A stretch of DNA of 64,000 nt from Halorussus gelatinilyticus (GTDB lineage Archaea > Halobacteriota > Halobacteria > Halobacteriales > Haladaptataceae): assembly GCF_023238445.1 (NCBI RefSeq), contig NZ_CP096658.1, positions 3,348,001-3,412,000 of the forward strand. The letters run 5' to 3'. Within the stretch, counting starts at the first letter, position 1; each line of letters begins with the position of its first letter. Positions 1 through 64,000 of the stretch are shown in pieces. The position numbers and the translations under genes were made by a program. Below the pieces are notes generated by a model. That model worked only from the letters and a program-made list of their open reading frames with translations. It was not told the origin of the DNA and searched no databases.

Positions 1-343
1 GGGACCCGACGACCGCGAGAATCGGGTCGCCGTCGGCGTGGCGCTCGCGGACGTCCGCCTCCACGTCTTGGACGCGCTCGCCGTACATCGTCAGGTGGAC
101 GACCTGCCCCGGCCAGTCGCGGATGACCGCCTTCGGACTGTCGGTCAGTTCCACGTCGAACGGCCCGCCGAAGCGGTCGGTGATGTCCTCGACCGTGCCC
201 TTCGACTTGCTCGCGTCGCCCGCCAGAATCGCGCGGTCGGCCCCCAGTGCCCGCGCGGTCAGGCCGACGTGAGTCGTCATGCGTTCGTCGCGGCCCGGCC
301 GGTGGCCGAGTCGGAGGACCGCCACTTCGGGTTCGCCTTCCAT
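1..343 (-). CDS. trm56: tRNA (cytidine-56 2'-O)-methyltransferase aTrm56, C-terminal part cut by window edge
   Basis: Reading the minus strand from an ATG at 343 gives a protein beginning MEGEPEVAVLRLGHRPGRDE and running off the window after about 114 codons. The LRLGHRPGRDERMTTHVGL start and the following LGADRAILAGDASKSKGT stretch are those of the archaeal SPOUT-fold enzyme that 2'-O-methylates C56 in the T-loop of tRNA. That family is about 170-190 residues, so roughly the last third, including the knotted SAM-binding part, lies outside. The frame stays open to base 1. Family assignment is from recall of the N-terminal signature. Confidence 0.85.
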   Translation of the reverse strand, partial: MEGEPEVAVLRLGHRPGRDERMTTHVGLTARALGADRAILAGDASKSKGTVEDITDRFGGPFDVELTDSPKAVIRDWPGQVVHLTMYGERVQDVEADVRERHADGDPILAVVGS

Positions 344-425
344 GTCGAGGCGTCGGTGGTCGGCGGGTTAGGGGGTTTCGGAACGCGGCGGCGAGTCGGC
401 GGGGCGGAACTGCGGACCGGAGGCT

Positions 426-1259
426 TCACTCCGGAGCGTACCGCAGTCCGAACTCAGATTCGAGCAGGCCGTACCACTCCTCCTCGCCGACTTCGCGTTC
501 GGAATGCTCGCCCCGGTCCGACCGCGTCAGTTTCTCCGGTGAGAGTTTGCGGTGGCCGCGCTCGGTCGCTATCGAGACGGTCGGGTCGCCCGTGAACGAC
601 GACTCGGGCGCGGTGGCGAGGTGGTCGCAGGTCGCCTCGAAGTAACTGAGTTTGCGAGGCGTCGCGTCGAAGACGTACCGGTCGCGCCACCCCTCGTCGC
701 CCGGCGTTCGGTACTGGGTCAGATACTCGGCGTCCGGGCGCTCGCTCTCGACCACGCGCCACGCGACGCCCGCCGAGTCCTCCCGGACGCTCCCGTCGAG
801 CGGGAGCGGTCGGCGCATCGTCGGCACGCCGCACCCCACGTCGACGACGTAGGTGCGGTCGAGCGACGCGAGGTGCGCGTGGTGGTTCGCCGGCGGCCTC
901 GGGTCGCCGTCGTCGCTCAGCATCCGTGCGGCGATGCGGTCCGCGTCGAAGCCGAGTTCGGCGAGCAACCACCCGAACAGGCCGTTCAACTCGAAGCAGA
1001 ATCCGCCGCGCTCGCGGGCCACGACCTTCTTGTAGAGGTGGGGCAGGGTCAACGTCACGCCTTCACCGTCGCGGGGTCCGAAGGGGTCGCCCGTGACCGC
1101 GAGCGTCTCGAACGGAACGGTCGCGACGTGGGCCCGCTGAAGCGCCGCCAGCGTCTCCCGGTTCGCGGCGTCGGACGCGCGGACCGAGGCCGGATCGAGA
1201 CCGATTCGTTCGAGGTAGTCGTCGGGGTTCGGGGCGGTCGCGGTGTCGGAGTTCGACAT
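426..1259 (-). CDS. Arylamine N-acetyltransferase family protein
   Basis: A 277-residue protein with the cysteine-protease-like catalytic triad of arylamine N-acetyltransferases: Cys88 in RGGFCFELNG, a His in the NHHAH stretch (126-129) and Asp140 in VVDVGCG. Length matches the family (about 260-280). The enzymes move an acetyl or other acyl group from CoA to arylamines or hydrazines through a Cys thioester; the natural substrate in haloarchaea is not known to me. It stands alone, 167 nt beyond the proteinase-inhibitor gene on the same strand. The C-terminal 70 residues are charged and less conserved. Confidence 0.88.
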   Translation of the reverse strand: MSNSDTATAPNPDDYLERIGLDPASVRASDAANRETLAALQRAHVATVPFETLAVTGDPFGPRDGEGVTLTLPHLYKKVVARERGGFCFELNGLFGWLLAELGFDADRIAARMLSDDGDPRPPANHHAHLASLDRTYVVDVGCGVPTMRRPLPLDGSVREDSAGVAWRVVESERPDAEYLTQYRTPGDEGWRDRYVFDATPRKLSYFEATCDHLATAPESSFTGDPTVSIATERGHRKLSPEKLTRSDRGEHSEREVGEEEWYGLLESEFGLRYAPE

Positions 1260-1358
1260 GCGTTCTCGGGTCGAACTCTCGCCGCGAGCGACTTCAAGAC
1301 TCGCTGAAACGGATTTTGGTACGGAAGCTATCAGAAATCGGGCGGACTGCGGTTCGGC

Positions 1359-1691
1359 TCAGACCGAGAAACCGGTCCGTGCCTCGGCGTCGTCGCCCGT
1401 CGCGTTCAGCGCGGCGACCACGGTGTAGTCGCCGGGCGCGGGGTCGTCCCACTCCTCGGTGAACGTCCGGGAGGCGTCCGCGTCGAACGTCTCGGTCTGG
1501 ATCATCTGGGTGAACATCTGGCCGTCGCTGGCCCGCCAGACCTCGTCGTCGCCGTCGAGGACCGCGAAGTCGGCCAGTAGGGAGCTACGGAACTGTACGT
1601 CCTCGGGCGCGTCGCCGACGTTCTCGACGGTGTACTCGAAGACCACGCGGTCGGACTCGACGGTCACGTCCACGGAACTCTGGAGCGTCAT
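1359..1691 (-). CDS. BsuPI-type intracellular proteinase inhibitor domain protein
   Basis: A 110-residue, beta-rich protein consistent with the BsuPI fold (Bacillus intracellular proteinase inhibitor). Typical features are an N-terminal strand pair (VDVTVESDRVVFEYTVEN), a central Gln/Trp-containing segment (RASDGQMFTQMIQ) and a closing EEWDDPAPGDYTVVAAL strand. There is no signal peptide, so it should stay in the cytoplasm. It lies 57 nt downstream of, and on the same strand as, a subtilisin-type protease gene and may be cotranscribed with it. BsuPI inhibits intracellular subtilisins; a similar role here is inference from fold and position. Confidence 0.72.
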   Translation of the reverse strand: MTLQSSVDVTVESDRVVFEYTVENVGDAPEDVQFRSSLLADFAVLDGDDEVWRASDGQMFTQMIQTETFDADASRTFTEEWDDPAPGDYTVVAALNATGDDAEARTGFSV

Positions 1692-1748
1692 ACTTTCTAC
1701 TGCTCCTCGCGTCCCTGAAAACTTTTGGTACGGGGCGAGCGTGACCGC

Positions 1749-2893
1749 TCAGTCGTCGCTCGAGTCCACTCCGACCGCGGCCGCGGCGTCCACGAGGCCG
1801 TGGCCCTGCTGGTCGCTCGACAGGCCCAGGTCCTCGGCGGTGTTCCGGAGTCGGGTGCGAGCGCCGGAGTTGGTATACCCCTGCGCCATCACGAGCGCGG
1901 CGGCTCCGGAGGCGTGGGCCGTGGCGTACGACGTGCCCGAGAAGGTGGCACATCCGCCGTCGCTCCCGACCGTAGTGATGTCGGAACCGGGTGCGGCGAG
2001 TTCGATTTCGGGCCCCCGACTGGAGAAGGAGGCGAGTTGGTCGTTCGCGTTGGTCGCGCTGACCGCGACGACCTCCGGGTAGGCCGCGGGGTAGGCCACG
2101 CAGTCCGTGCAGGGACCGCTCCCGCCCGCCGCGCCGACCAGCAGGACGCCGTTGTTCGTCGCGTACTCCACCGCGTCCTTCAGGACCGACGACCCCGAGC
2201 TACCGCCGAGGCTGATGTTGCCCACGTCCCAGCCTCGGTCGGCGACGTACTCGACGCCCGCCGCGATGTCGGAGTACGACCCCGAACCCCGGTCGTCCAG
2301 CACCTTGACGGCGTGGAGCGTCGCGTCGGGCGCGATACCGGTCGTACAGCTACAGTTTTCGCCCGCGCCGATGATGGCACCGACCTGCGTGCCGTGCCCG
2401 TTGTCGTCGTCCCACGGCGCACAGCAGTTGGTCGAACAGTCTACGAACGCCTCGCCCGCGCCGACGTTCGGCAGGCACGGGTCGTCGCAGGGCAGGGCAG
2501 GCCAGTGTCGATGATAGCCACGTCGGCACCGTCGCCCGTGTACCCGTTGGCGTTCGCCACGTCGGCGTCGATGTGGTCGTAGCCCCACGTCGTCGAGAGG
2601 GCGTAGGCGGTGCCGTCGCGCTCGACGTATCGCACGCCGTCGCGCTCCGCGAGCGCGGTGGCTGCCCGCTCGGGCAGGCTGAGCGTCGCGGCGTCGAAGG
2701 CGAACTCCCGAACCACGCTACTGGCCGCGCCGAGCGCCGCCGACCGGCCGCGCTCGGACGCGAACCCGACGTTGACCCGGACCTCCTCGCCGGGGTCGGC
2801 GCTGGCGAGACCGCCCGCGCCGACCGTCAGCAGCGACCCGCCCGTCGTCTTGAGTACGGTGCGCCGTGAGATGGACTGTTCGTCGAACATCAC
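1749..2893 (-). pseudogene. Subtilisin-like serine protease (halolysin paralogue 1), frameshifted and with altered active site
   Basis: Two overlapping frames together make one S8 protease. Residues 1-131 (frame from 2893) carry a Tat signal (SISRRTVLK), the inhibitor I9 propeptide and the Asp box VAIIDTG (Asp129). The second frame (about 2486 down to 1749) carries the His box NGHGTQVG and Ser box SGTSYATAHASG. Removing one of three CCTGC units at 2487-2501 joins the frames as DTGLPCDDPCLPNV. The oxyanion-hole Asn, present as AAAGNSG in both neighbours, is replaced here (GAAGGSG), and the usual Pro after the Ser box (ATPH) is Ala. It may be a decaying copy or a phase-variable one; as written it cannot make a full protease. 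Confidence 0.85.
2487..2501. repeat. Pentanucleotide repeat (GCAGG)3 at the protease frameshift
   Basis: Three perfect GCAGG units in a row (CCTGC on the coding strand). Three copies put the downstream catalytic half out of frame; two copies would restore one continuous reading frame, because deleting five bases changes the phase exactly as needed. Repeats like this change copy number by polymerase slippage. Confidence 0.95.
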
Positions 2894-3192
2894 CCGATAG
2901 TACGACTTTCTGTAACAAAAATTTGTATCTAGATTCTATGAAATAAAGTTCTGGCGGCGCGAGAGACGACGCGTCGCTCGGCCGGTCGCTCGATAGAAGC
3001 GGGGCGGGCGGACTCGCCGGAGCGGAGCCCTCGCGGGTCGGGACCGCGATTGGTCCGAGTCCGCGGCGGGGGACCGCCCGACTCGGGGCGGAAAACGCCG
3101 GTGACGAAACGCGGGTCGGTCGTGGGTGGAGACGCGACGGGAGTCGCGCTCGCTCCGACGCCGGAACTCCGTCGTCCGTCGAAGTCGACCGT

Positions 3193-4323
3193 TTACTGGG
3201 TCGCGGCTTCCACGTCGAGGAGGCCCGCGCCGGACTCGTTGCTGGCCAGACCGATGTTCTCGGCGGTACTCAGGAGCCGGTTCTTCGTCTGGGCGTTCGA
3301 GAGGCCCTGCGAGCGCAGGATGCCCGCAGCACCGGCGACGTGCGGGGTGGCCATCGAGGTTCCCGACAGCGTGTCGTAGCCGCCGCCGACGTACGTCGAG
3401 TAGATGTCGGAACCGGGCGCGGCGATGTCAACTTCCGGCCCCGTGCTGGAGAAACTCGACAGGTCGTCGTTGCTGTTGGTCGAACTGACCGCGATGGTCT
3501 CGGGGTAGGCCGCGGGGTAGCCGACACAGTCGCTACAGGGGCCGGAGTTGCCGGCGGCCGCGACGAGCGTGACGCCGCGGCTGTCGGCGTACTGCACCGC
3601 GTCGCGGACCGTGCTGGACGCGCTGCCACCGAGCGAGAGCGAACCGACGTCCCAGCCCTGGTCGGCGACGTACTCGATGCCGGCCGCGATGTCGGAGTAC
3701 GAGCCACCGCCGTTGGAGTTCAGCACCTTCACGGCGTGGAGCGTGACGCCGGGAGCGACGCCGACGACGCCCTGATTGTTATCGACGGCACCCGTGATAC
3801 CGGCACAGTGGGTACCGTGGCCGTTGTCGTCGCCCCAACCGTAGGTACACTCCGCGGAGTAGGAGCTACACTGGACGGCGTAGGCACCTGCGCCGAGATT
3901 CGCTTCGAGGTCGGGGTGGTTGCCGTCGATACCCGTGTCGATGATAGCCACGTCGGCACCGCTGCCGTCAGAGGCCGCTCGGTCGGCGTCCACGCGGTTG
4001 ACGCCCCACGGGAGGGACTGAGCGAGCGCCTGCATCTGGCCGTTCTCTTCGACGTAGCGGATGTTCGGGCTCTGGTCGAGCGCCGTCGCGGCCTTCTTCG
4101 GGACCTGAATGGTCACGACGTCGAGGGAGTCGAACTTCCGGACGACGTCGTTGGCCTCCGCGAGGGCCATCTGCTTGCCCTTCTCGGATTTGAAGCCGAC
4201 GTTGACCTCCACCGTGTCGTCGGGCTTGGCCGCCGCGAGGCCGGTCGCGCTCATCGCCGCGAGCGAACCGCCTGCCGTCTTGAGTACGTTACGTCGGGAA
4301 ACGCCGCTGTCATCACCAAGCAT
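3193..4323 (-). CDS. Tat-exported subtilisin-like serine protease (halolysin paralogue 2)
   Basis: A complete 376-residue S8 protease. Order: twin-arginine signal (VSRRNVLK, residues 8-15) with short hydrophobic region to about 32, I9-type propeptide (about 38-101), catalytic domain with Asp129 (VAIIDTG), His169 (NGHGTHC), oxyanion Asn259 (AAAGNSG) and Ser323 (SGTSMATPHVAG). Paired cysteines (C152/C159, C263/C266) may form disulfides outside the cell. Unlike classical halolysins it has no C-terminal extension. A TTTATTACG box lies about 30 nt before the start, suggesting a leaderless or short-leader mRNA. It is predicted to be secreted, folded, by Tat and to degrade extracellular protein. Confidence 0.93.
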   Translation of the reverse strand: MLGDDSGVSRRNVLKTAGGSLAAMSATGLAAAKPDDTVEVNVGFKSEKGKQMALAEANDVVRKFDSLDVVTIQVPKKAATALDQSPNIRYVEENGQMQALAQSLPWGVNRVDADRAASDGSGADVAIIDTGIDGNHPDLEANLGAGAYAVQCSSYSAECTYGWGDDNGHGTHCAGITGAVDNNQGVVGVAPGVTLHAVKVLNSNGGGSYSDIAAGIEYVADQGWDVGSLSLGGSASSTVRDAVQYADSRGVTLVAAAGNSGPCSDCVGYPAAYPETIAVSSTNSNDDLSSFSSTGPEVDIAAPGSDIYSTYVGGGYDTLSGTSMATPHVAGAAGILRSQGLSNAQTKNRLLSTAENIGLASNESGAGLLDVEAATQ

Positions 4324-4392
4324 TGCAATTTGTGCATTTGTGCGTTTCGTAATAAAGTTTTATTCTAGTTCTAGATACTGTAAATAATCCGG

Positions 4393-4436
4393 CTAGTCTT
4401 CTAACTGGTCGGAGAGGTTCGAGTCCTCTGACGCCG
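4393..4436 (+). other. tRNA-like 3' half (anticodon-arm, variable and T-arm remnant)
   Basis: AGAGG TTCGAGT CCTCT at 4413-4429 is a perfect T-arm with a canonical T-loop. Just upstream, CTAGT/ACTGG (4393-4397 with 4404-4408) can pair like an anticodon stem around a 6-nt loop. Seven bases follow the T-arm like an acceptor strand. No 5' half (acceptor, D-arm) is found upstream, so this is not a functional tRNA by itself. A 3' tRNA half between genes is what a recombination scar at a tRNA attachment site would leave. Confidence 0.4.
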
Positions 4437-4488
4437 CTCGACGGCTCGTGCGACCACTCGGCGTCGAGCGACGAGCGACCGACCGGTA

Positions 4489-4620
4489 GAGCGTCGAACG
4501 TCGGGAGTCAATGCCTCGAAAAAAGAGCGTCGAACGTCGGGAGTCAATGCCTCGAAAAAAGAGCGTCGAACGTCGGGAGTCGATACCTCGAAAAAAGAGC
4601 GTCGAGCCGTGCCTCGAAAA
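4489..4620. repeat. 36-bp tandem repeat, three copies plus a partial copy
   Basis: A 36-bp unit beginning GAGCGTCGAACGTCGGGAGT starts at 4489, 4525 and 4561 and is followed by a shortened copy from 4597. Copies 1 and 2 are identical; copy 3 differs at two bases. Every full unit ends in A6, so the minus strand carries T6 tracts at 4519-4524, 4555-4560 and 4591-4596, just past the stop codon of the leftward protease gene. Archaeal terminators are T-rich tracts, so the array may work as a triple terminator. The rest of the 4324-4637 gap holds the tRNA-like piece and the promoter of paralogue 2. Confidence 0.9.
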
Positions 4621-4637
4621 CCGGGCGGGGAGTCGGC

Positions 4638-5834
4638 TTACGTGTCGTCGCTAGAGTCGTAGCCGAGCGCGGCCGCGGCGTCGAGCAGCCCCGAGCCGGA
4701 CTCGTTGCTGGCGAGACCGATGTCCTCCGCGGAGTTCGCCAGCGTCGAGCGAATGTCGCTGCCGGTCGTGCCGTTCGCGGCGAGCTGTCCCGCGACGCCC
4801 GCGACGTGCGGGGTCGCCATCGACGTGCCGGAGTAGGTGTCGTAGCCGCCGTTGGCGACCGACGAGTAGATGTCGGTGCCGGGCGCGGCGATGTCCACTT
4901 CCGGCCCCGTGCTGGAGAAGTCCGAGAGGGTGTCGTCGCTCGCGGTCGAACTCACGGCCATGACCTCGGAGTAGGCGGCGGGGTAGCCCACGCAGTCGGA
5001 ACACGGACCGGAGTTACCCGCGGCCGCGACGACGAAGACGCCGTTGTTCGTCGCGTACTGGATGGCGTCGTGGAGCGCCGACGACCCCGAACTCGCGCCG
5101 AGGCTCATCGAAGCCACGTCCCAGCCCTGGTCGGCGACGTACTCGACGCCCGCCGCGATGTCCGAGAACGAGCCGCTGCCACACTTGTCCAGCACCTTGA
5201 CGGCGTGGAGCGTCGCGTCGGGCGCGGCGCCGACGACGCCTTGGCTGTTGTCGTCGCCCGCCGCGATACCGGCGCAGTGAGTCCCGTGGTTGTTGTCGTC
5301 GGTCCACGAGTAGTTGCACGTGTTGTCCGCGGGCTTGGCTCCGTAGCGACAGCCGCCCTGAGTGTTACAGGTGACGAACGCCTTGCCCTTGCCGAGGTGG
5401 TCGGTCAGGTCGGGGTGGTCGTCGTCGATTCCCGTGTCGAGGATGGCGACGTCCGCGCCGGCACCGAGTTCGCCGTTGCTGTGGACCACGTCGGAGTCGA
5501 TGCGCTGCTGGCCCCACGGGAGCGTCTGGGCGAGCGCTTCCATCGTGCCGTTCTCTTCGACGTAGCGGATGTTGGGGTTCTTCTCCAGCGCCGTCGCCGC
5601 CTGCTTCGGCAGGCGAAGCGTCAGCACGTCGATGGAGTCGAACGTCCGCACCGTCTCGTTGGCTTGGCTGAGCGCCGTCTGCCGGCCGCGCTCGGACGCG
5701 AAGCCGACGTTGACCTCGACTTTGTCGGTCGGTGCGGCCGCCGCGAGACTGGTCGCGACGCCAGCAGTCGCGACGGACGCGCCGACACCCTTCAGTACGT
5801 TACGCCGGGACACACTATTGTCGTTTTGTGCCAT
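4638..5834 (-). CDS. Tat-exported subtilisin-like serine protease (halolysin paralogue 3)
   Basis: A 398-residue S8 protease from ATG at 5834; an upstream in-frame start at 5858 would add eight residues before MAQND and is less likely because it moves the twin-arginine motif (VSRRNVLK) further inward. Propeptide about residues 37-103, then catalytic domain with Asp133 (AILDTG), His183 (NNHGTHC), oxyanion Asn274 (AAAGNSG) and Ser338 (SGTSMATPHVAG). A Cys-rich insert lies between the Asp and His boxes (four Cys, including CNTQGGC). It is clearly paralogous to the two proteases downstream on the same strand, so the cluster arose by tandem duplication. Predicted secreted endopeptidase. Confidence 0.93.
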   Translation of the reverse strand: MAQNDNSVSRRNVLKGVGASVATAGVATSLAAAAPTDKVEVNVGFASERGRQTALSQANETVRTFDSIDVLTLRLPKQAATALEKNPNIRYVEENGTMEALAQTLPWGQQRIDSDVVHSNGELGAGADVAILDTGIDDDHPDLTDHLGKGKAFVTCNTQGGCRYGAKPADNTCNYSWTDDNNHGTHCAGIAAGDDNSQGVVGAAPDATLHAVKVLDKCGSGSFSDIAAGVEYVADQGWDVASMSLGASSGSSALHDAIQYATNNGVFVVAAAGNSGPCSDCVGYPAAYSEVMAVSSTASDDTLSDFSSTGPEVDIAAPGTDIYSSVANGGYDTYSGTSMATPHVAGVAGQLAANGTTGSDIRSTLANSAEDIGLASNESGSGLLDAAAALGYDSSDDT

Positions 5835-5962
5835 GACGTTCGTAAATAAGGCCCGCACCTAATGAATTTTTCTTAGAATAATATACTAATTTTACTTCTG
5901 CGTTAACGTTGCTGGTACGGGGAGCAGGGTGAAAACAACCGGCAGCGAGCAAACCGCACGCC

Positions 5963-5968
5963 TTTAGG
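5963..5968 (+). promoter_or_regulatory. TATA-like box for the DUF2797 gene
   Basis: TTTAGG centred 26 nt before the GTG start at 5991. This spacing matches a leaderless transcript in haloarchaea and supports the GTG start. Confidence 0.5.
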
Positions 5969-5990
5969 AACTGAACCCGTAGCCGGTCTC

Positions 5991-6794
5991 GTGCAAATCG
6001 TCGGGTACGAGACGGAGCGCGAGGGCGGTGCAAGCGGCGAGGACGGGAGCGACGGGGACGGAAACGACGAGCGCGTGTGCCCCGCGCTGGTCGTCGCCAA
6101 CGAAGAGGGCGTGCGCCGCGAGCGCCTCGACCCCGGCCGCGACCTCGGCTACGCGCTCGGCGAGCGTCGGTGCGCGGGCGCGCTCGACGGTGCGACCCAC
6201 TACGACTGTGCGAACGAGACCGCGCCCTACTGCGACCAGCACACCAGCACGTGGGTCTGCGCGCGGTGTACCGGCAGTTGCCTCAAGGACGAGATGGACT
6301 GCTACGACGACCACGCCATCTACCTCGCGGCGTTCGCGCCCGCGACGTTCAAAGTCGGCGTGACGAAGGAGTGGCGACTTCGCACCCGCCTGCGTGAGCA
6401 GGGCGCGGACCGCGCGGCCCACCTCCGGACCGTCGAGAACGGCCGAGTCGCTCGCGAAATCGAGTCGCAGTTGGCCGAGGAGTTCACCGACCGCGTGCGC
6501 GTCCCCGACAAGATTTCGGGACTCCACCGCGACGTGGACGAGTCTGCGTGGCGCGACGCGCTCGCCGAGTTCGACCCTGTGGAGACGTTCGACTTCGACT
6601 ACGGGCTGGACTTGTCCTCCCGACCGGTCGCCGAGACGCTGGCGACCGGCGAAGTCGTCGGCGTGCAGGGCCGGGTGCTGGTCCTCGCTCGGGGCGGGAC
6701 GACCTACGCCGTGGACCTGCGGAGTCTGGTCGGCTACGAGGTCCGCGAGGGGGAGAGTCAGCGACAGCTCCAGTCGAGCCTCGGCGCGTTCTGA
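5991..6794 (+). CDS. DUF2797 domain protein
   Basis: A 267-residue protein starting at GTG 5991. It has four Cys/His-rich pairs near residues 60-103 (ERRCAG, YDCANETAPYC, HTSTWVCARC, SCLKDEMDC), likely metal-binding, followed by AIYLAAFAPATFKVGVT and a basic RLRTRLREQGA stretch. The FKVGVT...R..EQGA pattern resembles GIY-YIG-like folds and is typical of DUF2797 proteins. A charged insert at about 10-30 is specific to this copy. The biochemical role is unknown to me. It is followed after 112 nt by ychF on the same strand. Confidence 0.8.
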   Translation: MQIVGYETEREGGASGEDGSDGDGNDERVCPALVVANEEGVRRERLDPGRDLGYALGERRCAGALDGATHYDCANETAPYCDQHTSTWVCARCTGSCLKDEMDCYDDHAIYLAAFAPATFKVGVTKEWRLRTRLREQGADRAAHLRTVENGRVAREIESQLAEEFTDRVRVPDKISGLHRDVDESAWRDALAEFDPVETFDFDYGLDLSSRPVAETLATGEVVGVQGRVLVLARGGTTYAVDLRSLVGYEVREGESQRQLQSSLGAF

Positions 6795-6906
6795 GCGTCG
6801 TCACGCGACCGACCGTCGGCGGTCGGTCGCGGACGGCTGGCGACCGGCCGAACCCGAAACTCGCGGAACCGAAAGGGGCTTTTCCCAGACGCCGGTAGCT
6901 TCCGAC

Positions 6907-8088
6907 ATGATTTCCATCGCACTCGCGGGCAAGCCCAACGCGGGCAAGTCCACCTTCTACAAGGCCGCGACGATGGCCGACGTGGACGTGGCGAACTACC
7001 CGTTCACGACCATCGACGCGAACCGCGGCGTCAGCCACGTCCGGACCGACTGCCCGTGTCTCGAACGCGACGAGCGCTGCGGCGACGAGAACTGTCACGA
7101 CGGCAAGCGCTACGTTCCCATCGAACTGCTGGACGTGGCCGGACTCGTGCCGGGCGCACACGAGGGCCGCGGACTCGGCAACCAGTTTCTCGACGAACTG
7201 ACGAACGCCGACGCCATCGTCAACGTCGTGGACGCCTCTGGCGGCACGAACGAGGAGGGCGAACCGGTCGAAATCGGCACCTACGACCCGGTGGAAGAGG
7301 TCGATTTCATCGAGGAGCAGTTGGACCAGTGGCTCGCCAGCATCGTGGACCGAAACTGGGAGAGCGTCGAGCGAAAGTCCCGGTCGCCCGACTTCGACGT
7401 GGACGAGGCGCTGGCCGACATGCTGACCGGATTCGGCGCGAGCGAGGCCGACGTTGCCGCCAGCCTCCGAGAACTGGACTACCCCGAGGACCCCATCCAG
7501 TGGACCGACGACCACCGCGAGGCCCTCGCCCGCGACGTGCGCTCGCGGACCAAACCCATCATCCTCGTGGCGAACAAGGCCGACGTGGCTCCCCCGGAGA
7601 ACGTCGAGTGCCTGAAGGAGACCGGCAAGCCCGTGATTCCCGCGACCGCGGAGGGCGAGTTGGCGCTCCGGCAGGCCGAGGAAGGGGGCGTCGTCGAGTA
7701 CGACCCCGGCGACGAGGACTTCGAAATCGTCGGCGACCTGAGCGACGAGCAGGCCGCGGGCCTCGACCAGATTCGTGAGGTCATGCAGGAATGGGGCGGC
7801 ACGGGCGTCCAAGAAGCGCTGAACGCCGCGGTCTACGACCTGCTCGACCAGATTACGGCCTACCCGGTCCAGAACGAGACCAAGTGGACCGACGCGAAGG
7901 GCAACGTCCTGCCCGACGCGTTCCTCCTCCCCCGCGGTTCGACGCCGACGGACTTGGCCTACGCCGTCCACAGCGACATCGGCGACGGCTATCTGCACGC
8001 GGTCAACGGGAAGACGAACCGGGAAATCAGCGACGACTACGAGTTGGCGGAGGGCGACGTGGTGAAAATCGTAAGTACGGCGAAGTGA
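6907..8088 (+). CDS. ychF: Redox-regulated ATPase/GTPase YchF (Obg family)
   Basis: A 393-residue OBG-family P-loop NTPase. Visible: G1 loop [10 protein letters not shown] at 7-16, G3 region [18 protein letters not shown], base-recognition NKAD near 225, a helical insert in the middle of the G domain, and a C-terminal TGS domain ([21 protein letters not shown]). [17 protein letters not shown] cysteine group after the switch region is typical of the archaeal branch. YchF proteins bind ribosomes and hydrolyse ATP in preference to GTP. The ATG at 6907 is the only sensible start; the upstream frame extension is non-coding in composition. Confidence 0.93.
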
Positions 8089-8355
8089 ACCCGGGCAAGC
8101 GGTGAAACCGACCGGTCGCGACTGTTCGCGTGTTTCGCCACTCATCCGTCGATAGAGCGCCGCGCGGCGATGCTGGGCTGTGACCTCCCGGCGTGGGTCC
8201 GGCCGTACCGCCCGCACCTCGGCGAGGCGTGAGTTCGGCGTGCGGGAGCGGCGAGAGCGGCGAAAGCGATGAGAGCGACGGGAATGGTTGGTTTCCCGAC
8301 TCGACATTCGGAAATCTTACGCGGCGTTTTTCGTCGTCGCTGTCGGACTGCACCT

Positions 8356-8901
8356 ATGGTATCCGTCGATACGGACCTCGCTGACGAGTTATCCCACCAC
8401 GACGACGACTTCACCGCCCGCGACCTCGTGCAGTACCTCGAACGCCACCACCCCGTCGAGGGACCGGGTGTTCCCCGCGACCTCGTGGAGGCCTACGCCG
8501 ACGAACTGGAGTACGACCGCGAGCGATTCGACACCTCGCTGGACGGCCGCCTCACCGACGCGCAGTCGTGGCAACCCGGCGATAGACTCTACCGAATCGG
8601 CGAGAACGTCAGCGTCTACCCGCCGTCGTGGCACGAGCGACTCGCCGACACGACCGATCTCTCGGACTACGTGGACGTGATGCTAGAGAGCGTGAGAGCG
8701 CCCGAAGGCGTGGAGGTAGACCGGAGCGACCTCGGGGTCTCACAGGCCGACCTCCTGACCGCGGTCGAGATAATCGGCGAGATAGACCGCGGCGAGGCCA
8801 AGAACCTCCTGAAGAGCCAGCGACTGGAGGGGAGTATCGTCCTCTACGCGTTCCAGAATCCCGAGGAACTGGTCCGCCTGCCGAGAGAGGAGTCGGAGTA
8901 G
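8356..8901 (+). CDS. Conserved haloarchaeal protein of unknown function
   Basis: A 181-residue acidic protein (MVSVDTDLADELSHHDDDFT...) from ATG 8356. It is mostly alpha-helical by eye, without membrane segments, Cys residues or a recognisable catalytic motif. The central part (RIGENVSVYPPSWHERL) and the C-terminal QADLLTAVEIIGEIDRGEAKNLL look like conserved helices. An AT-rich ATCTTACG lies about 40 nt before the start. Stop codons of this gene and the convergent hydrolase abut (8901/8902). I do not recognise its function. Confidence 0.75.
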   Translation: MVSVDTDLADELSHHDDDFTARDLVQYLERHHPVEGPGVPRDLVEAYADELEYDRERFDTSLDGRLTDAQSWQPGDRLYRIGENVSVYPPSWHERLADTTDLSDYVDVMLESVRAPEGVEVDRSDLGVSQADLLTAVEIIGEIDRGEAKNLLKSQRLEGSIVLYAFQNPEELVRLPREESE

Positions 8902-9828
8902 CTATCCCTCGCAGAACTCGACCAAGAGGTCGTTGACTCGCTCCGGGCGGTCGTTCTGGACCCAGTGGCTCGCGCCGGGGAATCGCTCGACCCGGACGTC
9001 CGAGACGTACTCGTTCATCCCTTCGGTCAGTTCGGTGCCGAGCGCCACGTCCTCCTCGCCCCATATCAGCAGGGTCGGCACGCGGAGGCGGCGCTGGCGC
9101 TCGCCCCCGCCGACGAGTCGGCGCACCTCCTCGACCAGATTCTGGCGGAGGAGCGCGCGGTAGTAGTTTATCGCCGAACCGAGCGCGCCCGGCCGGGCCG
9201 CGGCCTCGCGGTAGCGCCGCAGGTCCTCGTCGTCGAACGTGCCGGGGTTCGAACTCTCTCGGAGGAGTCGGCCGACGCCGAAGGCGTTTCGCGCGCCGAG
9301 CAGGGTCTCGGGAATCGCGGGCATCTGAAACCAGAGCATGTACCACGACCGCCGCCACTGCTCGGGGTTTCGCTTGAGTTCGTCTCGGAACCGCTCGGGG
9401 TGGGGCGCGTTCAGGACGGCGAGTCGGGAGACGCGCTCGGGGCGGCGAATCGCGGTCTCCCACGCTACCGCGCCGCCCCAGTCGTGGCCGACGACCGCGG
9501 CCTCCTCGCGGCCGAGGTGGTCGATGAGGTTCACCACGTCGCCGACCAACGCCTCCATCCGATAGCTGTCGAGACCGTGGGGCTTCTCCGAGCGATTGTA
9601 ACCGCGCATGTCGGGCGCGACGACGCGGAACCCCGCGTCGGCGAGCGCGGGAATCTGCTCGCGCCACGAGTACCAGAATTCGGGGAAGCCGTGGAGCAGG
9701 ACGACGAGCGGGTCCGCCTCGTCGCCCGCCGCGACGTAGTGCAGGCGCACGTCGCCGACGACGGCCTGCTCGTGGCTCCACGGTCGGTCGGCGTCGCTCG
9801 GGGTTCGCTGGCGTCCCTCGGTTGCCAT
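8902..9828 (-). CDS. Alpha/beta hydrolase, epoxide-hydrolase type
   Basis: A 308-residue alpha/beta-hydrolase. HGFPEFWYSW holds the oxyanion HGxP motif, VVGHDWGG carries the Asp nucleophile characteristic of epoxide hydrolases and haloalkane dehalogenases, GEEDVAL the acid region, and GASHWVQNDRPE the catalytic His. The cap region contains tyrosines (YMLWF, NYYRALL) of the kind that activate the epoxide oxygen. Soluble, no signal peptide. The substrate cannot be told from sequence. It is convergent with the upstream gene and divergent from the next. Confidence 0.85.
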   Translation of the reverse strand: MATEGRQRTPSDADRPWSHEQAVVGDVRLHYVAAGDEADPLVVLLHGFPEFWYSWREQIPALADAGFRVVAPDMRGYNRSEKPHGLDSYRMEALVGDVVNLIDHLGREEAAVVGHDWGGAVAWETAIRRPERVSRLAVLNAPHPERFRDELKRNPEQWRRSWYMLWFQMPAIPETLLGARNAFGVGRLLRESSNPGTFDDEDLRRYREAAARPGALGSAINYYRALLRQNLVEEVRRLVGGGERQRRLRVPTLLIWGEEDVALGTELTEGMNEYVSDVRVERFPGASHWVQNDRPERVNDLLVEFCEG

Positions 9829-9881
9829 ACCGAACCTCCGTTCGGCGAACGATTAAACGTTGAGGCGGTCGAGGGGCCGCT

Positions 9882-10319
9882 ATGACCGAGGCTGACGAAT
9901 CTGTGACCGACGGTTCCGAGGTTCTGGCCGACGATTCGGACCCCTTCGCGGCCCCCATCGACACCGTGCGTCCGAGTCAACTCTACTTGAACGGTCTGAA
10001 ACTCTCGTTCGTGACCCAGTGGTTCGACTTCGCGGACCCGAGCTACGAGTCGCTCCCGGTTCGGAACGTCGGCGGTGACTGGATGCTGACCGACGGCCAC
10101 ACCCGAGCGTTCGTCGCGTACCTCTCGGGAGCCGAGGAGTTGCAGGTCCATCGAGACCCCGACGACCTGCCGATGGACGTGTATCGCGAGTGCCTCAGAT
10201 GGTGCGACGAGGAGGGCGTCACCGAAATCGCGGACCTCGCGGGGCGCGCGCTAAACGACGAGGACTTCGAAGAAAAGTGGGTCGAGCGGTGTCGGGCGTT
10301 CGCCGACGAGCGACCGTAG
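9882..10319 (+). CDS. Hypothetical protein with a ParB-like N-terminal segment
   Basis: A 145-residue acidic protein. Residues about 25-90 read DTVRPSQLYLN ... LPVRNVGGDWMLTDGHTRAFVAYLSG, which resembles the ParB/sulfiredoxin pattern (position-setting LxPSQL then V.....LxDGHTRaxAa). The rest is helical with Trp and Cys (YRECLRWCDEEG). TTAAAC sits about 26 nt before the ATG (9853-9858), suggesting a leaderless transcript. ParB-like folds occur in DNA-binding, CTPase and small-molecule roles; no specific function can be assigned. Confidence 0.65.
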   Translation: MTEADESVTDGSEVLADDSDPFAAPIDTVRPSQLYLNGLKLSFVTQWFDFADPSYESLPVRNVGGDWMLTDGHTRAFVAYLSGAEELQVHRDPDDLPMDVYRECLRWCDEEGVTEIADLAGRALNDEDFEEKWVERCRAFADERP

Positions 10320-10344
10320 AGCGCGTTCGCGGAGTCGAGTCGCG

Positions 10345-11022
10345 TTACGCTTCGGTCGTCGTCTGGTTCCCGTCGTCGCCGAACGTCAGGTCGGTGGCGT
10401 CGTACTCGATGATGACGTAGCCGGTGTCGATGACGGCCGAGCCGTTCTGCGTGTACGGACCGTCGGCCTCGGGGAACTCGTACTGCCGGTTGTCGTTCGT
10501 GTCCTGATGGGCCATGGCGACCAGCGTCTGGCTGTTGTTGACGGTGCCGTTCAGTTCGACGACCACGTTGCTGTGGACGCCGGGTTCGAGGTACGTCGAG
10601 TTACCGACGACGCTACCGACCTCGACTTGGCCCTCGGTGGCGTACTCACCGGTCGCGTTCTGCGCTTGGTGGACGACGAGGAAGCCGCCCTCGGGGACGA
10701 CGACGCGCTCGATGAGCACGCTCGTCGTGTTCGGCTCACCGTTGGTGAAGGTGTAGCCCGCGGTCTGGTTCAGGAACGTGATTCGGGCCGACTCGGCCCC
10801 GACCTGTCCTTCGGCCGTCGTGGTCTCCTGCATCGTCGTCTCTTCCATCGTCGTCTCGTCGGCCGTCGTCTCGACGGTCTCGTTGGCCGCCGTCGTCGTC
10901 TCTGTCTCCTGTGCGAGCGGTGCCTCGTCGGTCGCGGCCGGACCGGACCCGACCGCGAGCGCGGCCGAGGTGCCGACGACCATCAGCGCGGCGATAGCGA
11001 GTACTACTGTCTTGCGTGTCAT
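10345..11022 (-). CDS. Secreted DUF7282-type surface protein
   Basis: A 225-residue protein with a Sec-type signal peptide (MTRKTVVLAIAALMVVGTSAALAV, residues 1-24), a Thr/Glu-rich linker (about 40-72) likely to be glycosylated, and a beta-sandwich domain (about 80-215). Conserved elements GGFLVVHQAQ, SVVGNSTYLEPGVHSNVVVEL and LVAMAHQDTNDNRQYEF match the repeated domain seen in many haloarchaeal surface proteins (DUF7282, from memory). No C-terminal PGF anchor or membrane helix is visible, so it may be released or attached by other means. Confidence 0.78.
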   Translation of the reverse strand: MTRKTVVLAIAALMVVGTSAALAVGSGPAATDEAPLAQETETTTAANETVETTADETTMEETTMQETTTAEGQVGAESARITFLNQTAGYTFTNGEPNTTSVLIERVVVPEGGFLVVHQAQNATGEYATEGQVEVGSVVGNSTYLEPGVHSNVVVELNGTVNNSQTLVAMAHQDTNDNRQYEFPEADGPYTQNGSAVIDTGYVIIEYDATDLTFGDDGNQTTTEA

Positions 11023-11216
11023 GAGTCTCCGTCCGAACCCACGCTGTTCGACGGGAAGAACGTGTCAATCGTTCAGACGGCGAACGGAGCGATACTCGGT
11101 GCTAGGTCCGGACTGAAACCCCGTAATCGCCGAATTGTCGCGGAACGGTCGGGAGGGTTCTCCCGCCGGAACTCGCGGCGTCGAACGGGTCTAGCGACCC
11201 GTGAGCGGGTCCGGAG

Positions 11217-11552
11217 TCACCACGACGGCGGTTGGAGACCGGCCGCCTCCAGCAGGTCCTTCCAGCGTTGCTGAATCGTCAGTCGGGCGACGCCGACGGC
11301 CTCGGCGACTTCACTCTGCGAGCGCTGGTCTCCCTCGATGAGCGACCCCGCGTAGAGGCTGGCCGCGACGACCGCGCGCCGGGAGTCGGCGTCGCGGTCG
11401 TTCGGCGCGTCCCACTCCGAGACGGTCGTGAGGAAGAGGTCGGTCGCCCGCGAGCGAGCGGCGGTGTCCAGCCCCAGTCGGTCGGCGCACTCCTCGATTT
11501 CCGCCAGCCACCGCTCGTTTTCGACGTGGTCGCGTGCCCGATACACGACCAC
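11217..11552 (-). CDS. TFIIB-like cyclin-fold protein, single repeat
   Basis: A 111-residue protein with GTG start. The C-terminal part (RRAVVAASLYAGSLI ... RSQSEVAEAVGVARLTIQQRWKDLL) matches the second cyclin repeat of archaeal TFB, including the DNA-contacting helix-turn-helix. There is no zinc ribbon, no B-finger and only one cyclin-like unit, against about 300 residues in full TFB. It may be a small regulator that competes at promoters, or a reduced relic. It ends at 11217, 194 nt upstream of the start of the surface-protein gene. Likely DNA-binding; role uncertain. Confidence 0.7.
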   Translation of the reverse strand: MVVYRARDHVENERWLAEIEECADRLGLDTAARSRATDLFLTTVSEWDAPNDRDADSRRAVVAASLYAGSLIEGDQRSQSEVAEAVGVARLTIQQRWKDLLEAAGLQPPSW

Positions 11553-11787
11553 TGTTTGCGAGCGGATTTACATAAGCGTCTCGCCGTAGGCGGCGGTTCG
11601 TCGGCGGTGTCCTCTCAGCCGGGAAGAACAACTCTACGTTCCCTCAAGATTGGTTGCGAATCTTCAAGCGCCGATTTTCGGTTCTCCGTCCGCTGGCGCG
11701 CGGACCGTCGCGCTCGGATGTGAGCGCGACGGTCGCGCTCCGAGAGAACGACAGGTTCTTGTCGCCCTCGCCGGAACGTGAGATTGC

Positions 11788-11872
11788 GCGCGGGTTGCCA
11801 AGCCAGGCCAACGGCGTAGCGCTTAGGACGCTATCCCGTAGGGGTCCGCCGGTTCAAATCCGGTCCCGCGCA
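11788..11872 (+). tRNA. tRNA-Leu (anticodon UAG)
   Basis: Acceptor strands GCGCGGG (11788-11794) and CCCGCGC (11865-11871) pair perfectly, with A as discriminator and no encoded CCA. The D-arm GCC...GGC, anticodon arm TAGCG-CTTAGGA-CGCTA with anticodon TAG, a long class II variable arm (CCC GTAG GGG) and T-arm CCGG-TTCAAAT-CCGG are all present. The long variable arm and A73 fit leucine tRNA. Confidence 0.95.
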
Positions 11873-11909
11873 CTGAACGAATTTTCGAGCGAAGCGAGAA
11901 CCGAGTGAG

Positions 11910-12007
11910 GGAGCAGGACGGATTCGAATCCTGCAAGTCGCAGGCCCGGAACGGCGATTCGCGCCGCACGCCCGGAACGTCTTGCTCCGGTTCAAATCCG
12001 GTCCCGC
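11910..12007 (+). ncRNA. Candidate structured RNA or tRNA-derived element downstream of tRNA-Leu
   Basis: GGAGCAGGAC (11910-11919) can pair with GTCTTGCTCC (11979-11988) over ten positions with one G-U. Inside lie two further hairpins, the palindrome GGATTCGAATCC (11920-11931) and CGGCG-ATTCG-CGCCG (11952-11966). Immediately after comes a perfect 21-nt copy (11987-12007) of the T-arm/acceptor end of the tRNA-Leu (11849-11869). No 5' tRNA half is present. It may be a processed RNA cotranscribed with the tRNA, or a decayed attachment site. The remainder of the 11873-12198 gap shows no coding signal. Confidence 0.4.
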
Positions 12008-12198
12008 AGATTCCCGCAGTCGTGATAGACGAGAGGGCTGTTCCGTGCCACCTCCTCGACAGTTCCCGATTGGCTATCGTTAGATTTTCCGCCTATTCGT
12101 TCCGGAAATAATAGTTGAACCGAGGGTCGAGCGACGAGAGTATCAACGATGAAACTCTCCGACATGCTTTTGCCACATCCGTACGTCTCGAATTAGAC

Positions 12199-12723
12199 AT
12201 GTTCGACGACCGGAGAGACGAGGGGGTTCGCTGGCGGGCGGTCGCCCGAGCGAGCGCCCTGCTCCTCGGGAGTCTAGTCGCCGTCGTGGGGTTCGTCGCG
12301 GCGACCGCCAGCCTCGTCGCGGGGTTCGGCGTGGCGAAACCGCACGCGCTCCGATTCGGCGTCCTGTTCGGGGGCGTCTCCCTGTTGGCGGGGTTTCTCG
12401 CGCTGTTCGGGCAGTGTCCCGACGCCGCCCGCTCCGGACCGCTCGCGGGCGTCGGCACCGCGGTCGCGGGCGTCGGGGTCGTTCTGTTCTGGACCGCCGA
12501 GTGGTCCGGGCGCGTCGGCCAGTTGCCAACCGTGGCGATCGGGACCTACGCGCTCGGCGTGCTGACGCTGTTCGGCGCGGGATTCCGGACCACGCCGAGC
12601 GACGACGAGGGCGAGACCGACCGCCGCGGGTCGGACACGCTCGGCGGGAGCGTCGAATCCGTCGTGACCGCGACTGAAGAGGAGCGAGCGTCCGACGGCG
12701 ACGGGAGCGACGAGCGGACGTAA
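12199..12723 (+). CDS. Conserved haloarchaeal four-helix membrane protein
   Basis: A 174-residue membrane protein from ATG 12199 (MFDDRRDEG); a longer upstream frame exists but has no hydrophobic or conserved content. Four membrane helices: about residues 19-45, 51-70, 79-100 and 107-125. The last 45 residues are cytoplasmic, acidic and low in complexity (SDDEGETDRRGS...). No catalytic motif. The ATG directly follows AATTAGAC and may be leaderless. I do not recognise a function; the neighbouring dacZ operon starts 174 nt later. Confidence 0.75.
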   Translation: MFDDRRDEGVRWRAVARASALLLGSLVAVVGFVAATASLVAGFGVAKPHALRFGVLFGGVSLLAGFLALFGQCPDAARSGPLAGVGTAVAGVGVVLFWTAEWSGRVGQLPTVAIGTYALGVLTLFGAGFRTTPSDDEGETDRRGSDTLGGSVESVVTATEEERASDGDGSDERT

Positions 12724-12896
12724 CACTTCCGACCGCTGGCATCATCCCGTCGTCGCGCTCGGCAGTCGGCCGCGCGTTGGCCCGCGCTACTCGCCGACGC
12801 CGGGCGGTCGTCGGGGACGTATCCGACCACGACCTAACAGTTCGGGTATGTATCCCCCCACAAACCTTTTCTCCGGTCACTGAGTCGTTTCGGGTA

Positions 12897-13712
12897 ATGG
12901 CTGACCTGAACGAACTCTTGGGGGACGTGACGGAGGACGCCGACGCCGTCTTCCTGTTCTCACCCAGCGGGTCCTACTACGACCGGTACGGGGACTTGGA
13001 CGACGACGCGGACCTCGTCGTCGTCGGTCCCGAGAACTCGGTCGGTGCCGACACGTTCGTGGAGTTGCCCTTGGAGTTCGACGACGTACGCGAGCGCATC
13101 CGGTTCGGAATCGAAGGCGGAATGGAGCAGGGCGTCGTCGAGGACGGCGACGTAGTGGTCTGTGTGGTGAGCATGTTCGACGAGGGCACCGACACGGTGA
13201 CCCGCGCGCGGGCCAACGACTCCATCCACTCGGGCGTCTACGACCTGTTCGCCAACTCGCGGGGCGACCCCGGCGTCATCCGCGACGTGTTCGAGGTCGC
13301 CATCGAACTCGGGAAGAAGGGCCAGAAGGGCAAGCCGGTCGGCGCGCTGTTCGTCGTCGGCGACGCCGGGAAGGTGATGAACAAGTCCCGGCCGCTCAGT
13401 TACAACCCCTTCGAGAAGTCCCACGTCCACGTCGGCGACCCCATCGTGAACGTGATGCTCAAGGAGTTCTCCCGTCTCGACGGCGCGTTCGTCATCTCCG
13501 ACGCGGGCAAAATCGTCTCGGCCTATCGGTATCTCGAACCATCCGCCGAGGGCGTGGACATCCCCAAGGGTCTCGGCGCGCGCCACATGGCGGCCGGAGC
13601 CGTCACGCGTGAGACCAACGCGACGGCCATCGTCCTCTCGGAGAGCGACGGGTTGGTCCGGGCGTTCAAGGGCGGCGAACTGGTGCTCGAACTCGACCCG
13701 GAGGAGTACTGA
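12897..13712 (+). CDS. dacZ: Diadenylate cyclase DacZ (c-di-AMP synthase)
   Basis: A 271-residue protein with the archaeal DacZ layout: a PK-like N-terminal domain (about 1-120) and a C-terminal DisA_N/DAC domain. The DAC signatures are DGAFVISDAGKI (DGA at 195-197) and GARHMAAGAVTRETNATAIVLSES (the RHR-type motif region at 227-240). The family condenses two ATP to c-di-AMP, a ligand that controls osmotic balance and is essential in Haloferax. Start at 12897 follows a GGGTA and is the first Met before MADLNELLGD. The next gene, an MscS-type channel, overlaps by one base. Confidence 0.93.
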   Translation: MADLNELLGDVTEDADAVFLFSPSGSYYDRYGDLDDDADLVVVGPENSVGADTFVELPLEFDDVRERIRFGIEGGMEQGVVEDGDVVVCVVSMFDEGTDTVTRARANDSIHSGVYDLFANSRGDPGVIRDVFEVAIELGKKGQKGKPVGALFVVGDAGKVMNKSRPLSYNPFEKSHVHVGDPIVNVMLKEFSRLDGAFVISDAGKIVSAYRYLEPSAEGVDIPKGLGARHMAAGAVTRETNATAIVLSESDGLVRAFKGGELVLELDPEEY

Positions 13713-14497
13713 TGGTGGCGATGCAGGTCCAGTGGGAGACGCTTCTCCGCGAGGAGTTCCAGTACTTGCTGGCCCTGCTCATCCTCGTCGTCGGTCTCAT
13801 CGCCGGCTACGTGGTCGGGCGACTGAATCAGCGTCTCTTGACCGCCGCGGGGGTACCCGAAGCGGTCGCGCGAACGCCCTTCGAACGAACTGCCCAGAGC
13901 CTCGGGACCGACACCGTGTCGCTGGTCGCGCGGCTGAGTTCGTGGTTCATCTACGGCGTGGCGGTCCTCATCGCGCTGAACTTCGCCGACCTCCTGAACG
14001 CCCAACTGTTCTGGGCCGGGGTCCTGACGTTCATCCCCGACCTGTTCATCGCCATCCTCGTCTTCATCGTCGGGTTCGTCGTGGCCGACAAGGCCGAACT
14101 CGTCGTCGGCGAGCGCCTGCGGTCGGTCAAACTCCCCGAGGTCGGCGTCCTCCCGCGACTGGTCAAGTACACCATCGTCTATCTGGCCGCGCTGGTCGCC
14201 TTGGGGCAGTTGAAGGTCGCCATCGAGGCACTGCTCATCCTGCTGGCAGCCTACGTCTTCGCGGTCATCCTCTTCGCGGCGGTGGCGTTCCGGGACCTCC
14301 TGCGCTCGTCGGCCGCCGGCGTCTACCTCTTGTTGAACCAACCGTACGGTATCGGCGACGAGGTGCGGGTCGGCGACGACCGCGGCATCGTCCAGGAGGT
14401 GGACGTGTTCGTCACGCACATCGAGAACGACGGCGAGGAGTACATCGTCCCGAACAGCCGCGTCTTCGAAAAGGGTGTCGTCCGCATCCGGGAGTGA
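13712..14497 (+). CDS. MscS-type small-conductance mechanosensitive channel
   Basis: A 261-residue membrane protein. Helices at about 17-38, 68-92, 97-125, 146-166 and 170-193 are followed by the MscS beta domain: AAGVYLLLNQPYGIGDEVRVGDDRGIVQEVDVFVTHI ends in EEYIVPNSRVFEKGVV, the signature lining of the cytoplasmic cage. It is short, with little of the C-terminal cage domain. The ATG overlaps the dacZ stop (TGATG), so translation is probably coupled. MscS channels release solutes on hypo-osmotic shock; coupling to a c-di-AMP synthase points to joint osmotic control. Confidence 0.88.
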   Translation: MVAMQVQWETLLREEFQYLLALLILVVGLIAGYVVGRLNQRLLTAAGVPEAVARTPFERTAQSLGTDTVSLVARLSSWFIYGVAVLIALNFADLLNAQLFWAGVLTFIPDLFIAILVFIVGFVVADKAELVVGERLRSVKLPEVGVLPRLVKYTIVYLAALVALGQLKVAIEALLILLAAYVFAVILFAAVAFRDLLRSSAAGVYLLLNQPYGIGDEVRVGDDRGIVQEVDVFVTHIENDGEEYIVPNSRVFEKGVVRIRE

Positions 14498-14501
14498 GTC
14501 G

Positions 14502-15005
14502 ATGCCCGGCTCTCCCGACCCGGTGCTGGGAAGCGACGCGCTGACGCTCGCGGTCGCCTGCGCTCTCGCCGCGCTGGTCGCCGCCGCACCGTACGGCTTC
14601 CGGGGGTCGCTTCCCCGGCCCGCGGTCCTCGCGGTCGGCGGCGGCGCGGTCTACGCCTGCCTCTGTCTCGCGGTCTGGGCACTCGCGCGACTCGTCACGG
14701 TCGGTCTCCCCGCCGCGGCGGTCGAGCGACCCGCCACGCTCGCGGTCGTCCTCCTCCTGAACGGTTTCGTCATCGCGCTACAGGTGGCAATTCCGTACTA
14801 CGCCTACGCTCGCTGGCGGTTCGTCGCGCCGCTGGCGGGCGCGTTCGCGGCGACGGTCGCGGTACTCGTCCTGTTCCTCAACGTGAACGGCGAGACCGAC
14901 CCCGTGGGACTCTACCCGTTCGTCTTCGGGCCGCCGCTGGTCGTCGCCATCTGCGTCCTCGCGCTCGCGGAAGGCGCTGTGAGACGGGTTCTGCTGGCCG
15001 GGTGA
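14502..15005 (+). CDS. Hypothetical membrane protein in the dacZ operon
   Basis: A 167-residue, very hydrophobic protein starting at ATG 14502, five bases after the MscS stop, so very likely the third gene of the dacZ operon. Five predicted membrane helices: about 11-30, 39-62, 71-98, 103-124 and 139-162. It has no charged catalytic motif or known transporter signature. Because of its place it may act with the channel or in osmotic control, but this is context only. Confidence 0.7.
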   Translation: MPGSPDPVLGSDALTLAVACALAALVAAAPYGFRGSLPRPAVLAVGGGAVYACLCLAVWALARLVTVGLPAAAVERPATLAVVLLLNGFVIALQVAIPYYAYARWRFVAPLAGAFAATVAVLVLFLNVNGETDPVGLYPFVFGPPLVVAICVLALAEGAVRRVLLAG

Positions 15006-15007
15006 AA

Positions 15008-15556
15008 TCAGTCGGCCGACTCCTCGGTCCCCATCGGTTCCGCGGGGACCCCCGCGACCGTCTCGCCGGGCGGCACGTCCTGCGTGACCAGCGAGTTGGC
15101 GGCCACGCTCGCGCCCTCGCCGATTTCGACGCCCGGCAGGACGACGGCTCCCGCGCCTATCATCGCGCGCTCGCCGATTCGGACCTCGCCTGTCCGGTAC
15201 TCGTCCTGCAGGAACTCGTGGCAGAGAATCGTCGCGTCGTAACCCACGATGGCGTGGTCCTCGACCGTGACGAGTTCGGGCCAGAACACGTCCGGCGTCG
15301 ATTCGAGCCCCCACGAGACGCCCTCGCCGACGGTCACGCCGATGCTCCGCAGGAGGAGATTCTTGAGTTTGAGGCTCGGCGAGATGCGCGCGAGGACGAT
15401 GACGACGTAGTTCAGCGCGACCCGGAGCGGACTCTTGGCCGTCGTCCACGATTGGAGGGAGTTGCCCGGCCCTGGCGTGGCGTGGCGGGCGATTCGGTCG
15501 TGGCGGCGGGTAGGGTCGGCGTCTCGCTCGTCTGGCTGGTCGATGTCGTCGGGCAC
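15008..15556 (-). CDS. Left-handed beta-helix acyltransferase
   Basis: A 182-residue protein from a GTG at 15556 ([10 protein letters not shown]); no ATG is nearby, and the long open frame beyond is a shadow of the next gene. The C-terminal half has hexapeptide repeats: [66 protein letters not shown] is the usual end of the CatB/maltose-acetyltransferase branch. Catalytic His is likely the one in ILCHEF. An N-terminal amphipathic or membrane helix ([13 protein letters not shown]) may tether it. Such enzymes O-acetylate sugars or lipids; acceptor unknown. Confidence 0.8.
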
Positions 15557-15591
15557 GGCCCGTGATTGGTGGGGTTCGGCCTTGAAAGTAG

Positions 15592-15987
15592 CTAGTCCGA
15601 CCGCACGGACTCGGACTGTACGGACTCGCGGTACTCCTCCATCACCTCGAAGTACGGCTCCAAGTCGTCGGCCGCCTCGGTCAGTTCGACCTCGCCCGCC
15701 ATCGGGTCGTAGGTCGCCACCCCGGCGTCCTCGAAGCGCGGGAGATGGGCGTGGTGGAGCATCGCCGCGACGCGCTCGCGCTGGTCGGGCGTCACCTCGT
15801 CGGACGTCGCCTCGACGGGGGTCACCGCGTCGCGTCGGGCCGCGGTCGCTTCCGCGAGTCGGTCGAGGCTCACCGCCTCCTCGAACTCCCGGAGGGCCGC
15901 CAGCGCGCGCCGTCGCTCGCCGTCGCCCAGCAGGTCGAAGGCTTGGTCGGTCGTCAATCGAGACTCGCCTTCGTCGGTCAGGGACAT
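15592..15987 (-). CDS. DUF7344-type winged-helix regulator
   Basis: A 131-residue protein. [21 protein letters not shown] at about 11-31 is the first helix pair of the small haloarchaeal winged-helix domain annotated as DUF7344 (name from memory); the second half [17 protein letters not shown] is its recognition-wing part. Soluble and acidic. Many such regulators occur in haloarchaea with unknown targets. It stands between the acyltransferase and purD, all on the minus strand but with separate gaps. Confidence 0.8.
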
Positions 15988-16091
15988 GGACGGCGAGACG
16001 GGCAGAAACTGTTTTGTTATGGGTCGCCTGCGGCGTCACAAGCGGCGTCTGACCGGGAGAAGCGTGCGTCTACTCGCCCGGAATCGTCCGG

Positions 16092-17384
16092 CTACTCGCC
16101 GCGCAGACTCGCCATGTGGTCGATGCGCCGTTGCACGAGGTCGGGCTTTCCGATGTCGTGGCGCACGTCGAGGCCCTCCTCGCCGGCGACCGCGAGCGCG
16201 TCCTCGGCGATCTCCTCGGCGTCGGTGATGGTGTCGGCGACGCCGACCACGGCGAACGCGCGGGAGGTGGTCGTGTAGATGCCGTCCTCGCGCTCGTCCA
16301 CGCTGGCGTAGAACAGGAGCGCGTCTCCGGCGTTCTCCTCGGAAATTTCGACCTTCGCACCGGCCTCGGGGTTCGTGGGGTACCCCTCGGGCACGGCGTA
16401 CTTGCAGACCGTCGCCTTCGGTGCGAACGAGAGTTCGGGCAGGGCCTCGCCCTCGCGGGCCGCGACCAGCACGTCGAGGAAGTCGGTGTTGAGGACGGGC
16501 AGGGTGTTCGTCGCCTCGGGGTCGCCGAAGCGGGCGTTGAACTCCACGACCTTCACGCCCTCGGCGGTGAGCATGAACTGGCCGTAGAGGACGCCCTTGT
16601 AGTCGTCCAGCGCACCGACGGTGGCCTTCAGCACGTCCACCGCCTCGGCGTAGTCGTCCTCGTCCATGAACGGGAGCGCGAGGCCCGCATCGCTGTAACT
16701 GCCCATCCCGCCGGTGTTCGGTCCCTCGTCGCCCTCGTATGCGCGCTTGTGGTCCTGCACTGCGGGAGTCACGCGCAGGTCGCCGTTCGCCACGAACGCT
16801 TGGACGGTGAACTCCTCGCCGACGAGTCGCTCTTCGAGGACCACGCGGTCGTAGTCGGCGTTCCGGAGGTACTCCTTGGCCTCCGCCGCCGTCACTTGGT
16901 CGCCGATGACGCGGACGCCCTTGCCGCCGGTCAGTCCGGCCGGTTTGACCGCGAGGTCGCCGTCGTACTCGTCGATGTACTCGCACGCCTTCTCCATGTC
17001 GTCGAACGTCTCGAAGTCCGGACAGCCGGGAACGTCGTGCTGGCGCATGAACCGCCGCTGGAACGCCTTGTCGGTCTCGATACGGGCCTCGGCCTCGTTC
17101 GGGCCGAACGCGTAGATTCCGGCGTCGTCCAGCGCGTCGGCGACGCCCGCCGCGAGCGGTCCCTCGGGACCGACGACCGCGAGGGTCGCGCCCACGTCCT
17201 CGGCGTAGGCGACGACGGCCTTCGGGTTGGTCGTCTCCAGCGTCTCGAACTCCTCGGCGAGCGCCGCGATGCCGGGGTTGCGGTTGCCCGCGCAGGCGTA
17301 GAGGTCTGCGTCGCTGTCGCCGAGCGCGCGGGCGATGGCGTGTTCACGTCCGCCGCCGCCGACCAGCAGGACTGTCTCGCTCAT
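16092..17384 (-). CDS. purD: Phosphoribosylamine--glycine ligase (PurD)
   Basis: A 430-residue ATP-grasp enzyme from ATG 17384. VLLVGGGGREHAIARAL opens the N-terminal domain; AVKPAGLTGGKGVRVIGD is the ATP-binding loop; GPNTGGMGSYSDAG, FNARFGDPE and the final Asp-rich AIRS-like segment are all in family positions. It makes GAR from phosphoribosylamine, glycine and ATP in purine synthesis. An upstream frame extension to 17540 exists but lacks conservation and is rejected. It appears monocistronic. Confidence 0.95.
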   Translation of the reverse strand: MSETVLLVGGGGREHAIARALGDSDADLYACAGNRNPGIAALAEEFETLETTNPKAVVAYAEDVGATLAVVGPEGPLAAGVADALDDAGIYAFGPNEAEARIETDKAFQRRFMRQHDVPGCPDFETFDDMEKACEYIDEYDGDLAVKPAGLTGGKGVRVIGDQVTAAEAKEYLRNADYDRVVLEERLVGEEFTVQAFVANGDLRVTPAVQDHKRAYEGDEGPNTGGMGSYSDAGLALPFMDEDDYAEAVDVLKATVGALDDYKGVLYGQFMLTAEGVKVVEFNARFGDPEATNTLPVLNTDFLDVLVAAREGEALPELSFAPKATVCKYAVPEGYPTNPEAGAKVEISEENAGDALLFYASVDEREDGIYTTTSRAFAVVGVADTITDAEEIAEDALAVAGEEGLDVRHDIGKPDLVQRRIDHMASLRGE

Positions 17385-17526
17385 ACCCGGACGGTGTAGG
17401 CAAGGGAGTGTAAAGGTTGCTCTTATCGACGCTCGAAGTGTGCAAGGATGTGCGATAGAACGGGTCGCTCGCTTCACTCGCCCCCTCGCGTGAAGACCTA
17501 TCCGTCGTCGCGTGGTAGACTCTGGC

Positions 17527-17964
17527 ATGACCAAGTTCACCGGCGCGTGGAGCGAGCGGGAGGTCGAGGAGTACCTCCGGTCGGCGACGGTTCCGCTCCG
17601 TCTCGCCTGTCATCGTCCGGACGAGTCGCTGTGGATGGTCGCGCTCTGGTATCGCTACCGCGAGGGCTTCTTCGAGTGTTCGACGTGGGCCGAGGCCGAC
17701 GTGGTGACCTATCTCCGCAACGACGCCGAGGTCGCCTTCGAGGTGTCGGAGAACCACCCGCCGTACCGCGGCGTCCGGGGGAACGGTTCGACCGGTCTGT
17801 CGGTGGACGAGGACAAAGGCGTCCTCCGCGACCTGCTAGAGCGGTACCTCGGCGGCACCGACTCGGAACTCGCGGAGTGGCTCCTCTCGCCCGACCGCGA
17901 GGAGGTCCGCATCCGGGTCCGACCGCGCCGAATCCACAGTTGGGACTACAGCGACAGAATGTGA
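17527..17964 (+). CDS. Pyridoxamine 5'-phosphate oxidase-like (split-barrel FMN) protein
   Basis: A 145-residue protein; ATG 17527 is preferred over a GTG 15 nt upstream. The pattern PLRLACHRPDESLWMVALWYRYREGFFECSTW followed by DAEVAFEVSENHPPYRGVRGNG is that of small split-barrel flavin or F420/heme-binding proteins. Such proteins bind FMN, heme or F420; the true substrate is unknown. The last nine codons are tandemly repeated beyond the stop (see repeat at 17938). Confidence 0.8.
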   Translation: MTKFTGAWSEREVEEYLRSATVPLRLACHRPDESLWMVALWYRYREGFFECSTWAEADVVTYLRNDAEVAFEVSENHPPYRGVRGNGSTGLSVDEDKGVLRDLLERYLGGTDSELAEWLLSPDREEVRIRVRPRRIHSWDYSDRM

Positions 17965-17991
17965 AGCTGGGACTACAGCGATAGGATGTGA
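17938..17991 (+). repeat. 27-bp tandem duplication across the stop codon
   Basis: Bases 17938-17964 (last eight codons and TGA of the split-barrel gene) are repeated as 17965-17991 with three mismatches. All three are synonymous, so both copies spell SWDYSDRM and a stop. The second copy lies outside the gene as annotated. Confidence 0.9.
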
Positions 17992-18135
17992 ATTCGGAAC
18001 CGAGTAAATAGTCCTCGTTCTCGCGGCCTCTCATCGTCTCTCGCCGACGCTCGGCGGCGTCGGGTCTTTCTTTCGGTCGTCGAATCGAACGCAAGACCGA
18101 TGCCTTTCTTACCTGTCCATCACGAAGTTAGACGC

Positions 18136-19299
18136 ATGACAGGCGTACGAGTCGCAGGGGTCGGTCTCACCCACTTCGGCAAGCACCCCGAACGGACCGG
18201 CCGGGACCTCTTCGCCGAGGCGAGCGAGCGAGCGTTCGCCGACGCGGGCGTGGACCGGGCCGACGTCGAGCAGTTGAACTTCGGCAACTTCATGGGCGAA
18301 CTGAGCGAGCATCAGGGCCACCAAGGCCCGTTGATGGCCGAGGCCGCAGGGCTGACCGCTCCGGCGACCCGCTACGAGAGCGCGTGCGCCTCCTCCGGCG
18401 TGGCGGTCCGCGAGGCCGTCAAGGACGTGCGAAACGGCGAAGCGGACGTGATGCTCGTCGGCGGGGCCGAGCGCATGAACAACCTCGGCACCGCGGGGAC
18501 GACCGAAGCCCTCGCAATCGCGGCCGACGACCTCTACGAGGTCCGGGCGGGCATGACCTTCCCGGCGGCCTACGCGCTGATGGCCCGCGCCTACTTCGAG
18601 CAGTACGGCGGGAGCCGCGAGGACCTCGCCGAAATCGCGGTGAAGAACCACGACAACGCCCTGGAAAACGAGTTCGCGCAGTTCCAGCGCGCCATCACGG
18701 TCGAGGACGCGCTCGAAGCGCCGACCATCGCCGACCCCCTCGGTCTCTACGACGCCTGCCCCATCACCGACGGGGCGAGCGCCGCGGTCCTCGTCAGCGA
18801 CGAGTACGCCGAGGAACACGGCCTCGACGCGCCGGTTTCGATTACCGGTACGGGGCAGGGCGGCGACAAGATGGCGCTACAGGACCGACGCTTCCTCGCT
18901 CGCACCCCCGCCGCCGAGCGCGCCGCGGAAGAAGCCTACGACGACGCCGGCATCGGCCCGCAGGACGTGTCGGTCGCCGAGGTCCACGACTGCTTCACCA
19001 TCGCGGAGGTCCTCGCCGTCGAGGCGCTGGACTTCTACGCGCCCGGCGAGGGCATCGGCGCGGCGGCCCGCGGCGAGACGACCCGCGACGGCGACCGGCC
19101 GGTCAACCTCTCGGGCGGCCTGAAGGCCAAGGGCCACCCGGTCGGCGCGACCGGGACGAGCCAAGTCGTCGAGATGACGCGCCTGCTCCGGGGCGACCAC
19201 CCCAACAGCGACGCCGTGCCCGGCGAAATCGGCGTGGCCCACAACGCGGGCGGCACGGTGGCGAGTACCACGGTTCACGTCTTGGAGGTGGACCGATGA
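18136..19299 (+). CDS. Thiolase family protein (acetyl-CoA acetyltransferase / SCP-x type)
   Basis: A 387-residue thiolase-fold enzyme from ATG 18136. The nucleophile Cys sits in YESACASSGVAVREA, VHDCFTIAE holds the SCP-x type histidine region, and GGLKAKGHPVGATGTSQV and AHNAGGTV complete the active site. It overlaps by four bases (ATGA) with a DUF35 OB-fold protein. In archaea, thiolase, HMG-CoA synthase and a DUF35 protein form one complex that channels acetoacetyl-CoA into the mevalonate route; other thiolase/DUF35 pairs serve beta-oxidation. Which role applies here cannot be told, as no HMG-CoA synthase is adjacent. Confidence 0.9.
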   Translation: MTGVRVAGVGLTHFGKHPERTGRDLFAEASERAFADAGVDRADVEQLNFGNFMGELSEHQGHQGPLMAEAAGLTAPATRYESACASSGVAVREAVKDVRNGEADVMLVGGAERMNNLGTAGTTEALAIAADDLYEVRAGMTFPAAYALMARAYFEQYGGSREDLAEIAVKNHDNALENEFAQFQRAITVEDALEAPTIADPLGLYDACPITDGASAAVLVSDEYAEEHGLDAPVSITGTGQGGDKMALQDRRFLARTPAAERAAEEAYDDAGIGPQDVSVAEVHDCFTIAEVLAVEALDFYAPGEGIGAAARGETTRDGDRPVNLSGGLKAKGHPVGATGTSQVVEMTRLLRGDHPNSDAVPGEIGVAHNAGGTVASTTVHVLEVDR

Positions 19300-19694
19300 G
19301 CGACCGAACCGGCGAGGGCGAGCGCGTCCGCGACGATGGCTTCGACGACTTCCTCGACGCCGTCGAGTCGGGCGAGGGCTACTATCTCGAATGTCCCGAG
19401 GGTCACGGGTCGCTCCCGCCACGGCGGGTCTGCCCCCACTGCGGCGCGACCGACCTCGAAGAGACGCCGCTCCCCGAGACCGGCGAAATCGAGACCTACA
19501 CCGAGGTCCACGTCCCCGCGCCCTCGTTCGCCGACGACGCGCCCTACGTGACGGCGGTTACGGACTTCGGCGGCGCTCGACTGACGGGAATCGTGCGCGA
19601 CACCGACGCCGTGACGGTCGGAACCGAGGTCGCGCTCGACGTGGCCGAGACCGAGACCGCGGACGAACGCGTCCTCGTCTTCAGAGTGCGCTGA
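19296..19694 (+). CDS. DUF35 OB-fold protein with zinc ribbon (acyl-CoA binding)
   Basis: A 132-residue protein. An N-terminal helix (DDFLDAVESGEGYYLE) leads into a rubredoxin-like zinc ribbon that starts CPEGHGSLPPRRVCPHCG, then an OB fold (IETYTEVHVPAPSFADDAPY ... LTGIVRD). One ribbon Cys pair appears as C-x2-EGH, so the metal site may be partly altered. It starts inside the thiolase stop codon (ATGA). The family bridges thiolase and HMG-CoA synthase or binds CoA thioesters. No signal peptide; cytoplasmic. Confidence 0.9.
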   Translation: MSDRTGEGERVRDDGFDDFLDAVESGEGYYLECPEGHGSLPPRRVCPHCGATDLEETPLPETGEIETYTEVHVPAPSFADDAPYVTAVTDFGGARLTGIVRDTDAVTVGTEVALDVAETETADERVLVFRVR

Positions 19695-19778
19695 GACCCC
19701 GATATCGCCGCCCTCCGGGTCGATGCCGCGGTTACCGGCCACCACTCTTACCCGCATCTTCGTTGCCTAGACAACTGC

Positions 19779-20882
19779 ATGGTGGGGAGACACGAGTTGA
19801 CACTGCTTTTCGTCGTCGTCACCGTCGCCGTCGCTCCGATGGCGGCGCTCGGCGCAACGACATCGACGGACGGTCGCGTGCAGGCGACGAGTCCGTCGCT
19901 CGAACGTGGAGGACAGCTAAACCAACAATCGGGAACCGCGGCGTGCGACTACTCGGCGCTGTACAACCAGACGATAGATTCGGTCGTCCAAATCCAGACC
20001 GCTCAGGGGAGCGGGTCCGGGTTCGTCTTCGACGCCGGTAACGGGAGTAGCTTCGTCGTCACCAACCAGCACGTCGTGAATCAGACGTCGAGCGTCGGCG
20101 TCCGGTTCGCTCGCGGGGAGACCCGGAGCGGTTCCGTGGTCGGGACGTCTCGACTCGCGGACCTCGCGGTCGTCCGCGTGGACGACACCCCGGAGTACGT
20201 CGAGGCGCTTCCGGTCGCAGACTCGGCCCCGAATCCGGGCGACCGCGTCGCCGCTATCGGGAGTCCGTTCGGCTTGGAGACGACCATCACGTCGGGCATC
20301 GTCAGCGGGGTCAACCGGACGTCGCCGGTCGGGTTCCCGCTGCCGAACAGCGTCCAGACCGACGCGCCCATCAACCCCGGTAACAGCGGCGGACCGCTCG
20401 TCGCGTGCGACACCGGGTCCGTGGTCGGCGTGAACCAAGCCGGCGGCGGGGATAACATCGGGTTCGCCATCGGTGCGTCGCTCGTCGAGCAGATCGTGCC
20501 CGCGCTCATCCAGCAGGGCGAGTACTCGTTCCCGCTCCTCGGGGTGCAAGGAGTCACGCTGACCCAACCGCTCGCCGAGGCGAACGACCTCAACGTGAGT
20601 CAGGGCGTCTACGTGGTGGACACCATCGACGGAACGCCCGCCGCCGAGGCGTTCCAAGGTGCCAACGATAGCACGGTCGTGAACGGCCAACGGATTCCCG
20701 TCGGCGGAGACGTCATCGTCGCCATCGGGAACCAGAGCGTCTCGTCCCGCGAGGACCTGCTCTCGTACCTGTTCACTCAGACTCGGCCCGGTGACACCGT
20801 GCAGGTGACGGTCCTGCGCGACGGGTCTCGACAGACGATCAACGTCACGGTCACCGAGCGTCCGACGCAGGAACAACAGTAG
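19779..20882 (+). CDS. HtrA/DegP-type serine protease (S1C) with PDZ domain
   Basis: A 367-residue secreted protease. Signal peptide about 1-25, trypsin-like domain with His98 (TNQHVV), Asp128 (LADLAVV) and Ser203 (NPGNSGGPL), then one PDZ domain (about 255-355: LLGVQGVTLTQPLAE ... GDVIVAIGNQSVSS). The signal ends in a plain alanine run rather than a lipobox. HtrA proteases clear misfolded extracytoplasmic proteins. The TFIIB-box region upstream is not clear. It follows the DUF35 gene by 84 nt with its own likely promoter. Confidence 0.92.
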   Translation: MVGRHELTLLFVVVTVAVAPMAALGATTSTDGRVQATSPSLERGGQLNQQSGTAACDYSALYNQTIDSVVQIQTAQGSGSGFVFDAGNGSSFVVTNQHVVNQTSSVGVRFARGETRSGSVVGTSRLADLAVVRVDDTPEYVEALPVADSAPNPGDRVAAIGSPFGLETTITSGIVSGVNRTSPVGFPLPNSVQTDAPINPGNSGGPLVACDTGSVVGVNQAGGGDNIGFAIGASLVEQIVPALIQQGEYSFPLLGVQGVTLTQPLAEANDLNVSQGVYVVDTIDGTPAAEAFQGANDSTVVNGQRIPVGGDVIVAIGNQSVSSREDLLSYLFTQTRPGDTVQVTVLRDGSRQTINVTVTERPTQEQQ

Positions 20883-20954
20883 TAGCGGACGCTCTTCTCT
20901 TTTCGACGTACCGACGGTCGAACTCGATTGCTTCGAGGAAGGCGACGCGACTTG

Positions 20955-21911
20955 CTACGCTCGGCCGGGTTCGGACTCGACCGCCTCCTCCGTCAGTTCG
21001 TCCAGCAGAACGTCGAGGAACGGACCGGGATGCTCGGCGTGCGGCAGGAGTTTCGCCTCGTCGAAGACGACCAACTTCGCGTCGGCCTGCTCGGCCAGTT
21101 CCTCGCCCTCCTCCAGCGGCGAGACCGTCGCGTCGCGGCCCCAGACGATGGTGACGGGCACGTCGAGTCGCACCAACTCCTCGCCCAGGTCCACGTCGGG
21201 GTCGAGATACCCCGAGACGAACGAGGCGGGCGCGAAGCGCGCGCCGGGTTGGTGGGCGGTCTCCCACTGGTAGTCCACGTCGCTCTCGGTGTACGACGCT
21301 TCCGTCGAGTACGCCTCCCGGTTGTCGAAGAAGTGGAGCGAGCGCTTGCTGGTCAGCAGGTTGAACAGCGCCTGCCCGACCAGCGGCGACCGGATCAGCG
21401 ACCGGAGCCACGTCCGGCGCGGGCCGGTGTCGCCGGTCGGCGCGACCAGCACGAGGCGGGTGAACGGACTCGACTGGTGCTGGGCCAGCGTCGCGTAGGC
21501 CCCCGACAGCGAGGTGGCGACGCAGGCCGCGTCCTCGGTCACGTCCTCGGCGAAGTCGGTGACGAAGGCAGTGTAGAGCGCCGCGGAGTAGGTCAGCGGC
21601 GGGCGGTCAGAGCGCCCGAAGCCCGGCAGGTCGGGCGCGACGACGTGGTGGGTCTTGGCGAGTTGGTCGAAAATCTGATCGAACTCCTTGTTCGAGGCGG
21701 CGGCGTGGACCCCGTGCAGGAGCAGTACGTCGGGGTCGTCGGGGTCGCCGGCCTCGGTGTAAGCCACGTCGAAGCCCCGCCAGCGGTATGTCCCCTGTCG
21801 GCCCTCTAGCGCGGGGTCGAGGTCCCCGACCTTCCACGAGAGCAGTCCGTTGCCGAGCGCGGCGGCTCCGAGGCCGCCGGCGACTCCGGCCGCGACGTTT
21901 CGTAGCTTCAT
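20955..21911 (-). CDS. Alpha/beta hydrolase with N-terminal membrane segment
   Basis: A 318-residue protein. Residues 1-27 (VAAGVAGGLGAAALGNGLL) form an uncleaved hydrophobic anchor or signal. LLHGVHAAASNKEFD carries the oxyanion His-Gly, VATSLSGAYA the nucleophile Ser in a loosened G-x-S-x-G box, GRDATVSP the acid, and LPHAEHPGPFL the catalytic His. Similar to lipase- or peroxidase-like hydrolases; substrate unknown. It lies 48 nt from the prolyl oligopeptidase on the same strand and the two may be cotranscribed, with the oligopeptidase first. Confidence 0.82.
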   Translation of the reverse strand: MKLRNVAAGVAGGLGAAALGNGLLSWKVGDLDPALEGRQGTYRWRGFDVAYTEAGDPDDPDVLLLHGVHAAASNKEFDQIFDQLAKTHHVVAPDLPGFGRSDRPPLTYSAALYTAFVTDFAEDVTEDAACVATSLSGAYATLAQHQSSPFTRLVLVAPTGDTGPRRTWLRSLIRSPLVGQALFNLLTSKRSLHFFDNREAYSTEASYTESDVDYQWETAHQPGARFAPASFVSGYLDPDVDLGEELVRLDVPVTIVWGRDATVSPLEEGEELAEQADAKLVVFDEAKLLPHAEHPGPFLDVLLDELTEEAVESEPGRA

Positions 21912-21959
21912 GCCCGAATCTTCGGTGTCGGGAAAGTTAGCCGTTGTGCCGACGATCGT

Positions 21960-24095
21960 TCACTCCGTCCCCTTCGATTCGTCACTCGCGTTCGATTCGC
22001 CGGTCACGTTCGTCTCGTCACTCGCGTTCGATTCTGTCGGCACGCCCAACTGGTCGTAGAGGAACGCCCAGCGGTCCAGTTGCTCGGCCACGACCATCGA
22101 CGTGGGCTTGCCGACGCCGTGGCCCGCCTCGGTCTCGGTCCGGAGCAGGACGGGCTTCTCGCCCGTATTCGCGGCCTGCATCCGGGCGGTCATCTTCCGA
22201 GCGTGGCCGGGGTGGACGCGAGTGTCGCCCGCGGCGGTCTCGAAGTAGACGGCCGGGTACTCGCGCTCGGAGACGTTGTGGTACGGCGAGTACTCCCGGA
22301 GATATCGGAAGTCGTCGGGGTCGTCGGGCGACCCGTACTCGGTCGTCCACGACTCGCCGAGCAGGAACTCGTGGAACCGGAGCATGTCGAGGAGCGGGAC
22401 CCCGCAGGACGCCGCGCCGAAGAGGTCCGGGCGCTGGGTAATCGCTGCACCGACCAGCAGGCCGCCGTTCGATCGGCCCATCGCGGCGAGTCGCTCGGGG
22501 CGGGTGTACTCGCGCTCTATCAACCCCTCGGCGACCGCGTAGAAGTCGTCGAAGACGTTCTGTTTTCGCTCGCGCATCCCGGCGCGGTGCCACTCCTCGC
22601 CGTACTCCGCGCCGCCCCGCAGGTTCGCTTGCACGTAGACCCCACCGTCTTCGAGGAAGGGGACGCGGAATCGGTCGTAACGCGGCGTGAGCGTGATTCG
22701 GAACCCGCCGTAGCCGTAGAGGACGGTCGGGTTGTCGCCGTCGCGTTCGACGCCCTCGCGGTGGACGACGAACGCCGGGACCTCGGTGCCGTCTGCCGAC
22801 TCGAAGAACTGCTGTTCGACCACGAGGTCGAGGTCCGAGTCGAACGGCGACTCGGAGTCGCCGTTCGACTCGGGGCCCCGTTCGCTCACGACGGTCGTCT
22901 CCTCGGCGTCGGTCCGGCCGCGGGCGACCCACGGTGGACGGTCGAACGTCTGGGCACGGAAATAGAACTCGGGCGCGTCGGGGTGGCCCGTCAGGTCGCC
23001 GCGACCGACCGCGGCGTACTCCGGGAGGGCAACGTCACGGCGCTTCCCGCCCGTCCGGTCGTAGACCGAGAGCGACGATGCGGCGTCGCGCTGGCGGTGG
23101 ACGACCAGCGAGTCGCCCGCGACGGCGACGTCGGTCAGCGTGCCCTCGCGCTCGGGGACCACTTCGGCGAGGTCGTCGGGGTCGGCCGCGTCTGCGTCTA
23201 CGTCGCAGGCGAGGACGCGCGAGTGCGGGGCGTCGTAGTCGGTTCGGAAGTACGCCGTGCCGTCGGCGAGAGCGAATCGGAACGAGGCGTCGGCGTCGGC
23301 GACGAGTTCGACCAGTTCGCCGTTCGCGGGGGACCGACCGTCGCACTCCCAGCGGTACACGTCCGAGTGCGTCCAGCCGCGGTGGTACGCGACGACGAGC
23401 GTCCCGTCGGTGTAGCCGAGTTGCGGCCAGACGTGTTCGCCCACGTCGTCGGTCAACACCGGGTCGTCGGCCGCGGCGGATTCGCCCGCCCCTAACTCGT
23501 GGTAGCGAATCTGCTTCTCCAACTGGGCGCCCTCGTCGGCTGACCCGGTGGTCACGTAGTAGAACCCCTCCTCGGTCCACGCGACGCTTTCGGGGTTGGT
23601 CCGGCCGCAGTCCCGGACGACTCCGACCGTCTCGCCGGTCTCGGCGTCGAGGATCGTCACGTCGTACTGTTCTTCGCCGCCCGCCGCCCGGCCGTAGGCG
23701 ACCAGTGCGCCGTCGGACGAGGGGACGAACCAGTCCAGCGAGTCGGTCTCGGGCCACTCGTTCGGGTCGGCGAGGACGGTCGGTTCGGCGTCGAGTTCAG
23801 GCCGGAAACAGAGCTTCGGGTGGTCCTCGTCGGCGGCCTCGACGGTCTGGAAGTAACCGCGCTCGCACGGCGTGACGACGCCGTACGACTGGACCTCGGC
23901 GCGGGCCTCGAACCGGGGTTCGAGGGCGTCGCGGACCGCCCCGCGGAGGTGGTCGTCGGCGTAGTCGTTCTGGCGTTCGACCCACGCCCGGACCTCCTCG
24001 GTGTCTTCTTCCAGCCAGCGGTAGGGGTCGCGTATCTCCTCGCCGTGTACCTCCTCGACGACTTCGCGGCGGTCGGTCTCGGGCGGGTCTGACAT
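21960..24095 (-). CDS. Prolyl oligopeptidase family serine peptidase (S9A)
   Basis: A 711-residue enzyme: seven-bladed beta-propeller (about 70-420) then alpha/beta-hydrolase domain. DPYRWLEEDTEEVRAWVERQ is the S9A N-terminal signature; nucleophile Ser is in AAMGRSNGGLLVGA, acid in the PAVYFETAAGDTRVHPGHA loop, and His in ETEAGHGVGKP. Two Mets compete (24116 and 24095); the TATA-like box at 24121-24127 would put the transcript start near 24099, favouring 24095. Cytosolic; cleaves short peptides after proline. The C-terminus is a run of TNV/SNASDE-type repeats unlike the rest. Confidence 0.9.
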   Translation of the reverse strand: MSDPPETDRREVVEEVHGEEIRDPYRWLEEDTEEVRAWVERQNDYADDHLRGAVRDALEPRFEARAEVQSYGVVTPCERGYFQTVEAADEDHPKLCFRPELDAEPTVLADPNEWPETDSLDWFVPSSDGALVAYGRAAGGEEQYDVTILDAETGETVGVVRDCGRTNPESVAWTEEGFYYVTTGSADEGAQLEKQIRYHELGAGESAAADDPVLTDDVGEHVWPQLGYTDGTLVVAYHRGWTHSDVYRWECDGRSPANGELVELVADADASFRFALADGTAYFRTDYDAPHSRVLACDVDADAADPDDLAEVVPEREGTLTDVAVAGDSLVVHRQRDAASSLSVYDRTGGKRRDVALPEYAAVGRGDLTGHPDAPEFYFRAQTFDRPPWVARGRTDAEETTVVSERGPESNGDSESPFDSDLDLVVEQQFFESADGTEVPAFVVHREGVERDGDNPTVLYGYGGFRITLTPRYDRFRVPFLEDGGVYVQANLRGGAEYGEEWHRAGMRERKQNVFDDFYAVAEGLIEREYTRPERLAAMGRSNGGLLVGAAITQRPDLFGAASCGVPLLDMLRFHEFLLGESWTTEYGSPDDPDDFRYLREYSPYHNVSEREYPAVYFETAAGDTRVHPGHARKMTARMQAANTGEKPVLLRTETEAGHGVGKPTSMVVAEQLDRWAFLYDQLGVPTESNASDETNVTGESNASDESKGTE

Positions 24096-24120
24096 GGACG
24101 TGATTGGTTCTGTCATCGTA

Positions 24121-24127
24121 CATAAAT
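24121..24127 (-). promoter_or_regulatory. TATA-like box for the prolyl oligopeptidase gene
   Basis: ATTTATG on the minus strand, centre about 29 nt before the ATG at 24095 and only 8 nt before the alternative ATG at 24116. This decides for the shorter protein. Confidence 0.5.
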
Positions 24128-24295
24128 CTCGGGGCACGGGCAAACCGGGCGCGGCGACGCCTCGATTCTCGTCGGAGACGCTGCTCGCAGTGTGGTTTTC
24201 GCTTCCATTCGGCGACGAGTCGAGTCCGATTCGACGCGACTCTTCGACCGGTCGGCTTCGCAAACGAATTAACCTCCCGTCAGAAACCCCTCTAC

Positions 24296-25288
24296 ATGGT
24301 CGTTTCGAGCGCTCCGGGCAAGGTCTACCTGTTCGGAGAACACGCGGTCGTTTACGGCGAACCGGCGGTCCCCTGCGCCATCGAGCGCCGAGCGCGGGTG
24401 TCCGTCGAGGCGCGCGACGACGACCGCATCCGAGTCCACGCCGAGGACCTGAGTCTCAACGGGTTCACGGTCGAGTACAGCGACGATAGCGACGGCGGTC
24501 CCGACGTGGACGTGGCCGAGTCGCTGGTGCAGGCCGGAATCGGGTACATCGACGCCGCGGTCGAGCAGGCGCGAGACGCCGCGGGCCGACCCGACGCCGG
24601 CTTCGACATCACCGTCGAGAGCGAGATTCCGCTCGGCGCGGGTCTCGGGTCGTCGGCGGCGGTCACCACCGCGGGCATCGACGCCGGGACCCGAGAGTTG
24701 GGCGTCGAGTTGAGCGCGGAAGAGGTCGCCGAGCGCGCGTATCAGGCCGAACTGGAGGTCCAGAACGGCGAGGCGTCGCGCGCGGACACCTTCTGCTCGG
24801 CGACGGGCGGCGCGGTCCGCGTCGAGGGCGACGACTGCCGGGCGATGGACGCGCCCGACCTGCCGTTCGTCATTGGATTCGACGGCGGCGCGGGCGACAC
24901 CGGGGAACTCGTCGCGGGCGTGCGAGCGTTGCGCGAGGAGTACGACTTCGCGGCCGACACGGTGGAGAGCATCGGCGACGTCGTGCGCTCGGGCGAGGAG
25001 GCCCTCGCCGCGGGCGACGTCGCGGAGTTAGGCGAGTTGATGAACTTCAACCACGGCCTGCTGGAGGCGCTCGGGGTCTCGTCGCGCTCGCTCGACCAGA
25101 TGGTCTGGGCGGCCCGCGACGCGGGCGCTCACGGGGCCAAGCTGACCGGCGCGGGCGGCGGCGGCTGTATCGTCGCGCTCGACCCGACCGACAGCACCCA
25201 GACCGCGCTCCGGTACACGCCGGGCTGTGAGGACGCCTTCCGAGCGGAGCTAGATACGGACGGCGTGCGCGTGGAGGACGAGGAATGA
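24296..25288 (+). CDS. mvk: Mevalonate kinase
   Basis: A 330-residue GHMP kinase from ATG 24296. SSAPGKVYLFGEHAVVYGEPA opens the fold, PLGAGLGSSAAVTTAG (113-128) is the ATP-binding loop, and KLTGAGGGGCIVAL the C-terminal GHMP motif. Phosphorylates mevalonate for isoprenoid (archaeal lipid, carotenoid, quinone) synthesis. Its stop overlaps the next start (ATGA), and the next gene is isopentenyl phosphate kinase, so the pair serves the archaeal mevalonate route. The long upstream frame to 24104 overlaps the divergent promoter region and is rejected. Confidence 0.95.
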   Translation: MVVSSAPGKVYLFGEHAVVYGEPAVPCAIERRARVSVEARDDDRIRVHAEDLSLNGFTVEYSDDSDGGPDVDVAESLVQAGIGYIDAAVEQARDAAGRPDAGFDITVESEIPLGAGLGSSAAVTTAGIDAGTRELGVELSAEEVAERAYQAELEVQNGEASRADTFCSATGGAVRVEGDDCRAMDAPDLPFVIGFDGGAGDTGELVAGVRALREEYDFAADTVESIGDVVRSGEEALAAGDVAELGELMNFNHGLLEALGVSSRSLDQMVWAARDAGAHGAKLTGAGGGGCIVALDPTDSTQTALRYTPGCEDAFRAELDTDGVRVEDEE

Positions 25289-26097
25289 CGGACCGTGAGT
25301 CCGAAACGGCCGACGGCGGGACCGAGATGACCGACGGCGGGACCGAGACCACCGTTCTCAAACTCGGCGGGAGCGTGATTACCGACAAAGACCGGCCGGA
25401 GGCGCTGGACGGCCCCCAACTGGACCGCGCGGCGGACGCCATCGCCGAGGCGCTCGTCAGTAACGACGTGTCGGACCTCGTGGTCGTCCACGGCGGCGGG
25501 AGCTTCGGCCACCACCACGCCAGCGAGCACGGCGTCTCGAAGACCGAGGGGTCGGCCGACGCTCGGGCAGCGGTCGAAATCCACGGCGCGATGAAGACGC
25601 TCAACGACTTCGTGCTGGCGCGACTCCACGACCGCGACGTGCCTGCGGTGCCGGTCCACCCCTTCTCGGCGGCCCGCCGCGACGAGTCGGCGGCGCTCGA
25701 CCTCCCGACCGCGCAGGTCGAGACGATGCTCGGCGAGGGGTTCGTGCCGGTCCTCCACGGCGACGTGGTGGCCCACGCGGGCGAGGGCGTGACCGTCCTC
25801 TCGGGCGACGAGGTGGTCACGGCCGTCGCCGAAGGTATCGAGGCCGACCGCGTGGGGTTCTGTTCGACCGTGCCGGGCGTGCTGGACGACGACGAGGACG
25901 TGATTCCCGAAATCCGGTCCTACGACGAGGTGGCCCGGTTCCTCGGCGAGAGCGACGCGACCGACGTGACCGGCGGGATGGCCGGGAAGGTCCGGGCCCT
26001 GCTGGACCTCGGCGCGCCCGCAACCGTCTTCGGTCCTGACGCCCTCGGGGAGTTCCTCGCGGGCGAGACCCCCGGAACGCGCATCGACGGCAGGTGA
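25285..26097 (+). CDS. ipk: Isopentenyl phosphate kinase
   Basis: A 270-residue amino-acid-kinase-fold enzyme. VLKLGGSVITDKD (24-36) is the phosphate-binding lysine loop, VVHGGGSFGHHHASEHG contains the glycine loop and the histidine expected to bind the substrate phosphate, and TDVTGGMAGKVRALL the C-terminal ATP loop. It turns isopentenyl phosphate into IPP, the last step of the archaeal mevalonate pathway. The first 20 residues are a charged extension with a repeated TDGGTE, and a start at MTDGG is also possible. Translationally coupled to mvk. Confidence 0.93.
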   Translation: MTDRESETADGGTEMTDGGTETTVLKLGGSVITDKDRPEALDGPQLDRAADAIAEALVSNDVSDLVVVHGGGSFGHHHASEHGVSKTEGSADARAAVEIHGAMKTLNDFVLARLHDRDVPAVPVHPFSAARRDESAALDLPTAQVETMLGEGFVPVLHGDVVAHAGEGVTVLSGDEVVTAVAEGIEADRVGFCSTVPGVLDDDEDVIPEIRSYDEVARFLGESDATDVTGGMAGKVRALLDLGAPATVFGPDALGEFLAGETPGTRIDGR

Positions 26098-26262
26098 CCG
26101 GACCCCGAATCGACGGGTGGTGAGGCCGCGTTGAGGGGAGTCGCCGGAACGACGCCGACGGGTGGCCACCGACGCTCTCGGTGACCCGTCCCGACGGCTA
26201 CCTGTGATACTCCATACATTTACAACGGCCGACCGCGAACTTCAGCGCTAGGAGTCACCATC

Positions 26263-26526
26263 ATGTACGACCTCCTCCGGTCGGCCAGTCAGTTTCTGGA
26301 CGACCACTGGGTGCTGAAGTGGTTCGCCGTGCCGATACTGTTCATGGCGTCGATGCTGTTCGCGCTCGGTCTCGTGTTGGCCCCTTCCGCGGTCCAGACC
26401 ACGCAGTTGGCCGGGCTGTTCGTCGGGTTCTCGCTGGCCGTCGTCGCGGTCGGTCTCGCCCTCGACTGGCTGGTCCGGCGTGCGACCGGGTGGAACCTGC
26501 TGGCGTCGAACCGCGAGCGCGGGTGA
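26263..26526 (+). CDS. Small two-helix membrane protein
   Basis: An 87-residue protein with two membrane helices (about 19-43 and 48-70) and a basic end (RRATGWNLLASNRERG). AGGAG lies about 10 nt before the ATG (26250-26254), a possible ribosome site. No known motif. It follows ipk after 165 nt and precedes the UPF0173 hydrolase. Function unknown. Confidence 0.6.
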   Translation: MYDLLRSASQFLDDHWVLKWFAVPILFMASMLFALGLVLAPSAVQTTQLAGLFVGFSLAVVAVGLALDWLVRRATGWNLLASNRERG

Positions 26527-26582
26527 CGGCCGACCGGGTCGGACCTCGCTCCGTCGCGGCCGCCGCTTCCGCGCCAACATCC

Positions 26583-26588
26583 TTTAAG
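26583..26588 (+). promoter_or_regulatory. TATA-like box for the UPF0173 hydrolase gene
   Basis: TTTAAG about 31 nt before the ATG at 26617, giving a leaderless or nearly leaderless transcript. Confidence 0.5.
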
Positions 26589-26616
26589 TGTAAACCGGGC
26601 GTATCTTCGTCCGCAC

Positions 26617-27354
26617 ATGAAGCTCACTTGGTACGGCCATTCGACGTGGCACGTCGAGGTAGACGACACGGAGTTGCTCATCGACCCCTTCTTCGACAAC
26701 CCGAAGACGGAGGCCGACCCCGAGGAACTCGACCCCGACTACCTGCTGCTCACGCACGGTCACGCCGACCACATCGGCGACGTGGACCGCTACGAGGGGA
26801 CGAAACTGGTCGCCACGCCCGAAGTCGTGGAGTACTGCCGCGACGAGTTCGGCGACTACGAGGCCGTCGGCGGAATGGGGATGAATCTCGGCGGGACCGT
26901 CGAGTGCGACGACGCGTTCGTCACGATGGTCCGGGCCGACCACACCAACGGGATGGACACCGGCTACGGCACCTCCGGCGGGATGCCCGCCGGGTTCGTC
27001 GTCAGCGACACCAAGCCCACGCAGGTCGCGGACGCCGAGAGCCAGTCGTTCTACCACGCCGGAGACACCTCGCTCCAGACGGAGATGCGCGAGGTCATCG
27101 GCCCGTACCTCGAACCCGACGCCGCCGCGGTGCCCATCGGCGACCACTTCACGATGGGACCGATGCAGGCCGCCATCGCGGTCGATTGGGTGGACGCCGA
27201 CTACGCCCTCCCGATGCACTACGACACGTTCCCGCCCATCGAGCAGGACCCCGAGGACTTCCGGAAGGAGGTCAAGGGCACCGGGAGCGACGCCGAGGTG
27301 CGGATTCTGGAAGGCGAAGAGACGTTCGACCTCGACGACGAACTCGACTACTGA
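26617..27354 (+). CDS. UPF0173 metal-dependent hydrolase (MBL fold)
   Basis: A 245-residue metallo-beta-lactamase-fold protein. [14 protein letters not shown] is the family opening, [13 protein letters not shown] the HxHxDH zinc motif, VRADHTNG and FYHAGDTSL further metal ligands, and [10 protein letters not shown] the last His. The protein is complete and the usual length (about 220-250). It resembles UlaG-like hydrolases; the natural substrate is unknown. Confidence 0.92.
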
Positions 27355-27531
27355 CCGCCGACCGCGTTTCCGAATTCGCTTTTCCCTCGGTCGCGTTCCT
27401 GCGCGAGTGGTCCCCGCGGACCCGAGACGAGGGAGGTTCGGCGAACGCGACCGACTCCCGCGATATTTTCCGCTGTGCTAGTCACCGACATGAGCAAACC
27501 TTAGGGGTCTGGCGAGCGTCGTCTGGGACGC

Positions 27532-27927
27532 ATGACGAAGGAAGTCACAACTGTCTCCGAAGAGGGGTACACGGCCGAGAACCAGATTCGAGACTTCGAG
27601 GTCACCATCGACGCGACGGGCGAGGAGGCTCCCGACACGCTCGAATCCCTGCTGGCGGCCTACGGGTCCTGCTACGTCCCGGCGCTCCGCGTCGGCGGCG
27701 AACAGCGCGACGTAGGCGACCTCGGTCGCATCGAAATCGACGTGACCGGCGACCTCAACGACGACGACAAGCTTTCGGCCGTCCAGTTCACGGTCAAGAC
27801 CGAGACCGAGATGGACGACGACGAGGCCGACGCGGTCGTCGAGCGCGCCGACGAACTCTGCAAGGTCCACGACGCGCTGAAGACCGACCTCGAAGCCGAC
27901 GTAACCGTCGAGAGCGGCGCGTTCTGA
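27532..27927 (+). CDS. OsmC family protein
   Basis: A 131-residue protein of the OsmC/Ohr fold. Cys47 in AAYGSCYVPALR and Cys110 in DELCKVHDAL are the redox pair of thiol-dependent hydroperoxide reductases. A box AACCTTAGG lies about 32 nt before the ATG. Predicted to detoxify organic hydroperoxides in the cytoplasm, although many OsmC proteins have untested substrates. Confidence 0.88.
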   Translation: MTKEVTTVSEEGYTAENQIRDFEVTIDATGEEAPDTLESLLAAYGSCYVPALRVGGEQRDVGDLGRIEIDVTGDLNDDDKLSAVQFTVKTETEMDDDEADAVVERADELCKVHDALKTDLEADVTVESGAF

Positions 27928-28066
27928 GGCGACTCGCCGGACCGAATCGGAGCGTTTCTTTTCTCGGAATCGGAGCGACGGACCGGTCGAACGCGAGCGG
28001 ACGCTCGACCCTGAACGCGGAGAAGTAGGAAAACCCTCATACTCCCCGGAACCCAACGGTACGGAC

Positions 28067-28528
28067 ATGACCGAACGCGCGTGGCAGGACCTCATCGTCG
28101 GCGACCGGATGACCGTAGACCAGGAGTTCTCACAGCGAGTCACGGACTCGCAGTTCTCCCGGCAGGAGTGGGGTCTCATCATGACCGCCGTCGAGTTCGA
28201 AATCGAGAACCCCGGCGACGCCGACCAAGCCCGCATCGTCGCCGACACCTCGAAGGTAGAGCAGGTGATGCCCGAGTTGGAGAACATCCGCAACCAGATG
28301 AACTCGGTCGCGGGCGGCGGTGGCGGCGCAGGGGGCGGCGGTGGCGGTGGCGGCGGCGTCTTCGACTCGGTGAAGAACGCGCTCGGTCTCGGCGGTGGCG
28401 GCGACGGCGTGGACCGAGACCGACTCGAAGCGGCCAACCGACTCGCACAGGAGTACGCGAACGAACTCCAGCAGCGCCTCGAATCGCAGGGCAAGTGGAA
28501 CCGCGTCCGCGAGGCCGCCAGCGAGTGA
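28067..28528 (+). CDS. DUF5799-type protein with poly-glycine linker
   Basis: A 153-residue protein. Conserved N-terminal part (ERAWQDLIVGDRMTVDQEF ... QEWGLIMTAVEFEIE) and C-terminal helix (RDRLEAANRLAQEYANELQQRLE) are joined by a glycine-rich tract (about 84-115) with runs of up to nine Gly. The family name DUF5799 is from memory. Its stop overlaps the start of the archaetidylserine decarboxylase gene by one base (TGATG), so the two are probably cotranslated. Function unknown. Confidence 0.72.
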   Translation: MTERAWQDLIVGDRMTVDQEFSQRVTDSQFSRQEWGLIMTAVEFEIENPGDADQARIVADTSKVEQVMPELENIRNQMNSVAGGGGGAGGGGGGGGGVFDSVKNALGLGGGGDGVDRDRLEAANRLAQEYANELQQRLESQGKWNRVREAASE

Positions 28529-29307
28529 TGGGCGCGAGAGACCCCGAGGACGAGTTCGGTCCCGGAGCCGCTCGGTCGCCCGAGTCCTCGAACCGGTTCG
28601 CGCCGGGCGCGTGGCGCTACGGCCTGCTGGCGCTCGCGCTGGCGATTCCCGCCGCGCTCCTCGCACGCTCGAAGCGGTGGACGCGCCGGTGGGGACTCGC
28701 GGCCCCGCTCCTGAGTTTGGGTGCCCTCCTCTTTCACCGCGACCCCGACCGGACTCCGCCCGAGTCGGGCGTCCTCGCGCCCGCCGACGGTCGGGTGTCG
28801 GTGATTCGGGAGGAGCGCCACGAGTCGGGCGAGTCCCACGAGCCGGACGGGGAAAACGACGACTCCGAGAGTGGGAGCGACGAATCCGGCGATGGAAGCG
28901 ACGAATCTGGGGCCGAGAGCGACGGCGAGACGCGCGTCCGGGTGGGCGTCTTCATGAACGTCACCGACGTTCACGTCAACCGGGCACCGCTCGGCGGTCG
29001 GGTCGAGGCCGTCGAACGCGAACCCGGCAAACACCGGCCCGCGTTCTCGAAGGAGTCGGACAACAACGAGAAGGTCCACCTCCGGTTCGCCGACCACGAC
29101 GTGACGCTCATCGCGGGCGCGTTCGCCCGGCGCATCCACCCCTACGTCGAACCCGGCGACGAACTCGCTCGCGGCGAGCGGCTCGGCCACATCTCGTTCG
29201 GGAGTCGCGCCGACGTCCTCCTGCCGCCCGAGGTGGACCTCGCGGACGTGGCCGTCGAGCGCGGCCAGACCGTCCGGGCGGGCGAGACGCGACTGGTCGA
29301 GCGCTAG
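28528..29307 (+). CDS. asd: Archaetidylserine decarboxylase (phosphatidylserine decarboxylase family)
   Basis: A 259-residue protein. Two membrane helices (about 29-46 and 52-68), then the PSD-like core: HRDPDRTPPESGVLAPADGRV, VGVFMNVTDVHVNRAPLGG, and the self-cleaving motif region GHISFGSRADVLLPP near the end. The Ser in FGSR should become the pyruvoyl group. It makes archaetidylethanolamine from archaetidylserine, and in haloarchaea is linked to C-terminal anchoring of surface proteins. An acidic Ser/Asp/Glu-rich insert (about 90-133) interrupts the core between two conserved strands. Overlaps the upstream gene by one base. Confidence 0.85.
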   Translation: MGARDPEDEFGPGAARSPESSNRFAPGAWRYGLLALALAIPAALLARSKRWTRRWGLAAPLLSLGALLFHRDPDRTPPESGVLAPADGRVSVIREERHESGESHEPDGENDDSESGSDESGDGSDESGAESDGETRVRVGVFMNVTDVHVNRAPLGGRVEAVEREPGKHRPAFSKESDNNEKVHLRFADHDVTLIAGAFARRIHPYVEPGDELARGERLGHISFGSRADVLLPPEVDLADVAVERGQTVRAGETRLVER

Positions 29308-29459
29308 TCGCCGCTGTAGTCGCCGCCGTGGAACAGCGTGCGCTCCTCGGCCTCGTAGATGTTGATGAGTTCGGCAACGATTTCGTCGTAGGACTCGTCC
29401 TCCACCCGGAGACTGTCCAAGCGCTCGATGGTCTCCTCGTCGAGTTGAATCTTGGGCAT
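29304..29459 (-). CDS. Small ribbon-helix-helix-like protein (DUF7557 type)
   Basis: A 51-residue protein (MPKIQLDEETIERLDSLRVE...). One N-terminal strand followed by two helices gives the layout of ribbon-helix-helix or VapB-like antitoxins. The C-terminus is acidic and ends in FHGGDYSGD. It overlaps the convergent decarboxylase gene by four bases at the stop codons. No toxin gene is next to it. Family name from memory. Confidence 0.7.
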   Translation of the reverse strand: MPKIQLDEETIERLDSLRVEDESYDEIVAELINIYEAEERTLFHGGDYSGD

Positions 29460-29690
29460 CACCAGCGGGTATGCCGCCGACCGTCTTAAGCGACGGGGGC
29501 AACCGGGGGCCGAACCGACGGCCCGCGTCTTTGACACCCCGACGACTTAAATTAGCGGGACGATTTCGGAATTAACTGGGTTGCAATACCCCGCGTAACA
29601 ACCGCTTACTGAGGCCGCTAATGGTTGATTACGGGGGTGTAGGTACTGGATAACAAAGTGGATAGGATTGTGTGTATCTATCGCGCAGTC

Positions 29691-29924
29691 ATGACCACCA
29701 CCGACAACAGACTCACCAACGGCGACGACACGATGGCCGAGAACCGCTGCCAGTCCTGTGGCTCTTTCGTCACCCGAGACTTCGCACGCGTCTTCGGGAA
29801 CAACCACAACGAGGTCTTCGGCTGTCTGGAGTGTATGACCGCGACGGAAGTCAAGAAAGGAGGCGCGCGAGCAGACGAGGTGGACACGACCAACCTCATC
29901 GGCGGCCGCGACCCGCTTCGATAA
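29691..29924 (+). CDS. Small zinc-finger protein (DUF7563 type)
   Basis: A 77-residue protein with two Cys pairs (CQSCG at 20-24 and CLEC near 45-48) forming one zinc ribbon, with NRCQSCGSFVTRDFARVFGNN typical of a large haloarchaeal small-protein family. MAEN at residue 15 is an alternative start and matches family length better. Likely protein or nucleic-acid binding; role unknown. Confidence 0.75.
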   Translation: MTTTDNRLTNGDDTMAENRCQSCGSFVTRDFARVFGNNHNEVFGCLECMTATEVKKGGARADEVDTTNLIGGRDPLR

Positions 29925-30020
29925 TCGTTCGGGGCAACCTGAATCCCGAGTTCTGCGAAAACGGCGTCCGACAGCACCGCTTCGATTCTCGATAGCGCGA
30001 ACGCGAAGACGGCCGGAGTT

Positions 30021-30998
30021 CTATAGCTTCGACAGCACCGCGTCGGTCACGTCCCTCGTCGTCGCGTCGCCGCCGAGGTCGGGCGTGGTCGGCCCGGACG
30101 CGAGCGTCTCCGTGACCGCAGTGCGTACGCGCTCGCCGGCGTCGTCGTGGCCCAGATACTCCAGCAGCATCGCAGCCGACAGCATCGCCGCGCTCGGATT
30201 GGCGACGCCCTCGCCCGCGATGTCCGGCGCGGTGCCGTGAACCGGCTCGAACAGCGCGCGCTCGTCGCCGACGTTCGCGCTCGGGAGCAGGCCCAGTCCG
30301 CCGACCAGCCCGGCCGCGAGGTCCGACAGCACGTCGCCCGCGAGGTTCGGGCAGAGGACCACGTCGTACTCGTCGGGCCGCTGGACGAGGTGCATCGCCA
30401 GCGCGTCCATCAGCGCGTCGTCGTAGGCCACGTCGAACTCGTCGGCGACCGACTCGGCGGTATCGAGGAAGAGACCGTCGGTGGTCCGCATCACGTTCGC
30501 CTTGTGGGCAATCGTCACGTCTCCGCCTCGATTTTCGGCGTACTCGAAGGCGTAACGGGCGATTTCCTCCGAGGCGTCCTCGGTAACGACCCGTGTCAGG
30601 GTGGTTACGCCGGGCGCAATCTCGGATTCGTGGCCGGCGTAGACGCCCTCGGTGTTCTCGCGGACGAACACGAGGTCGGTCTCGGGGTTGGGCGCGTCCA
30701 CGCCGGGATAGGCGCGGGCGGGCCGGACGTTGGCGAACGACTCGACCGCGCGCCGGAGCGGGATGATGACGTCCGCCGCGGTGTCGCCCGCCGCGCCGAA
30801 CAGCGTGGCGTCGGCGTTCGCCGCGAGTTCGCGGGTCTCGTCCGGCAGGGCCTCGCCGGTCTCCTCCTTCACGGCGTCGCCGGCCTCGGCTTCGGTGAAC
30901 TCGAAGTCCGGGCCGACAGCCTCCAAGACTTCGCGGGCGGCCGGGACGACCTCCCGCCCGATGCCGTCGCCGGGGACGACGACGATTTCCTCGGTCAT
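30021..30998 (-). CDS. leuB: 3-isopropylmalate dehydrogenase
   Basis: A 325-residue beta-decarboxylating dehydrogenase. [16 protein letters not shown] is the N-terminal NAD region; [13 protein letters not shown] and [14 protein letters not shown] the substrate- and metal-site motifs; [19 protein letters not shown] the Asp ligands; and [15 protein letters not shown] the adenine-site loop. Its start lies one base past the leuD stop, so it is the last gene of the leuCDB part. It oxidises 3-isopropylmalate to 2-oxoisocaproate in leucine synthesis. The longer frame from 31040 is inside leuD and rejected. Confidence 0.95.
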
Positions 30999-30999
30999 C

Positions 31000-31656
31000 T
31001 CACTCGGCCTCCTCGCCGTCGCCAGCGGCGTCGGCGTCACCGGCGGTTCCGGCCGCGACGTACGGCAGGTCGGCGGCGGTCCGGGCGACCGCCTCGGCGT
31101 TCGATTTGAGGAGCGCCGTGGTGTCCCAGACCCCCTCGACCAGCGCCTTGCGCTGGGCGTCGTCCACCGTGGCGTCGATTTCGGTGTCGTCGTAGCTCAC
31201 GGACTCGGTCGCCACATCTACCGAAATCTCGGCGTCGGGGTGGTCCTCGACGTAGCTCTGGAGCGTCTCGATGTCCTCCTGACTCGCCGTGACCGTCGGC
31301 ACGCCCAACGCGAGGCAGTTGCCCGCGAAGATTTCGGCGAAGCTCTCGCCGACGATGGCGTCGATGCCCCACCGCTTGAGCGCCTGCGGAGCGTGTTCCC
31401 GCGAGGAGCCACAGCCGAAGTTCGAGTTCACGACGAGGACCGAGGCGTCGCGGAAGCGGTCCTCGTTGAACGGGTGGTCTTTCGGCTCGTCCTCGTCGTC
31501 GAATCGCTGGTCGAAGAACGCGAACTCGCCGAGGCCGTCGAAGGTGACGACCTTGAGGAAGCGCGCCGGGATTATCTGGTCGGTGTCCACGTCGTTGCCC
31601 CGGACCGGGATGCCCGACCCCGAGACGTGTTCGACGGTCTCGATCTCCTTCGTCAT
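31000..31656 (-). CDS. leuD: 3-isopropylmalate dehydratase small subunit
   Basis: A 218-residue swivel-domain protein. [16 protein letters not shown] is the subunit signature and [19 protein letters not shown] the substrate-binding loop. Start ATG overlaps the leuC stop by four bases (ATGA). About 40 C-terminal residues are acidic and Ala/Gly-rich beyond the family core. With LeuC it isomerises 2- to 3-isopropylmalate; the leucine-specific role is chosen because leuC and leuB flank it. Confidence 0.95.
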
Positions 31657-33104
31657 GCTTGCACCTCCGAGTCCGCGGCGTCGGGTTGCGGTAGCTCTCG
31701 TTCGTCCAGTTCGCGGGCGTCGGTGACTTCGCCGCGAATCGCGGCCGCGGCGACCATCCGGGGGTTCATCAGCACCGTGCGGCCCTCCTTGCTCCCCTGT
31801 CGCCCGACGAAGTTCCGGTTCGACGAGGAGGCGCTGGCCTCGTCGCCCTCCAACTGGTCGTCGTTCATCCCGAGACACATCGAGCATCCGGCCTCGCGCC
31901 AGTCGAAGCCGGCTTCGCGGAAGACGTCGTCCAGCCCCTCCGCTTCGGCGGCGCTGGCGACGCGCTGGCTTCCGGGGACGACCATCGCGCGCACGTCGTC
32001 GTGGACCTCTCGGCCGGCGACGAGGCGGGCCGCCCGCCGGAGGTCCGGCAGGCGCGCGTTCGTGCAGGAGCCGAGGAACGCCACGTCGATGGGGTAGCCC
32101 GCCATCGTCTCGCCGGGTTCGACGCCCATGTGTTCCTGGGCTCGGCGAGCGGTGTCGCGTTTGTCCTCGGGCAGGTCCGCGGGGTCGGGAATCGGTTCGG
32201 TGATGCCGACGCCCTGTCCGGGCGTGGTGCCCCACGTCACCATCGGTTCGAGCGCGTCGCCGTCGATGACCACCTCGTCGTCGAACTGGGCGTCGTCGTC
32301 CGAGGCGATGGACTCCCAGTAGGGCTTCAGTCGCTCGAACTTCTCGGGGTCGTCGCGGAACGCGTCGGTCTCTCGGAGCCACTCGAAGGTGGTCTCGTCG
32401 GGGTTGACGTACCCGGCACGAGCGCCGCCCTCGATGGACATGTTGCAGATGGACATCCGACCTTCCACGTCCAGACTCTCGATGGCCTCTCCGGCGTACT
32501 CGTAGACGTAGCCGACGCCGCCGTCGGTGCCCAACTCCCGGATTATCTGGAGAATCACGTCCTTGGCCTCCACGCAGTCGCCCAACTCGCCGGTGACGCG
32601 GATGCGTCGGACCTTCTTCTTCTCCATCGCCACGGTGCCGGTCGCCAGCACGTCCCGAATCTGGGAGGTGCCGATGCCGAACGCGAGCGCGCCGAACGCG
32701 CCGTGGGTCGAGGTGTGGCTATCGCCACAGACTACCGTCATTCCGGGTTGGGTCAGGCCCTGCTCCGGACCGATGACGTGGACGATGCCCTGATTCCCGG
32801 TGTCGGGGTGGGAGAAGTCGATGCCCGCCTCCCGGACGTTCTCCTCCAACTCGGCCATCATCTCCTCGGCCGCGCCCTCGTAGGGCCGGTCGCGGTCGGC
32901 GGTCGGGACGATGTGGTCCACGGTGGCGTGGGTGCGCTCGGGGTAGGCCACGTCGAGGTCGCGCTCCCGCAACATCCCGAACGCTTGGGGACTCGTGACC
33001 TCGTGGACGAGGTGGAGACCCACAAACAACTGGTCCTGCCCGGTCGGGAGTTCGGTCACCTTGTGGCGGTCCCAGACCTTGTCGTAGAGGGTGCGCTCGC
33101 TCAC
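31653..33104 (-). CDS. leuC: 3-isopropylmalate dehydratase large subunit
   Basis: A 483-residue aconitase-family protein with GTG start. The 4Fe-4S cysteines lie in FLGSCTNAR and in GCSMCLGMN. VCGDSHTSTHGAFGALAFGIG and SSNRNFVGRQG are other active-site loops. It pairs with LeuD. A 31-codon upstream frame (33101-33196) ends in the TGA that overlaps this GTG. The upstream region to 33381 has an AT-rich TATAC/TTAAGAA stretch that probably holds the promoter. Confidence 0.95.
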   Translation of the reverse strand: MSERTLYDKVWDRHKVTELPTGQDQLFVGLHLVHEVTSPQAFGMLRERDLDVAYPERTHATVDHIVPTADRDRPYEGAAEEMMAELEENVREAGIDFSHPDTGNQGIVHVIGPEQGLTQPGMTVVCGDSHTSTHGAFGALAFGIGTSQIRDVLATGTVAMEKKKVRRIRVTGELGDCVEAKDVILQIIRELGTDGGVGYVYEYAGEAIESLDVEGRMSICNMSIEGGARAGYVNPDETTFEWLRETDAFRDDPEKFERLKPYWESIASDDDAQFDDEVVIDGDALEPMVTWGTTPGQGVGITEPIPDPADLPEDKRDTARRAQEHMGVEPGETMAGYPIDVAFLGSCTNARLPDLRRAARLVAGREVHDDVRAMVVPGSQRVASAAEAEGLDDVFREAGFDWREAGCSMCLGMNDDQLEGDEASASSSNRNFVGRQGSKEGRTVLMNPRMVAAAAIRGEVTDARELDERELPQPDAADSEVQA

Positions 33105-33381
33105 GCGAACCGCCTCCCGGTGGTCGCGCCGGTCGCAGTGATCGGAGACGGTACGCCGCTGGTAGTTATCGGACTCCTTCGTGTTTCTTTTGTCATTGTA
33201 TATGTTTTCTTAACGTTGGCATAGATGGTCGAGGACGGTACGAACGCCGGAGCGGCGGTCTGCTCGCGGACCGCCGCTCCGGACCGTTCATCCTCCGTCG
33301 CGGCGGCCCGTACGCGCGCCACGGCTCTGCACCACCCGCTACGCGTTTCGCCGTCGGAAAAATCCGTACGTACGTCCATCG

Positions 33382-33699
33382 CTATTCTTCGGATTCGACG
33401 GGTTCGCGCTCGCCGCCGCGCTCGAAGACGCGGTCCGCGCCCTCCCCGTAGGGCGGCGTGTGCGCCACGTCTTTCATCCGGTCGGCGCGCGATTCCTCGT
33501 CGTCCTCCTCGCGGGCGTCGGCGTCGTAGGCCTCGCGCTCTCCTCCGTCCGCGGCCACGACCGGTCCGCGCTGGAACGGTCGGTTGACGGTGCCGCGGGC
33601 GGCGTGGGGATGGGTGTGACTCACGTCGCGCATCGGCGTTTCGTCGTCGGTGTCGTCGGTCGGTGTCGAGTCGTCTCGGGTCTGTGTGTGTCGGTTCAT
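33382..33699 (-). CDS. Small acidic hypothetical protein between ilvC and leuC
   Basis: A 105-residue, charged, apparently disordered protein two bases after the ilvC stop. It has two similar His/Pro segments: MRDVSHTHPHAARGTVNRPFQRG and MKDVAHTPPYGEGADRVFERG, i.e. a duplicated M-(R/K)-D-V-(S/A)-H-T-x-P block each ending in RG. The central region is Asp/Glu-rich. No known domain. Its place in the branched-chain operon suggests cotranscription with ilvBNC; a role in the pathway is unproven. Confidence 0.7.
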   Translation of the reverse strand: MNRHTQTRDDSTPTDDTDDETPMRDVSHTHPHAARGTVNRPFQRGPVVAADGGEREAYDADAREEDDEESRADRMKDVAHTPPYGEGADRVFERGGEREPVESEE

Positions 33700-33701
33700 T
33701 G

Positions 33702-34769
33702 TCAGTCGTCTGCTCGCACTTTCTCGGATTCGCTGTCGTTCTCGCTCGATTCCGCTTCGGTCTCCGTCTCGTCCGCCCACGCGAACAGGTCGCGCAGGCG
33801 CTCGCCCACGTCCTCTATCTCGTGGTTCTTCTCGGCGATGCGGCGCTGGCGGTAGGAGGGCCGACCGGCCTGATTCTCGGTGACCCACTCGCGGGCGAAC
33901 TCGCCGTTCTGGACCTGCTCCAGTACCTCCTGCATGTTCTCGCGGGCGTGGTCGTCCACGACTACCTCGCCGCGGGTCAGTCCGCCGTACTCGGCGGTGT
34001 CGGATACCGAGTCCCACATCGCGCCGAGTCCGCCCTCGTACATCAGGTCCACGATGAGCTTCATCTCGTTCAGGCACTCGAAGTAGGCCATCTCGGGGCT
34101 GTAGCCCGCGTCCACGAGCGTCTCGTATCCGGCCTTGATGAGTTCCGCGACGCCGCCACAGAGGACGGCCTGCTCGCCGAACAGGTCGGTCTCGGTCTCC
34201 TCGCGGAACGTGGTTTCGACCACGCCTGCGCGCGTGCAGCCGATGGCCTTCCCGTAGGCCAGCGCCTGCTCTTTCGCGTTGCCAGTTGCGTCCTGATAGA
34301 CTGCGAGCAGGCCCGGCGTGCCCTCGCCGCTCTGGTAGTTGCGCCGGACGAGGTGGCCCGGCGACTTGGGCGCTATCATCGTCACGTCCACGTCGTCGGC
34401 CGGTTCTATCTGGCCGTAGTGGACGTTGAACCCGTGGGCGAACTGGAGCGTGTCGCCCGCGTCGAGTTCCGACTCGATGTCGGCGTAGACGCTCGGTTGC
34501 ACCGTGTCGGGGACCAGCACGGAGACGATGGAGGCCTCGCTGGCGGCCTCGACCGGGGTCGCTACTCGGAGGCCGTCGTCCTCGGCGGCCGCCCGCGAGG
34601 AGGAGTCCTCGCGCAGGCCGACGATGACGTCCACCCCGCTGTCCGCGAGGTTCTGGGCGTGAGCGTGGCCCTGACTCCCGTAGCCGAGTACGGCCACGGT
34701 CTCGTCGTCGATGTGCGAACTGTCGGCGTCGTCGTCGTAGTAAATCTCGGTGTCGAATTCCTCAGTCAT
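33702..34769 (-). CDS. ilvC: Ketol-acid reductoisomerase
   Basis: A 355-residue class I enzyme. [19 protein letters not shown] is the NADPH loop, [20 protein letters not shown] and [15 protein letters not shown] the family blocks, and the knotted C-terminal domain is followed by an acidic tail of about 25 residues ([14 protein letters not shown]...). Overlaps ilvN by eight bases. It converts acetolactate or aceto-hydroxybutyrate to dihydroxy acids with two Mg ions and NAD(P)H. Confidence 0.95.
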
Positions 34770-35502
34770 CGTATGTTCCTGTCTGGGTTTCCGCTGATTC
34801 TGATTCTTGCTCGGACTCCTTCGCGTGGCCCGGCTCCTCGCCGGGCGTGGTCGGGGTGTCGCCCCGCGCTAGCGCGGTCTGGCCGGTCCGGGCTATCTCG
34901 ATGATGCCGAACTGCCGGAACGCGTCGATGGCGTCGTCTATCTTCTGCTGGTCGCCGGTGATCTGGACCGTGATGGTCCGCGGTCCGGCGTCCAGCGTCC
35001 GGCCCTCGTACATCTCGGTGATGGCCTGAACCTTGTCCGGCTCCTCGCCCCGGACCTTCAGGACGACGAGTTCGGCCCGAACCGCGTCGTCGTCCAACTC
35101 GCCGACCTGAATCACGGGCTTGAGTTTCGCCAGTTGCTTCTTCACCTGGTCGATGCCGGGGTCGGTCTCCTCGACGACCAGCGTGATGCGGGCGTGGCCT
35201 TCCACCGTGGTCGGGCCGACGGTCAGGCTCTCGATGTTGAACTGCCGCCGGGAGAACAGTCCGGAGACCCGCGAGAGGACGCCGGGTTCGTGTTCGACCA
35301 GCGCCGAGACGACCGCGGACCGGTACTCGGGTTCGGCCTCGGCCTCGGGGTCGATTCGGATTCCCTTGGCGTTGCGCCGCCCGGACGGGTGTGGCCGCTC
35401 GTCGGGCGACGGTCCCGGCATCCCGTTCCGGGGAACCTCGGGGTGAGGTTCGGTCCCCGGATTCGAGTCGGTCCCCTCGTCGGGCGCGTCCTCGCTGCTC
35501 AT
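34762..35502 (-). CDS. ilvN: Acetolactate synthase small (regulatory) subunit
   Basis: A 246-residue protein: disordered acidic N-terminal extension (about 1-55), ACT domain ([30 protein letters not shown] ...), C-terminal ALS_ss domain, and an acidic tail. ACT domains bind valine and give feedback inhibition of IlvB. Starts within the last codons of ilvB (ATG 35502, ilvB ends 35499) and overlaps ilvC. The extra termini are longer than in bacteria, a halophilic feature. Confidence 0.93.
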
Positions 35503-37334
35503 AGCTGGTCCTCCGAGAGCGCGAACTTCCCGTTGGCTCCGCCGCTGGGCACCATCGGATAGACGTTCTCCGCCGGGTCGATGTGGAAGTCGATGACCGC
35601 CGGACCGTCGTAGTTCAGCGCCGCTTCGACGGCGTCGGCGACCTCGTCGTAGTCGTCCACGCGCAGGCCCTTCGCGCCGAACGCCTCGGCCATCTTGTCG
35701 AACTCGGGGCACCAGTCGTAGTCGGCGGCCATCTGTCGCCCCTCGAAGAAGGCGTCCTGCCACTGGCGGACCATCCCGATGTAGCGGTTGTTGAGGACCG
35801 CGACCGTGATGTCGAGGTTCTCCCGAACCGCCACGGAGATCTCCTGCATCGTCATCAAAAACGACCCGTCGCCGTCGAAGCAGACGACCTGCTGGTCGTC
35901 GTCGGCCGCGATTCGCGCGCCGACGGCGGCCGGCACGCCGTAGCCCATCGTGCCCAGTCCGTGCGAGGAGACCCACGTCCGGGGACTCTTGTACGTCCAG
36001 AACTGGGCGGCCCACATCTGGTGCTGGCCGACGCCGGTGGTGACGATGGCGTCGTCGTCGGTCGCCTCGTCGAACGCCTCCACCACGAACTGCGGCTTGA
36101 GCGGTTCGTCCTCGGGCGTGGCGTAGGCCAGCGGGTACTCGTCCTTCCACGACTGGCACTGCTCGCGCCACTCGCGGGTCCGGGGCGAGCGGTCCATCTC
36201 GGCCGACAGGCGCTCGATGGCGGTGCCCGCGTCGCCGACGACGGGGTAGTCGGCGTGGACGTTCTTCGATATCTCTGCGGGGTCGATGTCCACGTGGACG
36301 ACCTCGGCCTCGGGCGCGAACGTCTCGACGCCGCCCGTGAGTCGGTCGTCGAACCGGGTCCCGACCGCGATGAGGCAGTCGGTGTGCGTGATGGCCATGT
36401 TGGCGTAGCCGGTGCCGTGCATCCCGGCCCACGACAGGCAGAGTTCGTGGTCCTCGGGCATCGACCCGATGGCGGGCATCGTCGTCGCCACCGGGATGCC
36501 GTGGTCGATGGCGAACCCGCGTGCCTCCTGACAGGCGTCGCTCTTGACGACGCCGCCGCCGAACAGGAGCAGGGGCTTCTCTGCGCGCTCGACGGCGCGG
36601 GCCGCGACCGCGACCTGCTCGTCGTCGGGGTCCTCCTCGACCGAGTACGTCTCGGGCGTCTCGGCCGGGCCGGGGTCGCTGTCGGTCTCGGCGAGCGTCG
36701 TGTCCTTCGGCAGGTCCACGAGCGTCGGGCCGGGCCGCCCCTCCGCGGAGAGCGCGAACGCCTCGCCCACGGTGTCGCCCACCGTGTCCGGGTCGCCCGC
36801 GAAGTAGTTGTGCTTCGTGATGGGCGCGGTGACGCCGGTCGTGTCGGTCTCCTGAAAGGCGTCGGAGCCGACCATCTGAGAGGGAACCTGTCCGGTCAAC
36901 GCGAGCATCGCGTCCGAGTCCATGTCGGCGTCCGCGATTCCCGTGACCAGATTCGTCGCGCCCGGTCCGGACGTGGCGAGACAGACGCCGGGGTCGCCCG
37001 AGACCACGCCGTAGGCGTCGGCGGCGTGGGCCGCACCCTGCTCGTGGGCCATCGTGACGTGAGTCAGCTCGGAGTCGTACAGCGCGTCGTAGACGGGCAT
37101 GATGGCACCGCCCTGCACGCCGAACAGCGTCTCGGCTCCGGCGTCTTCGAGCGCGGCGACGACCGCCTCCGCACCGGTTTCGACGCCGGTGTCGGCCGGC
37201 GACTCGGTGCCGGTCGCCGCGGTCTCTCCCGCGGCGTCGGCGCTTCGGTCGGTCGTCTCCCCGGTCTCGTCGGCGGCCTCCGCCGGGTCGGTTTCCTCCG
37301 TCTGGTCGGTCGTCGGGGTCGCGCGTTCACTCAC
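35499..37334 (-). CDS. ilvB: Acetolactate synthase large (catalytic) subunit
   Basis: A 611-residue ThDP enzyme with GTG start. The first 55 residues are an acidic Thr/Glu/Asp-rich extension. Catalytic Glu is in VTMAHEQGAAHAADAYG; the ThDP motif GDGSFLMTMQEISVA...NN is near the C-terminus; the central FAD domain is intact. Condenses pyruvate to acetolactate (or with 2-oxobutyrate) at the start of Val/Leu/Ile synthesis. It is the first gene of the ilvBNC block; its upstream region contains two strong hairpins. Confidence 0.95.
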   Translation of the reverse strand: MSERATPTTDQTEETDPAEAADETGETTDRSADAAGETAATGTESPADTGVETGAEAVVAALEDAGAETLFGVQGGAIMPVYDALYDSELTHVTMAHEQGAAHAADAYGVVSGDPGVCLATSGPGATNLVTGIADADMDSDAMLALTGQVPSQMVGSDAFQETDTTGVTAPITKHNYFAGDPDTVGDTVGEAFALSAEGRPGPTLVDLPKDTTLAETDSDPGPAETPETYSVEEDPDDEQVAVAARAVERAEKPLLLFGGGVVKSDACQEARGFAIDHGIPVATTMPAIGSMPEDHELCLSWAGMHGTGYANMAITHTDCLIAVGTRFDDRLTGGVETFAPEAEVVHVDIDPAEISKNVHADYPVVGDAGTAIERLSAEMDRSPRTREWREQCQSWKDEYPLAYATPEDEPLKPQFVVEAFDEATDDDAIVTTGVGQHQMWAAQFWTYKSPRTWVSSHGLGTMGYGVPAAVGARIAADDDQQVVCFDGDGSFLMTMQEISVAVRENLDITVAVLNNRYIGMVRQWQDAFFEGRQMAADYDWCPEFDKMAEAFGAKGLRVDDYDEVADAVEAALNYDGPAVIDFHIDPAENVYPMVPSGGANGKFALSEDQL

Positions 37335-37477
37335 GCCGATCGTCCTCCCGCGTTATCGGTCGATACCTCGCTGTCGGTGCTGTCGTGTTCTGCGTCGTTC
37401 GATTCGGTGTCACTGGTGGTCGAGCGCGTGCTGGTCGGTCTGAAAACGGTGCAGAGTTTCGGGTCGGAGAAGTGATG

Positions 37478-37501
37478 TTGTAGGGGCTCAAGCCCCTACA
37501 A
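37478..37501 (-). promoter_or_regulatory. Perfect 11-bp hairpin in the ilvB leader region
   Basis: TTGTAGGGGCT and AGCCCCTACAA are exact complements separated by two bases. It lies 144 bases before the ilvB start. No T-run follows on the minus strand, so it is not a typical intrinsic terminator; it could be an RNA control element, a protein operator or an end of a lost insertion element. Confidence 0.55.
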
Positions 37502-37535
37502 TAATCGCGCGCTCGACAGTCCCACTGACCGGGGA

Positions 37536-37569
37536 CCGCACGCTCGCGCGGAACTGCGCGAGCGTGCGG
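37536..37569. repeat. Palindromic repeat element, short form
   Basis: CCGCACGCTCGCGC (37536-37549) and GCGCGAGCGTGCGG (37556-37569) form a perfect 14-bp stem with a 6-base loop GGAACT. Both the outer arm CCGCACGCTCGCG and the inner core (GCGC-AGTTC-GCGC on one strand) recur in the larger element at 58279-58380. Confidence 0.8.
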
Positions 37570-37844
37570 CGAGACGCGAGGCGTCCCGTTCCGGTTGCAG
37601 GCGGTGACTGTCCCATCTGTACTGGGAACGTACCGACTCCGACGTTGATAACCCTTTCCCGAAGTGCAACCATTGCGCGAAGTTCGCGTGACTGTCACAC
37701 TCGCGGTGCGCCGGCGTCTCGCAGGACCGCGCTGACGTCTCGCAATACGAGACGCCAGCGCGCGAACGCACGCCGTACTGCGAGACGCACACGCCGAACT
37801 CGCCGCGCGCGGCTGGCGAGACGGGGCGAATCCGGGCGCGGTCA

Positions 37845-38997
<1,153 letters not shown>

Positions 38998-39008
<11 letters not shown>

Positions 39009-39072
39009 CGTGCCGTCGAAGAACTCGACCCGCCCGACTGGTATCGGACGAGTGCATGTCGTTGTCAGACAT
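38998..39072 (-). CDS. Short frame carrying the probable true leuA start (or a leader peptide)
   Basis: ATG 39072 opens a 24-codon frame (MSDNDMHSSDTSRAGRVLRR...) that stops at 38998, past the TTG of the leuA frame. The TATA-like box at 39098-39106 places transcription start within a few bases of this ATG. Removing one C from plus-strand 39029-39031 joins it to VEFFDGTLKTN of leuA. The simplest reading is a one-base indel or sequencing error in leuA; a real leader peptide is less likely. Confidence 0.5.
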
Positions 39073-39097
39073 CGTACTCGGTGATGGGAGCCTTCTC

Positions 39098-39106
39098 CTA
39101 TTTAAG
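39098..39106 (-). promoter_or_regulatory. TATA-like box for leuA
   Basis: CTTAAATAG on the minus strand, centre about 30 nt before the ATG at 39072, the spacing of a leaderless haloarchaeal promoter. Confidence 0.6.
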
Positions 39107-39472
39107 CGTACCGCTGCGACAGGTCGGTTAGCTCGGCCGACACGACCGTCAGGGGGTGACCGAGAGCGAAATCGCCCGACTGAAACGTCCTGTAATCGTC
39201 GGGAGGTCCTTATTTCACCTTATACTCTATTCAATGACGTGATTTCCATACGCCTCTCGAACCGTTGATTTTCAAAGTATCGGGCGGAGATATTCTCGGG
39301 CGCGGTTCGGCCACCGAAACGGTAGTCGGTCGGGGCGGTCGGAACAGCGACGCCGGGCGAGTCGCACCGACCGGCGGGACGGCCGAAACGACGTGAGACC
39401 GCGCGTGAGTCGTCCACGGACGCGTTGCCACCGCCAGAACAGTAAGAAGGCTGGCGACCGTACGTGAGAACG
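39107..39472. other. Intergenic region between divergent leuA and ferritin-like genes
   Basis: About 370 bases with no supportable gene or RNA. An AT-rich part at 39210-39235 (TTATTTCACCTTATACTC...) could hold promoter elements. No repeats or strong hairpins were seen. Confidence 0.5.
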
Positions 39473-39922
39473 ATGACGAGCCAAGAGGTCACGGACCTGC
39501 TCAAGAAGGCGTACAGCGACGAAATCGAGACTGTGATGAACTACCTCACCAACTCCATCGTCCTCGAGGGCGTGAGCGCCGAGGAGGTCAAGGAGAGTCT
39601 CGAAACCGACATTCAGGAGGAACTCAACCACGCCGAGATGCTGGGCCAGCGACTCAAGCAACTCGACGAGCGCCCGCCCGCCTCCTACGACTTCGAGGCC
39701 CACCAAGAGAGCCTCCAGCCGCCGGAGAACAGCACGGACGTCCTCTCGGTCATCGAAGGCGTCCTCGACGCCGAGGAGGACGCCATCGAGACGTACCGGT
39801 CGCTCATCAAGGCCGCGGGCGACGACGACCCCGTGACCGAGGACATCGCCGTCACCATCCTCGCCGACGAGGAGGCCCACCGGACCGAGTTCCGCGGGTT
39901 CAAGCGCGAGTACGACGAGTAG
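39473..39922 (+). CDS. Ferritin-like (bacterioferritin/rubrerythrin-type) protein
   Basis: A 149-residue four-helix bundle from ATG 39473 (a GTG nine bases earlier is possible). Metal-ligand positions are visible: Glu in YSDEIETVMNYL, EELNHAEMLGQR (E-x2-H), EEDAIETYRSL and DEEAHRTEFRG (E-x2-H). This is the pattern of the di-iron ferritin-like superfamily. Likely iron storage or oxidation; specific class uncertain. Confidence 0.85.
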   Translation: MTSQEVTDLLKKAYSDEIETVMNYLTNSIVLEGVSAEEVKESLETDIQEELNHAEMLGQRLKQLDERPPASYDFEAHQESLQPPENSTDVLSVIEGVLDAEEDAIETYRSLIKAAGDDDPVTEDIAVTILADEEAHRTEFRGFKREYDE

Positions 39923-40155
39923 CGTCGTCCGTGACGACGACTAGCGTCGTCGTTCGTCACGACGATACGGTCGCGGCGACGGTGGGTGGTAGTCGTCCGA
40001 CGACGCCGAGCCGTCACGCGCTTTTAGTCCGCCACCACCCTTTAGTCAATCGGCAACAGTTCACATTCTATGAGTGGGCCGGAGTCGCTACGTTGGCCAT
40101 CGTTCGCACACGTAGTTCGGGGGAGACATCTATTCGCCTCCCAGGGAATACAAAA

Positions 40156-40164
40156 TTTTATTTT
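40156..40164 (+). promoter_or_regulatory. TATA-like box for the DUF7504/CHAT operon
   Basis: TTTTATTTT in a strongly AT-rich stretch, centre about 30 nt before ATG 40190. Suggests a leaderless transcript for the two-gene operon. Confidence 0.55.
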
Positions 40165-40189
40165 CACCCCTTCTGTGGTATGAGACGAG

Positions 40190-40894
40190 ATGTCACTCCA
40201 GCGGGCGCGGTTTCGCGGGGACTGTTCGACCCACGAGTTTCAGGAGGTGTTGAAACGGCTCAAGCACGACGGGTGCAATCTTCTCGTCACCGGTGCCGTC
40301 TCCGAGGACGTGACGGTCCAGGCGACACAGACGCTGCTCGGCGCACCGGACGCCGAGCGCAAACGGGTCATCGCTCTGGCCGACCCCAGCGCCGAGAGCG
40401 CCTACGAGCGACTCCCGCCGGGCGTCGAGTCCGACGACCCGGACGTGTGGATAATCGACCAAGACGCCTGCCAGCGCTCGGTCCCGAAAGCCGCCGAGAG
40501 CGCCACGGCGTCGCTCCCCTCCGAGGGGACCGACCGGAGCGCGCTCGGCCGACTGCGCGAGGAGGTCGTCGTCGCAATCGACTTCTTCGCGGACGCCGAC
40601 GGCGGACTCGACCCCTCGGAACTCCGCCTGTCGGTGTCGTCGCTCGGGCGCATGGCACACGAACACGACCCGGACCGAATCGCCCGATTCGTGCGCTCGG
40701 TCTCGGCGATGGTCAAAGGGGTACACGGGATGGCCCACTACCACCTCCCACGCCCGGACGACGACGAGGTGGTCGAACAGCTCGGACCGCTGTTCGACGC
40801 CCGCATCGAACTCCGGAAACGCGACGGTCTCCCGACCGAGCAGCGGTGGCACGTCCCCCAGCACGACCAGACGACCGAGTGGGTGCGCCTCTAA
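40190..40894 (+). CDS. DUF7504-type RecA-like protein, first gene of the CHAT operon
   Basis: A 234-residue soluble protein. CNLLVTGAVSEDVTVQATQTLLG (about 29-51) occupies the place of a RecA/KaiC P-loop but lacks the GKS/T of Walker A, so ATP hydrolysis is doubtful. VIALADPSAESAYERLPPG and DVWIIDQDACQRS follow the alternating strand-helix plan of the same fold. It matches a haloarchaeal family I recall as DUF7504. The CHAT gene starts eight bases after its stop, so the two are one operon. The C-terminus (WHVPQHDQTTEWVRL) is conserved-looking. Confidence 0.72.
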   Translation: MSLQRARFRGDCSTHEFQEVLKRLKHDGCNLLVTGAVSEDVTVQATQTLLGAPDAERKRVIALADPSAESAYERLPPGVESDDPDVWIIDQDACQRSVPKAAESATASLPSEGTDRSALGRLREEVVVAIDFFADADGGLDPSELRLSVSSLGRMAHEHDPDRIARFVRSVSAMVKGVHGMAHYHLPRPDDDEVVEQLGPLFDARIELRKRDGLPTEQRWHVPQHDQTTEWVRL

Positions 40895-40902
40895 GGTGAT
40901 TC

Positions 40903-43068
40903 ATGGACCCGACGTTCACGGTACGCACTGACTACACGGCCGTCGAGATAGCAGACCCCATCGAGAACGCCCGCTTCGAGCTCTACACCGCTTCGCCCGT
41001 CGAACCGTCGCCCGTCCCGACCGACGAGTTCTACTTCCCCGTCGATTCCGCGATAGCAGTCGAGAGCAGCGCCGTCGACGTGCCGAAACTCGCCAACGTC
41101 CTCGTCCGCACCCAGTCGGGCGAACTCGTCGCCGACAACGCCGACCACGCGGACCGGTCGCTCGACCACGGCGCGTACGTCCTCGAACTCAGTACCGCGC
41201 CGATGAAGCTCTACCTCTCGGTCGAGAGTTCGCTGGAGGTGCGCCACGGCGAGGCGACCGTCACCGTCGATTTCGGCGACGAGACGGTGGTCGGGGTCGG
41301 CGCGCGCTCGTTCCACGACCGGCCCGCCGGCACCGTCACGACCACGCCCGACCCAGTGGGCACGATGGACGCGGTGTCCCTGTTCGGGTCGGCACTCAAG
41401 ACGACCAGCCCCGAACGCTCGTTTCCGACGTTGCGGGGCCACCCGCCGCTCGTGGAGTTGGGCGACGAGTTCGACGCGCCCGAGGGCATCGCTCGTCCGG
41501 ACACCGGGGTCCGCCTCGAACTCCCGGCCGACTACCGGCACGTCTACCCCGCGGCGTCGCTGGCGTACTACCTCGGCGCGGAGGTGGTCCCGGCCGACCA
41601 CCCGAGGCTCGTCACGGACGCCGGCTTCGAGTACGACCTCGACGGGCCGCGGGGCTACGAAACGACCGTCGGGCGCGTCCTCCGCCAGACGTTCCTCTTC
41701 GACTGCGTGACCCGGACCGAGGGCTACTACGACGTTGACCTCCACGAGCGCGAGGCGGTCGAACCGGAGGTCGAACTGGACTTCGCGGCGCTCTACGACC
41801 GGCCGCTGGCCGAGCGACTCGACGCGTACCTCTCGGTGCCCTTCGAGTCGGTTGCCGACCACGTGCCCGACTGGAGCCTGACGACCGACGTGATGGCGAC
41901 TCCGAACAACGCCGAGGTGTTGCCGTTCGTCGCCGCCGACCTCGCGCTCGTCCGGTGTCCGAGCGACCCGACCGGCGCGTCGGTGAGTCCCACGCCGGAA
42001 CCGCTCGGCGAGTTCTTCCGGAACGACCCGGACGGCGACGCGGTCGCCGAGTCAGCGGTTGGCGCGAACAAGGCGACCGCCTTGTTCGCGCCGACCGCCC
42101 TAGGCGACGACTTCACCAGAAGCACGACCGACGAGAGCGGGTCCGCCGTCACGCAGGGCGAGATTTTCAACCCGGAACCGGTCGAGACGGTCGAACACGC
42201 GTGGATCGGCGAGGGGTTCCCGGTCGGCGCGAACAAGGCGACCGTCGAGTCCTATCGGCGGCGCGTCCGGCAGTCGGCTCCCGACAAGACCACCATCGAG
42301 ATTCACGTCGTCTGCAACGACGAACGCATGCAAGCGGAAGGCGTCGTCGAGGAGTTCTACGGCCCGCGGGAACTGCTCCAGTTCGACGTGTCGGTCCACA
42401 ACGAACTCACGACCGACGAACTCCGGGACCTGCTGGCCCAACCCGCCGACTTCCTCCACTACATCGGCCACGTGGACGGCGACGGGATGCGGTGTCCGGA
42501 CGGCCACTTGGACGCCCGGACGCTCTCGGAGGTGAACGTCAAGGCGTTCGTCCTCAACGCCTGCCGGTCGTACGCGCAGGGCGAGGCGCTGGTCGAAGCC
42601 GGAAGCTACGGCGGGGTCGTGACGCTCGCGGAGATCGCCAACAGCGTCGCCACCGACATCGGCCAGACGCTGGCGCGACTCCTCAACTGCGGGTTCCCGC
42701 TCCGGGTCGCGCTCGCGGTCGTGAAAGACGCCATCGGCCCGGCGTACCAGTACACGACGGTCGGCGATGGAAACCTGACGCTGTGTCAAAGCGAGAGCGG
42801 TTGTCCGCTCCATCTCAAAATCGAGCAGGTCTGCGAGGACGAGTTCGAAGCCAACGTTCGTGCGTACTCGTCTCCGGGGTACGAACTCGGTTCGATATAT
42901 TTCCCGATCATCGGGCAGAACTCGGTTCACCAACTCGTCTCCGCGGCGGACACGTCGCTCCGGGTTACGAGGTCCGAACTGGACGACTATTTCGAGCGTG
43001 AAGTTATGCCGGTCAATTACGAAGGGAATCTCTACTGGACCGACGAACTAGCCGGAGCGGACCTATAA
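40903..43068 (+). CDS. CHAT-domain (caspase-like) protein, copy 1
   Basis: A 721-residue protein. N-terminal beta-rich region (1-150), a conserved block GSALKTTSPERSFPTLRGHP near 165-185, a middle helical region, and a C-terminal CHAT caspase-like domain (about 450-640). The candidate dyad is His523 in FLHYIGHVDGDG and Cys554 in FVLNACRSYAQGEAL, 31 residues apart, with GGVVTLAEI after it. It has no signal peptide or helix for the membrane. It shares order and motifs with a second copy at 45.5 kb. CHAT proteases act in cell-death and CRISPR-linked systems; substrate here unknown. Confidence 0.82.
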   Translation: MDPTFTVRTDYTAVEIADPIENARFELYTASPVEPSPVPTDEFYFPVDSAIAVESSAVDVPKLANVLVRTQSGELVADNADHADRSLDHGAYVLELSTAPMKLYLSVESSLEVRHGEATVTVDFGDETVVGVGARSFHDRPAGTVTTTPDPVGTMDAVSLFGSALKTTSPERSFPTLRGHPPLVELGDEFDAPEGIARPDTGVRLELPADYRHVYPAASLAYYLGAEVVPADHPRLVTDAGFEYDLDGPRGYETTVGRVLRQTFLFDCVTRTEGYYDVDLHEREAVEPEVELDFAALYDRPLAERLDAYLSVPFESVADHVPDWSLTTDVMATPNNAEVLPFVAADLALVRCPSDPTGASVSPTPEPLGEFFRNDPDGDAVAESAVGANKATALFAPTALGDDFTRSTTDESGSAVTQGEIFNPEPVETVEHAWIGEGFPVGANKATVESYRRRVRQSAPDKTTIEIHVVCNDERMQAEGVVEEFYGPRELLQFDVSVHNELTTDELRDLLAQPADFLHYIGHVDGDGMRCPDGHLDARTLSEVNVKAFVLNACRSYAQGEALVEAGSYGGVVTLAEIANSVATDIGQTLARLLNCGFPLRVALAVVKDAIGPAYQYTTVGDGNLTLCQSESGCPLHLKIEQVCEDEFEANVRAYSSPGYELGSIYFPIIGQNSVHQLVSAADTSLRVTRSELDDYFEREVMPVNYEGNLYWTDELAGADL
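42056..42097. repeat. Near-perfect palindrome inside CHAT copy 1
   Basis: GGCGCGAACAAGGCG (42061-42075) and CGCCTTGTTCGCGCC (42078-42092) are exact complements around two bases; with one mismatch the stem reaches 20 bp. A direct copy of the left arm lies at 42221-42244, where it encodes PVGANKAT, a segment that is matched in the paralogue (PVDASKAT). The palindrome itself encodes VGANKATALFAPTAL, which the paralogue lacks. Confidence 0.9.
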
Positions 43069-43069
43069 C

Positions 43070-43216
43070 CTACGGTCCACTGTAGGCGCTTGCACCGTTC
43101 GCGGCCACGTTCCCGGCCTGCATCAACAGCAAGCAGACCGTGAATAGTGCGCCCATCGTTCGCGGGTGCGATTCGAGGAACTCCGCCATCCGTTTCCGCG
43201 TCGTAGTTTGTGCCAT
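43070..43216 (-). CDS. Small one-helix membrane protein, partner of CHAT copy 1 (DUF7503 type)
   Basis: A 48-residue protein ending in stop 43070-43072, two bases beyond the CHAT stop on the opposite strand. Basic start MAQTTTRKRMAEFLESHPRT, hydrophobic segment GALFTVCLLLMQAGNVAANG, tail ASAYSGP. The same plan, with the motif M-G-x-L-F-T-(x)-LLL-x-Q-A-G-N and end GP, recurs after CHAT copy 2. It looks like a family I recall as DUF7503. The hydrophobic stretch ending in Ala-x-Ala could be a signal peptide or an anchor. Confidence 0.75.
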   Translation of the reverse strand: MAQTTTRKRMAEFLESHPRTMGALFTVCLLLMQAGNVAANGASAYSGP

Positions 43217-43374
43217 GACCACTCTTCACAATGACGCCAGCATATTTCAATCTGTTTAAAGGATGCTAATAGGAAGATTCTTGAAATAGATTTCGAACAT
43301 TTATTTAAAATGCTCGATTTCCGAACGCCCGTCGGGGGGCAAGGATTTTGGCGGGGGAGTGAGAGCGAGCGCGT

Positions 43375-43680
43375 ATGACAAGTGGTTTCGACCTCGACCT
43401 CCAGACGGTCGAGCAGGAGATAGCGGACGGCGACGACGACACCGAGGGGACCGACCGGCGTATCGTCCTCGGCGAACTGGACGGGACGACCGACGAGCGC
43501 GAGTGGTTCGAGGTCATCGACCGCGGCAACGTCCTCGTCCTCGCGGTCGAAGGCGACCTCCCCGAGCTGGCGGCCGACCTCGCGCCGCGGGTGAAAGAAC
43601 GCGGCGGAAGTCTGATCCACTTCCGGAAGTTCCTCATCGTGACGCCCAACGACGTGAGCGTGGACACCGACCGACTCTGA
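43375..43680 (+). CDS. DUF5779-type conserved haloarchaeal protein
   Basis: A 101-residue acidic protein: FDLDLQTVEQEI, RRIVLGELDG, NVLVLAVEGDLPELAADLAP and HFRKFLIVTPNDVSVDTDRL. The pattern of short strands and helices matches a conserved haloarchaeal protein family known to me only as DUF5779. No catalytic residues stand out. AT-rich promoter sequence (CATTTATTTAAAATG) lies at about 43298-43312. Function unknown. Confidence 0.75.
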   Translation: MTSGFDLDLQTVEQEIADGDDDTEGTDRRIVLGELDGTTDEREWFEVIDRGNVLVLAVEGDLPELAADLAPRVKERGGSLIHFRKFLIVTPNDVSVDTDRL

Positions 43681-43929
43681 GCGACGGGCCCCGACACGAC
43701 GATTCGGCGTCGTAGCCAGCACCGCAACCGCGGGCCTCACGCTTCCCCAGCATTGGCGACCGCGGACGCGGCCGCCCTCGCGCGGTGAGCGAGTCGTCTC
43801 GCTGTGTTCAGCGAGACGACGTGCCCACGCGACCGATGGTCGAGTTCTCCTTTCGTCGCGAACGTCGAGGTCAGAGAGCGCGACCGATTCGTCCCGGACG
43901 GAGCCTCGAAACCGGCCGCGGAGCCACTG

Positions 43930-44607
43930 CTACTGGAACGTCAGGTAGTGACCATCCGGGTCGCGGACGCGGATCCCGCCGTCCACCTCGCCGACCGCGC
44001 AGGCCGCGTCGCGGACCGCGTCGGCTGCGGCCGCCGGGTCGTCGGCCGCGAACCCCACGTCGGCGTGGAGACCGCCGCGCGCGTCCGCGATGCCGAGGTG
44101 GGGCTCCCAGAGTTCCAAATCCACCGGCCCGCCGAGTCGGACGCGGCGTCGCTGGTCGCCGCGGTCCACGACCTCGAACCCGAGCGACCGGTAGAACGAT
44201 TCGGCGCGCGCGAGGTCCTCGACCTCCAACACGATTTCGAAGACGTCGGTGATGGCCGCTTCGCCGTCGCCGACGCCGCCGATTTCGACGCAGTTGCCGT
44301 CCGGGTCGTAGAAGTACAGCGACTTCGCGCCGCCGAAGTCGAACTCCGCGAGGTCGAACGACTCCGCGAGGCGGTCGTACCACTCGTCGTAGCGGTCGGG
44401 CGGCGTGGCGAACGCGTAATGGGTGTGGACTCCGCCGCGGGGGACCGTGCCCGGTTCCCGGAGAACGAGGTTCGCCGCGCCCGCGTCGAGGACGACTTCG
44501 CCGTCGCCCTCGCTGACCATCGACAGGTCGAGGTGCGTCGTGTAGAACTCGCGGGCGCGGTCGAGATACTTCGCTTCGAGCGCCAGCCAGCGCAACCCCG
44601 AGAGCAT
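43930..44607 (-). CDS. Glyoxalase/VOC family protein, two VOC domains
   Basis: A 225-residue protein with two vicinal-oxygen-chelate domains: about 1-112 (AKYLDRAREFYTTHLDL ... SLYFYDPDGNCVEIGG) and about 118-225 (LEVEDLARAESFYRSLGFEV ... IRVRDPDGHYLTFQ). HYAF and CVEI give one His/Glu metal set; DVGF and YLTF replace those ligands in the second, so one site is probably metal-free. Such proteins include glyoxalases and ring-cleavage dioxygenases; substrate unknown. Confidence 0.88.
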   Translation of the reverse strand: MLSGLRWLALEAKYLDRAREFYTTHLDLSMVSEGDGEVVLDAGAANLVLREPGTVPRGGVHTHYAFATPPDRYDEWYDRLAESFDLAEFDFGGAKSLYFYDPDGNCVEIGGVGDGEAAITDVFEIVLEVEDLARAESFYRSLGFEVVDRGDQRRRVRLGGPVDLELWEPHLGIADARGGLHADVGFAADDPAAAADAVRDAACAVGEVDGGIRVRDPDGHYLTFQ

Positions 44608-44733
44608 GGCTTCGTGGTACGCACGCCCGGCGCTTAAAGCCTCGCTGGCCGGACCGCGTAGCCGGACGGACGCCGCGATAGCCGACGCGACGCGTACAGG
44701 AGGGTTTTGGGGATTCGGTTCGTACGTCCGACC

Positions 44734-45411
44734 ATGCCGCTGAAGAAGTCACAGCCCGCGACGGAGTACGAGGAGATAGACCGGTGGGACGAGGGCGTCG
44801 GGTGGATCGCCCACCCTAACGAGACGATGTTGCGGGCCAGCCACGCGCTCGACACGGCGGCGGGCGTCTGGGTGGTGGACCCCGTGGACGCACAGGGCGT
44901 GGACGACCTGTTCGCGGAGTTCGGCGACGTGGCGGGCGTCGTCGTCCTGCTGAACCGCCACTACCGGGACGCCGACGAAATCGCCCGCCGTCACGACGTG
45001 CCGGTGTACGTCCCCGCGTGGTTCGACCGCGTGCCCGAGATGGCGGCCGACCTCCGACGCTTCGACACGACGCTACCGGACACCGACTACAGGCTGTTGA
45101 AGGTCACCGACACGTTCGGCTGGGAGGAGGCGGCCCTCTACGACGACGAAGCGGGGACGCTGGTCGTCTCAGAGAGCGTCGGCAACGCGCCCTACTTCAC
45201 GACTCCCGGCGAGCGTCTCGGCGTCCATCCGATGATGCGACTCACGCCGCCGTCGGCGCTGAAGGGGCTTCGGCCCGAGCGCGTGGTGGTCGGGCACGGA
45301 CGCGGTGCGCTGGACGACGCGACGCGTGCGCTCGACGACGCGCTCGGCGGCGCGCGACGGAAGTCGCCGAAACTCTTCGCCGAGAACCTGCGCATGGTGT
45401 TGCGTCGCTGA
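44734..45411 (+). CDS. MBL-fold-like hypothetical protein without metal motif
   Basis: A 225-residue protein starting at ATG 44734. GVWVVDPVDAQGVDDLFAEFG then VVVLLNRHYRDADEIARR and VPVYVPAWF recall the metallo-beta-lactamase fold, where NRHYRDAD takes the place of HxHxDH. Only one His remains, so hydrolysis is unlikely unless metal is bound differently. RPERVVVGHGRG near the end fits the fold. It lies just before CHAT copy 2 but has no obvious operon link (121 nt gap). Confidence 0.65.
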   Translation: MPLKKSQPATEYEEIDRWDEGVGWIAHPNETMLRASHALDTAAGVWVVDPVDAQGVDDLFAEFGDVAGVVVLLNRHYRDADEIARRHDVPVYVPAWFDRVPEMAADLRRFDTTLPDTDYRLLKVTDTFGWEEAALYDDEAGTLVVSESVGNAPYFTTPGERLGVHPMMRLTPPSALKGLRPERVVVGHGRGALDDATRALDDALGGARRKSPKLFAENLRMVLRR

Positions 45412-45442
45412 CCGGAGCGGTTTCCGAGTGACCGATTTAGCC

Positions 45443-45450
45443 GATAAATT
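45443..45450 (+). promoter_or_regulatory. TATA-like box for CHAT copy 2
   Basis: GATAAATT about 33 nt before the ATG of the 18-codon frame at 45480, so transcription should begin just before that small frame, not at the CHAT start. Confidence 0.45.
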
Positions 45451-45479
45451 TTTGCGAGTTCCCCTCTAGTGTCTAAAAC

Positions 45480-45536
45480 ATGCGTTCTCTCCGAGGGGAA
45501 AAGCCGAGTGAGAAAATACAGGGGGTGTGGCCGTGA
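45480..45536 (+). CDS. Short upstream frame (18 codons) overlapping CHAT copy 2
   Basis: ATG 45480 opens MRSLRGEKPSEKIQGVWP, whose TGA shares four bases (GTGA) with the GTG 45533 of the CHAT gene. The promoter spacing puts it first on the mRNA. It may couple or tune CHAT translation, or be the remnant of a lost upstream gene such as a second DUF7504. No homology evidence. Confidence 0.35.
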   Translation: MRSLRGEKPSEKIQGVWP

Positions 45537-47629
45537 CACTGTCGTTCGAGGCCGCACCGGAGCGGACCGGCCTCGAAATCCGGGACCGAATCGAACGCCG
45601 AACCTACACCATCGGAACGTCGGAGTCGGTCTCGCCGACGCCGACGGACGCCGACGAGTTTCGGTTCCCGGTAGACGACGCGGTCGCTCTCACGACCGAG
45701 ACGGTCACGCTTCCGACGTTCGTCGCCGCTTACGTCCGGGACGAAGCGGGTCGGATGCTGCTCGAAGTCGGGAGCGAGACCGACCGTCGGCTTCCGGCGG
45801 GACGCTACAGCGTCGAGTTGTGCGCGCCGATGAAACTCTACCTCGCCGTCGAGGGACCGATGAGAGTGACGGCGACCGCCGACGGGATTCGGTTCGAATT
45901 CGACTCGGCGACGACGGTCGGGGTCGGTGCGCGCTCTCACCACGAGCGTCCGGCCGCGACCGTCACGACGACCGAGGACCCCCGCGACGTGATGGCCGCG
46001 CTCTCGACGCTCGGGTCGGCGCTCAAGACGACCAGCCCCGAGCGGAGCTTTCCGACGTTGCGGGGCCACCCGCCGCTCGTGGAGTTGGGCGACGAGCTGT
46101 CGATTCCCGACGGTCTCGACGTGCCGGAGACCGGCGTCCGAATCGAGCTGCCGCCCGAGCGCGGCCGGGCCTACGTAGCCGCGCCACTGGCGTTCTACCT
46201 CGGCGCGGAGTTGGTGCCCGTCGAGGACGCGAGCGCGCCCCGCATCGTCGCCGACGCGAACGCCTCCTCGGAGACGTTCGCGTACGACCTCGACGGACCG
46301 AAGGGGTTCGAGGAGGAAGTCGCCAGAGTCCTCAAGCAGACGTTCCTGCTCGACTGCGTGACCCGGACGGAGGGCTACTACCCCGTCCAGCTCCACGAGC
46401 GCGAGGAAATCGAATCGGAGGTCGGACTCGACTTCGCGGCCCTCTACGACCGGTCGCTCGCCGAGCGGTTGGAAGCGTACCTCTCGGTCCCCTTCGAGGT
46501 GGTCGAGGACCAGATTCCGACGTGGAAACTGACGACGCACGTCGAACCGACGCCCGAGAACGTCGCTACCGTGCCGTTTCTGGTGGACGACCTCGCGGTC
46601 ATCCGGACGCCCGCGGCCCGACGGACGACCCGGCGCGCGACCGCCACGTCCGGGGAACTCGTCCGCGACGGCGACTTCACGCGGAGTTCCTCGGGGTCGA
46701 GCGACGCGCGTCCGGTGGTCGAACCCGAGGGAACCGACTCGGTCGAGCAGGCGTGGATCGGCGACCGCGCGCCGGTGGACGCCAGCAAGGCGACCCCGAC
46801 CGCGTTCCGGAATCGGTTGAAGCAGGAGACCGAGGCCGAGGACATCGAGATTTCGGTCGTCTGCAACGACACCGCCATGGACGAGGAGCGCGACATCGCC
46901 GCGGAGGTGTACGGGTCGCGCGAGAACCTGCCGTTCGACGTGACCGTCCACCGCGACCTGCGGACCGACGAACTCCGCGAGGTGTTGGCCGAGGAGACGG
47001 CGTTCCTCCACTACATCGGCCACATCGACGGTTCGGGGTTCGAGTGCGCGGACGGGCACCTCGACGCCGCGGAGTTGGACTCGGTGGGTGCGGAGGCGTT
47101 CGTGCTGAACGCCTGTCAGTCCTACGAGCAGGGGATGGAACTCATCGACGCCGGGAGCGTCGGCGGCGTCGTGACGTTGAGCGACGTAATCAACAGTGGT
47201 GCGGTCCGGGTCGGCAAGACGATGGTCCGCCTGCTGAACCGCGGGTTCCCGCTCCGGGCCGCGCTCGCTATCGCCCGAGACCGGAGCATCGTCGGCGACC
47301 AGTACATCGTCGTCGGCGACGGGAACGTCGACGTGGTCCAGACCGAGAGCAACGTGGCGATGCTCTGCGTCGTCGAGACCGGCGACGACGAGGCGACCGA
47401 CGGGTTCGACGTGACCCTCAAGAGCTATCCGTCGGGGCAGGGCGGAATGGGTGGCTTCTTTGCGTCTCAGTTCGGCGATTCCGATCGCTATCATTTGACC
47501 TCCGGAAAACACGGACCCTACTCGATGACGAAGGAGGAACTCCGGAAGACGCTGGCGCTGGAGAACATTCCGATGGAAGTGGACGGCGAATTCACCTGGA
47601 GTAACGAATTCGACGTGGACAGACTCTAA
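45533..47629 (+). CDS. CHAT-domain (caspase-like) protein, copy 2
   Basis: A 698-residue paralogue of the protein at 40.9 kb, with the same order of parts. The block GSALKTTSPERSFPTLRGHP is identical in both. CHAT domain: His497 in FLHYIGHIDGSG and Cys528 in FVLNACQSYEQGMEL, again 31 apart, followed by GGVVTLSDV. GTG 45533 is chosen because it overlaps the upstream short frame as GTGA; GTG 45527 would add two residues. A convergent small membrane protein follows, as for copy 1. There is no DUF7504 gene next to it. Confidence 0.82.
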   Translation: MTLSFEAAPERTGLEIRDRIERRTYTIGTSESVSPTPTDADEFRFPVDDAVALTTETVTLPTFVAAYVRDEAGRMLLEVGSETDRRLPAGRYSVELCAPMKLYLAVEGPMRVTATADGIRFEFDSATTVGVGARSHHERPAATVTTTEDPRDVMAALSTLGSALKTTSPERSFPTLRGHPPLVELGDELSIPDGLDVPETGVRIELPPERGRAYVAAPLAFYLGAELVPVEDASAPRIVADANASSETFAYDLDGPKGFEEEVARVLKQTFLLDCVTRTEGYYPVQLHEREEIESEVGLDFAALYDRSLAERLEAYLSVPFEVVEDQIPTWKLTTHVEPTPENVATVPFLVDDLAVIRTPAARRTTRRATATSGELVRDGDFTRSSSGSSDARPVVEPEGTDSVEQAWIGDRAPVDASKATPTAFRNRLKQETEAEDIEISVVCNDTAMDEERDIAAEVYGSRENLPFDVTVHRDLRTDELREVLAEETAFLHYIGHIDGSGFECADGHLDAAELDSVGAEAFVLNACQSYEQGMELIDAGSVGGVVTLSDVINSGAVRVGKTMVRLLNRGFPLRAALAIARDRSIVGDQYIVVGDGNVDVVQTESNVAMLCVVETGDDEATDGFDVTLKSYPSGQGGMGGFFASQFGDSDRYHLTSGKHGPYSMTKEELRKTLALENIPMEVDGEFTWSNEFDVDRL

Positions 47630-47631
47630 TT

Positions 47632-47766
47632 CTACGGTCCGTAGCAGGCCCTCGCAACTCCTGCCGATGCGTTTCCGGCCTGCGTCAGCAGCAGTAGCAT
47701 CGTGAACAGGACACCCATTTTCCGGGGATTCTCTGCGAGGTACGTAGTGAGCTTCGATTCCGACAT
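47632..47766 (-). CDS. Small one-helix membrane protein, partner of CHAT copy 2 (DUF7503 type)
   Basis: A 44-residue protein, stop at 47632-47634, two bases past the CHAT stop and convergent with it. Start MSESKLTTYLAENPRKMGVL, hydrophobic FTMLLLLTQAGNASAG, end VARACYGP. Clear homologue of the 48-residue protein at 43.1 kb: same helix position, same LLLL-x-Q-A-G-N motif and GP end, but with a Cys in the tail. An AT-rich stretch (TATAAAATATTCTATA region, 47786-47815) upstream may hold its promoter. Confidence 0.75.
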   Translation of the reverse strand: MSESKLTTYLAENPRKMGVLFTMLLLLTQAGNASAGVARACYGP

Positions 47767-47971
47767 TACATGTATCGATAATAGCTATGGTAATATAAAA
47801 TATTCTATATTTTTCAAGACATGAAATCGTCTGACGTAAGTCCGACGGACGTCTTGCACACTGAAAGGCGTTGTCACTCACCGCGGTACTGTCCGGGGAG
47901 TAGAGACTGTTGGGGCAGGAGATACTGTCGGGGCAGCATAGTTATACGCGGACGGGCCAAAAGGAGATGTG

Positions 47972-48382
47972 ATGTACGTAACTCGGGGGCTGGTGGACGT
48001 GTTACTGGGTTTCGCGGCCGAGGCCGAACCCGAGGAGTTGACCGTCTCTCTCGCGGTCACGCCCGCCGGCCAGTTGGACGGCACAGAGGACCTACCGCCC
48101 GACGCGCCGGTGTTCACGCACTTCTACCCGCCGGACGCCGGCAAGTCGATCACGGCCGTCTTCGGCGTGGACCTGTCGGTTCCGGCGGGACAGACGCAGG
48201 GCCGGTTCATCGCCCACCCGAAGGGGAACCTCGAAGTGAACGAGACCGACGACCTCCACGAGGCGATTCTGGTCGCAGTGCCGCCGTGGGACGAGTCGTC
48301 GGTGGCGGCGTTCGACCGCTCGGGCCGCAAGCAACCGCTGGAGGTTCTGGACGCCCAACCCCCGACCGAATCGCTGTCGTAG
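47972..48382 (+). CDS. Conserved haloarchaeal protein, possible degenerate JAB/MPN fold
   Basis: A 136-residue protein from ATG 47972 (a GTG lies three bases before). Strand-rich with ELTVSLAVTPAGQLDG, VFTHFYPPDAGKSITAVFGVDL, FIAHPKGNLEVNETDDLHEA. The HP-x-G...D spacing faintly recalls the JAMM metalloprotease motif but the HxH is missing. TATA-like GTTATACG (47941-47948) about 27 nt upstream suggests leaderless expression. I do not recognise its function with confidence. Confidence 0.65.
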   Translation: MYVTRGLVDVLLGFAAEAEPEELTVSLAVTPAGQLDGTEDLPPDAPVFTHFYPPDAGKSITAVFGVDLSVPAGQTQGRFIAHPKGNLEVNETDDLHEAILVAVPPWDESSVAAFDRSGRKQPLEVLDAQPPTESLS

Positions 48383-48396
48383 CGACGCCGGCGGGC

Positions 48397-48606
48397 CTAC
48401 TCGAGGTAGCCGAGTTCTCGGAGTTGGCCGGTTATCTCCTCGAACTCGGACTCGGTTAGGTGACCCTCTTTCTGGTGCTGGATGACGATGCTCCGGAGCA
48501 GGAAGCGCACGAGGTCGCTGGTGCTGGAGAAACTGGTGCCTTCGATGGTCTCGTCCACGCGGTCCGCGAGGTCCTTCGGAATCGAGACGGTGGTGTACTC
48601 GGTCAT
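48397..48606 (-). CDS. Ribbon-helix-helix DNA-binding protein
   Basis: A 69-residue protein. EYTTVSIPKDLADRVDETIEG (strand plus first helix) and SSTSDLVRFLLRSIVIQ (second helix) are the CopG/MetJ-like ribbon-helix-helix pattern. A short C-terminal helix follows. Convergent with the upstream gene (14 nt). Probably a homodimeric transcription regulator; no toxin partner is adjacent. Confidence 0.85.
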   Translation of the reverse strand: MTEYTTVSIPKDLADRVDETIEGTSFSSTSDLVRFLLRSIVIQHQKEGHLTESEFEEITGQLRELGYLE

Positions 48607-48698
48607 GGGGGCTACTGGGGCCGCGCGTGGGAAAACCGTTGTCCTCTGGTCGGTCGTCGGTCCGCCGACGCGTGCAACGCTACAGTCACTCGAAGGAC

Positions 48699-48974
48699 TC
48701 ACATACCCATGTCGTCGGCGTCCTCGGGCACCGGCAGGTCGTGGGGCGAGACGCCGAGCAGTTCCGCGGCGTGGTCCAGCGCCATGTCGAACCCGTAGTA
48801 GCGTTCCAGTTCGTCGCCGTCGGCGGTCGGCCGGACCTTCAGCATGGCGTAGCCCTCGACGTTCTGCGCGACGGCGGCCGTTGAGCGCTCGGACTCGAAT
48901 TCGAGGACGCGCTCGTCGTCGGTCTCGCGGTAACGCGCGGTGATGCCGTTCGCCGTGGTCTCCCGTGCGGTCAT
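48699..48974 (-). CDS. Conserved small haloarchaeal protein of unknown function
   Basis: A 91-residue acidic protein. ATG 48974 is chosen as the last Met before TARETTANGITARYRETDDE. The block STAAVAQNVEGYAMLKVRP, then ELERYYGFDMALDHAAELLG, LPVPEDADDMGM, looks strongly conserved. It may correspond to a haloarchaeal DUF (possibly DUF7111), which I cannot confirm. No membrane helix or catalytic motif. Likely a cytoplasmic adaptor-size protein. Confidence 0.65.
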   Translation of the reverse strand: MTARETTANGITARYRETDDERVLEFESERSTAAVAQNVEGYAMLKVRPTADGDELERYYGFDMALDHAAELLGVSPHDLPVPEDADDMGM

Positions 48975-49093
48975 GTGCGTCGGTTCGGAGCGCCGACAGT
49001 CGAAGGTACCGATTCGCCGCGCGAGCGTCGCGGCCGACTTCGGCGAGGGAACGTATCGCTTAACTGACCACCACGAGACGATTCGAGTTACGC

Positions 49094-49414
49094 ATGGCAC
49101 AGGTTCCTGCCCGACCGCTGACCACCCTTCTCGTCGGCGCGGCGGTCCTCCTCGTCGGCTACCTCGTCAAGTATCGCGGCTGGACCTCGCTCATCGCCGG
49201 CGTCGCGCCGCTCGACGCTGAAACGCCGCTTCCCGTCTTCGTGAGCTACGTCGGCAACGTCACGCTCGTCGCGGGCGGATTCGTGGTCTGCGTCGGTCTC
49301 GCGCAGGCACTCGGCGTGCTGTCGCTCGTCCCGGGTTGGCTTCGGGGAGCGCTGTTCGTCGCCGTCGTCGTCCTCGTCGCGCCGCGGTTGAGCGTGCGAG
49401 CGACCGAGGTCTAA
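49094..49414 (+). CDS. Small three-helix membrane protein
   Basis: A 106-residue hydrophobic protein with helices at about 8-25, 48-74 and 82-99. KYRGWTSLIAGV lies between the first two. No known motif. It could belong to a conserved family of small haloarchaeal membrane proteins (DUF3784-like pattern GY-x-x-K-Y-R-G-W-x-x-L-I-A-G is suggestive of that family). Function unknown. Confidence 0.65.
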   Translation: MAQVPARPLTTLLVGAAVLLVGYLVKYRGWTSLIAGVAPLDAETPLPVFVSYVGNVTLVAGGFVVCVGLAQALGVLSLVPGWLRGALFVAVVVLVAPRLSVRATEV

Positions 49415-49451
49415 AAAGGGCGTGAAACGTCGCGGTCACCTCCGTCGAGCC

Positions 49452-49940
49452 TCAGCGTTCGGCGTCCCGACCGTCGCGCTCGGGCGTGAGAGTTCCGTGT
49501 TCGTCGATTTCGCCACGCACGATGCGCGTGCTGGAGATGATGTCGCCGTCCTCGGCCGTGACGTGGTCCACGACTTCGACCGTCAGCGGGTCGAAGCCCC
49601 GCTCTTCGCGGATTTCGTTGATGCGCTCGGCACCGTCGGTCGTCTCGGGCGAGACCACCAGCGCGTCGAACTGCGCTTCGGTGGCGATGCCCGTCGGTTC
49701 GGTCAGCTCGCGGACCTCGAACTCCCGGTCGTACTCGTCGGCGAACTCCGACAGGACCGACTCCAAGTCGGCCTTCCGCTCGTCGAACGGGCGGACGTAC
49801 CGGTCCTCGTGGCGCGTCTTCGGCGCGAGTTCGTCGCTGGTCAGACCGACCGTCACGTCGCCGAGTTCGAAGGCGCGCTCGAACAGCGCGCGGTGGCCGT
49901 CGTGGACCGGGTCGAAGGTCCCGCCCAAGGCAACCCTCAT
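49452..49940 (-). CDS. coaD: Phosphopantetheine adenylyltransferase, archaeal type
   Basis: A 162-residue nucleotidyltransferase. LGGTFDPVHDGHRALFERAF holds the T/HxGH motif (His13 and His16), VGLTSDELAPKT the substrate loop and ISSTRIVRGEI the C-terminal ISSTxxR motif. It adenylates 4'-phosphopantetheine in CoA synthesis. The archaeal enzyme aligns better with eukaryotic bifunctional CoA synthase than with bacterial CoaD; the symbol follows general use. Confidence 0.92.
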   Translation of the reverse strand: MRVALGGTFDPVHDGHRALFERAFELGDVTVGLTSDELAPKTRHEDRYVRPFDERKADLESVLSEFADEYDREFEVRELTEPTGIATEAQFDALVVSPETTDGAERINEIREERGFDPLTVEVVDHVTAEDGDIISSTRIVRGEIDEHGTLTPERDGRDAER

Positions 49941-50024
49941 ACCCTCGCGAAGGGTTCCCCGCGGCTTAGTGCCTTCGGAATACCCGCCGCCCGGGCTAAT
50001 TTTACTCGTCGCTCGCGCTCTCGG

Positions 50025-50774
50025 TCACTCCTCGTCGGTCGACCCGTCGTCTCCCATCGTCCCGTCGTCCGTCGCGCCGCCGTCTCCCGTCTCGTCGTCG
50101 CTCGCGTCATCTTCGTCCTCGACGCGGATGCTCACCGGTTCGCTCGACTCGGCGGAATAGTCGTCCAACTCCGAATCGAGGTGGTCGTCCAGATTGAACA
50201 CCGTGTTGAGTTCGTCCTGAATCTGACCGACGATGCCGCCGACGAGTTCGCTCGGCGCGATGGCGGTGTACTCGTAGGGGTTGTTGCCCGCGCCCTCGCT
50301 CTCGCGCTTGCGGCGCTCGACCTTCTCCTCGTCGTGGAGTTCGGCCAGCGACTCGCGGACCGTCGAGGGATAGAGACCCGTGCCCTCTGCTATCTCCTCG
50401 CTGGTGCTGTAGGGTTCCTGCCGGAGGTAGACGTAGATTCGCGCCCGCGTCTCGGTGTCGAGTACCCACGACAGTAGGTCCACGATGCCTTGGTCGAACT
50501 GATCGACGGCGCGGTCGGCCTCCTCGCCGAGTCGCTCGCGCCCCTTCGAGAGGCGGTCCTTGTCGGTCTCGACCGACACGTCCTGTTCGACCGACAGCTC
50601 CTCGTCGCCGGCCACCTCGACGTTGACCTCTTCGGTGAGGTCGCCCTCCTCGTCCACGTCGAGTTCCTCTTCGACGGAGACGTCGTCGTCCACGTCCTCG
50701 ATTTCCGCCTCCTCGACGGTGTCGTCCTCGACGTTCACGTCGATGTCTTCGTCGTCTGTGTTTTCGTCGGACAT
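50025..50774 (-). CDS. Winged-helix transcriptional regulator with acidic arms
   Basis: A 249-residue protein from ATG 50774. Residues 1-75 are almost all Asp/Glu/Val and probably disordered; DNA-binding domain at about 90-165 (LSWVLDTETRARIYVYLRQE, TSEEIAEGTGLYPSTVRESLAEL = helix-turn-helix, then KVERRKRESEG wing); C-terminus again acidic. The helix-turn-helix matches TrmB/ArsR-type haloarchaeal regulators. The acidic arms may mimic DNA or contact basic partners. Targets unknown. Confidence 0.8.
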   Translation of the reverse strand: MSDENTDDEDIDVNVEDDTVEEAEIEDVDDDVSVEEELDVDEEGDLTEEVNVEVAGDEELSVEQDVSVETDKDRLSKGRERLGEEADRAVDQFDQGIVDLLSWVLDTETRARIYVYLRQEPYSTSEEIAEGTGLYPSTVRESLAELHDEEKVERRKRESEGAGNNPYEYTAIAPSELVGGIVGQIQDELNTVFNLDDHLDSELDDYSAESSEPVSIRVEDEDDASDDETGDGGATDDGTMGDDGSTDEE

Positions 50775-50882
50775 GTCCTCTCTACGAGGACACAAGCCGC
50801 GAGCGAGTAAAAAGGTTGCTTAGAGCGGTGCGCGCCGCGCTCGGAGGTCCCCGAACGTCTAGGTCGGCGACCGCGCGGTCGG

Positions 50883-51965
50883 TCACCGGCGTTCGAGGAG
50901 CAACGACTCGTAGAGGGCGTCCGGCCCGTCCTCGTCCCGAATCCGGCGCTGGCGGGCCGCACCGCTCTCGCCGTCGTAGAGGTCTCGGATGCCCGAGACG
51001 CCCAGTCGCTCGCACTCCCGGTCCACGACCTCGCCGAGACCGACCTCGCCCTCGCGGTCCCGGCGGATGAAGGCGGCGTCGTGGCCGTAGCGCATCGCGC
51101 GCCACTTGTTCTCGTCCAGCAGTTCCCGGCGGTGGCGATACCCCGTCTCGCCGTCCTCCCACCGCTCGGCCAAGTCCTCAACCAGCGCGTGGGTGTACTC
51201 CACGAACGCCATCACGCGGTCGGGGTCGGCCTGCCCGTCGGGCGTCCGGACCTCGACGGTTCCGAGACCGGTGTGAGGGCGCACGTCGTACCAGAGTTCC
51301 CCGCGGTCGGCGATGGAGTCGGAGCGAAGCATCGTCTCCTCGAAGGCCGCGAAGTCCTCGTAGGAGTCGAAGCAGGTCGGCATCCCGGTGTTCGGCAGCG
51401 CCTCGAAAATCTTCGCGCGGGCCGACTGGAGACCGGTGTCGAAGCCGTTCCAGTACGGCGAGTTCGCCGAGAGCGCGAGCATCACCGGGAGGTACCACCG
51501 AATTTCGTTGGCTATCCAGACCGCCTTGTCGGCGTCGTCCACGCCGACGTGGACGTGCAGCCCCGCGGTCGTGTTCCGGTGCTGCGGGTACTGAATCCGG
51601 TCTAGCTGGGCACGATAGCGCTCTTTCTCGGCGTGTTCCAACTCCCGCCACCGCGCGCCGGGGTGGAGGCCCGCGCCGGCAATCCGGAATCCGGCCGCTT
51701 CGGCGTGGTCCACGAGGGCGTTGCGGACCGAGAGTAGATGCTCGCGGGCGTCCGCGAGACGCTCTATCTTCGGCGTCTGTGTCTCGACGACGCACTTGAA
51801 CAGCTCGTGGTCGAGTCGTCCGTCCAACAGTTCGGGCGGGTCGCGCTGGTAGACGAGTTCGTCGGTGCCCGCGGTCGGGCGGCCGCGCTCGTCCACGACG
51901 TAGAACTCCTCCTCGATGCCCAGCGTACCCATCTCCGCGAAGCTTCCAGCCGAACCCGAGTCCAT
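50883..51965 (-). CDS. gshA: Glutamate--cysteine ligase (GCS2 family)
   Basis: A 360-residue GCS2-type ligase. [16 protein letters not shown] starts the core; [26 protein letters not shown] and [17 protein letters not shown] are substrate/ATP-site motifs. It makes gamma-glutamylcysteine, the main low-mass thiol of haloarchaea, and so links to redox balance and the OsmC and thiol enzymes elsewhere. Monocistronic; start ATG 51965. Confidence 0.92.
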
Positions 51966-52075
51966 TTTTCGGAGTTTCGTAATCCGAGGTGTAAATAGTT
52001 CCGAACCCGGCAGGGCCGGGCGGTTGCGGTGTCGAAGGGCCGACCGTCCGGCGCGAGACGAGGCCGACCGACGAC

Positions 52076-52738
52076 TCAGCGCGGCCGGGCGACCACGCCG
52101 AGGTGGTCGTCGTGGTACGGTTCGAGTCGCGCGGTCTCCAGCACCTCGTAGCCCTCCCGGAGGTCGGCCAGCGCGTCGTCGAACACCGCTTCGGGGTCGC
52201 GCGACACGTCCTCGCTCCGGGCCTTGACGGCCGCCAGCAGGCGACCGTCGTCCGCGAGGAACCGGCGGTTCTCGACCGCGACGCGGGCCTGCCCGCGGGT
52301 CGCCACGTCCTGCACGATGGCGTCCACGTCGGCCTCCACGACGTGTGCGTAGGTCTCGGGCTTACGGGCGTCCTTCAGCAGGGGAAAGAGGTTCCGGCGG
52401 TCTTCGGCGACGCCCACCAAGTCCCGCACCGGCCGGGGCGCGAACTCGACGGCGTAGGTCGGTCCCGCGAAGTCCGCGACGTGGCTGACGGTCGTCCCGC
52501 TGGCCGCACCGAGGTACAGCACTGTCTCGCCGCCCGCGAGACCCACGTCCATCCCCGACTCCATCATCGCCGCGAGTTTCGACCGCCCGGCGTCCCAACA
52601 GCGCCACCCCTCGTCGGTCGGTTCGCCGTAGACCGGTTCGCCCCGCGTCGCCAGCCGCTCTCGGCCGTCGAACGCGCGGCGCTCGACGCCCTCGGGGAGG
52701 TCGGTCCCGGACGGGCCGGTCCCGGACTGGTCGGTCAT
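52076..52738 (-). CDS. flpA: Fibrillarin-like rRNA/tRNA 2'-O-methyltransferase
   Basis: A 220-residue SAM methyltransferase. [20 protein letters not shown] is the SAM-binding motif [15 protein letters not shown] motif II, then [18 protein letters not shown]. Works in box C/D RNPs with NOP5 and L7Ae to 2'-O-methylate rRNA and tRNA under guide RNAs. ATG overlaps the nop5 stop (ATGA). A 30-residue N-terminal part is longer than in Pyrococcus. Confidence 0.95.
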
Positions 52739-53619
52739 TCGTCGTCACCTCCCGACTGTTCGTCCGTTCCGTCGTCGCCCCGCCCGCGAATCTGGTCCAT
52801 CCGCCGCTGGAGTTCCTCGTCGAGTTCCGGCCTGCGCTCGCCGGAGTAGTGGTCGATGCGCGCCGCGATGGTGAGTTTCCCCGCCAGCGTCCGGGCCGCC
52901 GACCCGCGCTCGTCGGGGCGCGTCCCGCGGACGAACTCGTGGGTGAAGATGACGCCGTGCTTGGGCGAGGGCGCGTGACCCCGCAAATGCGCGAACAGCG
53001 AGTCCTCCGCGCCGAGGACCTGCACGGTCCCGGAGGGCTTCTTCGCCAGCGATTCGAGACCGCCGGCGAGCGAAATCAGTCGCGCACCGAGGACCGGCCC
53101 GGCCAGCGCCGCGAGGTTGGGCGCGACCTCGGGCGTCTCGCGCTCGATGAACTCGCGCAACGCCTCGGACTCGTCGGCGAGGTCCGCGACCCGCCGCGCC
53201 AGCGAGATTAGCCGCTCGTCGGTCGGCGACTCGGGGTCGCGCTCGGCCAATTCACGGGCGTACTCGACGCCGGTCCCCGCGTCGGGGAAGCGACTCCCAG
53301 CCCACTCGGCGACGCGCTCGGCGAGTTCGTTGGCCTCGGCCGCGGCGTCGTCCATCGCCCGGACCGCGTGGACCAGTTGTCGGTCGTCGGCGCGCTCGCG
53401 CTCGGCCGCGCCCTCGCGCGCGGCCCGGAGGCTGGCCGCCCGGAGCGCGTCGTAGTAGCCGTCCTCGCTCTCGGCGAAGCCGGATTCGACGGCCGCTCGC
53501 GGCCAGTCTGCGGGCGCGTCGGCCCGCCCCTCGCGTATCCGGGCCGCGCCCGCCGCGGCGTCGCCGGACGCGACCTCCTCGAACCACCCGCCTTCGGGGT
53601 GGGTTCCGTCGTCGGTCAT
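52735..53619 (-). CDS. nop5: NOP5/NOP56/NOP58 family box C/D RNP scaffold protein
   Basis: A 294-residue protein: acidic N-terminal region binding fibrillarin (about 1-95), coiled-coil (96-150), and NOP domain with VAPNLAALAGPVLGARLISLAGGL and LAKKPSGTVQVLGAEDSLFAHL, followed by KHGVIFTHEFVRG. It bridges flpA and the guide RNA/L7Ae. Upstream partner in a two-gene operon with flpA, the normal archaeal order. Confidence 0.93.
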   Translation of the reverse strand: MTDDGTHPEGGWFEEVASGDAAAGAARIREGRADAPADWPRAAVESGFAESEDGYYDALRAASLRAAREGAAERERADDRQLVHAVRAMDDAAAEANELAERVAEWAGSRFPDAGTGVEYARELAERDPESPTDERLISLARRVADLADESEALREFIERETPEVAPNLAALAGPVLGARLISLAGGLESLAKKPSGTVQVLGAEDSLFAHLRGHAPSPKHGVIFTHEFVRGTRPDERGSAARTLAGKLTIAARIDHYSGERRPELDEELQRRMDQIRGRGDDGTDEQSGGDDE

Positions 53620-53725
53620 GCCCGAGGCTTGCGCGTCTTCGGGTTTAAACCTGCGCTACTCGGCTCGCGGCGCGAGTCCGCACCAACGTTAAGCCCGAAG
53701 CCGTCGCCAGAACATACCGAGAGAG

Positions 53726-54091
53726 ATGGCACGCAGAAACCGACGCCGCAGACACCGACCGACCGACAGCCGACCGGAGCCCGAGATAGCCGTGGACGTG
53801 GCCGAGCGCAGCGACGAGTTCGTCGTGACCGCCGACCTGCCGGGCGTCCGCAAGCAGGACATCGACGTGACTGTCCGGAAGAACCGGGTCCAGATACTCG
53901 CCGAGCCGCAGGACGACCCCGAGAACGCCGGGACGTTCGCCGGCAGGGCGCGCGAGCGGGGACAGGTCAGCCGGTCGATTCGCCTGCCCGAACGCGTTGA
54001 CGAGAAGCGCACGAACGCCGAGTACCTGAACGGACGGCTCCGAATCACGCTCCCGAAGCGCGAGCGACGGCGGTCGGTGGACGTGGAGTAG
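53726..54091 (+). CDS. Small heat-shock protein, Hsp20/alpha-crystallin family
   Basis: A 121-residue protein. A basic N-terminal stretch (ARRNRRRRHRPTDSR) leads to the alpha-crystallin domain: EFVVTADLPGVRKQDIDVTV, RSIRLPERVDEKRTNAEYLNG and RLRITLPKRERR. The end lacks a clear I-x-I/V motif. The poly-basic arm is unusual for a halophile and could bind nucleic acids or membranes. The stop lies inside a 19-bp tandem repeat. Confidence 0.88.
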   Translation: MARRNRRRRHRPTDSRPEPEIAVDVAERSDEFVVTADLPGVRKQDIDVTVRKNRVQILAEPQDDPENAGTFAGRARERGQVSRSIRLPERVDEKRTNAEYLNGRLRITLPKRERRRSVDVE

Positions 54092-54128
54092 GTCGGCGGA
54101 CGTGGAGCAGGTCGGCGGACGTGGAGTA
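54072..54128 (+). repeat. 19-bp tandem repeat spanning the hsp20 stop
   Basis: Three adjacent copies of GGTCGGyGGACGTGGAGyA (54072-54090, 54091-54109, 54110-54128). The first includes the last codons of hsp20; the other two lie beyond the stop. The length is not a multiple of three, so it does not extend the reading frame. Confidence 0.9.
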
Positions 54129-54208
54129 GGTCGCCAGAACGAGCGAGGACGCCGGCCGCGTCTCGGCCGACCGAAACGGCAAAGCCCCCGCGCTCCGTCT
54201 CTCAACCG

Positions 54209-54610
54209 ATGCACGTCGAACTCTTCGACCGGACCGTCGAACTCGACGCCGACCGCGTCCGAGCGTCCGAGGACGAGATTCGCGCGCAGGTCGGTGAGTA
54301 CGTCGCGGGCGAGCGCCGAACGTTCGACCTGCCGGTAACGACTCCCGAGGGGTTCGCCGGCGAGGTCGCGGCCGAGATGCGGGCGATTCCCTACGGCGAG
54401 ACCCGGACCTACGGCGACATCGCGGACGCGCTCGACACCGCGGCCGTCGCGGTGGGTCGGGCCTGCGGCGCGAACCCCGTGCCGCTGGTGGTGCCCTGCC
54501 ACCGCGTCGTCGGCGCGGACTCGCTGGGCGGCTACTCGGCGGGCGACGGACTCCCGTTCAAGCGACGACTGCTCGAACTCGAAGGGGCGGACGCGAGCGC
54601 CACCGAGTGA
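54209..54610 (+). CDS. ogt: Methylated-DNA--protein-cysteine methyltransferase (MGMT/Ogt)
   Basis: A 133-residue protein. VVPCHRV with acceptor Cys97, Arg finger region TAAVAVGRACGANPVP and IPYGETRTYGDIA are family signatures; GGYSAGDGLPFKRRLLE closes the domain. The N-terminal domain is short (about 45 residues), so it is a compact form of O6-alkylguanine transferase that repairs alkylated DNA in one suicide step. Confidence 0.92.
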   Translation: MHVELFDRTVELDADRVRASEDEIRAQVGEYVAGERRTFDLPVTTPEGFAGEVAAEMRAIPYGETRTYGDIADALDTAAVAVGRACGANPVPLVVPCHRVVGADSLGGYSAGDGLPFKRRLLELEGADASATE

Positions 54611-54617
54611 CGGCCCG

Positions 54618-54824
54618 CTACTCGGGAACGACGCGCTCGACGTAGCCGGTCACGCCAGACTTGAGTTCGACCTTCACGCCTTGCGGACTGTCGCCCTCGT
54701 CTATGACGGTCCGAATCTCCCCGCGAATCGGGTCGGCGTCCGGGGCGTTGTCCGCGTTCGACTGGTCGATTTCGACGGTCATGCCGCGTCGGAGTTCGTC
54801 CTCCGTGGGTCGGTTTCCGGACAC
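54618..54824 (-). CDS. YwbE family (DUF2196) protein
   Basis: A 68-residue protein: LRRGMTVEIDQSNADNAPDADPIRGEIRTVIDEGDSPQGVKVELKSGVTGYVERVV. This is the full-length YwbE pattern, a short beta-barrel with a conserved G-x-V-x-x-I start and G-x-V-G-R-V-type end. Convergent with ogt (7 nt). Unknown function; widely conserved in bacteria and haloarchaea. Confidence 0.9.
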   Translation of the reverse strand: MSGNRPTEDELRRGMTVEIDQSNADNAPDADPIRGEIRTVIDEGDSPQGVKVELKSGVTGYVERVVPE

Positions 54825-55143
54825 GGGTCACGTTCCGGTCGGGTCGAACAAGAGGATGACGGCCTCCGGTTCTAGTTTATGTTCATACACCTTTGGCCAT
54901 AACAACTAAGCGGGTACTGTCGAATGAGTAAATTGCGGTTGCGCCCCGGTTGCGCTGCGACTCCATGACCACGCCGCCCGACGGTCCCGAACTGTCATCC
55001 GCCCGCGCGTTCGCCATCCGGCGCGGTACGGTATCACGAGTTCCAGCCCTCCGTTTTCGTCATCCACCGTCAGTATCTGTCCACGCTGGCGCTCGTCGTT
55101 CCCCGAATCGGCGTCCGTCGCAGACCGCGACGGACCGCGCCAG
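54825..55143. other. Intergenic region, no gene seen
   Basis: About 320 bases. An AT-rich part (54870-54910, TTCTAGTTTATGTTCATACACC) probably holds the leftward promoter of the YwbE gene. The plus-strand frame starting 54950 has no homology features and runs into the paa zinc-ribbon gene on the other strand. Confidence 0.55.
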
Positions 55144-55311
55144 CTACTCGAACTTCTCGAACGGTTGTTCGCAGTCGTTACAGTAGTGCATCGACCGGCA
55201 GAGCGACGGCCCCTTGGGATGCTCGCGCTCGGTCTCGGTCGAACCGCAGTAGGGGCACTCAGCGCCGCTGTCCTCGCCGGAGGTCTCGACGCTCGGGTCT
55301 GGTCGTCGCAC
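55144..55311 (-). CDS. Zinc-ribbon protein matching the C-terminus of bacterial PaaD
   Basis: A 55-residue protein with GTG start at 55311, two bases after the PaaD stop. CPYCGS and the later Cys pair CNDCEQPFEKF, plus CRSMHY, match the C-terminal zinc ribbon of bacterial PaaD (CPyCGS ... CkalyrC..C.ePF..fK). Here it is a separate polypeptide following the DUF59 part. Last gene of the paa operon; sometimes named paaE in haloarchaea although it is unrelated to bacterial PaaE reductase, so I leave the symbol blank. Confidence 0.75.
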   Translation of the reverse strand: MRRPDPSVETSGEDSGAECPYCGSTETEREHPKGPSLCRSMHYCNDCEQPFEKFE

Positions 55312-55313
55312 GG

Positions 55314-55865
55314 TCAGACGCTCAGGCCGAAGTCGTTCAGGTCGGCCTTGCCCTGTTCGGTCACCATCTCGATGGACCACTCGGGACTCCAGACGAGGCG
55401 GAGGTCCACCGACTCGATACCCTCGACGCCCGCGACGGCGCGCTCTACCTCGTCGGTCAGCATGTCTCGCGCCGGGCACCCCGAGTAGGTCAGGGTCATC
55501 AGGACCTCGGCGTGGTGGCCCTCGTCCACTCGCTCCGAGACCTCGACGCCGTAAATCAGTCCGAGGTCCACGATGGAGACGGGCATCTCGGGGTCCTCGA
55601 CGCCGTAGAGGGCGTCCCACACGTCCGCCTCGATTCCCTCGGCACCCTCGCCGGTCGCGGGCATGTCCTCGACTTCCTCACCCTCTACGTACTCGGTGTA
55701 CGCACAGAGCGCGGGGTCCGAACAGTCGTCGCTCAGGCCCGGCACGGCGGCGTCTCCCGAACCGGAGACGCCACCCGTACCGGGAATCTCGTCGGCGTCG
55801 AGGTCTGCGGGGTCCTCCTCGCGGAGGTCCGGAATCTCGGGGTCGTAGGGCAGTTCACTGGACAT
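55314..55865 (-). CDS. paaD: Phenylacetyl-CoA epoxidase subunit PaaD (DUF59 part)
   Basis: A 183-residue protein. After an acidic N-terminal region of 90 residues with two Cys (CSDPALC) comes a DUF59/MIP18 domain: DVWDALYGVEDPEMPVSIVDLGLIYGVEVS, then LTYSGCPARDMLTDEVERAVAGV with the conserved Cys, and VDLRLVWSPEWSIEMVTEQGK. It helps mature the di-iron or Fe-S parts of the epoxidase. Bacterial PaaD carries a C-terminal zinc ribbon that is encoded separately here. Confidence 0.9.
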   Translation of the reverse strand: MSSELPYDPEIPDLREEDPADLDADEIPGTGGVSGSGDAAVPGLSDDCSDPALCAYTEYVEGEEVEDMPATGEGAEGIEADVWDALYGVEDPEMPVSIVDLGLIYGVEVSERVDEGHHAEVLMTLTYSGCPARDMLTDEVERAVAGVEGIESVDLRLVWSPEWSIEMVTEQGKADLNDFGLSV

Positions 55866-55874
55866 GGGCGTGAA

Positions 55875-56714
55875 TCACTCCGCCTCGTCGGGGTCTTTCA
55901 TGATGCGGGTCGCTTCGCTCCGGCCGAGTTCGCGGTACGTGTTGGTGAACTCGTCCCAGAGGTCGTCCCAGTCGTCGGTGTGGCTCGCGTCGCGGCCGAT
56001 TTCGTCGGGCAGGTCGGCGTCCGCATCGACGTCGAGACCCAACCCTTCGAGGTACGGGACCACGGTGTCGAGCCACTCCTCGCGCATGTCCGCCAGCGTC
56101 TCGGTCCGGAGGCCTAGCTCGTCGATACGGTCCTCGACGTCCTCGTCGGTCGGCGCGAACAGCGTGAGGGCGTACGGGAAGAGGCGGTCGAGTACCTGCT
56201 GGACGCGCCGTCTCCCTTCCTCGTCGTCGCAGAGTCGCTCCAGCCAGTTCTCGGCGTGTTCGCGGTGGTAGTCCTCCTCGCCGCGAATCTTGCCCACGCG
56301 GTCGCGGATGCGAGCGTACGACGAGTCGGCGAGGGCTTCGAGGCGAAGTTCCTCGGCCACGTCGTAGAGGTACGACCGCAGAATCGGGTCGGCCCAGTCG
56401 CCCTCCTCGAAGGGGAGTTCGGTGAGCGTGCTGTGGTGCCACTCCTCGGGCGGGCGCTCCCAAATGAGGTCGGGTTCGTCCGGGCCGAAGTCCTGCAGGA
56501 GGTCGTACCAGAGGCGGGCGTGGCCCAGCTCGTCCTGCGCGATGTTCGCCAGCGCGAGGTCGGATTCGAGGGTGGGCGCGCGGACCTGCCACTCGGTGTA
56601 GCGCTCCGCGAGGACGAACTCGTCGTCCGCGAGGCGGAACAGGAGGGTCTCGACCGCTTCGCGTTCGTCCTCCGAGAGGGCCTCCGGCCCGGACAGTTGC
56701 TCGGCGCTCGCCAT
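55875..56714 (-). CDS. paaC: Phenylacetyl-CoA epoxidase subunit PaaC
   Basis: A 279-residue ferritin-like protein: ETLLFRLADDEFVLAERYTE, NIAQDELGHARLWYDLLQDFG, GEEDYHREHAENWLERL. These are the ligands' equivalents of the structural subunit that pairs with PaaA. Its ATG overlaps the paaB stop (TGATG). Only nine bases separate it from paaD. Confidence 0.93.
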   Translation of the reverse strand: MASAEQLSGPEALSEDEREAVETLLFRLADDEFVLAERYTEWQVRAPTLESDLALANIAQDELGHARLWYDLLQDFGPDEPDLIWERPPEEWHHSTLTELPFEEGDWADPILRSYLYDVAEELRLEALADSSYARIRDRVGKIRGEEDYHREHAENWLERLCDDEEGRRRVQQVLDRLFPYALTLFAPTDEDVEDRIDELGLRTETLADMREEWLDTVVPYLEGLGLDVDADADLPDEIGRDASHTDDWDDLWDEFTNTYRELGRSEATRIMKDPDEAE

Positions 56715-57034
56715 CAGTCGTCACCTCGCTGGCGCTCGGCCTCGGCCTGCACCTGTTCGCTCTCGGAGTCGGCGACCTCCGAGGCGGCGGCCTCGAAGTT
56801 GTACGACTGGGCCCACCGGTAGGACTTGTCGGTCGTGCCGCCGAACTTCGCGTCCTCGGTATCGACCTCGCCGATTTCCTTCTGGGGAACGACCCAGAGG
56901 CTGTTGGTCGGCTTGCGCCGCCCGTGCTGGACCTCGGCGAACATGAGCGCCATCTCGCGGTCAGGTGCGTGGACGTTTCCGCAGTGGGTGTGATACTCGC
57001 CGGCTTGGTCCTGTCGGAACACTTCCCAAATCAT
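56714..57034 (-). CDS. paaB: Phenylacetyl-CoA epoxidase subunit PaaB
   Basis: A 106-residue protein: MIWEVFRQDQAGEYHTHCGNVHAPDREMALMFAEVQHGRRKPTNSLWVV is the conserved fold with the C-x-N-V-HA signature. The C-terminal 25 residues are acidic. Starts two bases after the paaA stop (57037). Part of the PaaABC(D) oxygenase that makes the 1,2-epoxide of phenylacetyl-CoA. Confidence 0.93.
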   Translation of the reverse strand: MIWEVFRQDQAGEYHTHCGNVHAPDREMALMFAEVQHGRRKPTNSLWVVPQKEIGEVDTEDAKFGGTTDKSYRWAQSYNFEAAASEVADSESEQVQAEAERQRGDD

Positions 57035-57036
57035 GG

Positions 57037-57978
57037 TTAGTCTGCCGCCTGCGGGCTCGCGCCCGCGCTCTTGGTTTCCCAGTCGTCCATCGAGTTCCGA
57101 ACCCACTCGACGGCCTCTTGGGTGCGACTGCGCTTGCCGATCTGTTCGTGGCTCCCCGGAGAGTCGTTCTTGGCGATAGTGAAGAACTCGTCCCAGTTCA
57201 GGTCGTCCTCCTCGACCTCGTAGGTACCGTCGCCGTTCTCTCGGATGCGCGGTTCGTCGGGGATTTCGAGGCCGTACTTCTCGGCCTTCGGGATGTAGGC
57301 GTTGAGGAAGGCGTTACGCAACTCGTCGTTGGTCATCGTCTTCAGGCCCACGTCGGCCGAGAAGTCGTGGTGAGTGGACTTGTCGTCGGTCGGCCCGAAG
57401 AACTGGATGATTCGGGGCCACCACGTCTCGAAGGCCTCTTGCGTCTTCTCCTGCTCGGCCTTCGAGCCGGTCATCAGCTCGTAGAGGATGGCCTCGCCGT
57501 GCTTGACGTGGAAACCCTCCTCGAAACACACCTTGTCCATCGCGTGGGCGTACGGTTCCCAACTGGACTGCTTGAGCGTCGCCTGTCGGCGCATCGCCGC
57601 GCCGTCCACGAAGAAGGCGATCATCGGCGTCTCGACCCACGAGTCCAGCGGGTAGTGGAAGCAGTTGAGGAACTTCCCCTCGCCCTCGGCCAACTCGTCT
57701 AACATCTGCTCGCGGGACTTGATACCGAGCGACTCGGCGGCCCGGTAGAGCAGTTGCCCGTGGCCGATTTCGTCCTGCACCTTCGCCGAGAACGCCAGCT
57801 TCCGGTCGAGGCTCGGGGCCTCGCGGATGAAGGGTCGTTCGAGGTACGCCCCCATGATCTCGCTGTTCGCGTGGAACTGAATCATGCGGGTCGCGGCCTT
57901 CCGGTACTTCTCCGGGAGGTCGTCTTTCGGACTGAATTCGCGCGGTCCGGCGCGCTCCTTGACTTGCTCGATGTCCAT
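57037..57978 (-). CDS. paaA: Phenylacetyl-CoA epoxidase catalytic subunit PaaA
   Basis: A 313-residue di-iron monooxygenase subunit from ATG 57978. FSAKVQDEIGHGQLLYRAAE gives D/E-x2-H ligands, KVCFEEGFHVKHGEAIL a second E-x2-H set; RMIQFHANSEIMGAYLE is the conserved N-terminal helix. First gene of the leftward paaABCD operon. It epoxidises the ring of phenylacetyl-CoA, the key step in aerobic phenylacetate breakdown. Confidence 0.95.
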   Translation of the reverse strand: MDIEQVKERAGPREFSPKDDLPEKYRKAATRMIQFHANSEIMGAYLERPFIREAPSLDRKLAFSAKVQDEIGHGQLLYRAAESLGIKSREQMLDELAEGEGKFLNCFHYPLDSWVETPMIAFFVDGAAMRRQATLKQSSWEPYAHAMDKVCFEEGFHVKHGEAILYELMTGSKAEQEKTQEAFETWWPRIIQFFGPTDDKSTHHDFSADVGLKTMTNDELRNAFLNAYIPKAEKYGLEIPDEPRIRENGDGTYEVEEDDLNWDEFFTIAKNDSPGSHEQIGKRSRTQEAVEWVRNSMDDWETKSAGASPQAAD

Positions 57979-58033
57979 ATACAATCATCTACGACCCCGA
58001 CCGGGATACCGATTGACCCGTCCATGTGGCGGG

Positions 58034-58040
58034 TTTAAAT
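58034..58040. promoter_or_regulatory. TTTAAAT box upstream of paaA
   Basis: A symmetric TATA-like TTTAAAT 56-62 nt before the paaA ATG. With a start about 25 nt downstream it would give an untranslated leader of about 35 nt. Because the box is palindromic it could also serve the plus strand. Confidence 0.45.
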
Positions 58041-58144
58041 ACGACGCCGAACAAGTTTCTCGCATGACCGACCGGCCGACACGCCGACGCCCGGCCGACC
58101 GTCCACCGTCGAGTGACCTCCACTGTCCCCCGGAAACCCGCGCC

Positions 58145-58192
58145 GACAGTGCGCCGAGACGCCCCGCCGACAGTGCGCCGAGACGCCCCGCC
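58145..58192. repeat. 24-bp perfect tandem duplication
   Basis: GACAGTGCGCCGAGACGCCC plus CGCC occurs twice in a row, at 58145-58168 and 58169-58192, with no mismatches, in the gap between paaA and its divergent regulator. Confidence 0.9.
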
Positions 58193-58278
58193 GACCGTCG
58201 AGCAGTAGCGCGGGCACCGACCGAACCACCGCGAACGCCCGGCGGAACGACCACCGCGTCTGGGCGGACTGAAAGGGG

Positions 58279-58380
58279 CCGCACGCTCGCGGGCCGTAGG
58301 CCCGTGGTCGCCTCCGGCGGCTATATTCCGCGCGCAGTTCTGCGCGCGGAATATCCGGCGGAGCGACCGCGAGCGTGCGG
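58279..58380. repeat. Nested palindromic element, long form
   Basis: Outer arms CCGCACGCTCGCGG (58279-58292) and CCGCGAGCGTGCGG (58367-58380) are perfect complements. The centre ATATTCCGCGCGCA (58323-58336) and TGCGCGCGGAATAT (58341-58354) form a second perfect 14-bp stem with loop GTTC. Between them lie largely complementary strands (GGTCGC...GCGACC, with mismatches), so nearly the whole 102 bp can fold as one cruciform or hairpin. Related to the element at 37536-37569. Confidence 0.85.
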
Positions 58381-58455
58381 GGGCGTTCTACTTCTTCTTT
58401 CCAGAACCTCCATCACCACCGACAACGCGAACCGAACCACTGGAGGTATCGAATC

Positions 58456-59097
58456 GTGATAGACGAGTGTCTCGTCGTGGAGTTCAGCGTCACTGGCGAC
58501 GACTGCCCGCTGGCCGAGGCGACCCGCGAGACGGGAGCCACCATCGACGCCCGCCCGCCGCAACTCCGTCACGACGACTACGCGCTGTTGCGCTTCTCGG
58601 CGGGCGCGGAGGCCGACGAACTCGCCGACGCACTCGACGCGGACGAGCGGATTCGCTACCTCCACGTCTCCCGGACCGACAGTCGGACCAACTTCCGGTG
58701 TCTCTCGAAACACCCCTGCGTCGTCCACGAGTTGACCGACGCCGGATTCATGGCCGAGACCCTCCAGTACCGCGAGGGGACCGAACGGTACACCGGCGCA
58801 GTCGTCGGCCACGACGTGCTTCAGGGCGTCCTCTCGGCGGCCGCCGAGACGGTCGGCGTCTCGCTCGAACGGGTCTTCCCGCTCGGGAGCGAGGACGACG
58901 AGGCGGTCGCCCAGCGGTGGGACGTGACGCCCGCTCAGGAGGTCGCGCTCCGGACCGCGATGGAGATGGGCTACTTCTCGGTCCCGCGAGGAGCGACCGC
59001 CGCGGCGGTCGCCGACGAGTTGGGAATCAGCAAGTCGGCGTTTCTGGAGCGCCTGCGCCGGGGGCAGGCGACGCTGTTCGCGCAGGTCTTCGGGTAG
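58456..59097 (+). CDS. HTH-10 (Bat-type) regulator, divergent from the paa operon
   Basis: A 213-residue protein with GTG start. The C-terminus (VTPAQEVALRTAMEMGYFSVPRGATAAAVADELGISKSAFLERLRRG) is the bacterioopsin-activator HTH-10 domain; the N-terminal 150 residues (ECLVVEFSVTGDDCPLAEAT...) form the ligand-sensing-like region typical of these regulators. Gene position opposite paaA suggests control of phenylacetate breakdown; effector unknown. An AGGTAT lies seven bases before the GTG. Confidence 0.85.
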   Translation: MIDECLVVEFSVTGDDCPLAEATRETGATIDARPPQLRHDDYALLRFSAGAEADELADALDADERIRYLHVSRTDSRTNFRCLSKHPCVVHELTDAGFMAETLQYREGTERYTGAVVGHDVLQGVLSAAAETVGVSLERVFPLGSEDDEAVAQRWDVTPAQEVALRTAMEMGYFSVPRGATAAAVADELGISKSAFLERLRRGQATLFAQVFG

Positions 59098-59257
59098 AAC
59101 CGCGACGGACCCCGCGGGGAGGGCGTCTGGTCGGTCGGCTACGACTCGTCGTCCATTCCCGAGTCGTCTCCCGTCGGCCGAAAGTGGATTTCGGAACCCG
59201 AGACGGAACCGTTCGACCGACTGACGCATCGCCGACCGTCGAGCGAGTCGCGGGTCG

Positions 59258-60595
59258 CTACTCCTCGACCGCGATACGCCCGTCCAGTTCGGCATCGACG
59301 CCCACCGTCCGCGCGTACTCGACCAGCGCCTCGTACTGCACGCCGACCGTCTCGGTCACGTGCTCGCGGCCTATCGCCGGGAACTCGTCGGTGTCGACGA
59401 CGTACCCGTTCGTCGCCAGCGCGTACTCGGTCCGGGGGTCCAGCGACTCGCCGCCGACGCGGACCTCGCGGACGGTCTGCTCGGCGCGGTCCCAGACGAC
59501 CGTCATCCCGCTGAAGTGGGCCCACCACGCCTCGGGGGTCGGACTTCGGCGGGCGCGCTCGTCGGTGGCGACCGCCTGTTCGGCGAGGTCCCGGAGCGTC
59601 TCACCCGAGAGTTCGGCCCGGCAGAGGTCGGCCGCGAACGGTTCGAGGCCCCGTATCTCTGCGAGCGTCACCTCGTCCGAGAGGGCGGGACCTCCCCGGA
59701 GCATCCGGGTGTCTGCGTACCCCACGTCGGCATCGCCCGCCCAGCGGTAGGCGTCGGTGACGAAGTTCGTGATCCGTCGCTCGCCCGCGAAGCTGGCCTC
59801 GCGGTCCCTGTCGAGCGGTTCCTCGGCGACGCCGACCACCTCGGCGAGTCCCGTCTCCGCGAGTCGGGCGCGCAGGCGCTCGGCCACCTCGTCGTCCCGT
59901 GGAGCGCCCGCGACCTCGTGGCGGGTGGCCGTCGCTTTCTTGCCGAGTTCGACCTCCCAGAGGACTCGGCCGTTCGCCCCCGGCCGGACGAGCAGCGTCC
60001 CGTCGATTCGGTCGTGGCGCTCGCCGTGGACGTGTCCGGCGAGAATCGCGTCTACGTCGGTCTCCGTGGCGATGTCGTCCAGTCGGTCGTCGCGGACGTG
60101 TGCGAGCGCGACCGTCCAGTCCGACCCCGCCGCTCGGAGGTCAGCCACTCCGTCGCGGACCGCGTCCACAGGGGCGGAAACGGCCAGTTCGTCGGGGACC
60201 GAGGACGCGGGGTCGGTCACGCCGACGAGGCCGACGGACGTTCCGCCGCGCTCTATCGTCGTCGTCGCAACCGTGTCGCCGAACGGGTCGTCGCCGTCGC
60301 TGACGTTCGTGACCCACGTCTGGGGCGACTGGCGGACGACGCGTCGTGCCGCGTCGAGTCCGTAGTCGAAGTCGTGGTTGCCGAACGTCTCGGCGTCGGA
60401 TTCGACCGCGCGGAAGAAGTCGAGGGATTGCGCGCCGTCTTCGACCATCGCCAACACGCCGGGACCGAGGTCGTCGCCGGTACCGACCACGACGGTCCGG
60501 TCGTCGCGCAGCGACTCGATGCACCCCGCGAGGCGGCCGATGCGCTCGGGGTGGTCGTAGGCGTTCTCGACGTCGGAGTATTGGAGGAGTCGCAT
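59258..60595 (-). CDS. UshA-type 5'-nucleotidase / metallophosphatase, cytoplasmic form
   Basis: A 445-residue protein. Metallophosphoesterase part (about 1-210): LLQYSDVENAY replaces the usual D-x-H-G (YSDVENAY), GNHDFDYGLDAARR, LAHVRDDR and AGHVHGERH complete the metal set. C-terminal 5'-nucleotidase domain (about 245-440) with SFAGERRITNFVTDAYRWA, GGPALSDEVTLAEI and ALATNGYVVDTDEFPAI. There is no signal peptide, unlike bacterial UshA. Hydrolyses nucleotides or other phosphoesters. Confidence 0.9.
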   Translation of the reverse strand: MRLLQYSDVENAYDHPERIGRLAGCIESLRDDRTVVVGTGDDLGPGVLAMVEDGAQSLDFFRAVESDAETFGNHDFDYGLDAARRVVRQSPQTWVTNVSDGDDPFGDTVATTTIERGGTSVGLVGVTDPASSVPDELAVSAPVDAVRDGVADLRAAGSDWTVALAHVRDDRLDDIATETDVDAILAGHVHGERHDRIDGTLLVRPGANGRVLWEVELGKKATATRHEVAGAPRDDEVAERLRARLAETGLAEVVGVAEEPLDRDREASFAGERRITNFVTDAYRWAGDADVGYADTRMLRGGPALSDEVTLAEIRGLEPFAADLCRAELSGETLRDLAEQAVATDERARRSPTPEAWWAHFSGMTVVWDRAEQTVREVRVGGESLDPRTEYALATNGYVVDTDEFPAIGREHVTETVGVQYEALVEYARTVGVDAELDGRIAVEE

Positions 60596-60612
60596 CTTGC
60601 CCGTCGCGCTCG

Positions 60613-60999
60613 CTACCCCGTCTTGTAGACGCCGCGCGCGTCGGCGACCTGTGCATCACTTTCCTCCGCGTAGACTTCCACGTCCACGACGCCCACGTCG
60701 CTCCCACAGCGCACCACGTCGGCCTCCGCGCGCAGGTCGCCGGTCCCGGCTTCGAGATAGTCGATGCGCATGTCGATGGTCGGCACCGGCTGGTCCACCA
60801 GCGAGACCAGCGCCGCGCCGCCGACCGTGTCCGCGAGCGTGAACGTGACGCCGCCGTGAGCCATCTGGCGGTCGGCGTTCCACGACAGTTCCTCGCGCAT
60901 CTCGACGCGGCCCTCGGCGTGGCCGTCCTCGACCTCGGTGACTTCGACGCCCAGCAGGTCGGCGAACGGCATCTCCTCGAAGAAGCTCTCTACGTCCAT
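60613..60999 (-). CDS. paaI: PaaI family thioesterase (hotdog fold)
   Basis: A 128-residue hotdog thioesterase: FADLLGVEVTEVEDGHAEGRVEM, NADRQMAHGGVTFTLADTVGG (catalytic Asp and HGG), TIDMRIDYLEAG. PaaI hydrolyses hydroxyphenylacetyl-CoA and clears stalled CoA esters. It lies near the paa operon but on its own, and may be cotranscribed with the nucleotidase (13 nt gap). Confidence 0.88.
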   Translation of the reverse strand: MDVESFFEEMPFADLLGVEVTEVEDGHAEGRVEMREELSWNADRQMAHGGVTFTLADTVGGAALVSLVDQPVPTIDMRIDYLEAGTGDLRAEADVVRCGSDVGVVDVEVYAEESDAQVADARGVYKTG

Positions 61000-61134
61000 G
61001 GGGTCGATTTGGGGCGGGAAGCGGCTTAAAAATACTCGTTCGCTGAGCGGGCGCACGGCACGTACCCCGGACCGCGGCGGTCGGCCCGCCCAGCAGTGGG
61101 GTAGTCTTATTTCGATAGCGCCGGACGGTGGCGT

Positions 61135-61899
61135 ATGGAAATCTCCGAGGAGGACGGCGTCCGAACCGTCACGTTCGACCGACCCGAGGTCATGAACGCC
61201 TTCACCACCGACACCGCCGAGGAGTTGGCCGAGGTAATCGCCGACACCGACGCCGACGAGTTCGACGCGCTGGTCCTGACCGGCGAGGGCGGCGCGTTCA
61301 GCGCGGGCGGGGACATCCAGTCGATGGCCGAGCGCGAGGAGACCACCGAGCAGGCCTACGAGCGCGTCACGGAGACCTTCGGCCGCGTCGTCGAGGAAGC
61401 CCTCTCGGCGAAGGTGCCCATCGTCGCCAAAGTCAACGGCGACGCCGTGGGCGCGGGACTGGCGATTACGGCGGTCAGCGACTTCGCGTACGCCGCGGAG
61501 TCGGCGACGTTCAGTTGCGCGTTCGTCCGCGTCGGCCTGATTCCCGACACCGGCGGGTCGTTCCTCCTGCCCCGCCTCGTCGGTCTCCGGACCGCGAAGC
61601 GCCTCGCGTTCACCGGCGAGTTCTTCGGTGCCGAGGAGGCCGCGGAGTTGGGGCTAATCAACGAGGCGGTCCCCGACGACGAACTGGACGAGCGCGTCGC
61701 GGACCTGTTGGACACCCTCCGCGAGCGCCCGACGACGACCATCGGACTGGCCAAACGCGCCATCCACGAGAATCTGGGCCGGGGCTGGCGGGAGGGACTC
61801 GACTACGAGAACCACGTCCAGTCGCTGGCCTACGACACGCCCGAACACGAGGAGGGAGTCGCGGCGTTCCTCGAAGGCCGGGACCCCGACTTCGAGTGA
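61135..61899 (+). CDS. Enoyl-CoA hydratase/isomerase family protein
   Basis: A 254-residue crotonase. Oxyanion blocks: GGAFSAGGDIQSM and VNGDAVGAGLAITAVSDF; Glu/Asp region VRVGLIPDTGGSFLLPRLVG, where the first catalytic Glu is absent (D in the second position) as in PaaG/PaaB-like isomerases. A candidate for ring-opened phenylacetate intermediates (PaaF/PaaG role) because of the paa genes nearby; a general beta-oxidation role is possible. Confidence 0.9.
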   Translation: MEISEEDGVRTVTFDRPEVMNAFTTDTAEELAEVIADTDADEFDALVLTGEGGAFSAGGDIQSMAEREETTEQAYERVTETFGRVVEEALSAKVPIVAKVNGDAVGAGLAITAVSDFAYAAESATFSCAFVRVGLIPDTGGSFLLPRLVGLRTAKRLAFTGEFFGAEEAAELGLINEAVPDDELDERVADLLDTLRERPTTTIGLAKRAIHENLGRGWREGLDYENHVQSLAYDTPEHEEGVAAFLEGRDPDFE

Positions 61900-61999
61900 G
61901 AACGGTCGTGGCGGACCCGGCTTCGGAGACCCAGCCGCGGAGACCCGGCCGCCGACTCCGAGTGACAGACTCAAGACGCCGCGCGTGCAATCGACGGTC

Positions 62000-62353
62000 G
62001 TGTCAGACCCAGACGACCCGCTACCCGACGACGACTTCGACGCCCCGACGGTGACCTGCGAGCGGTGTGACCGAGAGTGGGACCTCTCGAAAGAGTTCGA
62101 CGATTTGGGCGTCGGCAACCACGCCGTCGAGCAGTTCGCGCTCGACCACCGGCGACACACCGGCCACTTCCCCGACGAGATAGCGACGTGGCGCGCCGTC
62201 TGTCGCAACTGCACCGAAGAGGCCGAACGACTCGCCAGCGACGCCGCGACCCGGTGGGCCGAGACCCACGCCCGCCACACTCGTCACGCGGTCGAGATTC
62301 GTCACGCCCGAAGCGACGAGACGACCCTTATCGAGACCGACGACGCCGAGTAG
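62000..62353 (+). CDS. Hypothetical protein with one zinc-binding Cys set
   Basis: A 117-residue protein from GTG 62000 (GTG 61985 also possible). CERCDREWDL and CRNCTEEAER give two Cys pairs about 45 residues apart, with HHRRHTGHF-like histidines between them. Predicted zinc finger. The tail HARHTRHAVEIRHARSDE is rich in His and Arg. Conserved function unknown. Confidence 0.7.
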   Translation: MSDPDDPLPDDDFDAPTVTCERCDREWDLSKEFDDLGVGNHAVEQFALDHRRHTGHFPDEIATWRAVCRNCTEEAERLASDAATRWAETHARHTRHAVEIRHARSDETTLIETDDAE

Positions 62354-62397
62354 CGTCCGAGGGGCCGATTTGGTTGGCGACCTATTATCGGAAAAAT

Positions 62398-62436
62398 AAT
62401 TTAAATCTGGAGCGTAACGAATCCGAGCGGAGGTGA
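62398..62436 (+). promoter_or_regulatory. Promoter and perfect Shine-Dalgarno of the Cys-rich microprotein
   Basis: TTTTAAATC (62398-62406) is a strong TATA-like box; 25-27 bases later lies GGAGGTGA (62429-62436), an eight-base match to the archaeal 16S 3' end (anti-SD), six bases before ATG 62443. A canonical SD is rare in haloarchaea, where most mRNAs are leaderless, so this argues that the tiny frame is translated. Confidence 0.7.
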
Positions 62437-62442
62437 CAAAAG

Positions 62443-62508
62443 ATGACGTTCGAAATCAGCGTGGTTCCGTTCTGCACGTGTAAAGAGTTCCCGACGGTGG
62501 ACTGCTGA
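62443..62508 (+). CDS. 21-residue Cys-rich microprotein
   Basis: ATG 62443 to TGA 62508 encodes MTFEISVVPF followed by CTCKEFPTVDC. Three Cys lie in the last 11 residues, the last one at the C-terminus. It has its own strong promoter and a perfect SD (GGAGGTGA, spacing 6). No maturation or transport gene is adjacent on either strand, so a modified-peptide precursor is only one option; it could also be a leader-type or metal-binding peptide. It is too short to be recognised by usual gene callers. Confidence 0.6.
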   Translation: MTFEISVVPFCTCKEFPTVDC

Positions 62509-62563
62509 GTCCGTCCCGTCAGTCGTACCGTACCCAAACGATTTCCGACGCGCGCCGCTCCCG

Positions 62564-63445
62564 CTACAGTCCGAGGAACTCCTCGGCGTTCTCCCAGAGA
62601 ATCTTGCGCTGGACCTCCTCGGGGAAGTCCAACTCCTCGAACTGGTCGAGCCACGGGGCCGGTTCTATCATCGGGTAGTCTGTGCCGAACATCACCTTGT
62701 CCTTCAGGAGGCTCTTGGCGTAGTGCAGCACTTGGTCGTCGATGTAGCGGGGCATCCACCCCGAGAGGTCCATGTAGACGTTGCCCTTCTGCTGGCAGAT
62801 GGCCAACTGCTCTTTCTCCCACGGGAACGCGGGGTGGGCGATGAGAATCTGGAGGTCGGGATGCTCGGCGGCCACGTCGTCTATCAGCATCGGGTTGCCG
62901 TACTTGATTTTGAGACCGCGACCACCGGGCGCGCCAGCGCCGAGAGTGGAGTTGCCCCCGTGGAAGACCACCGGGACGCCGAGGTCCTCGATGGTCGAGA
63001 ACAGTTCCTCGTGTTCGGGGTCGCTCGGGTCGAAGCCCTGCGCTATCTGCTGGAACTTGAATCCCGAGAGGTCGAGGTCCTTCACCGCGCGCTCGGCCTC
63101 CTCGACGCAGTCGTCCTTGAGGGGGTCCACGCTGGCGAATCCGACGAAGAAGTCGTCGTACTCGTCGCGCACCTCGGCCACGTAGTCGTTGGGCACGGGC
63201 GGATTTCCGGTGTTGGTCTCGGCGTCCCACCCCAGCAGGACGGTCTTGCCGATGCCGACCTCGTGGTACTCCTCGATGAGATTGTCGTAGGTGTCGGTCT
63301 CGATGGACGAGCCGAACTTCTCGGCGGCGTCCTCCATCATCAGGCCGCCGGCGTCGTGGAGGAACTCCTCGGTCGGCTGGTGGCAGTGCGTGTCGATGAT
63401 GGGGTTCTCGTCGGGGTGGTCGGCGACGACGTCGAGTTTGGGCAT
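62564..63445 (-). CDS. Amidohydrolase family protein (ACMSD-like TIM barrel)
   Basis: A 293-residue TIM-barrel metal hydrolase. IIDTHCHQPTEEF holds the H-x-H motif, then FHGGNST and LIAHPAFPWEKEQ further ligands, and FGTDYPMIEPA the Asp. The pattern is that of the decarboxylase/hydrolase group related to ACMSD rather than of urease types. Could act in aromatic-acid breakdown along with the paa genes; substrate unknown. Confidence 0.85.
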   Translation of the reverse strand: MPKLDVVADHPDENPIIDTHCHQPTEEFLHDAGGLMMEDAAEKFGSSIETDTYDNLIEEYHEVGIGKTVLLGWDAETNTGNPPVPNDYVAEVRDEYDDFFVGFASVDPLKDDCVEEAERAVKDLDLSGFKFQQIAQGFDPSDPEHEELFSTIEDLGVPVVFHGGNSTLGAGAPGGRGLKIKYGNPMLIDDVAAEHPDLQILIAHPAFPWEKEQLAICQQKGNVYMDLSGWMPRYIDDQVLHYAKSLLKDKVMFGTDYPMIEPAPWLDQFEELDFPEEVQRKILWENAEEFLGL

Positions 63446-63571
63446 GGAGCAGTGTTCGGGGACTGTGGTGAAAAATCGTGCGAAGAAGACGTGACTGCGT
63501 GGACACGTTCGACGGAGGTGGTTCGTGAACTGCGAGCGGCGGGGAGATGCCCACCGGGAGGAATAATCTGC

Positions 63572-64000
63572 CTACTCGTCTGCTTCGTCCTTCTTGATGA
63601 GGAACTTCATGTCGCCCTCGAACACCACGGTGTCCTCCTGATTCGTCATCGTGGTGTCGATGACGACCAGTCCGGCGTCGTCGCGGCTCGAAATATCCTT
63701 CGTCTCGACGACCACCATGTCCAGCGAGATGGTGTCGTCCATGTGGACCGGGTTCGGGATGTCCATGTAGTTCATCCCGAGGAACGCCAGCACGGTGCGC
63801 TCCAAGATGCCGGTCCGGTAGACGAACCCCGTGGCGAGGACGAACGTCATCGGGCCGTGGGCCACGCGCTCGCCGAACTCCTCGCCCTCGGCGTACTCCT
63901 TGTTGGTGTGGAGTTCGGTCCAGTCGCCCGCGAACGCCGAGTGCATCACGAAGTCGTACTCGGTGACGGTCCGGCCGACGCTCTCGAAGGTCTGTCCCTC
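63572..64000 (-). CDS. MaoC family hydratase, N-terminus cut by window edge
   Basis: The frame is open to base 64000 and reads EGQTFESVGRTVTEYDFVMHSAFAGDW at the edge, so the protein continues. At least 142 residues. HSAFAGDWTELHTN and GERVAHGPMTFVLATGFV contain the R-hydratase Asp/His pair of the MaoC hotdog fold. It ends KFLIKKDEADE. Likely enoyl-CoA hydratase (R-specific) or the hydratase part of ring cleavage in phenylacetate breakdown. Confidence 0.85.
   Translation of the reverse strand, partial: EGQTFESVGRTVTEYDFVMHSAFAGDWTELHTNKEYAEGEEFGERVAHGPMTFVLATGFVYRTGILERTVLAFLGMNYMDIPNPVHMDDTISLDMVVVETKDISSRDDAGLVVIDTTMTNQEDTVVFEGDMKFLIKKDEADE

Follow-up and report, generated by a model that had tools for sequence, protein, structure and literature searches.

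Organization of the CHAT-like protease loci

The window, meaning here the whole 64,000-nucleotide stretch of Halorussus gelatinilyticus DNA that was analysed, contained two genes for CHAT-like proteases, each converging on a small gene for a one-helix protein of Pfam family DUF7503, and the first protease gene was preceded by a DUF7504 gene. Features were mapped as follows, in window positions:

40190..40894, + strand: DUF7504 protein, 234 aa (Pfam PF24336, E 1e-54); operon with CHAT copy 1, 8-base gap
40903..43068, + strand: CHAT-like protease copy 1, 721 aa; AlphaFold model with fold matches
42010..42024, + strand: linker motif EFFRN, copy 1 residues 370-374; first [DE]FxR site
42109..42123, + strand: linker motif DFTRS, copy 1 residues 403-407; candidate self-cleavage site in a stretch of pLDDT < 50
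42319..42321, + strand: Asp473, copy 1; candidate P1-Arg-binding residue
42469..42471, + strand: catalytic His523, copy 1
42562..42564, + strand: catalytic Cys554, copy 1
43070..43216, - strand: DUF7503 one-helix protein 1, 48 aa from ATG (Pfam PF24335, E 2e-21); convergent to CHAT copy 1
43160..43168, - strand: His-Pro-Arg motif in DUF7503 protein 1; membrane-face site, candidate for cleavage or a pseudosubstrate role
45527..47629, + strand: CHAT-like protease copy 2, 700 aa; no adjoining DUF7504
46673..46687, + strand: linker motif DFTRS, copy 2 residues 383-387, from sequence
47021..47023, + strand: catalytic His499, copy 2, from sequence
47114..47116, + strand: catalytic Cys530, copy 2, from sequence
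47632..47766, - strand: DUF7503 one-helix protein 2, 44 aa (Pfam PF24335, E 1e-19); convergent to CHAT copy 2
47719..47730, - strand: Glu-Asn-Pro-Arg motif in DUF7503 protein 2; agrees with ExxR

Stop codons of the CHAT and DUF7503 genes were separated by 1 base in copy 1 and by 2 bases in copy 2. The numbering His523/Cys554 was exact for copy 1, and the copy 2 residues reported as His497/Cys528 became His499/Cys530 when counted from the GTG at 45527 (the former numbering holds if the GTG two codons downstream is the start); the 31-residue His-Cys spacing was true of both copies. The small proteins, proposed to be homologous and encoded on the opposite strand, were 47% identical and both matched DUF7503 (75.7 and 70.2 bits; cut-off 27), and the proposed operon of copy 1 with DUF7504 agreed with the Pfam match and short gap listed above. 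The two CHAT proteins were likewise 47% identical over their full length and were nearest to different orthologues in other Halorussus (76% and 77%). The H. gelatinilyticus genome encoded seven such CHAT proteases, and six of their genes met a convergent ORF for a one-helix protein at the stop. The term duplicated module should be amended: by sequence comparison the two window genes, among the seven, are old paralogs rather than a recent tandem copy.

Predicted folds of the protease and the DUF7504 protein

The AlphaFold model of CHAT copy 1 (pLDDT 86.7, pTM 0.87) showed a caspase-like fold surrounding the His and Cys, in agreement with the caspase-like protease of the original prediction, and was matched structurally by RgpB (Z 20.9), SAVED-CHAT (18.3), separase (15.5), Craspase TPR-CHAT (14.4) and caspases (about 12). 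A caspase fold (clan CD) is thereby predicted with confidence for both CHAT-like proteases, so that the second condition named for rejecting the original proposal, a predicted structure without such a fold around the His and Cys, did not arise. Its domain order comprised an N-terminal beta domain (residues 1-135 being almost entirely beta strands), a gingipain/separase-like middle, a disordered linker, the caspase-fold domain and a C-terminal beta domain. Scores for Pfam CHAT (PF12770) were 15.4 and 15.0 bits, under the gathering cut-off of 24, and the family was therefore named CHAT-like; a match at E <= 0.1 was obtained for 16 of 46 relatives, the best at 2e-5. RefSeq mostly names the protease 'hypothetical protein', a PDB sequence-profile search gave no match at E <= 0.1, and neither an NCBIfam scan nor a search of a phage collection returned anything.

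The first gene product matched Pfam DUF7504 (PF24336) at 186.2 bits (cut-off 27), and its AlphaFold model (pLDDT 88.5) aligned with KaiC at Z 15.6 (rmsd 2.9, 178 aligned). The RecA-like character ascribed to it earlier was therefore recovered as a modelled KaiC/RecA fold, though one without Walker A: the P-loop was degenerate and GxxxxGK[ST] occurred in 0/39 CHAT-adjacent DUF7504 members, making activity as an ATPase unlikely. DUF7504 adjoined about half of the loci and is optional, yet was the only neighbour recurring widely around CHAT loci, and in some genomes fusions of HalOD1 (a signalling domain) to DUF7504 preceded the CHAT gene. The cell-death or defence role raised in the original prediction is conjectural; a PADLOC scan of five window proteins gave no match to known anti-phage systems, and no defence gene recurred near CHAT loci.

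Pairing of the protease and DUF7503 genes

In a 40-genome sample across the order, all 39 DUF7503 genes were convergent to a CHAT gene, and 74/80 loci in named genomes carried the CHAT-DUF7503 pair, always convergent. Gaps between the two stop codons were mostly -4, 0, 1 or 2 bases, and the stops usually either overlapped or lay within 0-4 bases of each other. The module was present in most haloarchaeal genomes sampled, and recurrence of the convergent layout on this scale excludes a chance arrangement. Co-variation between partners was higher (rho 0.59) than in within-genome partner swaps (mean 0.20; 0/1,999 swaps as high), and in multi-copy genomes the swap test showed each DUF7503 tracking its own protease. 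Judged from these sequence comparisons, the protease and DUF7503 pair is inherited and evolving as one unit. The small proteins had been proposed to belong to the CHAT system, the main objection being that the two genes might occur apart in most genomes; they did not, and this objection fails on the convergence, the paired loci and the swap test.

A purely positional pairing, in which unrelated conserved genes have a common 3' end, could be argued from the chromosomal surroundings of the pair, which are stable within some genera. This is hardly credible, as pairs were kept in several paralogs per genome, on plasmids and across genera with different flanks, in addition to the convergence of all 39 DUF7503 genes and the swap result.

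The near-touching convergent stops, together with an upstream region of DUF7503's own that is about 70-75% AT, suggest that CHAT and DUF7503 transcripts probably overlap in antisense at their 3' ends. This can be interpreted as a toxin-antitoxin-like arrangement, with DUF7503 as a membrane toxin that would be repressed by the antisense CHAT 3' end and cleared as protein by CHAT. The small hydrophobic one-helix protein, the conserved tail-to-tail overlap and the AT-rich upstream region would suit such a role. Type I toxin-antitoxin systems combine a small hydrophobic toxin with an overlapping antisense RNA, and what was observed here is a small hydrophobic protein and overlapping gene ends. We consider it to have only a slim chance, since catalytic CHAT residues needless for an antisense role are strictly kept, the surroundings are stable within genera and, unlike mobile toxin genes, DUF7503 never occurred without CHAT in the 40 genomes.

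Conserved features of DUF7503

DUF7503 proteins of 44-50 residues shared a short N-terminal stretch, an [HN]-P-[RK] motif, a single hydrophobic helix and a tail without charges. Among 80 sequences Pro was invariant (80/80), Arg/Lys was present in 78/80, and the residue before His/Asn was Glu, Gln or Asp in 58/80. The motif partly matched ExxR, having Pro at P2, Met at P1' and an acidic P4 in about half. Under the positive-inside rule it would sit at the cytosolic face of the membrane, a topology predicted from sequence. The Arg/Lys may then do no more than provide a membrane helix with its positive-inside charge, which would speak against a cleavage model. The small ORFs were coding (pN/pS 0.25-0.51), and codons of the C-terminal Gly-Pro varied at third positions. 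At a few loci (L078, L143, L144, L148) the convergent ORF lacked a helix. Among control genomes, the laboratory species Haloferax volcanii had a DUF7503 match.

The C-terminal part of the protein would also allow another reading. The hydrophobic segment is short and moderately hydrophobic and is followed by NAAA/VAA, and the variable, almost uncharged tail has a fixed length (32 residues from motif to end in 67/79) and mostly ends in Gly-Pro. DUF7503 could accordingly be read as a secreted peptide precursor with a signal peptide, an AxA-like site and a variable peptide of 8-9 residues sensed or processed through CHAT. This is improbable, because no export signal or transmembrane helix was seen in the CHAT sequence, the cytosolic-side [HN]P[RK]MxG is better conserved than the tail, and no transporter or receptor gene recurred near CHAT loci. 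Natrialbaceae proteins, moreover, have lost Gly-Pro and are two or three residues shorter. Gly-Pro as a universal terminus was rejected for this reason and on its frequency of 25/29 in a sample picked without regard to it; a cleavage model leaves this conserved ending unexplained.

Active site, predicted specificity and linker motif

The His-Cys dyad was intact in 84/84 partnered and 28/33 unpartnered CHATs, and the five proteins without the dyad were all without a partner. The position of Asp473 was D or E in 83/84 partnered CHATs; it follows strand b1 (464-471) and precedes helix a1 (474-486), and a second acidic residue, Glu/Asp577, comes after a later strand. P1-Arg is bound by Asp163 in gingipain and Asp365 in MALT1, and caspase-3 has Arg64 there (PMC4626109). 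Judged by the acidic residue after b1, which falls at this P1-Arg-binding position when mapped by secondary structure, and by the second acidic residue, the protease is most likely specific for Arg (or Lys) at P1.

A [DE]F[TV]R[SG] motif was found in the disordered linker before the protease domain in 56/84 partnered CHATs (shuffle expectation 0.5) and in 3/33 unpartnered CHATs; 28/84 partnered CHATs lacked this strict form, and 68/80 paired CHATs had a [DEN]FxR-type motif. Across linkers [DE]xxR occurred 127 times against 51 +/- 6 expected. Separase follows ExxR and DxxR cleavage rules and has its self-cleavage sites in a disordered insert (PMC12609080). By analogy, [DE]F[TV]R|[SG] and [DE]FxR are candidate self-cleavage sites and the protease is probably made as a proenzyme. 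The linker motif and the DUF7503 P4 residue did not covary (Fisher p = 1.0). This lack of P4 covariation, the linkers without the strict motif, the partial ExxR fit and the helix-less ORFs are observations against a cleavage model.

Proposed mechanism

Taken from sequence conservation, the best reading, which we put at a little under an even chance, is that the protease is Arg/Lys-specific and processes itself, DUF7503 being its substrate or a pseudosubstrate. The large protein would be a cytosolic cysteine protease of predicted caspase/separase/gingipain fold with conserved His and Cys, and, to judge from the sequences, would probably cut both itself and its small partner. The proenzyme may mature by cuts at the observed linker motif, much as separase cleaves itself at ExxR sites, and DUF7503 would offer its P-[RK] to the protease. 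Once cut there, DUF7503 would be stripped of its N-terminal residues, and the bare hydrophobic peptide remaining in the membrane could alter the membrane or free a tethered protease. DUF7504 may couple the protease to a signal, as the HalOD1 fusions suggest. A more specific version, in which a haloarchaeal separase-like Arg-specific protease processes itself at DxxR/ExxR and, controlled by a KaiC-like pseudo-ATPase, cuts a dedicated 44-residue membrane peptide at Pro-Arg/Lys to yield an effector that acts on the membrane, is a doubtful possibility.

Alternatively, DUF7503 may stay uncut, serving as membrane tether and securin-like pseudosubstrate inhibitor until a DUF7504 signal frees the protease. 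The invariant Pro-Arg/Lys, which the positive-inside rule places on the cytosolic side, the co-variation of partners and the simple build of DUF7503 (one helix, a short N-terminal part, no further domain) are consistent with this, and PMC6858450 describes securin as using a pseudosubstrate motif in separase. A substrate would, however, show an identical motif, and pseudosubstrates often lose the scissile P1, which is kept here in 78/80; we regard this alternative as unlikely.

Comparison with known systems and significance

The Arg/Lys-specific protease proposed here resembles separase in its caspase-fold domain following a related domain, its candidate ExxR/DxxR-type sites in a disordered insert and its predicted acidic P1-Arg pocket. 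It differs in having an N-terminal beta domain in place of HEAT/TPR, about 12% identity by structural alignment, and a 44-aa one-helix partner rather than cohesin or securin. Gingipain R (RgpB), the best structural match (238 residues, covering the protease domain and preceding part), is a secreted bacterial Arg-specific protease with 11% identity. Craspase TPR-CHAT (Csx29) with Csx30 likewise combines a CHAT-type caspase fold with a dedicated protein partner, whereas the haloarchaeal protease has no TPR in the model and no CRISPR or Cas7-11 nearby. SAVED-CHAT of type III CRISPR shares the CHAT-type caspase domain over 168 residues, but the haloarchaeal protein lacks SAVED and has another partner. 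In bacterial gasdermin-protease pairs, mentioned in PMC9729208, a membrane protein is activated by a protease, and the module proposed here would work on a similar idea; DUF7503, however, is a single helix of 44-50 residues without a gasdermin fold. Csx29 has Lys in place of the P1-Arg-binding Asp2151 of separase (PMC9729208), and its specificity therefore differs.

The names DUF7503 and DUF7504 were absent from a searched corpus of 5.39 million papers, and both Pfam families are listed as of unknown function; no paper on a CHAT domain in haloarchaea or HVO was found there. Caspase-like activity has been reported in H. volcanii, and the archaeal domain has been described as without clear caspase homologues (PMC3615174). 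An enzyme of predicted Arg/Lys specificity is at odds with the Asp-directed activity that was measured in H. volcanii (PMC3615174).

In summary, our analysis places a protease and two functionally uncharacterized Pfam families in one module, and the protease family provides concrete caspase-fold candidates for haloarchaea. Should cleavage occur at the linker and partner sites, the module would represent a protease switch in archaea that follows a separase-like logic.

Pairing of CHAT and DUF7503 genes

Linkage between CHAT-like protease genes and DUF7503 (PF24335), which encodes a one-helix small protein, is obligate. Mapping of the window gave the following features, where the three genes between the two modules are apparently unrelated.

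40190–40894, + strand: DUF7504 (PF24336)
40903–43068, + strand: CHAT copy 1
43070–43216, − strand: DUF7503 protein 1
43375–43680: DUF5779 gene
at 43930, − strand: glyoxalase-like gene
at 44707: ORF
45527–47629, + strand: CHAT copy 2
47632–47766, − strand: DUF7503 protein 2

The H. gelatinilyticus genome possesses seven full-length CHAT paralogs, six of which are met at their stop codon by a convergent one-helix ORF (two missed by the Pfam profile and detected with a profile built in this analysis, one recognised by inspection only), and DUF7504 adjoins four of them. When 84,980 species genomes were scanned, 426 relatives were identified, and among the best 80 loci retained, all haloarchaeal, a DUF7503-like ORF was present at 74 and convergent in every case, the commonest gaps being −4 (n = 23), 0 (n = 22), 2 (n = 8) and 1 (n = 5) bases. 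A separate survey of 40 genomes of the same order using Pfam's own DUF7503 profile found 39 DUF7503 genes across 28 genomes, each convergent to a CHAT gene; DUF7503 was absent from all ten CHAT-less genomes of this survey and was not found in any genome sampled outside the order. In Haladaptatus, two tandem CHAT genes (L043 and L047) lacked a DUF7503 partner. Halorussus and Haladaptatus have many copies, part of them plasmid-borne. Public gene tables omit the convergent DUF7503 gene at loci L173 and L168.

The small ORFs are protein-coding, as indicated by pN/pS values of 0.25–0.51 and the many synonymous codons spelling their terminal Gly-Pro. CHAT and DUF7503 also co-vary: across 14 multi-pair genomes, how far DUF7503 proteins diverged from one another tracked the distances between their own CHATs (rho 0.59), a value reached by none of 1,999 within-genome partner reshufflings.

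Predicted caspase fold and specificity of CHAT

An AlphaFold model of CHAT copy 1, made with 46 relatives, predicted a caspase fold (pLDDT 86.7, pTM 0.87; residues below 50 at 362–418 only), the second half matching RgpB (Z 20.9), SAVED-CHAT (Z 18.3), separases (Z ~15), Craspase (Z ~14) and caspases (Z ~12). Alignments to RgpB and separase start near residue 323–333, so the common architecture takes in part of the region preceding the linker. The His523–Cys554 dyad was intact in all 84 partnered CHATs, and both residues were gone in five unpartnered paralogs (L159, L160, L161, L162 and L167). The CHAT tree, unrooted for gain/loss order, showed one clade of 22 with mostly partnerless members and a larger group nearly all partnered with DUF7503.

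Gingipain Asp163, which binds P1-Arg, follows strand b1 where helix a1 begins, and Arg64 of caspase-3 occupies a like position (PMC4626109). In the CHAT model Asp473 lies between strand 464–471 and helix 474–486; this position is Asp/Glu in 83/84 partnered CHATs, while position 577, after a later strand, is Glu/Asp in 70/84 and is plausibly a second acid of the predicted pocket. Acidic residues at the Asp163-like position and at 577 point to a basic P1 residue, and CHAT may be specific for Arg/Lys.

Conserved features of DUF7503

DUF7503 consists of a variable N-terminus, [YF]Lx[EQ][HN]P[RK]MxG, VLFTxLLLL[ST]QAG, AAA, 7–9 variable residues and Gly-Pro. The Pro-Arg/Lys of this CHAT partner is conserved (Pro 80/80, Arg/Lys 78/80), and the length from [HN]P[RK] to the end is 32 in 67/79. 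The tail is nearly uncharged with positive charges on the N-terminal side, making an N-in orientation likely; the protein is probably located at the membrane, its hydrophobic part being either an anchor or a cleavable signal peptide. Gly-Pro ends 25/29 proteins in a sample not selected for it and is missing in Natrialbaceae, where proteins from plasmid loci L168, L169, L170 and L172 are two or three residues shorter. Helix-less convergent ORFs (L078, L143, L144, L148) still end in Gly-Pro, with KR(V/I)STY(G/R)GP at the terminus of the last three and a duplicated ADGNGGAVSGP tail in L078.

Linker motifs

The disordered, hypervariable linker between the two conserved CHAT halves contains non-random motifs. 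F[TVL]R[SG] occurred in 56/84 partnered CHATs versus 0.5 in shuffled linkers, was preceded by Asp/Glu at 45 of the 56 sites, and was found in 3/33 unpartnered CHATs; [DE]xxR was observed 127 times (expected 51 ± 6). Human separase self-cleaves at ExxR motifs within a disordered insert and processes its substrates at [D/E/S]-hydrophobic-ExxR; there is also a known DxxR site (PMC12609080). CHAT may likewise cleave itself.

The copy 1 linker also bears a perfect 15-base inverted repeat (42061–42092; GGCGCGAACAAGGCG / CGCCTTGTTCGCGCC, 2-base loop), in an insertion missing from the closest relatives; its left half also encodes a conserved VGANKAT motif downstream (~42225–42243).

DUF7504 and physiological role

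The optional first gene, DUF7504, has a KaiC/RecA-like fold. Walker A was found in none of 39 CHAT-adjacent members; GPPMTGKR, a P-loop-like sequence, is present in at least one member encoded elsewhere in the genome (L018). A HalOD1–DUF7504 fusion directly precedes CHAT on two Natrialbaceae plasmids (L169, L172), which fits a signalling role. In the proposed mechanism a signal would enter via DUF7504, DUF7503 would be cleaved or act as a block, and CHAT and DUF7503 transcripts may overlap antisense.

No recurrent defence genes were found near CHAT loci. Chromosomal neighbours of the locus are stable within Haloferax/Halobellus and within Halorubrum and relatives, a pattern that suits a stress or cell-cycle role no less than antiviral defence.
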